IMG/VR virus record: IMGVR_UViG_3300020442_001185
Coordinates: 1 to 24,158 of that record
Strand: one strand, 5' to 3'
Length of the DNA: 24,158 bases
Origin: a virus
Below, one piece after another: positions 1 through 24,158 of the stretch. The translations under genes and the position numbers were made by a program. The first letter of the stretch is position 1. The number at the start of each line of letters is the position of its first letter. Below the pieces are notes generated by a model, which worked only from the letters and a program-made list of their open reading frames with translations, was not told where the DNA came from and searched no databases.

Positions 1-9
1 AGAAAAACA

Positions 10-117
10 ATGACACCAGAAGCAGAAAAGTTTAACGGTTGGGCAGCAATGATCGGTTTCGTAGCCGCAGTTGGTGCTTATGCAACTACAGGACAAATCA
101 TTCCTGGCATTTTTTAA
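10..117 (+). CDS. hli: High-light-inducible protein (Hli/HLIP)
   Basis: A 35-residue protein with the chlorophyll-binding one-helix signature of cyanophage Hli proteins: an E-x-x-N-G segment followed directly by AAMIGF (about residues 7-17) and a hydrophobic helix ending in the typical TTGQIIPGIF tail. The family binds chlorophyll and carotenoid in the thylakoid and dissipates excess light energy during stress. Cyanophage copies are this short, lacking the N-terminal extension of host proteins. Trp stands where host proteins usually have Arg in the NGR motif, as I recall for phage versions. Its TAA is followed immediately by the ATG of the next gene, so the two are probably translated together. 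The gene lies 9 bases from the window edge, so its promoter is not visible. Confidence 0.9.
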   Translation: MTPEAEKFNGWAAMIGFVAAVGAYATTGQIIPGIF

Positions 118-285
118 ATGACCGAACTTCAAGCAGCACTACTGTTTCCTTTTATACCCATCTTGGCGATGGTAGTACTTGAGGTTTTATTTGAGACGGA
201 TGATGATGACGATCAAGGTGGCGGTGGTGGACCAGGTGTTAGGGTATCAGAACCTATGCTTGTTCCAGTAGCAAACCCTAGTTAA
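118..285 (+). CDS. Small membrane protein with acidic, Gly-rich tail
   Basis: A 55-residue product starting on the base after the hli stop codon. Residues 4-20 are hydrophobic and probably form one membrane helix. They are followed by an acidic run (ETDDDDD), a five-glycine stretch and a polar C-terminus. I do not recognise a named family. The tight coupling to hli suggests a thylakoid- or membrane-associated accessory function, but that is inference from position only. Confidence 0.75.
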   Translation: MTELQAALLFPFIPILAMVVLEVLFETDDDDDQGGGGGPGVRVSEPMLVPVANPS

Positions 286-291
286 ATATTG

Positions 292-311
292 GAGTAACGC
301 TACAGTTACTC
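292..311 (+). promoter_or_regulatory. Hairpin directly before a start codon
   Basis: A perfect 7-bp inverted repeat, GAGTAAC-gctaca-GTTACTC, ends two bases before the ATG at 314. There is no T-run after it, so it does not look like a terminator. It could mask or shape the ribosome-binding region (the GGAG at 291-294 is inside the 5' arm). Regulatory function is inference. Confidence 0.45.
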
Positions 312-313
312 AC

Positions 314-502
314 ATGCACATCTCCGCAGTCGCACACAAGGTGGCACACTTCGCTGCTGTCACCCTTAATAACCCATACGGGTTGGGAACACTAGGATTG
401 TTATTGGTATTTGTTCCTATCATAGGTATGCATTTAGTCCATAAATATGGTTGGGAACATTGGGAACCTTTTCATCATGAACCTAGTACTAAGAGCTCAT
501 GA
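314..502 (+). CDS. Small single-helix membrane protein, His-rich
   Basis: A 62-residue protein with a hydrophobic segment at about residues 24-40 (LGTLGLLLVFVPIIG), flanked by many histidines and a C-terminal HKYGWEHWEPFHHEP stretch. I do not recognise the family. It starts just after the hairpin at 292-311 and its 3' end overlaps the next small membrane gene (ATG at 477) by 26 bases. The His and Trp content near the predicted membrane edge could suit pigment or metal contact, but that is speculation. Confidence 0.65.
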   Translation: MHISAVAHKVAHFAAVTLNNPYGLGTLGLLLVFVPIIGMHLVHKYGWEHWEPFHHEPSTKSS

Positions 503-605
503 AAATATAAACGACGTAACGTGGAGCATCATCTGGTCGATGGTGCTCCTTCTTATTGGCGTTTCATATGTGATATACTGGATTTTAAATTACGACAACG
601 AATGA
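477..605 (+). CDS. 42-residue membrane peptide upstream of the halogenase
   Basis: Reads from ATG 477 to TGA 603-605 with one hydrophobic stretch at about residues 20-37 (WSMVLLLIGVSYVIYWIL) and a charged C-terminal YDNE. It overlaps the end of the previous gene by 26 bases in another frame, and its stop overlaps the halogenase ATG (602) in an ATGA arrangement typical of translationally coupled phage genes. That junction is the main support both for this gene and for starting the halogenase at 602 rather than at a GTG at 521. Function unknown. Confidence 0.65.
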   Translation: MNLVLRAHENINDVTWSIIWSMVLLLIGVSYVIYWILNYDNE

Positions 606-1861
606 GAGTTGCAATTATAGGTGGTGGAACTGGTGGTGTCGTTAGTGCCTTATCATTGGTGTCTAGATCTCTACCATGGATGAAGTTTGATCTGATACAT
701 GATCCTAATATCCCTATCTTTGGTGTAGGTGAGGCATTATCACACGACTTCGTAAATTTAATTAGAAATGCAACACAGTTCTCCCCTCCATTTGATCTGG
801 AGAAGTTGAATGCCAAGATTAAACAGGGGATTATGTTTATTGATTGGCAGGAGAACCAGAATTATCCACAGTCTACAAGTGGGTACATTCCTCTAAGCAC
901 GCAAGGTTTACATGTAGATACCTTTGCTTTGAAGGACTATGCTTTACCCAGACTCAAACATTATTTTCCTGACAAGTTTAGAGAGGTAGAAGGTAACGTC
1001 AGTAAGATCTGGCAGGACGATAAGAAAGCCTATCTGTCACTCGGAGATGATACATTAGAATATGATTTCATTATTGATGCTAGAGGAACCCCTAAAGATA
1101 TAGATGACACTTATGAACGTCCTACATCTATCCCTGTAGACTCTGCTGTATTAAATGTGTGTTCTCATCCTGGGGATTGGGACTTCACTTATGCAATGGC
1201 CACCAGAGATGGGTGGTGTTTTGGTATCCCTGTGCATCAAAGAAGTACTTGGGGTTATACTTTTAATAGAAGTATTACCTCGGATGAAGAAGCGATAAGA
1301 AATTGTCATGAGTTCTTGCACACTCATAGGATTCCCAAAAAACATATTAACTATAATACCCTCAAAGAGAATTTCCATGTGTTAAAATGGGACCACTATC
1401 ACTCCAAGAAGATTGCCGACGGTAGGATTCTTAGGAATGGTAGTATGTTATTCCAGTACGAACCCCTTCACGGCTACTCTGTTCCACTGTTTACTACAAT
1501 GGCAACACAATTCCTTGAGTATTTCTCTAGAGATATGACTGAGGAAGATTTGAATGCCAACTACTTGGAATACATGGATTCATTTGGAGATCTTATTGCT
1601 TTCCATTATCATAAGGGGTCTATTTATGATACTCCTTTTTGGAAACACGCTTCAGAGATCTCAACGAATCAGTTACAAGGGTCTGAGTGGATGAAGATTT
1701 GCTTGTCTGAGTGCTTTACATTTGAGGACGCAGCAAACATGGAAGACTTCCTAACCACTGCCCCCATCGCACATCCCATGTTTATTTGGGAGATTGACAA
1801 AGCCTTTAACTTCGGTTATTTTAACCACATACCTGACCACCACACGGTAATCGACACTTGA
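602..1861 (+). CDS. Flavin-dependent tryptophan-halogenase-like protein
   Basis: A 419-residue FAD enzyme. The N-terminus has the dinucleotide-binding loop GGGTGG (residues 7-12). Next comes GVGEAL (41-46), matching the family's GxGEAT-type segment, and a K-x-G-I-x-F-x-x-W segment whose Lys (about residue 74) aligns by eye with the catalytic lysine region of PrnA-type halogenases. GWCFGIP (204-210) corresponds to the family's GWxWxIP motif, with Phe in place of the second Trp. Characterised relatives use FADH2, O2 and halide to make hypohalous acid that chlorinates or brominates an indole, but are longer (about 500-540 residues). Tryptophan-halogenase-like genes are known from cyanophages without a proven substrate. 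The Trp-to-Phe change and shorter length mean real halogenation is uncertain; it could be a related flavin monooxygenase. It is followed by a terminator at 1900-1922. Confidence 0.85.
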   Translation: MRVAIIGGGTGGVVSALSLVSRSLPWMKFDLIHDPNIPIFGVGEALSHDFVNLIRNATQFSPPFDLEKLNAKIKQGIMFIDWQENQNYPQSTSGYIPLSTQGLHVDTFALKDYALPRLKHYFPDKFREVEGNVSKIWQDDKKAYLSLGDDTLEYDFIIDARGTPKDIDDTYERPTSIPVDSAVLNVCSHPGDWDFTYAMATRDGWCFGIPVHQRSTWGYTFNRSITSDEEAIRNCHEFLHTHRIPKKHINYNTLKENFHVLKWDHYHSKKIADGRILRNGSMLFQYEPLHGYSVPLFTTMATQFLEYFSRDMTEEDLNANYLEYMDSFGDLIAFHYHKGSIYDTPFWKHASEISTNQLQGSEWMKICLSECFTFEDAANMEDFLTTAPIAHPMFIWEIDKAFNFGYFNHIPDHHTVIDT

Positions 1862-1884
1862 CATTATGTTAAGTTTACGTTACA

Positions 1885-1891
1885 ATAAATA
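1885..1891 (+). promoter_or_regulatory. ATAAATA late-promoter-like motif
   Basis: CAATAAATAG matches the NATAAATAN motif proposed for late promoters of T4-like cyanophages. Here it sits 9 bases before a hairpin terminator (1900-1922), so any transcript from it would meet the terminator at once. It is therefore a weak candidate for driving psbA. Confidence 0.3.
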
Positions 1892-1899
1892 GGTCAGAC

Positions 1900-1922
1900 A
1901 GTGAGGGTTTCCTCACTTTTTC
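1900..1922 (+). terminator. Rho-independent terminator after the halogenase gene
   Basis: Perfect 7-bp stem AGTGAGG / CCTCACT with loop GTTT, followed by a run of T. It lies 38 bases downstream of the halogenase stop and isolates that operon from psbA. Confidence 0.8.
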
Positions 1923-1986
1923 TACTCTTGGAGCAACGGGTCTAATCACCTTACCGAGACTATCCAAGTAAAATACGTCTCTCATA

Positions 1987-2009
1987 CCTCTGGTGGAGGG
2001 TGCCAGAGG
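1987..2009 (+). promoter_or_regulatory. Structured psbA leader hairpin
   Basis: CCTCTGG (1987-1993) pairs perfectly with CCAGAGG (2003-2009) around a purine-rich loop. A second possible pairing, AATACT with AGTATT, lies between it and the start codon. The hairpin ends 46 bases upstream of the psbA ATG at 2056. Leader structures are known to control psbA mRNA stability and translation in cyanobacteria; a role here is inferred from structure and position. Confidence 0.5.
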
Positions 2010-2055
2010 AATACTTCATACACTGTGCCCCGCAGTATTACCTACCCTTTTTCAA

Positions 2056-3132
2056 ATGTCTAGTACAATCACACAATCCCGTCAGTCTAACTGGGATTCT
2101 TTCTGCGAGTGGGTCACCTCCACCGAGAACCGTCTTTATGTCGGTTGGTTTGGTGTTCTGATGATTCCTACACTTCTCGCTGCTACAATTTGTTTCATTA
2201 TTGCATTCATCGCTGCCCCTCCTGTGGACATCGATGGCATTCGTGAACCAGTTGCTGGTTCACTTCTCTATGGAAACAACATCATCTCTGGTGCTGTTGT
2301 TCCTAGTTCAAACGCAATTGGACTTCACTTCTATCCCATCTGGGAAGCTGCCTCTCTTGATGAGTGGCTGTATAACGGTGGTCCTTTCCAACTCGTTATC
2401 TTCCACTTCCTCATCGGTATCTTTGCCTATATGGGTCGTGAGTGGGAACTTTCCTACCGTCTAGGTATGCGTCCTTGGATCTGTGTTGCTTACAGTGCTC
2501 CTGTCGCTGCTGCTTCTGCTGTATTCCTGGTCTATCCTTTCGGTCAAGGTTCGTTCTCTGACGCAATGCCTCTTGGCATCTCTGGTACGTTCAACTATAT
2601 GCTCGTGTTCCAGGCAGAACACAACATCCTGATGCACCCATTCCATATGCTTGGTGTTGCAGGTGTCTTTGGTGGTTCTCTGTTCAGTGCAATGCACGGT
2701 TCTTTGGTAACCTCCTCCCTGGTTCGTGAAACTACCGAGAGTGAGTCTCAAAACTATGGTTACAAGTTTGGTCAAGAAGAAGAGACATATAACATCGTTG
2801 CCGCACACGGATATTTCGGTCGTCTCATTTTCCAATACGCATCGTTCAACAACTCCCGCTCCTTGCACTTCTTCCTTGCTGCATGGCCTGTCGTGGGTAT
2901 CTGGTTCACTGCACTTGGTGTCTCCACCATGGCATTCAACCTGAACGGTTTCAACTTCAACCAGTCCATCTTGGACAACAACGGTCACGTTCTCCCTACT
3001 TGGGCTGACGTTCTGAATCGTGCTGGTCTTGGTATGGAAGTAATGCACGAGCGTAATGCTCACAACTTCCCTCTCGACCTTGCTGCTGCTGAGACCACTC
3101 CTGTGGCACTCACCGCTCCCGCGATCGGTTGA
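2056..3132 (+). CDS. psbA: Photosystem II reaction-centre protein D1
   Basis: A 358-residue D1. Numbering runs one behind plant D1: Tyr160 is the redox-active YZ, Asp169 the manganese ligand position 170, and His197 (in HPFHM) the P680 ligand. The [19 protein letters not shown] region and the C-terminal [10 protein letters not shown] processing site are intact, followed by the tail removed on maturation. The residue at standard position 130 is Glu (GREWELS), the high-light D1 form. An upstream in-frame ATG at 1993 would add 21 residues from the leader hairpin region; the start at 2056 (MSSTITQ) matches the family. The gene is uninterrupted, with no intron. It has its own structured leader and a strong terminator, and would replace photodamaged host D1 in the thylakoid during infection. 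Confidence 0.98.
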
Positions 3133-3155
3133 TCTGATTTTACATAACAATTTGG

Positions 3156-3182
3156 TAGGACCCTTAGGGGTCCTATTTTTTT
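3156..3182 (+). terminator. Rho-independent terminator after psbA
   Basis: An 8-bp perfect stem TAGGACCC / GGGTCCTA around a TTAG loop, followed by seven T. It lies 24 bases after the psbA stop. The same AGGGGTCCT arm recurs in the terminator at 12945-12973. Confidence 0.92.
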
Positions 3183-3195
3183 CTCTTCATATGTA

Positions 3196-3210
3196 AAGTT
3201 ATGATAACTT
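3196..3210. promoter_or_regulatory. 15-bp palindrome in the psbA-psbD gap
   Basis: AAGTTAT-g-ATAACTT is a perfect palindrome around one central base, 88 bases upstream of the psbD start. It has no T-run and few GC pairs, so a terminator is unlikely. It may be an operator or part of the psbD promoter region. I see no consensus -35/-10 pair in this gap. Confidence 0.3.
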
Positions 3211-3297
3211 CAGAGACATCGCATACACTTGCCATGATCATTCGTGATACTTGGCCTCAATTATTTTGGTTAAAAGATTCAAAAGAGGTAAATAAAA

Positions 3298-4353
3298 ATG
3301 GTCGCATCAACACTTTCACAACCAAGGAGGACATGGTTTGACATCTTGGACGACTGGCTTAAAAGAGATCGTTTCGTTTTTATTGGCTGGTCTGGACTTC
3401 TTCTTCTTCCCACTGCTTATCTTGCTCTCGGTGGGTGGCTTACTGGGACTACTTTCGCCACGTCTTGGTATACCCACGGGCTTGCAAGCAGTTATTTGGA
3501 GGGTGCAAACTTTCTTACTGCGGCAGTTTCTACTCCAGCAGATGCTATGGGTCATTCTCTACTTCTGTTATGGGGCCCTGAAGCGCAAGGAGATTTCGTC
3601 CGCTGGGTCCAACTTGGGGGACTCTGGACTTTTGTGGCGCTCCACGGAGCCTTTGCTCTCATTGGTTTCATGCTTCGACAGTTTGAAATCAGTCGTCTCG
3701 TAGGAATCCGTCCGTACAATGCAATTGCTTTTTCTGGTCCTATTGCTGTCTTCGTTAGTGTCTTTCTCATCTACCCTCTGGGTCAATCGAGTTGGTTTTT
3801 CGCTCCATCTTTTGGAGTTGCAGCAATCTTCCGATTCCTCCTCTTCCTACAAGGGTTCCACAACTGGACCCTGAACCCCTTCCACATGATGGGAGTTGCT
3901 GGTATACTAGGAGGCGCACTACTGTGTGCAATCCATGGTGCCACTGTAGAGAATACACTTTATGAAGATGGTGAACAATCTAATACGTTCAAAGCATTTG
4001 AACCCACACAAGAAGAAGAAACCTATTCAATGGTCACTGCCAACCGTTTCTGGTCTCAGATCTTTGGCATCGCGTTTAGTAATAAGCGTTGGCTCCACTT
4101 CTTTATGTTGTTTGTTCCTGTTATGGGTCTTTGGACAAGTTCCATCGGTATTATTGGTCTTGCTCTCAACCTTCGTGCTTATGACTTTGTATCCCAAGAG
4201 ATCAGAGCAGCAGAAGACCCTGAGTTCGAGACGTTCTACACAAAGAACATCCTATTGAATGAAGGTCTACGTGCCTGGTTGGCACCAGTAGATCAACCTC
4301 ATGAGAACTTTGTGTTCCCTGAGGAGGTCCTTCCTAGAGGAAATGCTCTGTAA
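3298..4353 (+). CDS. psbD: Photosystem II reaction-centre protein D2
   Basis: A 351-residue D2, close to the usual 352. The family landmarks are present: the N-terminal [16 protein letters not shown], the [20 protein letters not shown] helix carrying the chlorophyll His, the [19 protein letters not shown] loop and the C-terminal [25 protein letters not shown] ribosome-binding site lies about 8 bases before the ATG. D2 pairs with D1 to form the PSII core. Cyanomyoviruses that carry psbD also carry psbA, as here. The two genes are separated by a terminator, suggesting independent dosage. Downstream is a GTATC palindrome and an ATAAATA motif. Confidence 0.98.
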
Positions 4354-4384
4354 TCCACACACAAATATTGGATTCGGTCACAGT

Positions 4385-4416
4385 TGATACTCTTTTTGTA
4401 TCACTGTGATACAAAA
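4385..4416. repeat. TGATAC/GTATCA repeat with near-perfect palindrome
   Basis: Three alternating copies, TGATAC (4385-4390), GTATCA (4398-4403) and TGATAC (4407-4412), can form two mutually exclusive hairpins. The second is an 11-bp near-palindrome (4394-4416) around a single T. Lacking a following T-run, it is not a classic terminator on this strand. The core 15-mer (4398-4412) differs by one base from the terminator stem at 11885-11899. It may end the psbD transcript or be a protein-binding site upstream of the ATAAATA motif at 4422. Confidence 0.45.
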
Positions 4417-4420
4417 TAGT

Positions 4421-4430
4421 GATAAATATT
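4421..4430 (+). promoter_or_regulatory. ATAAATA late-promoter-like motif (GATAAATATT)
   Basis: An exact NATAAATAN match, 9-18 bases upstream of the ATG at 4439. It is well placed in a non-coding gap and could drive the 29-residue gene after psbD, although the leader would be very short. Confidence 0.5.
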
Positions 4431-4438
4431 TTCGTAGT

Positions 4439-4528
4439 ATGTCATTTATACCTATGGAACTATTCGCTATTTTTGCTGCTATTGGAGCCTCAGCCTATGG
4501 TGCATGGGCATTCACTCCCAAGAACTAA
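4439..4528 (+). CDS. 29-residue single-helix membrane peptide
   Basis: A short ORF bounded by an ATAAATA motif upstream and a strong terminator downstream, which supports it as an expressed gene. About residues 7-25 (ELFAIFAAIGASAYGAWAF) form one hydrophobic helix rich in Ala and Gly, followed by the polar tail TPKN. Size, hydrophobicity and position behind psbD resemble the tiny single-helix subunits of photosynthetic complexes (Psb/Psa/Pet small subunits), but I cannot match it to a named one. An internal ATG at residue 6 is an alternative start. No clear Shine-Dalgarno sequence precedes the first ATG. Confidence 0.6.
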   Translation: MSFIPMELFAIFAAIGASAYGAWAFTPKN

Positions 4529-4531
4529 TTC

Positions 4532-4558
4532 AAAGAGGGGGCCTCCCCCCTCTTTTTT
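4532..4558 (+). terminator. Strong GC-rich rho-independent terminator
   Basis: AGAGGGGG pairs with CCCCCTCT around a CCTC loop, extended by A/T pairs and followed by a T-run. It closes the psbD-29aa region before the promoter at 4586. Confidence 0.93.
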
Positions 4559-4585
4559 AATATCCTAATATAAACATAAAATCCA

Positions 4586-4614
4586 TTGACTAAAGAATTG
4601 TTATTAAGTATAAT
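4586..4614 (+). promoter_or_regulatory. Near-consensus sigma-70-type promoter
   Basis: TTGACT (4586-4591), a spacer of exactly 17 bases, then a perfect TATAAT (4609-4614). Immediately upstream is a terminator; downstream, the first start codon is at 4653. T4-like cyanophage early promoters look like host sigma-70 promoters, so this probably starts early transcription of 4653 onward. Confidence 0.85.
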
Positions 4615-4652
4615 TCTATTGGATAAATTACAATACAAAGATGAGTTAAACT

Positions 4653-4841
4653 ATGCACGGAAATCTAGAACCTGAAGAACACCTCTTCGATGAATCTCCT
4701 TCTGATCTTTGGGATGACATGGCTAAACTCAATTCTCTCTATCAAGAATTGATGTGGGATAATGAAGATGTACTTCAATTCAGTGCAGACTTTGCCAAAG
4801 ATTGTATTATTATCACAAACAAAAGTCGCAAGAAGAATTAA
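4653..4841 (+). CDS. Small acidic hypothetical protein (early-type)
   Basis: A 62-residue acidic protein, rich in Glu and Asp in its N-terminal half, with a basic C-terminal tail (NKSRKKN). It has no membrane segment or cysteine pair. It is the first gene after the sigma-70-type promoter at 4586-4614, giving a leader of about 30 bases, and its TAA is followed immediately by the next ATG. I do not recognise the family; early expression is inferred from the promoter. Confidence 0.8.
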   Translation: MHGNLEPEEHLFDESPSDLWDDMAKLNSLYQELMWDNEDVLQFSADFAKDCIIITNKSRKKN

Positions 4842-5525
4842 ATGAAAAGGTTGATGGCGACAGTCGCACTTGGACTGTCTATGACAGTTGGTGGAGTTGC
4901 AGTTGCACATGAGGGCAAGATCACAAAGGGGTACTACACCATGGATGCCATGGGATGTATGCTCCTAAAAGAGTGTACGAAAGATGTAGAAAGAATTTAT
5001 TCTTCGGGTGATCTTCGTGCTGCATTTCCTGACTCGGATTGGGATTATGTTGAAGATGAATTTAACAAAATTATGCTCGCTTTTGAGCAGATTGGAGTTC
5101 ATGTTCACTTAGCAGATGAGAAGTATTTCCCCGTTGGACATAGAGGTGTTTATCATACTGTGAGTAATCACTTCTATCTCAATAAAACATACGTACATCG
5201 TCCACATGTCTTGATGAGTGTTGTCCGTCATGAAGGATGGCACGCTGCACAAGACTGTATGGCAGGAACAATCGAGAATAACTTGATTGCAATCATACAT
5301 AATGAGGAAGATGTACCTAAATACTGGGCAGAGATCGCTACTAGTACCTATAAGAGTATGCCTCACGCTATTCCTTGGGAGAAAGAAGCGTTCTGGGCTG
5401 GTCATACTGAAGGTATGACACAAGCAGCATTAGAATCCTGTGCCCGTGGCAAAATGTGGGAAAAGTATTCCCCTACACCCATGACTAAAGAATGGTTGGT
5501 TGAAAACGGTTACATCAACCCTTAG
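4842..5525 (+). CDS. Exported protein with HExxH zinc-peptidase motif
   Basis: A 227-residue protein with a clear signal peptide: basic MKR, a hydrophobic core to about residue 20, and an AVA site before His23. The mature part holds HEGWH at 130-134 within VVRHEGWHAAQDC, an HExxH zinc-binding, catalytic-Glu motif. About 50 residues later EKEAFWAG (E180/E182) offers a candidate third zinc ligand, as in gluzincin-type metallopeptidases. Cysteines near residues 39, 45, 139 and 205 could form disulfides after export. No named family is certain. It begins one base after the upstream stop, downstream of an early-type promoter, so a periplasm- or lumen-directed enzyme may be made early. A catalytically inactive role is also possible. 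Confidence 0.8.
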   Translation: MKRLMATVALGLSMTVGGVAVAHEGKITKGYYTMDAMGCMLLKECTKDVERIYSSGDLRAAFPDSDWDYVEDEFNKIMLAFEQIGVHVHLADEKYFPVGHRGVYHTVSNHFYLNKTYVHRPHVLMSVVRHEGWHAAQDCMAGTIENNLIAIIHNEEDVPKYWAEIATSTYKSMPHAIPWEKEAFWAGHTEGMTQAALESCARGKMWEKYSPTPMTKEWLVENGYINP

Positions 5526-5537
5526 TACAGTCATTAA

Positions 5538-5750
5538 ATGAATCCAAACTTAGTACTCGCAGCATGTTTCTTACCTCTAGGTGTTATTTTTCTTGTAATG
5601 AAGTTAGTGGTTTGGTCTTCCGCCGTTAAAAATGAATCTGAGTATGTCCGAAAAGAACCTCTACGAAAACGAGGACCCTACTTGGAGAATCCGTATGCAG
5701 ATGTTGACGAGAAGGAAGAGGAATATGGAGATCGCACAGATTATAGATGA
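5538..5750 (+). CDS. Small membrane-anchored protein with charged tail
   Basis: A 70-residue protein: a hydrophobic N-terminus (about residues 4-28) that is probably a membrane anchor, then a charged cytoplasmic tail containing ENPYADVDEKEEEYGDR. Its 3' end overlaps the next reading frame. The low-complexity acidic segment is encoded by a GA-rich run that also supplies the ribosome-binding site for the ATG at 5725. Family unknown. Confidence 0.7.
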   Translation: MNPNLVLAACFLPLGVIFLVMKLVVWSSAVKNESEYVRKEPLRKRGPYLENPYADVDEKEEEYGDRTDYR

Positions 5751-5868
5751 CGCTCTCCATGAGTATTATTCTGAGCGAGAACAGGATGTTCCGAAATGGA
5801 AACAAAAACAACCACAATGGTGGATAGAATACCTAATTAGTTTAGGTATGGATCCCACAAACCCATGA
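5725..5868 (+). CDS. Small hypothetical protein, overlapping start
   Basis: A 47-residue product from ATG 5725, chosen because AGGAAGAGGA lies directly upstream. The same frame is open back to ATG 5632 and ATG 5644 (up to 78 residues), but those starts lack a ribosome-binding site and would overlap the previous gene by over 100 bases. The protein has an amphipathic charged N-terminal helix and a Trp-rich end (PQWWIEYLISLGMDP). Its TGA overlaps the ATG at 5865. The exact start is uncertain. Confidence 0.6.
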   Translation: MEIAQIIDDALHEYYSEREQDVPKWKQKQPQWWIEYLISLGMDPTNP

Positions 5869-5954
5869 CTATGAGTACATTGTTTGTATTTGCATTCATA
5901 TTGTTGTTAATCTCTGCCATGGAACTATCATGGCCAATTAGATATAGAGGTTGA
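5865..5954 (+). CDS. 29-residue membrane peptide
   Basis: ATG 5865 overlaps the previous stop as ATGA and the frame ends at 5952-5954, one base before the next ATG. Residues 3-18 are strongly hydrophobic (STLFVFAFILLLISAM), followed by a polar, basic end. The junctions on both sides fit the packed style of this genome. Function unknown. Confidence 0.6.
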   Translation: MTMSTLFVFAFILLLISAMELSWPIRYRG

Positions 5955-5955
5955 C

Positions 5956-6195
5956 ATGAAAAAGAAAACCGATGACGAAAGAAAAAAAGAAGTAGAAAGG
6001 ATTGCAAGGAACATTCATCCCCATGATGATGAACCTGATCCTACTGCTTACATGGGGAACTATAATTTTCCTCAGATGCTTTTTGCTTTCTGCGTCGGTT
6101 TTTGTACTATGTTCGTTCTGGCAGTAGACGAGATCCATGATTTCAAAGGATGTCCTGTGCCAGAATATTTTTTAAACGACGAGGGAAAACGTTAA
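5956..6195 (+). CDS. Small membrane protein upstream of gnd
   Basis: A 79-residue protein with a strongly charged, Lys/Glu-rich N-terminus (residues 1-29), one predicted membrane helix at about 38-57 containing two cysteines, and a short C-terminal domain. Its TAA shares its last A with the gnd ATG (6195), implying translational coupling. Family unknown. Confidence 0.75.
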   Translation: MKKKTDDERKKEVERIARNIHPHDDEPDPTAYMGNYNFPQMLFAFCVGFCTMFVLAVDEIHDFKGCPVPEYFLNDEGKR

Positions 6196-7232
6196 TGAAA
6201 GTCGGATTAATCGGTCTAGGTCGTATGGGCGAGGGTATGTCTCGCCGTATGATGAAACAAGGAATTGAAGTTCACGGTTACAGGAGGAACTATGCAAAAG
6301 CTGAAGAAGCGTATGAAAAGGGTTATGTTAGTGGAGTTACCACTACTCTGGAAAGCCTTGTTCAAGTAGTTCATCAAGGATCAGAGATGACTGGTAAAGT
6401 ACCAGGCATTTTTATGATGGTTATCCCCGCAGAACTAGTTGAGGACACACTAAATGAGTTACTACCACTACTTAGCGACGGGGATATTGTTATTGATCAT
6501 GGCAATAGCAACTTTAAAGACTCTAGACGCAGGGCAGAACGGTTGGAAAAACTGGGCATCCAATATCTTGACTGCGGTACTAGTGGTGGTGTTTACGGTT
6601 TGGACCGTGGATACTGTCTTATGGTTGGCGGTACAGATCATGCAGTATCCGTCTGCTCTCCGATCTTTGATGCACTCGCCCCAGGTATCGATGCCGCCCC
6701 AAGAACTGATGAGACAAGTTGGGTTTCTCCCGCTGAAAGAGGTTGGTTGCGTTGCGGTGGACCAGGTGCAGGACACTTTGTCAAAATGGTACACAATGGT
6801 GTAGAGTATGGAATCATGCAAGCATATGCAGAAGGTTTTAACATACTTAAAGAGGCAGATGCAGGAAGAAGTTATGTGGTGGAAGGCGATGCCGAGGTCG
6901 CTCCCATGTCGGACCCCGAAAATTATCAGTACGATATTGATGTGTCTGAGGTTGCTGAGCTTTGGCGTCGTGGTTCTGTTGTTGGTAGCTGGTTACTTGA
7001 CCTTACCGCTGATGTTCTACGGCGTGATGGTGAACTATCTAAGTTCGATGGGGGTGTCTCTGATTCTGGCGAGGGTCGTTGGACTGTTAACGCCGCTGTG
7101 GATCTTGGTGTACCCGCTCCTGTTATTACTGCGGCACTATATGAAAGGTTCAACTCAAGAAGATTAGGTAACTTTGCTAACCGAGTTCTCAATGGAATGA
7201 GAGCAATGTTTGGTGGACATGATGTCCGATAA
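6195..7232 (+). CDS. gnd: 6-phosphogluconate dehydrogenase (decarboxylating)
   Basis: A 345-residue NAD(P)-dependent enzyme that oxidatively decarboxylates 6-phosphogluconate to ribulose-5-phosphate, giving NADPH. Residues 1-15 carry the Rossmann loop GLGRMG (7-12). GTSGG (128-132) and KMVHNGVEYG (Lys197, His200, Asn201) match the substrate-binding and catalytic segments. The length fits the short form of the family rather than the roughly 470-residue long form. ATG 6195 overlaps the upstream stop; an in-frame ATG at 6150 lies inside the preceding gene and is not needed. zwf follows after one base, so consecutive oxidative pentose-phosphate enzymes are co-expressed. The gene is a known cyanophage auxiliary metabolic gene. 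Confidence 0.95.
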   Translation: MKVGLIGLGRMGEGMSRRMMKQGIEVHGYRRNYAKAEEAYEKGYVSGVTTTLESLVQVVHQGSEMTGKVPGIFMMVIPAELVEDTLNELLPLLSDGDIVIDHGNSNFKDSRRRAERLEKLGIQYLDCGTSGGVYGLDRGYCLMVGGTDHAVSVCSPIFDALAPGIDAAPRTDETSWVSPAERGWLRCGGPGAGHFVKMVHNGVEYGIMQAYAEGFNILKEADAGRSYVVEGDAEVAPMSDPENYQYDIDVSEVAELWRRGSVVGSWLLDLTADVLRRDGELSKFDGGVSDSGEGRWTVNAAVDLGVPAPVITAALYERFNSRRLGNFANRVLNGMRAMFGGHDVR

Positions 7233-7233
7233 A

Positions 7234-8556
7234 ATGAAAACACTAGTAATATTCGGTGCAACAGGAGACCTGTGCCGAAGAAAACTAATACCATCATTGT
7301 GTCAACTAGACACGATGGGTCTCCTTGATAGGGATCTGAAGATCATTGGTGCCTCTAGGACTCAACACTCAAGACAATCTTGGTTAGATTCTCTAGGTAG
7401 AGAGTATCCAGGCGAGTTCTCTCAGAAAATGGATTATATTTCATGTGATCTGAGTGACCCTGATTCTTTAAAACAGATTCCTATTGGTGAGGAGTCAACT
7501 TATTTCCTATCAGTTCCTCCAGAAAGATTTGGTGATGCAATCGCAAACCTTACGCAGGCAGGACACTTAGATGACCCAGAAACATCCCGTTTGGTTATTG
7601 AAAAACCCTTTGGGCACGATTATGAATCTGCTAATCATCTACAGCATATGGTTGGGAGATATCTACGCGAGAAACAAGTATATCGCATTGACCATTATCT
7701 CGGTAAAGATACTGTTAACAATATCCTTACCTCTAGGTTTTCTAATGTACTTCTTGAACCACTATGGAACAGGTCTTACATAGAAGAAGTTCAAATATAT
7801 GCCAGTGAAACTATTGGATGTGAAGGCAGGGCCCAATACTATGAGACCGCTGGTGCGGTCAGGGACATGCTTCAGAACCATCTGATGCAAATCTTGGCAC
7901 TGATTGCAATGGAACCTCCTTGTAAAAACAATGCAAAGGAGATTCGTAGGGAAAAAGTTAAAGTATTATCTGCTACTCGTCTTGGGGAGGAACTGATCTG
8001 TGGACAATATGAATCTTACCGTAGTGAAGAGGGCGTTGATCCTGGGAGTAACACTCCTACCTACGTTGCTGGTACTTTATTCATCGATAACTGGCGTTGG
8101 GAGGGAGTTCCTTTTAACTTCATGACTGGTAAGAAATTACCTTATCAGTGTGCTGAGGTGGTCATTAAGTTGAAAGCACCTCCACAAATTCTATTCGATG
8201 GACACCATCAGAATGATAGAATTGTTATGCGACTTCAACCTAATCCACATTTGGATATTCGTATGGACATTAAGTCTCCTGGTCTTCAGGATAGAGTTGA
8301 GTCCGCTACCTTAACTCACTGGTATCCTGCTGGTGCTATTGACGGATATGTGAAGTTGTTTTATGATGCATTGAATGGTGACCAGAGTCACTTTGTACAT
8401 TCGGAAGAGGTGCTTGAGTCTTGGAGAATTGTTGACAATTTACTCTGTGTTGGAGACTCCTGTCCCGTAAATACAATCCCGTATACATATCCTGAAGGCA
8501 CTTGGGGACCTGAAGAAAAATGTCAGGAGATCACCAAATGGGACTACCCTGCCTGA
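7234..8556 (+). CDS. zwf: Glucose-6-phosphate dehydrogenase
   Basis: A 440-residue enzyme that oxidises glucose-6-phosphate to the lactone with NADP reduction, the entry step of the oxidative pentose phosphate pathway. Visible motifs are the coenzyme loop GATGDL (8-13), EKPFGHD (123-129) and the active-site signature RIDHYLGK (151-158) with its catalytic His. Host enzymes are nearer 500 residues; the phage form is shorter with the core retained. ATG 7234 lies one base after the gnd stop. Alternatives at TTG 7210 and ATG 7219/7222 overlap gnd; the start at MKTLVIFGATGDL fits the family. With gnd and the downstream petE it supports NADPH and pentose supply for phage nucleotide synthesis. Confidence 0.96.
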   Translation: MKTLVIFGATGDLCRRKLIPSLCQLDTMGLLDRDLKIIGASRTQHSRQSWLDSLGREYPGEFSQKMDYISCDLSDPDSLKQIPIGEESTYFLSVPPERFGDAIANLTQAGHLDDPETSRLVIEKPFGHDYESANHLQHMVGRYLREKQVYRIDHYLGKDTVNNILTSRFSNVLLEPLWNRSYIEEVQIYASETIGCEGRAQYYETAGAVRDMLQNHLMQILALIAMEPPCKNNAKEIRREKVKVLSATRLGEELICGQYESYRSEEGVDPGSNTPTYVAGTLFIDNWRWEGVPFNFMTGKKLPYQCAEVVIKLKAPPQILFDGHHQNDRIVMRLQPNPHLDIRMDIKSPGLQDRVESATLTHWYPAGAIDGYVKLFYDALNGDQSHFVHSEEVLESWRIVDNLLCVGDSCPVNTIPYTYPEGTWGPEEKCQEITKWDYPA

Positions 8557-8564
8557 TAAATATT
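8555..8564 (+). promoter_or_regulatory. ATAAATA late-promoter-like motif (GATAAATATT)
   Basis: The same ten bases as the motif at 4421-4430, overlapping the zwf stop codon and 19 bases before the ATG at 8583. It could start a late transcript for the 49-residue gene and petE. Confidence 0.45.
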
Positions 8565-8582
8565 CACTCATGATTTTTCTAC

Positions 8583-8732
8583 ATGAATAAAGTAAAAAAG
8601 ATTGCCCACAATGTAAAAGAGTGGGACAAAAGAATGGCACGAAGGATTCAGGACAAGTTGAACTTGACTGACTATCAGATGTTGTGTCTATCATTCGCTA
8701 AAGGTTTTATTATCGGAGCAATTCTACTATGA
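8583..8732 (+). CDS. 49-residue basic protein with C-terminal hydrophobic segment
   Basis: A Lys/Arg-rich N-terminal half (residues 1-26) and a hydrophobic C-terminus (about 34-49, LCLSFAKGFIIGAILL). It lies between an ATAAATA motif and petE, and its TGA overlaps the petE ATG as ATGA. Family not recognised. The coupling suggests co-translation with plastocyanin. Confidence 0.75.
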   Translation: MNKVKKIAHNVKEWDKRMARRIQDKLNLTDYQMLCLSFAKGFIIGAILL

Positions 8733-9052
8733 GAGTTTTCTTCGCATTTCTAGCTACACTTTTCCTCGCTGCTCCTGCATGGGCAGTAGACGTACAGATG
8801 GGTTACGATGGTAACTTGGTCTTTGAACCCGCTGAGGTAACAATCAATGCTGGTGATTCAGTTCATTTTGTTAATAATATGCTTCCTCCTCATAATGTAG
8901 TCGTTGAAGATCATGATGAGCTCAGTCACGAAGCTCTCGCAATGATGCCTGGTGAAGAGTTCGATGTTGAATTTCCTACAGCAGGTGACTACACATACTG
9001 GTGTGGTCCTCACAAAGGTGCAGGAATGATTGGAACCGTACATGTAAATTGA
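8729..9052 (+). CDS. petE: Plastocyanin
   Basis: A 107-residue precursor: an N-terminal signal peptide ending AWA (cleavage after about residue 19) sends it to the thylakoid lumen. The type-1 copper site is complete: His55 in PPHNVVV, Cys92, His95 and Met100 in YWCGPHKGAGM. Plastocyanin carries electrons from cytochrome b6f to photosystem I. Mature size (about 88 residues) is slightly shorter than typical cyanobacterial plastocyanins of about 97-99. It is a known auxiliary gene of some cyanophages. Here it overlaps genes on both sides and follows zwf. Confidence 0.96.
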   Translation: MRVFFAFLATLFLAAPAWAVDVQMGYDGNLVFEPAEVTINAGDSVHFVNNMLPPHNVVVEDHDELSHEALAMMPGEEFDVEFPTAGDYTYWCGPHKGAGMIGTVHVN

Positions 9053-9183
9053 TGTTAGGTCATTTTCTTTTATGGGTATGTGTTCCCTTCTCTCTGATAA
9101 CGCTTTACTTTGGGACAAAAGGAGGGTATTATGATACTGATCTTTATGATGGCGACGGAACCGCCCACAAAGTATTGAAATGA
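9052..9183 (+). CDS. 43-residue membrane peptide coupled to petE
   Basis: ATG 9052 shares its A with the petE TGA, and its own TGA overlaps the next ATG (9180). The frame extends upstream to 9001, but only inside petE. Residues 2-20 are a hydrophobic helix, followed by a Tyr/Asp/Gly-rich soluble tail (GGYYDTDLYDGDG). Probably a thylakoid or inner-membrane micro-protein; family not recognised. Confidence 0.72.
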   Translation: MLGHFLLWVCVPFSLITLYFGTKGGYYDTDLYDGDGTAHKVLK

Positions 9184-9404
9184 CACAACTAATTGATCCC
9201 TCTGATCCTCGTTATTTTCAACTGACATCTGAGGGAGATTATGATCGGCATCATTACCGATTGTATTTTAAGGATGGCAACAACAAATACTTTGAAGACT
9301 GGGAACAAGTACAATCTACTTGGTTCCAGTGGTCTTCTATGAACCTCCTCAGTCATGTGGAGGTTCTTGACAAGCCGAAAGAGAAATCAAAAGGATTTAA
9401 ATGA
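9180..9404 (+). CDS. Conserved cyanophage hypothetical protein
   Basis: A 74-residue soluble, aromatic-rich protein beginning MTQLIDPSDPRYFQLTSEGD, with RLYFKDGNNKYFEDWEQVQ in the middle and a basic tail. I recall similar proteins in other T4-like cyanophages but know no function. ATGA overlaps on both sides link it to the petE and glutaredoxin genes. Confidence 0.82.
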   Translation: MTQLIDPSDPRYFQLTSEGDYDRHHYRLYFKDGNNKYFEDWEQVQSTWFQWSSMNLLSHVEVLDKPKEKSKGFK

Positions 9405-9643
9405 ATAATTATTTCACTGTGTATTCTAAATCAGGATGTAAACATTGCGACCGTGCTGTCGCTGCTTTGCAACTTGCAGAACAGAAGTATGTTGTCTACA
9501 ACTTGGGTGTGGACTTCGACAGAGATGAATTTGTCACCAAGTTTGGTGAGGGTTCCACGTTTCCTCAGGTTTCTATTGATGGATCATCTATCGGTGGAGC
9601 TAACGAAACAATTAAATACTTACAATCTAATAGCTTAGTGTAA
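9401..9643 (+). CDS. nrdC: Glutaredoxin (CKHC)
   Basis: An 80-residue thioredoxin-fold protein with the redox motif CKHC (Cys13, Cys16), the TFPQV cis-proline segment (about residues 53-57) and the DGSSIGGANET glutathione-binding-like end. It would act as an electron donor for ribonucleotide reductase or as a general thiol reductant. It is the first of two glutaredoxins in the window (the second is at 17297). The start overlaps the previous stop; its TAA shares an A with the next ATG. Confidence 0.9.
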   Translation: MNNYFTVYSKSGCKHCDRAVAALQLAEQKYVVYNLGVDFDRDEFVTKFGEGSTFPQVSIDGSSIGGANETIKYLQSNSLV

Positions 9644-9876
9644 TGGAAGAAAAAATTGACATCATCCTCATTAAACTGAAAAGACTTGAGAGGACATTGG
9701 ATCAGTTGAAGGAGGACTTCAACACTCACAGGATGGAACACTCGTTCTCCCATGGACCTCAAGGTGGAGGTATGCCTCTGGGAGGTGGTGGACCTGAAGG
9801 GGGTATGCCTATGCAAGGTGGCCCACCTATGCCTGGTGGTGTGCAAGGAGGCACTCCTTTTGGTCCCCCGATGTAA
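9643..9876 (+). CDS. Coiled-coil protein with Gly/Pro/Met-rich tail
   Basis: A 77-residue protein with two parts: a charged N-terminal helix with heptad-like hydrophobics (about residues 4-28, including IILIKLKRLERTLDQLKED), and a low-complexity C-terminus of repeated GG(M/P)P-type units after residue 38. This looks like an oligomerising helix attached to a flexible tail. Family unknown. It is the last gene before the double-hairpin repeat at 9881. Confidence 0.75.
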   Translation: MEEKIDIILIKLKRLERTLDQLKEDFNTHRMEHSFSHGPQGGGMPLGGGGPEGGMPMQGGPPMPGGVQGGTPFGPPM

Positions 9877-9880
9877 AATC

Positions 9881-9927
9881 AGCTTTTTGTTTCAAAAAAG
9901 CTAGGAAAAAAATTCGGGTAAATTTTT
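9881..9927. repeat. Double-hairpin direct repeat, copy A
   Basis: Bases 9881-9921 match 14124-14164 at 40 of 41 positions. Hairpin 1 is AGCTTTTT paired with AAAAAGCT. Hairpin 2 is AAAAATT / AATTTTT (9908-9914 with 9921-9927) around a CGGGTA loop. In copy B the second stem is kept although the flank differs by a base. Both stems run A-rich then T-rich, so the element could terminate transcription in both directions. It lies 16 bases upstream of the carbamoyltransferase ATG. Confidence 0.85.
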
Positions 9928-9942
9928 GGTCTGTAGGGTCGA

Positions 9943-11460
9943 ATGAAATTATTATCAATACGCTCGGATGCTCACGACTCTAACGTGACGTATTTCGACG
10001 GTGAAAAATTAAAGTATTTCTCTGTTGAAAGAGATTATCAAAATAAACACCATGGATTTGATAGTATCTATGGTTGGACTAGAATTTTAGATGTATGGGA
10101 TATTGAACCATCAGATGTAGATGCTGTCTGCGTGGTACTTGACTGTCAGAACTATTCTGGCATCCTAAAACTAGATGTTCATAAAGCATATGAAGAGATC
10201 GAGATTCCTTTCTTCAGGGATCTCGGTTTTTCTTGTCCTATACACAGGATTGATCATCATTATGCTCATACACTTAGTCTTTGGCCTCTAGGTGTAGAAC
10301 CCACGATTCACTTTGTCTTTGATGGATTTGGTGACGACTGGATGTATCGGAGTGTATGGAGAGATGATACTCTGGTAGATTGTGGTAAGACTTCCATTAA
10401 TCCTAACCAGATGTATGATGGCGATATGTCACCTAGTTTTGGTTTTATTATGACTAGGATGGGTGCAGCCATGAGACTGCAAGGTAATTACTTAGACCAA
10501 GCTGGTAAAATCATGGCCCTTAAGGCCTATGGAAGGACTGATCTTGATGTAGTAGAGGACGCAGATGATATTGATGATCTGAATCGTATTTGGAACTGGA
10601 ACGTCATTGAACGACACATTGACAATCAACAATTTCTTACAGATTATATTGCCACTGCTCATGAGAAAACAGAACAGACATATTTAAAACATTTCAGACA
10701 GTTTATTCGTGAAGGGGATATTGTTGGTTACTCTGGTGGTGTAGCACAAAATACTATTATTAACAAAGTACTCAGGGATCATTTTCCTAATTTAGTAATT
10801 CCTCCACACTGTAATGACCAAGGTTTGAGTCTAGGTGCGATTGAATACCTTAGGAAGATCTATAACTTAGATCCCTTTGATCGTAGTGGTTTCCCATTCT
10901 GGCAGAGTGATCAAGAGGTCCCTAGACCCTCCGAGAAGACCATTAGAGAGACTGCTGAGAGACTTGCTAACGGAGAGATCGTTGGGTGGTATCAGGGACG
11001 CGGCGAGGTGGGTCCTAGAGCGTTGGGTAACAGAAGTCTACTTATGAATCCTATGATCCCTAATGGAAAGGAGATCATGAATATGTCTGTTAAGAGGAGA
11101 GAACCTTTCAGACCTTTTGGTGCTTCTGTCATTGAAGAAGACGTATCTAAGTATTTTTATTGGAATGGACCTTCACCATATATGTTGTTTGTTGGTGATA
11201 CATTAGAACCTGATAGATTCCCAGGCATTCAACATCCAGATGGTACTTGTAGATTCCAAACTGTTTCAAAGGAACATGAGGATTATTATGAACTCCTTAA
11301 GGAATTTGGAAGAATTACTGGTGTACCCATGTTACTGAACACTTCACTTAATGTAGGTGGAAGACCAATTGCGGCAAGGGTTTCGGACGCTTTGGAACTG
11401 TATCATACTATGAAGGTTGATACTCTAGTACTAGGTGATAAAATGCTTTCTAAACAATAA
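9943..11460 (+). CDS. Carbamoyltransferase (NodU/CmcH/TobZ family)
   Basis: A 505-residue protein. The N-terminal Kae1-like domain has the metal-binding HHYAH (105-109) and FDGFGDD (126-132) segments. The C-terminal half has a YrdC-like signature with GRGEVGPRALGNRS and EPFRPFGAS. Family members use carbamoyl phosphate and ATP to make carbamoyl-adenylate and carbamoylate a hydroxyl on a small molecule or sugar (nodulation factor, cephamycin, tobramycin). Those enzymes are somewhat longer (roughly 530-600 residues). Such genes occur in cyanophages and other phages; the acceptor is unknown, with a modified base, glycan or capsid sugar all possible. It is the first gene after repeat copy A. AGGG lies near its ATG, but no strong ribosome-binding site is seen. 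Confidence 0.9.
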   Translation: MKLLSIRSDAHDSNVTYFDGEKLKYFSVERDYQNKHHGFDSIYGWTRILDVWDIEPSDVDAVCVVLDCQNYSGILKLDVHKAYEEIEIPFFRDLGFSCPIHRIDHHYAHTLSLWPLGVEPTIHFVFDGFGDDWMYRSVWRDDTLVDCGKTSINPNQMYDGDMSPSFGFIMTRMGAAMRLQGNYLDQAGKIMALKAYGRTDLDVVEDADDIDDLNRIWNWNVIERHIDNQQFLTDYIATAHEKTEQTYLKHFRQFIREGDIVGYSGGVAQNTIINKVLRDHFPNLVIPPHCNDQGLSLGAIEYLRKIYNLDPFDRSGFPFWQSDQEVPRPSEKTIRETAERLANGEIVGWYQGRGEVGPRALGNRSLLMNPMIPNGKEIMNMSVKRREPFRPFGASVIEEDVSKYFYWNGPSPYMLFVGDTLEPDRFPGIQHPDGTCRFQTVSKEHEDYYELLKEFGRITGVPMLLNTSLNVGGRPIAARVSDALELYHTMKVDTLVLGDKMLSKQ

Positions 11461-11464
11461 ATAG
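11456..11464 (+). promoter_or_regulatory. ATAAATA late-promoter-like motif (AATAAATAG)
   Basis: Overlaps the carbamoyltransferase stop and lies 22 bases upstream of the HNH ATG at 11486. A small GTCTTT/AAAGAC hairpin (11469-11482) sits between it and the start codon. Confidence 0.4.
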
Positions 11465-11485
11465 TAGCGTCTTTACAAAGACTGC

Positions 11486-11881
11486 ATGGAAGTTTTCAGT
11501 TCACCTGAAGATTATCTTTTTAATCTTCATACTTGCTCACCAGGAGAAGCTCGTAGAATATGGAAAGACTCAATTAAACAATCCTTCGATTACAAATGTG
11601 CCTATTGTGGTTCTAGAGAACACATGACGTTAGATCATGTAATTCCTCGTTGTGCTGGAGGTACAGACGAGACTCACAATCTAGTTAGTGCATGTTCCCA
11701 CTGTAATCAAAGTAAATCACATGAAAACTGGCGTTCATGGTACTCTCGTCAGAGTTTCTATGATCCTTACAAGGAAAGTCAAATTTTGGAATGGCAAAAA
11801 CAGAATATCAATACCGAAGAGCGGGCAGGACGAGTCTTGACCCGCAATAATTTTGTCCATAAAAAATTAAAAAATAATTAA
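11486..11881 (+). CDS. HNH endonuclease
   Basis: A 131-residue protein with a compact HNH domain: zinc-site pair CAYC (38/41), TLDHVIPR with the catalytic Asp50-His51, Asn65 in HNL, and the second pair CSHC (70/73) followed by NQSKS. The rest is basic. It could be a homing-type mobile endonuclease or a nicking enzyme used by the phage. There is no intron or intein around it, so it is free-standing. It has its own ATAAATA motif and terminator and sits inside the repeat-bounded module (9881-14170), which makes a role in movement of that module worth testing. Confidence 0.92.
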   Translation: MEVFSSPEDYLFNLHTCSPGEARRIWKDSIKQSFDYKCAYCGSREHMTLDHVIPRCAGGTDETHNLVSACSHCNQSKSHENWRSWYSRQSFYDPYKESQILEWQKQNINTEERAGRVLTRNNFVHKKLKNN

Positions 11882-11882
11882 A

Positions 11883-11906
11883 AGGTATCCCTGTGATACT
11901 TTTTTT
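11883..11906 (+). terminator. Rho-independent terminator after the HNH gene
   Basis: AGGTATC pairs with GATACTT around CCTGT, with one G-T pair, followed by a long T-run. Its 15-base core (11885-11899) differs by one base from the palindrome core after psbD (4398-4412). Confidence 0.85.
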
Positions 11907-11930
11907 GTATCTAAATATACTTTTTTCCTT

Positions 11931-11939
11931 GATAAATAG
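11931..11939 (+). promoter_or_regulatory. ATAAATA late-promoter-like motif (GATAAATAG)
   Basis: An NATAAATAN match in the gap after the terminator, 36-44 bases before the ATG at 11975. It is cleanly placed between a terminator and a gene, so one of the better late-promoter candidates in the window. Confidence 0.6.
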
Positions 11940-11940
11940 T

Positions 11941-11964
11941 TAATGTCATGTTAGTATGACATTA
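11941..11964 (+). promoter_or_regulatory. Leader hairpin after the ATAAATA motif
   Basis: TAATGTCAT (11941-11949) and ATGACATTA (11956-11964) form a perfect 9-bp stem with a GTTAGT loop. It lies at the expected 5' end of a transcript from the adjacent motif, so it may protect the mRNA end or bind a protein. It has no T-run. Confidence 0.5.
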
Positions 11965-11974
11965 CGTTCATCCA

Positions 11975-12172
11975 ATGTTAAGTTTTTTAGTTGCATTAAC
12001 CTTGGCATCTCATGATTCGTCGCCCTATGGGTGGCACATGAAGTGCGAAGACTTTTTACAAAGATCAGTTGAGATTCAAATGGATCCCAACTACGATCAA
12101 CGGACTAAGTATAACTTGATTGCTTATCTTAGATCGAAAGTAAAAGGTGAATGTACTGGCACTTATACATAG
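11975..12172 (+). CDS. Small Cys-containing hypothetical protein (pair member 1)
   Basis: A 65-residue protein. The hydrophobic N-terminus (LSFLVALTLASHD) may be a signal peptide or anchor. The remainder has two cysteines about 35 residues apart (KCED and GECTG) framing a predicted helix. The spacing and pattern match the next gene by eye (C-x-D ... L ... EC), so the two look like diverged paralogues. Family name unknown. It has its own promoter-like motif and hairpin leader. Confidence 0.78.
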   Translation: MLSFLVALTLASHDSSPYGWHMKCEDFLQRSVEIQMDPNYDQRTKYNLIAYLRSKVKGECTGTYT

Positions 12173-12195
12173 GACGCAAGTAAGTCGCGGAACGG
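12172..12195 (+). repeat. 24-nt leader repeat, copy 1 (GGACGCAA-N9-GGAACGG)
   Basis: GGACGCAA, nine variable bases, then GGAACGG. The block starts on the last base of the upstream stop codon and lies 12 bases before the ATG at 12208. A second copy with the same spacing is at 12360-12383. The GGAACGGAG end may help ribosome binding. Confidence 0.6.
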
Positions 12196-12207
12196 AGCGT
12201 TCATCCC

Positions 12208-12375
12208 ATGTTTGAGTTACTACTATCGACCACAATGTCATGTGTTGATGCTAATACTATAATGCTACGCATTAAAAAGCATGAGCATCTAAATGAAGAG
12301 TGGAAGGTAGAACTGGTCGAGACCATCAAGGACTATGTGCCAGAATGTAGTCATTACTGGGACGCAAACGACTAA
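12208..12375 (+). CDS. Small Cys-containing hypothetical protein (pair member 2)
   Basis: A 55-residue protein beginning MFELLLSTTMSCVDA, with cysteines at 12 and 47 framing a charged helical middle. It resembles the C-terminal part of the preceding 65-residue protein. I recall near-identical small proteins in other cyanophages, without a function. The 24-nt repeat lies before it and the second copy overlaps its 3' end, so the repeat tracks the gene boundaries. Confidence 0.8.
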   Translation: MFELLLSTTMSCVDANTIMLRIKKHEHLNEEWKVELVETIKDYVPECSHYWDAND

Positions 12376-12383
12376 AGGAACGG
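12360..12383 (+). repeat. 24-nt leader repeat, copy 2 (GGACGCAA-N9-GGAACGG)
   Basis: The same two conserved blocks with the same nine-base gap as copy 1. Here the first block lies inside the end of the upstream gene and the second lies beyond its stop. It is 32 bases before the ATG at 12416, which has its own GGAG site. Confidence 0.6.
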
Positions 12384-12415
12384 GCCTAAAAATCCAACTA
12401 CTTTAGGAGTAAATC

Positions 12416-12586
12416 ATGTTGAATACACTTACACTCATCAAAAAGCAAATCCAGAAGGCCAATGCTTTGCACGATGCACAGATTTCTCATACTGCATATC
12501 GCGGTGTTGAGTATAATGTAGATTGTGCAGATGTCCAAGAAACACACGGTACATTCTGCTATCGTGGTCATACTTACGCTAAGTGA
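12416..12586 (+). CDS. DUF4278-like small protein with two YRG motifs
   Basis: A 56-residue protein with a basic N-terminal helix and then two copies of a Y-R-G-x-x-Y motif (YRGVEY near residue 28 and YRGHTY near 49) separated by about 20 residues. That layout matches DUF4278, a family of short cyanobacterial proteins of unknown function. The TTTAGGAGT ribosome-binding site lies 6-8 bases before ATG 12416. It is the largest of three YRG proteins in a row. Confidence 0.8.
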   Translation: MLNTLTLIKKQIQKANALHDAQISHTAYRGVEYNVDCADVQETHGTFCYRGHTYAK

Positions 12587-12594
12587 GGATAACC

Positions 12595-12678
12595 ATGGAA
12601 AAGAAAGTACTTACATATCGTGGCGTTACTTATACCAAGAGACTTGAGTATAAGCCAAACTACAGGGTAGGAAACTAA
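12595..12678 (+). CDS. 27-residue YRG micro-protein
   Basis: Begins MEKKVLTYRGVTYTK, carrying one copy of the DUF4278-like motif, and ends YRVGN. A GAGGA site precedes it, and its TAA shares an A with the next ATG at 12678. Its sequence agreement with the YRG motifs of its neighbours is the main evidence that so short an ORF is real. Confidence 0.7.
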   Translation: MEKKVLTYRGVTYTKRLEYKPNYRVGN

Positions 12679-12776
12679 TGGAAGCACTACAGGTTACTGG
12701 GATTGTATCCCTCTCGTCTGTGATTTTGCTACTCCTCATTTGGGGAGAAATTAAACTACTTCACAAATTTAGTTGA
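12678..12776 (+). CDS. 32-residue single-helix membrane peptide
   Basis: The start overlaps the previous stop codon (TAATG). Residues 6-22 are a hydrophobic helix (VTGIVSLSSVILLLLIW), followed by a short basic tail. It lies between two YRG micro-proteins and may anchor or partner them; that is inference from position. Confidence 0.6.
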   Translation: MEALQVTGIVSLSSVILLLLIWGEIKLLHKFS

Positions 12777-12787
12777 GGTAGATTAAT

Positions 12788-12946
12788 ATGCTGAAGATCA
12801 GACTTTGTTATGATCTTCCAGCGTATGACCCAGAAAAACACGATCCCGATAGAGCGTTCGCGTTCTTGACTTATCGCGGGGTCAATTATGCCAAGTGGGT
12901 TAACTTAAAGCCATTTGGTAAAAAAAACTGGAAAATAACGAATTAG
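12788..12946 (+). CDS. 52-residue YRG protein (DUF4278-like)
   Basis: A basic/acidic N-terminus, then FLTYRGVNYAKW near residues 26-37, matching the YRG motif of the two upstream proteins, and a Lys-rich tail. A weak GAGG site lies upstream. Its TAG forms part of the terminator stem at 12945-12973, so this gene ends the cluster. Confidence 0.7.
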   Translation: MLKIRLCYDLPAYDPEKHDPDRAFAFLTYRGVNYAKWVNLKPFGKKNWKITN

Positions 12947-12973
12947 GATCCCTAGTTAGGGGTCCTTTTTTTT
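12945..12973 (+). terminator. Rho-independent terminator ending the YRG cluster
   Basis: AGGATCCCTA pairs with TAGGGGTCCT (one T-G pair), followed by eight T. The 3' arm matches that of the psbA terminator. The following gap of about 175 bases (12974-13151) contains only a weak -10-like site and no convincing gene. Confidence 0.92.
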
Positions 12974-13068
12974 GTATAGGATGTAACAATAAATGTAGTA
13001 TAGTAACGACCTTTAAGATCGCTAACTTTTGGTAAAGTACCTACTAAAAATTAGGGTTTCCTGACATA

Positions 13069-13074
13069 TATAAT
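13069..13074 (+). promoter_or_regulatory. Possible -10 element (TATAAT)
   Basis: A perfect TATAAT hexamer in the gap upstream of the gene at 13152, but the bases 17 upstream (AAAAAT) are a poor -35. If active, it would need an activator or another recognition mode. Low confidence. Confidence 0.3.
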
Positions 13075-13151
13075 AGTAAGAATTGAGAGAAGTCCCATGA
13101 AATGAAACCCCAAACTACATTATGATGAACAAATTTGTGGAGGTAAAAATC

Positions 13152-13322
13152 ATGCACAACATTATGTCGTACAATCAGATGGCAGAATGGAGACATCTTG
13201 AAGAATCCCTGGATTCTATTGACCAAGATGAACTAATCAGCGATTATTTCGACTGCCTAATTGAGTGTGACGACAACCAAAATCAATGTAGACGAGTATG
13301 TAGCGAAATCCTAAGACTGTAG
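13152..13322 (+). CDS. Small acidic Cys-containing hypothetical protein
   Basis: A 56-residue protein with an acidic helical middle and four cysteines toward the C-terminus (DCLIEC, QCRRVC), spaced so as to allow metal binding or disulfides. The start at 13152 is chosen because GGAGG lies 8 bases upstream; ATG 13122 in the same frame has no such site. It is followed by a terminator at 13348. Family unknown. Confidence 0.75.
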   Translation: MHNIMSYNQMAEWRHLEESLDSIDQDELISDYFDCLIECDDNQNQCRRVCSEILRL

Positions 13323-13347
13323 AAAAAACCTTACGTAAACCCGTCGG

Positions 13348-13377
13348 CCCCTTGACAAATACTGTCAGGGGGTTTTA
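13348..13377 (+). terminator. Rho-independent terminator
   Basis: CCCCTTGACA pairs with TGTCAGGGGG (ten pairs, one T-G) around AATAC, followed by TTTT. It closes the 13152 gene. The stem contains a TTGACA hexamer. Confidence 0.88.
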
Positions 13378-13381
13378 TTAT
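13352..13381 (+). promoter_or_regulatory. Possible promoter overlapping the terminator
   Basis: TTGACA (13352-13357) is followed after 18 bases by TATTAT (13376-13381). If used, transcription would begin near 13388 and serve the gene at 13462. It could be coincidence, because the stem alone explains the TTGACA. Confidence 0.4.
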
Positions 13382-13461
13382 TGGCGGGTACACTGTATGG
13401 TAGAGTGTCTCAACATGATACATATTATTATACAAATCGTCTTCTATCGGAGTCCACACTC

Positions 13462-13680
13462 ATGAGTCTTAATCCTGAGTCAATTACTATTGATAGCACC
13501 TCCAAGTTATTTGAGTACGAAAAAATTGCAAGAGAGGTTGACAACTGTGACGACACTGAAGTTTTACAGAACATGCTGAAGTGTTACGTCAAGCTGTATC
13601 TGAAACAACAGGAAACCGTAAGTGGTTTCCTCAAGGGAGTTCCTACCATCCCTGCCGTCCACATTAAAGATGAATCGTGA
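13462..13680 (+). CDS. Conserved cyanophage hypothetical protein, helical
   Basis: A 72-residue protein from ATG 13462, with GGAG 10 bases upstream. The frame is open to a TTG at 13381 and a GTG at 13405, giving up to 99 residues, but those overlap the promoter/terminator region. The body (SKLFEYEKIAREVDNCDDTEVLQNMLKC...) looks like two amphipathic helices. I recall similar proteins in related phages without a function. Its 3' end overlaps the next gene by 11 bases. Confidence 0.72.
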   Translation: MSLNPESITIDSTSKLFEYEKIAREVDNCDDTEVLQNMLKCYVKLYLKQQETVSGFLKGVPTIPAVHIKDES

Positions 13681-13921
13681 ATTAAAAGTAGGCGACACTG
13701 TTCGCTTCATCGGTTGTAGTCCAGAACAGATCAGATGGGGCAACAATGATGATCCAAACAGAAATTGTTTAGTAGGCAACACATACTTAGTGGAAAAGGT
13801 TGACGTTTTCAGTCAACACACTAAAATAGAACTAATTGGTGTGAAAGGTAGTTTCAATTCCGTATGTTTTGAAAGAGCTACGGGGTGTATTCGCCAAGCA
13901 CAACCATTATGCGACATTTAA
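13670..13921 (+). CDS. Small beta-rich hypothetical protein
   Basis: An 83-residue protein starting at the MNRELKVGDTVRFIG segment. A longer reading from ATG 13622 would overlap the previous gene by 59 bases and looks unlike the rest. The VGDTVRF opening and alternating hydrophobic pattern suggest a small SH3-like barrel, similar to many phage proteins. Its TAA is followed directly by the next ATG. Family not recognised. Confidence 0.75.
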   Translation: MNRELKVGDTVRFIGCSPEQIRWGNNDDPNRNCLVGNTYLVEKVDVFSQHTKIELIGVKGSFNSVCFERATGCIRQAQPLCDI

Positions 13922-14113
13922 ATGGAAAAGTCTAAGTACTATCAACTCACTCAACTAAGGAATGAAGCTTTAGCTGAAGGAGATCTAGAATTAGCACAAC
14001 GCTATCTAAAACAGATCTTAGCTCTTGCTGAGTCTGGTCAGATTACTGGCGCAGACTACATGGAGATCTCAGATGATACTATGAATTATGGTTCAATCCC
14101 AGATAGGTTCTGA
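13922..14113 (+). CDS. Small helical hypothetical protein
   Basis: A 63-residue protein with a helical middle (LRNEALAEGDLELAQRYLKQILALAESG), resembling a single helix-turn-helix of the tetratricopeptide kind, and a polar C-terminus. It begins one base after the upstream stop and is the last gene before repeat copy B. Confidence 0.75.
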   Translation: MEKSKYYQLTQLRNEALAEGDLELAQRYLKQILALAESGQITGADYMEISDDTMNYGSIPDRF

Positions 14114-14123
14114 AACGAAATTT

Positions 14124-14170
14124 AGCTTTTTGTTTCAAAAAAGCTGGGAAAAAAATTCGGGTAATTTTTT
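14124..14170. repeat. Double-hairpin direct repeat, copy B
   Basis: Second copy of the element at 9881-9927. Hairpin 1 (AGCTTTTT / AAAAAGCT) is identical; hairpin 2 is AAAAAATT / AATTTTTT (14150-14157 with 14163-14170) around CGGGT. It lies 18 bases upstream of the ATG at 14189, so both copies sit in the same position relative to the next gene. Confidence 0.85.
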
Positions 14171-14188
14171 CGTCCCCAGGATTCACTA

Positions 14189-14497
14189 ATGGCACATCGT
14201 TTCGAGCACATACAACCAGCCCACTGTTATACCAAAGACGAAGTAGATAAACTAATTCGTGCTGCGGTAGAGGAAGCTAGAGCTATTGACGAAGCATCAA
14301 TGCGTAAACATAACAGAGATGCTACTGTTATTAGTATGATCCTTGGTTTCACTGCCCTCGCTCTTTTTGTCGATGGTTTGTTACGAATGATTGGGATTAT
14401 CCCTCCATTTTTGCATCTTGACGTAAATATTATTGATGGTATCATAGACAAAGTGACAGCTGACTGTTTATCGCAAATGGAAGTTCCTAAGGTCTGA
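14189..14497 (+). CDS. Membrane protein, conserved hypothetical
   Basis: A 102-residue protein: a polar helical N-terminus with the segment YTKDEVDKLIRAAVEEA, a membrane helix at about residues 49-70, and a C-terminal segment ending DCLSQMEVPKV. AGGA lies 8 bases before the ATG. First gene after repeat copy B. Function unknown. Confidence 0.78.
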   Translation: MAHRFEHIQPAHCYTKDEVDKLIRAAVEEARAIDEASMRKHNRDATVISMILGFTALALFVDGLLRMIGIIPPFLHLDVNIIDGIIDKVTADCLSQMEVPKV

Positions 14498-14500
14498 AAA

Positions 14501-14779
14501 ATGACACTCTTCTCTCCAGAAGTAATGATTGGTTTTCTTCTGGGTTCTTTAGTATTGACATTTATATTCCAGGCTGTTTTTATAGTAACTGGAGCTTTTG
14601 GATATGTTAAGGAAAGACCCAAACATCCAGAATTGAAAGGTGTTAAAAAAGGAGAGCCATTGTTAGTTGTTAAGTTCGATCCAACTGATAAGGAAGTGGA
14701 TATGATGCATGAATTACAGCAGAGGATCGACGAATTAAAAGGGGAACTTGATGACGAAACTGAAGAAGATAGGGGATGA
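14501..14779 (+). CDS. Membrane-anchored protein with acidic coiled-coil tail
   Basis: A 92-residue protein with an N-terminal hydrophobic segment (about residues 8-32), a Pro/Lys linker, and an acidic helical C-terminus containing MHELQQRIDELKGELDDETEED, a likely short coiled coil. It overlaps the deformylase start by 29 bases. Family unknown. Confidence 0.78.
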   Translation: MTLFSPEVMIGFLLGSLVLTFIFQAVFIVTGAFGYVKERPKHPELKGVKKGEPLLVVKFDPTDKEVDMMHELQQRIDELKGELDDETEEDRG

Positions 14780-15215
14780 TGTCCTAAGACTCGTTGCAGA
14801 GGAAATAACCGATATTGACGATTCCATCTCGGATTTATATAATGAGATGGTAGAAAACATGTATAAATATGGTGGAATAGGTCTGGCCGCACCCCAAATT
14901 GGGGTTAGTAAGAGAATAATCATTTACGAAGACGAGGGAATAATTCGTGAAATGATCAATCCAAGAATTACGTGGAAAAGCGTAAATAATTCTAAGTTTG
15001 ATGAAGGTTGTTTGAGTGTTCCTGACGAACATGGAGAAGTTATTCGACCAGTAGAGATTAAGGTCAAATTTCAACTCCTGTCGGGGAAATATAAGCATTG
15101 GAAATTAAACGCTTTGCCTGCCAGAGTTGTTCAACACGAAATAGATCACCTAAACGGAATTTTATTTGTAGATTACTTAAAGGACCATGAACGAAAGCTC
15201 AAAGTGTCACCTTAG
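14751..15215 (+). CDS. def: Peptide deformylase
   Basis: A 154-residue metalloenzyme that removes the N-formyl group from nascent proteins. All three signature motifs are present: GIGLAAPQ (42-49), EGCLS (85-89) and HEIDH (129-133), supplying the Cys and two His metal ligands and the catalytic Glu. ATG 14751 is preferred to an adjacent TTG. AAGGGGA lies 8-10 bases upstream. The length is near the short end of the family, as in other cyanophage deformylases, which are reported to favour D1 N-termini and so could help process phage- or host-encoded PSII proteins. Confidence 0.96.
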   Translation: MTKLKKIGDDVLRLVAEEITDIDDSISDLYNEMVENMYKYGGIGLAAPQIGVSKRIIIYEDEGIIREMINPRITWKSVNNSKFDEGCLSVPDEHGEVIRPVEIKVKFQLLSGKYKHWKLNALPARVVQHEIDHLNGILFVDYLKDHERKLKVSP

Positions 15216-15468
15216 CGAAGCGGCTTTTCATTTAAGACAAGCTTTATCACACGCTTCAAATCAGGGTGACGAATCAAAATCCCTACATAAGTTAACCGCT
15301 ATTCTCAATACCATTGATAAATGGATGGAGGAGAGTGGTACGGTTGCAGATACTCCTAAAAAATCGGTATTGAATAATACCCCATTTAAGTGGGATAATG
15401 AGTATTCTTTTGTGCCAGCTTCACAAAATCTAAATGATATGGTACACTGTGAAAGTCTAACCGATTGA
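15187..15468 (+). CDS. Small hypothetical protein
   Basis: A 93-residue soluble protein starting inside the end of the deformylase gene (29-base overlap), with an AAAGGA site 2-3 bases before ATG. The N-terminal half looks helical (FHLRQALSHASNQGDESKSL, LTAILNTIDKWMEE). It shares the 'small helical, hydroxyl-rich' style of the protein at 16883. Family unknown. Confidence 0.75.
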   Translation: MNESSKCHLSEAAFHLRQALSHASNQGDESKSLHKLTAILNTIDKWMEESGTVADTPKKSVLNNTPFKWDNEYSFVPASQNLNDMVHCESLTD

Positions 15469-15469
15469 T

Positions 15470-15745
15470 ATGGGTACACTTCTTCTGATTCTTGGAACCA
15501 ACTTTATCATGTACGTGCTTCTTAGGATGCACTTGGTCAGGAAGTTTAGGACAGGTTATACTATCTACTTAAAAGATGAGAACGGTAACCGTCAAACTCT
15601 TCAAGACACAATAGCGTATCTATTGGAACAACGTGATGTCCTGGATCAACGTATACTCTATCTTGCAGGCGAGATGGAAGAACAATGGATTACCATTGAA
15701 AAAATTAAAATGGTCACAGGAGCCGATAAGTACTGTAACGATTAA
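15470..15745 (+). CDS. Membrane-anchored coiled-coil protein
   Basis: A 91-residue protein with an N-terminal membrane helix (about residues 2-20), a basic linker (VRKFRTGYTIYLKDENG) and a helical, heptad-like C-terminus (LQDTIAYLLEQRDVLDQRILYLAGEMEE). Such a layout suits an inner-membrane protein with a cytoplasmic oligomerising domain. Function unknown. Confidence 0.78.
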   Translation: MGTLLLILGTNFIMYVLLRMHLVRKFRTGYTIYLKDENGNRQTLQDTIAYLLEQRDVLDQRILYLAGEMEEQWITIEKIKMVTGADKYCND

Positions 15746-15746
15746 C

Positions 15747-15938
15747 ATGCCAGATCAAACCCCCTTTGAAACCGAAGATCAAGATTCCAAATGGAATAGA
15801 GGTCTTGACATTTTCATTGAAAGTGTTTTAGAACCTGATCCTAACCTGAGAGCTTTTGCTCATGAACAGGAATGCTATAACGAACTCATGTGGGTTCGTG
15901 AACAAGTTTTGGAATATCTTCCATCCCTTCGTCGATGA
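15747..15938 (+). CDS. Small acidic hypothetical protein
   Basis: A 63-residue acidic protein from ATG 15747, one base after the previous stop. The frame is open upstream to 15633, but only inside the preceding gene. Its middle and end (ECYNELMWVREQVLEYLPSL) look helical. Its TGA overlaps the next ATG (ATGATG). Confidence 0.72.
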   Translation: MPDQTPFETEDQDSKWNRGLDIFIESVLEPDPNLRAFAHEQECYNELMWVREQVLEYLPSLRR

Positions 15939-16081
15939 TGTCTGACTTAGAACTTCAATTAATGATAGTAAGGAAATTGCGAGAGTCCTCAGATTTAGTG
16001 AGAGATACTTTTACAATAAATCAAATTCCTACTTGTAGCGAAAAAACTGTAAAACGTGGAATAAATATTTCTAAACGTTAA
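15935..16081 (+). CDS. 48-residue basic hypothetical protein
   Basis: Starts in an ATGATGTC overlap with the preceding stop (ATG 15935 or 15938) and ends with TAA at 16079-16081. The N-terminal helix MSDLELQLMIVRKLRESSDLV is followed by a polar, basic tail. An ATAAATA motif lies inside the last codons. Family unknown. Confidence 0.65.
   Translation: MMSDLELQLMIVRKLRESSDLVRDTFTINQIPTCSEKTVKRGINISKR
16060..16068 (+). promoter_or_regulatory. ATAAATA late-promoter-like motif (AATAAATAT)
   Basis: Lies within the 3' end of the 48-residue gene, 27 bases before the GTG at 16095, giving a plausible short leader for that gene and talC. Confidence 0.45.
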
Positions 16082-16094
16082 CATTTAAATTACT

Positions 16095-16229
16095 GTGGGA
16101 ATTCGCAAATCTGCTAAAAAAATTATTAAACTTGCAAAACAACATCCAGATTACTATACAAAAGAAGAAGTTCTTTACGCAAAACTCATCAAAAAAATAA
16201 CACCCAAAAAGAAAAAAATCGAAAATTAA
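16095..16229 (+). CDS. 44-residue Lys-rich protein (GTG start)
   Basis: A very basic protein, beginning MGIRKSAKKIIKLAKQHP when the GTG is read as Met and ending in a Lys-rich tail. Upstream in-frame codons soon reach a stop, so GTG (or ATT at 16089) must be the start. No clear ribosome-binding site is seen. I recall similar proteins in other cyanophages. The charge suggests nucleic-acid or membrane contact. The stop lies two bases before talC. Confidence 0.72.
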   Translation: MGIRKSAKKIIKLAKQHPDYYTKEEVLYAKLIKKITPKKKKIEN

Positions 16230-16231
16230 TC

Positions 16232-16879
16232 ATGCTAATTTTTCTTGATACCGCTGACATTGAAGAAATTCGTAAGAGAGATGCAAGCGGTCTTATTGAT
16301 GGAGTAACAACCAATCCTACACTGATCCGTAAGAGTGGTGGAGATCCCGTAGAGGTCGTTAGACAAATCTCGGAAGAGTTTCCCCATTTCGTCTCCATTT
16401 CTGCTGAAGTGGTAGCGGATACTGCTCCCGAGATGATCGAACAGGCTCAGGCATTTAAAGAGATGCCTAATGTAACTATCAAAGTTCCCTGTACTGTAGA
16501 AGGTCTCAAGGCATGTAAAGCACTCGCTGGAGAAGGTTTTACTGTCAATGTTACTCTAGTGTTCTCTGTAGCACAGGCAATTCTTGCTGCAAAAGCGGAT
16601 GCAACTTATGTGTCTCCTTTTGTTGGACGATGCAATGATAATTCCTTTAGTGGAGTTGAGTTGATTCGTTCAATTGCTATGTGCTTCCGTGAACATATGG
16701 TTAGAACCAAGGTTCTTTCTGCATCTCTTCGTGATGTGCATCATGTTTCTAGATGCTTTGCTTATGGATCTGACGTTGTTACGATGCCAGGTAAAGTTTT
16801 TGATAAGATGTATGATCATGTACTAACTGAAAAGGGTTTGGATCTGTTTCAACAAGACTGGAACTCTATTAACAGCTGA
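16232..16879 (+). CDS. talC: Transaldolase (TalC type)
   Basis: A 215-residue class I aldolase-fold enzyme. MLIFLDTADIEEI and GVTTNPTLI near the N-terminus and IKVPCTVEGLKA with the Schiff-base Lys84 match the compact TalC/fructose-6-phosphate-aldolase group, much shorter than the roughly 320-390-residue transaldolases of the hosts. It interconverts sugar phosphates in the non-oxidative pentose phosphate pathway, complementing gnd and zwf 8-9 kb upstream. talC is among the commonest cyanophage auxiliary metabolic genes. It is closely spaced with small genes on both sides. Confidence 0.97.
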   Translation: MLIFLDTADIEEIRKRDASGLIDGVTTNPTLIRKSGGDPVEVVRQISEEFPHFVSISAEVVADTAPEMIEQAQAFKEMPNVTIKVPCTVEGLKACKALAGEGFTVNVTLVFSVAQAILAAKADATYVSPFVGRCNDNSFSGVELIRSIAMCFREHMVRTKVLSASLRDVHHVSRCFAYGSDVVTMPGKVFDKMYDHVLTEKGLDLFQQDWNSINS

Positions 16880-16882
16880 ATA

Positions 16883-17083
16883 ATGGCACTATCAAACCAA
16901 ATTACGGACTCCTTGAAGGAGGCCGAAGGAAACTTAAGAAACGCCCTAGCTTTTGCTGCAAGGTCAGAAAGACCTTTTGTTGCCAAGGCTATTGCTACAA
17001 TGATTACAGATATTGACAATTTGACCCATTTAGATCAATGTTTTGATACAATGGAAGAAATTATGGAGCAACGTCGTGACTGA
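16883..17083 (+). CDS. Small helical hypothetical protein
   Basis: A 66-residue protein with an all-helical look (ITDSLKEAEGNLRNALAFA, AIATMITDIDNL, TMEEIMEQRRD). It overlaps the next gene by 8 bases. Its composition resembles the protein at 15187. Function unknown. Confidence 0.75.
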   Translation: MALSNQITDSLKEAEGNLRNALAFAARSERPFVAKAIATMITDIDNLTHLDQCFDTMEEIMEQRRD

Positions 17084-17288
17084 CGATTGGCGTTATAGCG
17101 ATCAGAGAATGAAAGTACGGGAGACTGTACTTTCTATTCTCCTTAAAAGGTTCGGTGGACAACTGGACGAAAATGGATGCCCTAAGCATTCACCCCAAAA
17201 AATTTACGAGTGTGCCCATGACTGGGTATCCCAAGGGAATGTAAAAGCTGATGGAATTATAAAATACTATCAAGCGTACTACCAATAG
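17076..17288 (+). CDS. Small hypothetical protein (GTG start)
   Basis: A 70-residue protein from GTG 17076, with GGAG 8 bases upstream. A TTG at 17043 would give 81 residues and an ATG at 17109 would give a shorter form. The sequence includes HSPQKIYECAHDWVSQGNVKADGIIKYY, helix-like and with one cysteine near a His, but I do not recognise a family. The strong site before the glutaredoxin follows. Confidence 0.68.
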   Translation: MTDDWRYSDQRMKVRETVLSILLKRFGGQLDENGCPKHSPQKIYECAHDWVSQGNVKADGIIKYYQAYYQ

Positions 17289-17296
17289 GAGGTTTT

Positions 17297-17530
17297 ATGT
17301 ATCAAATTTATGGAAAGGAGGGGTGCGTACTTTGTAGTAGAATGAAAATGGTCTTCGAGCTCTGCGGAGAAGATTTTGAATATTTTCAACTAGGCGAAGA
17401 CTACACAGAAGAAGAGTTTGAAACTAAGTTTCCTGGCAAAACCCTAATGCCTCAGGTAACTAAGAATGGACAATACATTGGTAATGGGAAGGAAACCGTA
17501 GCCTATTTGAAAGAAAATAGGGTACTATAA
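17297..17530 (+). CDS. Glutaredoxin (CVLC), second copy
   Basis: A 77-residue thioredoxin-fold protein with redox motif CVLC (Cys10, Cys13) and the cis-Pro segment LMPQV (about 54-58), followed by NGQYIGNGKETVAYL. An excellent AGGAGG lies 7 bases upstream. It shares fold and length with the product at 9401 but has a different active-site dipeptide, so the two may serve different partners (for example ribonucleotide reductase versus ThyX or a regulator). Confidence 0.9.
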   Translation: MYQIYGKEGCVLCSRMKMVFELCGEDFEYFQLGEDYTEEEFETKFPGKTLMPQVTKNGQYIGNGKETVAYLKENRVL

Positions 17531-17674
17531 GTGAAAGAGCTAGATATAAATAAAGGTGTTGAACTTTTATTAAGAGGAGACAAACCAAAACCAAAACCAA
17601 AACCTAGTTTTGAGGTAAAGTTTGGACTCTTCAACAGAGAGTTCCACCTTCTCCTCGACATTAAAAAGAAGTAG
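17531..17674 (+). CDS. 47-residue protein with KP repeat (GTG start)
   Basis: Starts at GTG 17531 directly after the glutaredoxin stop and runs to TAG 17672-17674. A Lys-Pro repeat (four KP units, residues 18-25) is encoded by the AAAACC repeat at 17582-17604, then a beta-like end (FEVKFGLFNREFHLLLDIKKK). An exact TATAAATA lies within its first codons. I recall similar proteins in cyanophages. Confidence 0.65.
   Translation: MKELDINKGVELLLRGDKPKPKPKPSFEVKFGLFNREFHLLLDIKKK
17545..17552 (+). promoter_or_regulatory. Exact TATAAATA (T4 late-promoter consensus)
   Basis: A full match to the T4 late-promoter core, inside the 17531 gene. It lies 141 bases upstream of the ATG at 17693. It may drive the following genes or be fortuitous. 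Confidence 0.4.
17582..17604. repeat. AAAACC tandem hexamer
   Basis: AAACC followed by three AAAACC units, encoding four Lys-Pro pairs in the product of 17531-17674. Such a repeat could vary in copy number between related phages. Confidence 0.8.
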
Positions 17675-17692
17675 TCCTTGGGAGGAACGAAT

Positions 17693-17932
17693 ATGGAAGC
17701 TCCATTTATTGCGGTATTTTGTTTGCTGAGCTTGGCATTTCTGCTGATCGGTGGTACAATTGGTTGGTTATTCCAACAACACCAGTTAGTATTTTCAACA
17801 CAGGCACAGACGAACTATCTTCATCCCGAATTTTATGATGAAAATGGAAATGTTATTCCTGATGAAATTTTAGCACTGAGATTTGAAAACTATGACAACA
17901 GCGAAGAAGACGACTACTACGAGGAAGAGTAA
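17693..17932 (+). CDS. Membrane protein with acidic tail
   Basis: A 79-residue protein with a strong membrane helix at about residues 4-28, a linker with HPEFYDENGNVIPDEIL, and an extremely acidic end (EEDDYYEEE). The start at 17693 is chosen because GGGAGGAA lies 7-8 bases upstream; the TTG at 17678 is the site itself. Its last 41 bases also encode the basic start of the next gene in another frame. Confidence 0.8.
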   Translation: MEAPFIAVFCLLSLAFLLIGGTIGWLFQQHQLVFSTQAQTNYLHPEFYDENGNVIPDEILALRFENYDNSEEDDYYEEE

Positions 17933-18461
17933 GACTAACACATCGACTCGTAAGTCACCCGCACGTAAACCTCGGACTGTGGCAGTCAAGAAGAAAGAAC
18001 TGCCACCCAATCCTCTTGTAAGTGAGATCCTAGAGGCAGTTGACTCTGAAAGAGTCAAAGCTAAAAAGCTAGATCTTCTTCAGAAATATGCTAATGATGG
18101 TTTGAAGACCATCTTTATTTGGAATTTTGATGAGACAGTAGTCTCTATGCTTCCTGAAGGTCCTGTTCCGTTTCAACCCCTAGATGGGAATCAACAGGCT
18201 GATCCTTCTAAAGGAATGCCACAACGAACTACTATTGTGAATTCTGCTAATAAATTCTTTAATTTCGTAAAAGGCGGCAACGACGCCCTTAACAAAATCA
18301 AACGAGAGAGTATGTTTATCAACATGCTCGAATCGGTTCATCCTACTGAAGCAGAAATTCTTATTCTGACAAAAGATAAAGCACTTGGAAGTAAGTATAA
18401 AATTACAAAAGAGTTAGTATCCGAAGCATATCCAGACATCCGCTGGGGAGGTAGAAGCTAA
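17892..18461 (+). CDS. Conserved T4-like phage protein (DUF6433-like)
   Basis: A 189-residue protein from ATG 17892. A basic, Thr-rich low-complexity head (TAKKTTTTRKSKTNTSTRK, then KSPARKPR) is followed by a folded domain with FIWNFDETVVSMLPEGPVPF near the middle and ILTKDKALGSKYKITKELVSEAYPDI at the end. I recall this domain from many T4-like phages as an uncharacterised family, probably DUF6433; that name is from memory. The tail-like head suggests nucleic-acid contact. It overlaps the previous gene by 41 bases, and its stop overlaps the next ATG. Confidence 0.78.
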   Translation: MTTAKKTTTTRKSKTNTSTRKSPARKPRTVAVKKKELPPNPLVSEILEAVDSERVKAKKLDLLQKYANDGLKTIFIWNFDETVVSMLPEGPVPFQPLDGNQQADPSKGMPQRTTIVNSANKFFNFVKGGNDALNKIKRESMFINMLESVHPTEAEILILTKDKALGSKYKITKELVSEAYPDIRWGGRS

Positions 18462-18745
18462 TGTCAAAAGTAAGGGTCATTCATGAAAAATGTGATCCAG
18501 AACTAGCCAAAGATAGGAGGTTGCCTTATACCGCTTATCTGGTACAATATGAAGAGGATGGTAAAACTTACCATGATATTTCTATCGCTAATAAGCAGGT
18601 AGATCTCTTCGATCATTATTGGGATCTTTTCAAAAAAGGATTCAAATCTATGGTTCAGACTGAAGGTCATGTAAATCCCAAACTCTGGGATCCCAATCCA
18701 AAACAACCTAAGGCTGAAAAGAAAAAAAGGAGACGAGATGAGTGA
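18461..18745 (+). CDS. Conserved hypothetical protein, basic tail
   Basis: A 94-residue protein: N-terminal beta/alpha-like part (VRVIHEKCDPELAKDRRLPY, YLVQYEEDGKTYHDI), then a helix with aromatic residues (HYWDLFKKGFKSM) and a Lys/Arg-rich tail (KAEKKKRRRDE). It sits in a chain of overlapping genes upstream of the oxygenase-like gene, thyX and the replication genes. Family unknown. Confidence 0.78.
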   Translation: MSKVRVIHEKCDPELAKDRRLPYTAYLVQYEEDGKTYHDISIANKQVDLFDHYWDLFKKGFKSMVQTEGHVNPKLWDPNPKQPKAEKKKRRRDE

Positions 18746-18926
18746 TGATGGAAAAGCTAAGGTCAATGTGAATGCTGAAGAACTTGCAAAAGTTATGAAG
18801 CAGTACAAGAAGATCAAAAAGCGAATGAAATCTAATCTATTTGAAATTCAACGTATTAGTGGAAATCCAACACTAGTATCTAAACTATTAGAAGAGCATC
18901 TTAACGATGAGATTGGAGATCTTTGA
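18738..18926 (+). CDS. Small basic helical protein
   Basis: A 62-residue protein with an N-terminal charged stretch and a Lys-rich helix (AKVMKQYKKIKKRMKSNLFEI). The AAAAAGGAGA site ends 4 bases before ATG. It overlaps genes on both sides. Function unknown. Confidence 0.78.
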   Translation: MSDDGKAKVNVNAEELAKVMKQYKKIKKRMKSNLFEIQRISGNPTLVSKLLEEHLNDEIGDL

Positions 18927-19386
18927 TAATCTACTATCCGAAGGAGAATATAAAACTCTGTCACAATTCATGCTTGGTCATGATATTCCATGGAGTTACT
19001 CCAATGGTGTGAATATGCCAGAAGATGGGTATTATCAGTTTACTCATGTATTCTATAATAACTTTGAACCCCAGAGTAAATACTTTGGGGTTCTTTCTCC
19101 TATTTTGAAACAAATTGATCCTGTAGCATTGGTGAGGATCAAAGCTAATCTAAATATGCAAACACCACAACTTGATAGATACGAGTATCATAATGATGTG
19201 GATGATTGCATTACCGCAATCTATTATGTAAATACGAACAACGGAACTACTAAATTTAAAAGTGGTAAGGAAGTTGAGAGTGTTGCTAACCGATTGGTTA
19301 TTTTCAACTCGAATGAACTACACGCTGGAAGTTCATGTACAGATGAACACAGACGGTGTTTGATTAATTTCAATTATTTTATCTAG
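18907..19386 (+). CDS. 2OG-Fe(II) oxygenase-like protein
   Basis: A 159-residue jelly-roll-like protein. The iron-binding triad is visible as His95-x-Asp97 in YEYHNDVDD and His139 in NELHAGSS, with Arg149/150 in EHRRCLINF as the likely 2-oxoglutarate contact, in the order and spacing of the prolyl-hydroxylase-like group. Such enzymes hydroxylate proteins, small molecules or bases using 2-oxoglutarate and O2. Small 2OG oxygenases are frequent in cyanophages, substrate unknown. It overlaps the preceding gene by 20 bases and lies next to thyX, so a nucleotide or replication protein is one possible target. Confidence 0.8.
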   Translation: MRLEIFDNLLSEGEYKTLSQFMLGHDIPWSYSNGVNMPEDGYYQFTHVFYNNFEPQSKYFGVLSPILKQIDPVALVRIKANLNMQTPQLDRYEYHNDVDDCITAIYYVNTNNGTTKFKSGKEVESVANRLVIFNSNELHAGSSCTDEHRRCLINFNYFI

Positions 19387-19389
19387 TTT

Positions 19390-19554
19390 ATGGACAAAGA
19401 AAAACTCAAACTAATAGTCAAGAACTTGAAATCTCTGGTAGATGTGTTAGAATCTGAAGTCTATTCAGATAAGGATGCTTATGTATGGACTAAAAAAGAG
19501 AAATTTGGATTTGATTATTCAAACTCAAATGATGATGATGGAGAAATCGATTAA
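19390..19554 (+). CDS. 54-residue acidic hypothetical protein
   Basis: Begins MDKEKLKLIVKNLKSLVDVL, a Lys-rich amphipathic helix, and ends in an acidic NSNDDDGEID tail. It fits exactly between the oxygenase stop and the thyX ATG, which supports it. No family recognised. Confidence 0.72.
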   Translation: MDKEKLKLIVKNLKSLVDVLESEVYSDKDAYVWTKKEKFGFDYSNSNDDDGEID

Positions 19555-20190
19555 ATGAAAGCTAGATTAATTAGTATTACTCCTGATGCGGAAACCACGA
19601 TGGGTTATATTGCCCGCGTATCAAATCCTGCAAATCAGGATAACCCCAAGGTTTCTGGTCTATTGAAATATTGCATCAAACATAACCATTGGAGTGTGTT
19701 TGAACAGGCAACAATGACATTGGAACTAGAAACTACGAGAGCTATAGCGGCTCAAGTGCTGAGGCATCGTAGTTTCACATATCAAGAGTTTTCCCAACGG
19801 TATGCTGACAGTTCTATGTTGGCACCTGAAATTCCACTTCCTGAACTGCGTAGACAAGACGAAAAGAATCGTCAGAATAGTATTGATGATTTGGATGAAT
19901 TTGTTGTCCAAAATTTAGAGATGCAAATCAAGACTCTATTTGATTCTTCTATGGCACTGTATCAACAAATGTTGGGAAGAGGCGTTGCAAAGGAGTGTGC
20001 TAGAATGGTACTGCCTCTATGTACGCCAACAAAAATCTACATGACAGGCTCATGCCGTTCATGGATTCATTATATTAATCTGCGTACCGCTAATGGTACT
20101 CAGAAAGAACATATGGATCTCGCTGAAGATTGTAAGAAGATCTTTATCGAACAATTCCCAACAGTATCCGAAGCATTGGAGTGGACCTAA
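19555..20190 (+). CDS. thyX: FAD-dependent thymidylate synthase
   Basis: A 211-residue enzyme that makes dTMP from dUMP using methylene-tetrahydrofolate and FADH2. The diagnostic ThyX motif is intact as RHRSFTYQEFSQRY (from Arg70). The C-terminal region with RSWIHYINLRTANGTQKEHMDLA holds the usual conserved Arg and His residues. Length matches the family. It supplies thymidylate for phage DNA synthesis and replaces the T4 td gene. The stop codon overlaps the next ATG. Confidence 0.97.
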   Translation: MKARLISITPDAETTMGYIARVSNPANQDNPKVSGLLKYCIKHNHWSVFEQATMTLELETTRAIAAQVLRHRSFTYQEFSQRYADSSMLAPEIPLPELRRQDEKNRQNSIDDLDEFVVQNLEMQIKTLFDSSMALYQQMLGRGVAKECARMVLPLCTPTKIYMTGSCRSWIHYINLRTANGTQKEHMDLAEDCKKIFIEQFPTVSEALEWT

Positions 20191-20450
20191 TGGCAACATA
20201 TCCTGTTATTAATAAAGTCACTGGTGAACAAAAAGACGTAAAACTCAGTGTTCATGAATGGGATCAATGGAAAGTTGACAATCCCGATTGGGAACGTGAT
20301 TGGTCTGATCCATCTACTGCCCCTGGAAATTGTGAAGTTGGGGAGTGGAGAGATAAACTTGTCAACAAACATCCAGGCTGGAATGAAGTTCTGAAGAAAT
20401 CTGAAAAATCTGCGGGTATCCGTGGCAAATACAATACACTTGGACGTTAA
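20190..20450 (+). CDS. Conserved cyanophage hypothetical protein
   Basis: An 86-residue protein from ATG 20190 (shared A with the thyX stop). Residues 1-45 are polar with many Trp and Asp (WDQWKVDNPDWERDWSDP); the end is basic (LKKSEKSAGIRGKYNTLGR). It falls between thyX and phoH. I recall related proteins near phage terminase or replication genes, without a known function. Confidence 0.78.
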   Translation: MATYPVINKVTGEQKDVKLSVHEWDQWKVDNPDWERDWSDPSTAPGNCEVGEWRDKLVNKHPGWNEVLKKSEKSAGIRGKYNTLGR

Positions 20451-20452
20451 TT

Positions 20453-21208
20453 ATGCCTAGAAAGAAGAGAACTGATGATCCTATTGGTGTAGGAATGACG
20501 GCTAAACAAATGCGTCGTCGTAAACCAATCAATACAGACATGTTGGTTGATATTGAACCTCTGACAGATAATCAGAAAGTTCTTTTCGATCACTATGCAG
20601 AGGGTAAGAATCTATTTGCATATGGTGCCGCTGGTACAGGAAAGACGTTTATCAGTCTCTATATGGGTCTGAGAGACGTTCTGGACGAGAATACCCCATA
20701 TGACAAGTTGTATATCGTTAGATCTCTTGTAACCACCAGAGAGATTGGTTTCTTGCCTGGTGACCATGAGGACAAAGCTGCTTTGTACCAGATTCCTTAT
20801 AAGAATATGGTCAAGTATATGTTTGAGATGCCTACAGATGCTGACTTTGAGATGCTCTATGGTAATCTGAAGACTCAGGAGACTATTTCTTTCTGGTCAA
20901 CTTCATTCATCCGAGGCACAACTCTTGATAATTGCATTGTGTTAGTGGATGAGATGCAAAACTTGAATTTTCACGAATTAGATAGTATAATTACTAGAGT
21001 TGGTGATAACTGTAAGATTATTTTCTGCGGTGACGCCACCCAAACGGACCTTACTAGAGATAAGGAACGCAATGGCATTCTAGACTTCAAACGAATTGTA
21101 GAACAGATGGAATCTGATTTCGGTGCGGTTGAATTTGATATTGATGATATTGTACGTTCTGGACTAGTGAGGAACTATCTGGTTACTAAACTTGCCCTTG
21201 CACTCTAA
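20453..21208 (+). CDS. phoH: PhoH-family ATPase
   Basis: A 251-residue P-loop ATPase with Walker A GAAGTGKT (58-65), Walker B IVLVDEMQN (162-170) and the sensor-like FCGDATQTDL. An N-terminal basic tail (PRKKRTDDP) precedes the domain. PhoH occurs in most marine cyanophages; despite the name, a phosphate-stress role is unproven and an RNA/DNA helicase-like role is also proposed. It overlaps the nuclease start by one base, suggesting coordinated expression with the replication genes. Confidence 0.96.
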   Translation: MPRKKRTDDPIGVGMTAKQMRRRKPINTDMLVDIEPLTDNQKVLFDHYAEGKNLFAYGAAGTGKTFISLYMGLRDVLDENTPYDKLYIVRSLVTTREIGFLPGDHEDKAALYQIPYKNMVKYMFEMPTDADFEMLYGNLKTQETISFWSTSFIRGTTLDNCIVLVDEMQNLNFHELDSIITRVGDNCKIIFCGDATQTDLTRDKERNGILDFKRIVEQMESDFGAVEFDIDDIVRSGLVRNYLVTKLALAL

Positions 21209-21894
21209 TGTTTACACATTTGAATACCCTTGGGGACTTTGAACTCAATGCCAACACTATTGATGGTGTAAGGTACTATTATGTACCTGACATGAAAGGA
21301 ACACTGCCTTCTATCACATCAATAACTAGCTTCTATAATCGCCAAGTATTTCAAAAGTGGAGACAAAAGGTCGGTGAAGAGGTTGCAAACCAAGTTACTA
21401 AAGTTTCTACTGAACGAGGTACTAAATTTCACGATGTATGTGAGAAGTATCTCAAAAACATTGATTATCGTGATATTGAAATGTTGCCTACCACAAAGGC
21501 ATTATTTCTCTCTGCAAAGGATTCCATAGACAAGATAAATAATATACATTGTCTGGAGAAACCCCTATACAGTCAGTACTTCGGTATTGCAGGACGGGTA
21601 GACTGTATTGCGGAGTATGATGGCGAACTGTCCATCATTGACTTTAAAACCTCTAAGAAAATTAAACCAGAAAAGTGGATTGAACAATACTTTGTTCAAG
21701 AAACTGCATACGCTTGTATGTACTATGAGATGACGGGTACGCCCGTCGAGAAGTTGGTGACCATTATGGTTGCCGAAAATGGAGATTGTCATGTCTATGA
21801 AAAAAGAAACAAAGGTGACTATATTAAGCTTCTTACCAAGTACGTTAAAGAATTTGTCAACCATAAACTCGGAGAGTATGGAGAAAGAAGTTAA
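21208..21894 (+). CDS. PD-(D/E)XK exonuclease (MGME1/Cas4-like)
   Basis: A 228-residue nuclease. Motif II is GRVD (129-132), motif III DFKTSKK (145-151) with catalytic Asp and Lys, followed by a QETAYACMYYEM segment typical of Cas4/RecB-like folds; RGTKFHDVCEKYL (70-82) is motif I. Members degrade ssDNA or process ends; mitochondrial MGME1 and cyanophage exonucleases are related. No cysteine cluster is seen, so no Fe-S cluster is expected. Position between phoH and 33-59-32 places it in replication or recombination. Confidence 0.88.
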   Translation: MFTHLNTLGDFELNANTIDGVRYYYVPDMKGTLPSITSITSFYNRQVFQKWRQKVGEEVANQVTKVSTERGTKFHDVCEKYLKNIDYRDIEMLPTTKALFLSAKDSIDKINNIHCLEKPLYSQYFGIAGRVDCIAEYDGELSIIDFKTSKKIKPEKWIEQYFVQETAYACMYYEMTGTPVEKLVTIMVAENGDCHVYEKRNKGDYIKLLTKYVKEFVNHKLGEYGERS

Positions 21895-22132
21895 CGAGTT
21901 ACTTAAAGAGAAGTTTCTCTGCCAGAATAAGTTTACACAAGACATTGAACAACTTGTGCTAAGTTCTGAACTCAACTATATCGAAGCAATTCTAAGTTAT
22001 TGTGAAGAGAATAATATTGAGTTGGAATCTGTATCTAAACTTATTTCCAAACCACTGAAGGAAAAACTGAAAGTGGAAGCAATGGAACTAAACTATCTTA
22101 AAAGAACTACTAGATCTAAACTACCTTTGTAA
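21878..22132 (+). CDS. 33: Late-transcription co-activator gp33
   Basis: An 84-residue protein from ATG 21878 with GGAGAG directly upstream (17-base overlap with the nuclease). The central ELNYIEAILSYCEENNIELESVSKLIS and the LKEKLKVEAMELNYLKRT segment look like the cyanophage version of gp33 from T4, as does its place immediately before gene 59. In T4, gp33 bridges the sliding clamp and RNA polymerase for late transcription. The cyanophage form is shorter than the 112-residue T4 form. It would recognise promoters with the ATAAATA motifs seen here. Confidence 0.85.
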   Translation: MEKEVNELLKEKFLCQNKFTQDIEQLVLSSELNYIEAILSYCEENNIELESVSKLISKPLKEKLKVEAMELNYLKRTTRSKLPL

Positions 22133-22734
22133 TGAAACCGATTGAGGTCTATCAGACCTATTTGGCATTGAAGAATCACTTTACTAAAGATAATTATGAT
22201 TTCTTTAAGTATCGTGGTAAATCTAGAGTATCTAAAGTAACCTTTAATAAAAGAAAAGATCGATATTTCTTTGAACGAATGTCTCGAAAGAGAACAGACA
22301 AAGAGATACGAGATTTTTTCTTGGCAAGTTTTAGTCAGTCTTCAGATCCTGAGAGGATGTGGATTGGACAAATCATCGAAGATGGTGAGAAGAATTATAA
22401 TAAGTGGTTAGTAACTCAGGAAGCTAGATTTGATATATTCAAAGAGCAATCTGAGACCATGATGGATCGTTATGAGTTTGAACAATTCTTTGATTGTTCA
22501 ACGGGAAAACATCCGCCTTTGTTAAAAGAATTTCTCAGTGGAAATTTTTCCATAGAGAATGTTATAATATATGAGAAGATTTTTAGCTTTGCTAAAAACT
22601 TTGATAAAACCCTCTTCGACCCAGTGTGGGAGACGGTTTACCGAAAAATTAGGAATTATGAACCATTCCTAAATATTAACGTATCTCGATATAAGATTCA
22701 TTTAAGGAGTAGAGTGAAGGAGAGGTTTCAATGA
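22132..22734 (+). CDS. 59: DNA helicase loader gp59
   Basis: A 200-residue, helix-rich basic protein (T4 gp59 is 217), identified by order (33-59-32 as in T4), length and the opening MKPIEVYQTYLALKNHFTKD followed by YDFFKYRGK typical of the family. It binds fork DNA and gp32 and loads the gp41 helicase. Its ATG overlaps the gene 33 stop. Its TGA overlaps the ATG of the next gene, not gene 32 directly as in T4. Confidence 0.93.
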   Translation: MKPIEVYQTYLALKNHFTKDNYDFFKYRGKSRVSKVTFNKRKDRYFFERMSRKRTDKEIRDFFLASFSQSSDPERMWIGQIIEDGEKNYNKWLVTQEARFDIFKEQSETMMDRYEFEQFFDCSTGKHPPLLKEFLSGNFSIENVIIYEKIFSFAKNFDKTLFDPVWETVYRKIRNYEPFLNINVSRYKIHLRSRVKERFQ

Positions 22735-23060
22735 GTGATTTTTTCAACCAACCAATGATTCGTGCCACTATGGCAGAAATCCAAGAGTTGCAAGAAGGTT
22801 TAATGCATGACATGGTAACCATCGACCCAACTAACACAACTGGTACTGAACAGATTCGTACAATGAGGAAACTTCTTGAAAAACAAAGAAATTTTGTTTT
22901 TAGACTCGGACTCTGCAATGATCCAGATGCTGAAGAAATGAAGGAACAGATTATGGAATCTGCAAGATTCCTTGGTTTGCAGCCTGGTCAATCTATTGAC
23001 GCTTTCTTCGATAATCTGGAAAAAACACTTACCAAGTTAGAGGAATCCCTTGACACTTGA
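22731..23060 (+). CDS. DUF1825-like protein between 59 and 32
   Basis: A 109-residue helical protein beginning MSDFFNQPMIRATMAEIQ, with RTMRKLLEKQRNFVFRLGLCNDPDAEEM and FLGLQPGQSIDAFFDNLEKTL. The length and pattern resemble DUF1825, a family of about 105-110 residues typical of cyanobacteria. Its ATG overlaps the gene 59 stop, so it belongs to the replication cluster. Alternatives such as a gp32- or UvsY-like partner cannot be excluded. The match is from memory. Confidence 0.75.
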   Translation: MSDFFNQPMIRATMAEIQELQEGLMHDMVTIDPTNTTGTEQIRTMRKLLEKQRNFVFRLGLCNDPDAEEMKEQIMESARFLGLQPGQSIDAFFDNLEKTLTKLEESLDT

Positions 23061-23078
23061 GTGTTCAACTAATATAAT
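23050..23078 (+). promoter_or_regulatory. Consensus sigma-70-type promoter for gene 32
   Basis: TTGACA (23050-23055), a spacer of exactly 17 bases, and TATAAT (23073-23078): a perfect match to the bacterial consensus. The -35 box is within the last codons of the upstream gene. A GGAG site lies 8 bases before the ATG at 23123. It would give strong early expression of gp32 by host polymerase. Confidence 0.9.
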
Positions 23079-23122
23079 AGATACGTTCAATACAAAACAC
23101 ACAAAAAATACGGAGAATACAC

Positions 23123-24031
23123 ATGTCTTTTGCCGATCTTAAAAAGCAGTCTCGCGCTGGCTCTCTTACTGAGCGCCTCATGAAGAAAGTTGAGAAACTC
23201 AACGAGAAGGGTGGTGGTCAGACTGATGATCGACTTTGGAAACCTGCGGTAGACAAAGCTGGTAATGGTTTTGCTGTCATTCGTTTCCTGCCTGCACACG
23301 CTAATTGTGATCTTCCTTGGGCACAAGTGTGGAGTCATGCATTCCAAGGCCCTGGTGGATGGTATATTGAAAACTCCTTGACCACGATTGGTAAGGATGA
23401 CCCTGTTGGAGAACTGAACCGCAGTCTGTGGAATAGTGGTAATGATAGTGATAAGGAAATTGCACGTAAGCAGAAGCGTAAACTTTCTTACTATGCAAAC
23501 ATCTATGTTGTAAAGGATCCTACCAATCCTGAGAATGAGGGTAAGACCTTCATCTATAAGTTTGGTAAGAAGATCTTTGACAAACTCACCTCAGCAATGC
23601 AACCTGAGTTTGACGATGATGAACCCATCAATCCTTTCGATTTCTGGAAAGGTGCTAACTTCAAACTGAAGATTAAGCAGGTGGCTGGATTCTGGAATTA
23701 TGATAGTAGTGAGTTTGCTGCTGTTGGTCCTCTTCTTGATGACGACAAACAGTTGGAGACTATCTATGACAACCTTTACGATCTTAGCGAGTTTACTGCT
23801 GCTGATCAATTTAAGTCTTATGACGACCTCAAGAAAAGGCTGAATGCCGTTCTTGGAACGAAGCAACAACTTCGTGCTCCTGATCCTGAGACGATTGATG
23901 AGGAACTTGGTTCTGATGCACCAAATGATGACGAACTCTCTAAACTTGCTGCTGCAGCAACTGGTGGAGGGTCAACTGACTCAGATGAAGATGATGCACT
24001 GAGTTACTTCCAGAAACTTGCTGAAGAATAA
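23123..24031 (+). CDS. 32: Single-stranded DNA-binding protein gp32
   Basis: A 302-residue protein with the T4 gp32 layout: a basic N-terminal region (MSFADLKKQSRAGSLTERL) for cooperativity, a core with FAVIRFLPAH, PWAQVWSHAF and GWYIENSL, and an acidic, Ser/Gly-rich C-terminus. The zinc-site cysteines of T4 gp32 (Cys77, Cys87, Cys90) are absent; the matching region reads SLTTIGKDDPVGEL, and only one cysteine occurs in the whole protein. It binds ssDNA and organises replication, recombination and repair. It has its own consensus promoter. Confidence 0.96.
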   Translation: MSFADLKKQSRAGSLTERLMKKVEKLNEKGGGQTDDRLWKPAVDKAGNGFAVIRFLPAHANCDLPWAQVWSHAFQGPGGWYIENSLTTIGKDDPVGELNRSLWNSGNDSDKEIARKQKRKLSYYANIYVVKDPTNPENEGKTFIYKFGKKIFDKLTSAMQPEFDDDEPINPFDFWKGANFKLKIKQVAGFWNYDSSEFAAVGPLLDDDKQLETIYDNLYDLSEFTAADQFKSYDDLKKRLNAVLGTKQQLRAPDPETIDEELGSDAPNDDELSKLAAAATGGGSTDSDEDDALSYFQKLAEE

Positions 24032-24158
24032 TGAAAGATCTTAAAATCCCCTTCGCTATCGTTTCCTTTCTACTAGTTCAGGGAGCAGGTGTAGTATGGT
24101 GGTCTTCTCAGATTGATGGTAGAGTAAAGACTCTCGAAGCAGAGAGTCTCTCTATCGC
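24031..24158 (+). CDS. Membrane protein, partial at window end
   Basis: ATG 24031 overlaps the gene 32 stop. The first 42 residues show a hydrophobic helix at about 5-22 (KIPFAIVSFLLVQGAGVVWW) followed by a helix-like stretch (SSQIDGRVKTLEAESL). The frame is still open at the window edge. It resembles small membrane-anchored coiled-coil proteins found after gene 32 in cyanophages. Function unknown. Confidence 0.75.
   Translation, partial: MKDLKIPFAIVSFLLVQGAGVVWWSSQIDGRVKTLEAESLSI

Follow-up and report, generated by a model that had tools for sequence, protein, structure and literature searches.

The window analyzed here is the whole of a viral record of 24,158 bases. Its genes, named from ORF translations, presumably include psbA, psbD, talC, gnd and zwf along with others of T4-like cyanophages; family scans covered the HNH gene and the small ORFs only. 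At the Rfam gathering threshold, the only RNA family found in the window is PhotoRC-II (RF01717, 55.3 bits), a known cyanophage element located at 1913-2022, upstream of psbA. A 131-aa HNH endonuclease ORF (11486-11881) lies immediately 5' of the promoter-like site of the unit considered below. This upstream neighbor varies in relatives, being nrdB in syn9 and Syn19 and a carbamoyltransferase gene in S-SSM7. The features of the unit are as follows:

11929..11957, + strand: sigma-70-type promoter-like site TTGATA-17-TAGTAT, 7 nt before E1 (consensus match only)
11965..11973, + strand: 5' half of RNA element E1, with pseudoknot strand CGTTC(A) and P1 5' strand TCC
11975..12172, + strand: nested gene 1, 65 aa, phrog_6471, in the E1 P1 loop; hydrophobic N-terminus, two cysteines
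12172..12195, + strand: 3' half of E1, with P1 3' strand GGA, CGCA, linker and GGAACGG
12198..12208, + strand: 5' half of RNA element E2, with CGTTCA and P1 5' strand TCCCA
12208..12375, + strand: nested gene 2, 55 aa, phrog_504, in the E2 P1 loop; its end and stop codon lie in the RNA core
12358..12383, + strand: 3' half of E2, with P1 3' strand TGGGA, CGCA, linker and GGAACGG
12372..12377, + strand: anti-Shine-Dalgarno hexamer CTAAAG; covaries with the ribosome site, helix present in the unconstrained fold
12401..12409, + strand: YRG1 ribosome site CTTTAGGAG
12416..12586, + strand: YRG1, 56 aa, phrog_545, DUF4278-like by profile matches, with a helix and two YRG motifs
12595..12678, + strand: 27-aa single-YRG ORF, from the ORF list
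12678..12776, + strand: 32-aa hydrophobic ORF (membrane peptide), from the ORF list
12788..12946, + strand: YRG3, 52 aa, phrog_6192; aligns to host YRG peptides, first motif degenerate
12945..12974, + strand: intrinsic-terminator-like stem (12945-12966) and T-run

The 3' part of this unit had been described in a first-pass annotation as a cluster of small YRG-motif proteins. The four YRG-x-x-Y motifs it reported are present on the + strand, at 12497, 12560, 12616 and 12872, and the window holds no further instance in any of the six frames. This number is far above chance, since residue shuffling of the three ORFs gave a mean of 0.0037 motifs and a maximum of one in 20,000 trials. The ORFs of 56, 27, 32 and 52 residues were likewise found where the annotation had placed them, the second reaching 31 residues if a GTG start is used, and the shared terminator it proposed corresponds to a single terminator-like site 3' of the YRG ORFs. 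What had been overlooked is the tandem glutamine-riboswitch-like element, with its nested genes, upstream of YRG1.

YRG1 is preceded by two tandem RNA elements, E1 and then E2, in a region of nearly identical sequence common to the phage loci. E1 follows the pattern CGTTCAYC-P1-GACGCAAGTAAGTCGCGGAACGG; E2 stands directly after it with the pattern CGTTCAYC-P1-GACGCAAACGACTGAAGGAACGG and is followed by the YRG1 ribosome site. A total of 416 phage records contain the 39-nt junction, each at a single position, and all of them are named Synechococcus, Prochlorococcus, cyanophage or marine virus. YRG1 follows the E2 module in 83 of 83 cases. The window's promoter-like site has three mismatches to the sigma-70-type consensus. 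Across 105 distinct regions upstream of E1, sites with at most two mismatches were found in 77, compared with 19 of 525 shuffled regions, and sites with at most four mismatches end 7-9 nt before E1 in 77.

Two helices stand out in the alignments. P1, which lies between CGUUCA and CGCA, is paired in 100% of cells, with two-sided changes in four of its five pairs and a covariation score, in its hairpin form, of 0.314 against 0.064 for shuffled alignments. The pseudoknot strands are invariant and therefore provide no covariation evidence. The second helix lies between a hexamer in E2 (CTGAAG or CTAAAG) and the YRG1 ribosome site: six pairs can form in 80 of 83 loci and five in the other three, and where E2 carries CTAAAG it is paired with CTTTAG (18/18). 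This anti-Shine-Dalgarno helix forms in unconstrained folding of both the window and locus L046.

The core of each element is related to known glutamine riboswitches. Both E1 and E2 retain all ligand-site strands of the type-2 glutamine riboswitch (CGUUCA, CGCA and GGAACGG). In the crystal structure of the Gln-II aptamer, as described in PMC6698751, the ligand lies among C1-G2-U3-U4-C5, C17-G18-C19 and G35-G41; by alignment, strands C1-C5, C17-C19 and G35-G41 are intact in both phage elements. At the Rfam gathering threshold, no glutamine riboswitch was found in the window or in 20 phage loci, and the blank scan of the window is explained by the genes nested in the aptamer. At a lax threshold, both Glutamine-II (RF01704) and glnA (RF01739) match E1 in eight of nine phage loci, all below gathering (20-27.8 and 22.2-26.7 bits, respectively); in the ninth, L041, the loop holds a gene. 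Over the phage elements, RF01704 scores range from 20 to 29.2 bits against a gathering threshold of 33. Locus L046, an ORF-free tandem, scores 41.5 bits with RF01739 (gathering 35), compared with 22-30 bits in the other matched phage loci. This is a single match covering E1 and E2, so the pair may form one composite aptamer instead of two. A "glnA riboswitch" annotation of 44.0 bits has been published for S-CREM1 (PMC9964418), and in the record of that phage the same tandem is found, likewise free of ORFs and with a YRG peptide after it.

The kinship was also recovered in the reverse direction, using a covariance model (R1) built from 18 phage elements only. Over 61 whole host genomes, R1 gave 14 matches at E≤0.05, every one of them an RF01704 site (14/14), although these are just 14 of many RF01704 places and most were left undetected. 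Over 57 loci, it recovered the host Gln-II loci L255-L284 in 29 of 30 cases, correctly placed and with 14.5-21.8 bits, and also L254, which coincides with L280; neither L279 nor the glnA element of L247 was matched. In psbA control loci, R1 matched 8 of 19, all at 12.7-12.9 bits. The R1 scores of 24-31 bits in the window and other gene-bearing loci come from the 3' half, since the gene puts the 5' half some 200 nt further upstream, and these matches were not counted as full.

The phage element shares with Glutamine-II the CGUUCA/CGCA/GGAACGG core, the P1 hairpin and a position directly 5' of a gene for a YRG (DUF4278-like) peptide. Unlike RF01704, it is a tandem pair with a short linker, holds genes in its P1 loops and scores below gathering. 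It lacks the 3' P2 hairpin of Gln-II, the linker being about 10 nt, and the L020 alignment shows the hairpin as deleted; we therefore class the element as a riboswitch-like variant rather than a family member. With Glutamine-I (glnA, RF01739) it shares CGUUCAUC...GACGnAAGUA and GAAGGAACG, but it has CGCA instead of CGGA in most phages, a reduced or missing P3 hairpin, and nested genes.

The stretch from CGTTCA to CGCA is bimodal in length. The 105 distinct E1-E2 segments were drawn from the window and L002-L166 in two overlapping scans; three have hairpins in both elements (L046, L049, L103), 38 have a gene in E2 only, 64 have genes in both, and none has a gene in E1 only. The E1 P1 loop, which holds a 65-aa gene in the window, is a short hairpin in other phages. 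Genes nested in E2 start 2-3 nt past CGTTCAYC, and in the window the final base of the P1 5' strand TCCCA is the A of the nested ATG. At the other end, the final codons and stop of the E2 gene are the RNA core itself (GAC GCA AAC GAC TGA/TAA). In all 102 distinct E2 ORFs, codon -2 is GAC and codon -4 is GCA, while codon -7, outside the core, is variable at its synonymous site (TAC 30, TAT 29); the synonymous sites of these genes are frozen in the RNA core only.

Judging from the aligned sequences, the closing helix still covaries across the nested gene. In gene-bearing E1, pair 3 is C-G in 38, U-A in 23, U-G in three and A-U in one (n=65), so that it is canonical in 65 of 65, compared with 56 in the best of 2,000 shuffles. 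In gene-bearing E2, pair 1 is U-A in 96 and C-G in six (canonical 102/102; highest shuffle 99). The number of independent events is smaller than these counts suggest because the sequences are related, and the E1 stems that span genes are sometimes short (3 pairs in 29/65).

The two nested families look homologous: phrog_6471 and phrog_504 align with an hhalign probability of 92.4 (E 5e-7), and both combine two cysteines with a hydrophobic N-terminus. Nested ORFs of the same build but different sequence occur in other loci, and together they may represent one family of small exported proteins. Genes residing in the loops of structured RNAs are known elsewhere, for example the endonuclease genes of group I introns. 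As in those introns, the reading frame here lies in a loop at the periphery of a conserved RNA fold; unlike in them, the RNA is a riboswitch-like aptamer, the products are small two-cysteine proteins, and the start and stop codons overlap the core.

We consider it probable that the locus is one transcription unit organized around a viral glutamine-riboswitch variant, which would switch on a DUF4278-like protein mimicking host peptides. This reading draws on the RNA homology, stems, anti-Shine-Dalgarno pairing, gene nesting and linkage to YRG proteins that the sequences show. The mechanism that we infer includes glutamine binding, the direction of switching, coupling and a protein target. The RNA would start from the promoter at E1, the first of two tandem aptamer-like domains, each of which keeps the pseudoknot strands of the glutamine site (CGUUC/GAACG, CGCA) and the closing P1 stem. 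At low glutamine, the E2 hexamer CUAAAG (CUGAAG in others) would pair with the YRG1 Shine-Dalgarno sequence and keep YRG1 off. Glutamine would stabilize the E2 pseudoknot and take up the anti-Shine-Dalgarno bases, leaving the ribosome site free for YRG1 to be made. The gene nested in E2 would be regulated inversely to YRG1, because its start codon sits on P1. The predicted direction is that of the host gifB riboswitch, a reported ON switch; the host glutamine riboswitch is described in PMC6316151 as turning expression on.

The nested stop codon falls inside the anti-Shine-Dalgarno hexamer in 102 of 102 distinct E2 genes, so terminating ribosomes could also open the YRG1 site. This arrangement lends some weight to an account that we regard as unlikely, namely that a glutamine riboswitch was the ancestor of the element but glutamine sensing has since been lost. 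The element would then act only as a translational-coupling device, in which translation of the nested gene opens the anti-Shine-Dalgarno and turns YRG1 on, or it would respond to another ligand. Loss of the P2 hairpin and the sub-gathering RF01704 scores fit that account as well. Against it, every ligand-site strand is intact, including in L046, L049 and L103, where coupling cannot explain the conservation because these forms have no nested genes.

The conserved flanks of E2 hold, in place of phrog_504, dissimilar ORFs of the same build, with a hydrophobic N-terminus and two cysteines (L016, L048/L055, L054/L059), and loops are either empty or filled, as would be expected if the flanks were a gene-shuffling cassette in which near-identical sequence allows small genes to be swapped by recombination, with any RNA fold incidental. 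We judge this improbable as a full explanation, given that P1 pairing is kept by two-sided base changes, that the anti-Shine-Dalgarno tracks the Shine-Dalgarno variant by variant, and that the phage core is that of the host riboswitch. Recombinational exchange and RNA control could both be true at once.

The protein that the glutamine-switch variant would control belongs to phrog_545 (E 7e-33) and has relatives in 379 of 50,697 phage records, cyanophage in every case. YRG1 consists of a conserved N-terminal helix (NTLxLIKKQIxKAxALHDAQI) followed by the YRG part, and it has the two-motif layout of DUF4278 (PF14105). The DUF4278-like layout proposed earlier is borne out by its aligned relatives, 47 of 47 of which match DUF4278 at E≤0.01. 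The HMM comparison gave a split outcome for YRG1 itself, which matches at E 1.5e-4 but scores 22.5 bits (21.7 by genome search), under the curated cut-off of 25.3; it is therefore labeled DUF4278-like. An AlphaFold2 model predicts a helix at residues 3-28 with a pLDDT of 65.6, too uncertain for a fold search, and a search for relatives of solved structure found none (best E 2). In S-CREM1, the YRG peptide (L329 760-906) has the helix and the YRG motif in reverse order relative to YRG1. Its helix aligns with YRG1 columns 3-25 (hhalign E 9.9e-6; ungapped score 49 compared with at most 40 in 5,000 shuffles), and its residues 23-45 match phrog_545 at E 2.6e-7. The swapped order is an argument for the helix being a genuine unit. 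In five further loci (L121, L122, L150, L154 and L166), a different two-motif protein, of phrog_5049 type, replaces YRG1 right after E2.

By its profile matches, YRG3 is a conserved family separate from YRG1. It belongs to phrog_6192 (E 1e-29), and a Pfam scan of it gave no match. A search of phage records matched 72, 55 of them cyanophage-named and the rest weak matches in unrelated phages. It adjoins gp23 in P-HM2 and, in S-SSM7, lies about 70 kb away from that phage's glutamine-riboswitch-like element; no glutamine element stands next to the lone YRG3 of either phage. In S-SSM7, a manA RNA (RF01745, 123.6 bits; L006 3394-3594) is located about 750 bases 3' of the YRG3 gene. No credible relative of the 27-aa or the 32-aa ORF turned up in the 50,697 phage records; both recur in L007, a single near-identical contig with 5 differences over 531 bases. 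Another single-YRG family of 55-58 aa (CYxLxYRGVxYWSCYRIHL) occurs shortly 3' of YRG1 in L008, L010, L012, L014, L015, L042, L044 and L050; the one member scanned had no PHROG match.

Marine picocyanobacteria possess comparable peptides under riboswitch control. PMC6316151 links type-2 glutamine riboswitches in these organisms to DUF4278 genes and describes DUF4278 as spanning the N-terminal part of the glutamine synthetase (GS) inactivating factor IF17. RF01704 was found in 43 of 61 genomes of the Synechococcus WH7803 family, and a YRG or YRR peptide ORF follows the core by 4-32 nt in all 30 host loci listed. The C-terminal half of YRG1 aligns with a profile of ten 33-aa host peptides at an hhalign probability of 87.5 (E 3.5e-6). 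The DUF4278 picocyanobacterial peptides and the N-terminus of IF17 (GifB) resemble YRG1 in having two YRG-x-x-Y motifs about 18-21 residues apart, and the marine peptides also in being small and having a glutamine-riboswitch leader. YRG1 differs from them in its additional conserved N-terminal helix, its sub-cut-off Pfam score and its lack of the IF17 inhibitor domain.

The earlier interpretation of the YRG cluster thus holds for the DUF4278-like layout, for conservation in related phages and for likeness to a host protein. It fails in its proposal that one binding module was duplicated and reduced locally into a series of single-motif proteins, which is very improbable despite the adjacency of several YRG ORFs and a weak match of the 27-aa ORF to phrog_6192 (E 0.004), given that YRG3 is nearer to the host peptides (E 1.9e-6) than to YRG1 (E 1.3e-3) and is carried at different genomic places by P-HM2 and S-SSM7.

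Under the favored reading, YRG1 would act as a DUF4278-like mimic of the host's riboswitch-controlled peptides. It is possible, and we suggest it tentatively, that its helix and YRG part bind a host nitrogen-assimilation protein. Association makes a nitrogen-related protein the best candidate, and the case for GS as the target is one of association only. The YRG1 helix was considered as an IF7/IF17 inhibitor domain and rejected (hhalign E 0.18; column shuffles of the helix reach E 0.009). That domain was found in 38 of 50 Synechocystis-family genomes and in none of the 61 host-family genomes. As it is missing from YRG1 and was not found in these 61 genomes, the evidence does not point to GS inhibition by the IF mechanism.

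Glutamine and glnA riboswitches have been listed in T4-like cyanophages from Rfam scans (PMC9964418, PMC9602691); the accessible portions of these two papers make no mention of DUF4278, the tandem structure or nested genes. Within the main texts of the open-licence literature, we found no report of nested genes or a DUF4278 link in the phage element. For an ORF inserted in a riboswitch loop, the accessible parts of that literature gave a match to cell-free riboswitch screening only. A literature search for infection transcriptomes found none. The role of the host's riboswitch-controlled DUF4278 peptides is said in PMC6316151 to require extensive analysis.

As the pair is retained in hundreds of phage records, viral selection has kept peptide and switch together. 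The fullest version of the proposal is that T4-like cyanophages have a working glutamine sensor with genes inside its ligand-binding RNA, and that glutamine would close the aptamer, silence the nested two-cysteine proteins and switch on a DUF4278-like mimic acting on host nitrogen assimilation; taken jointly, these claims are possible but less likely than not. Cultured phages such as Syn9 and Syn19 make the pair of switch and peptide testable. A gene nested in an aptamer would be an unusual route to mutual exclusion of gene expression and ligand sensing. If the proposal is true, infection would read the nitrogen state of the cell through a captured and rebuilt host riboswitch.
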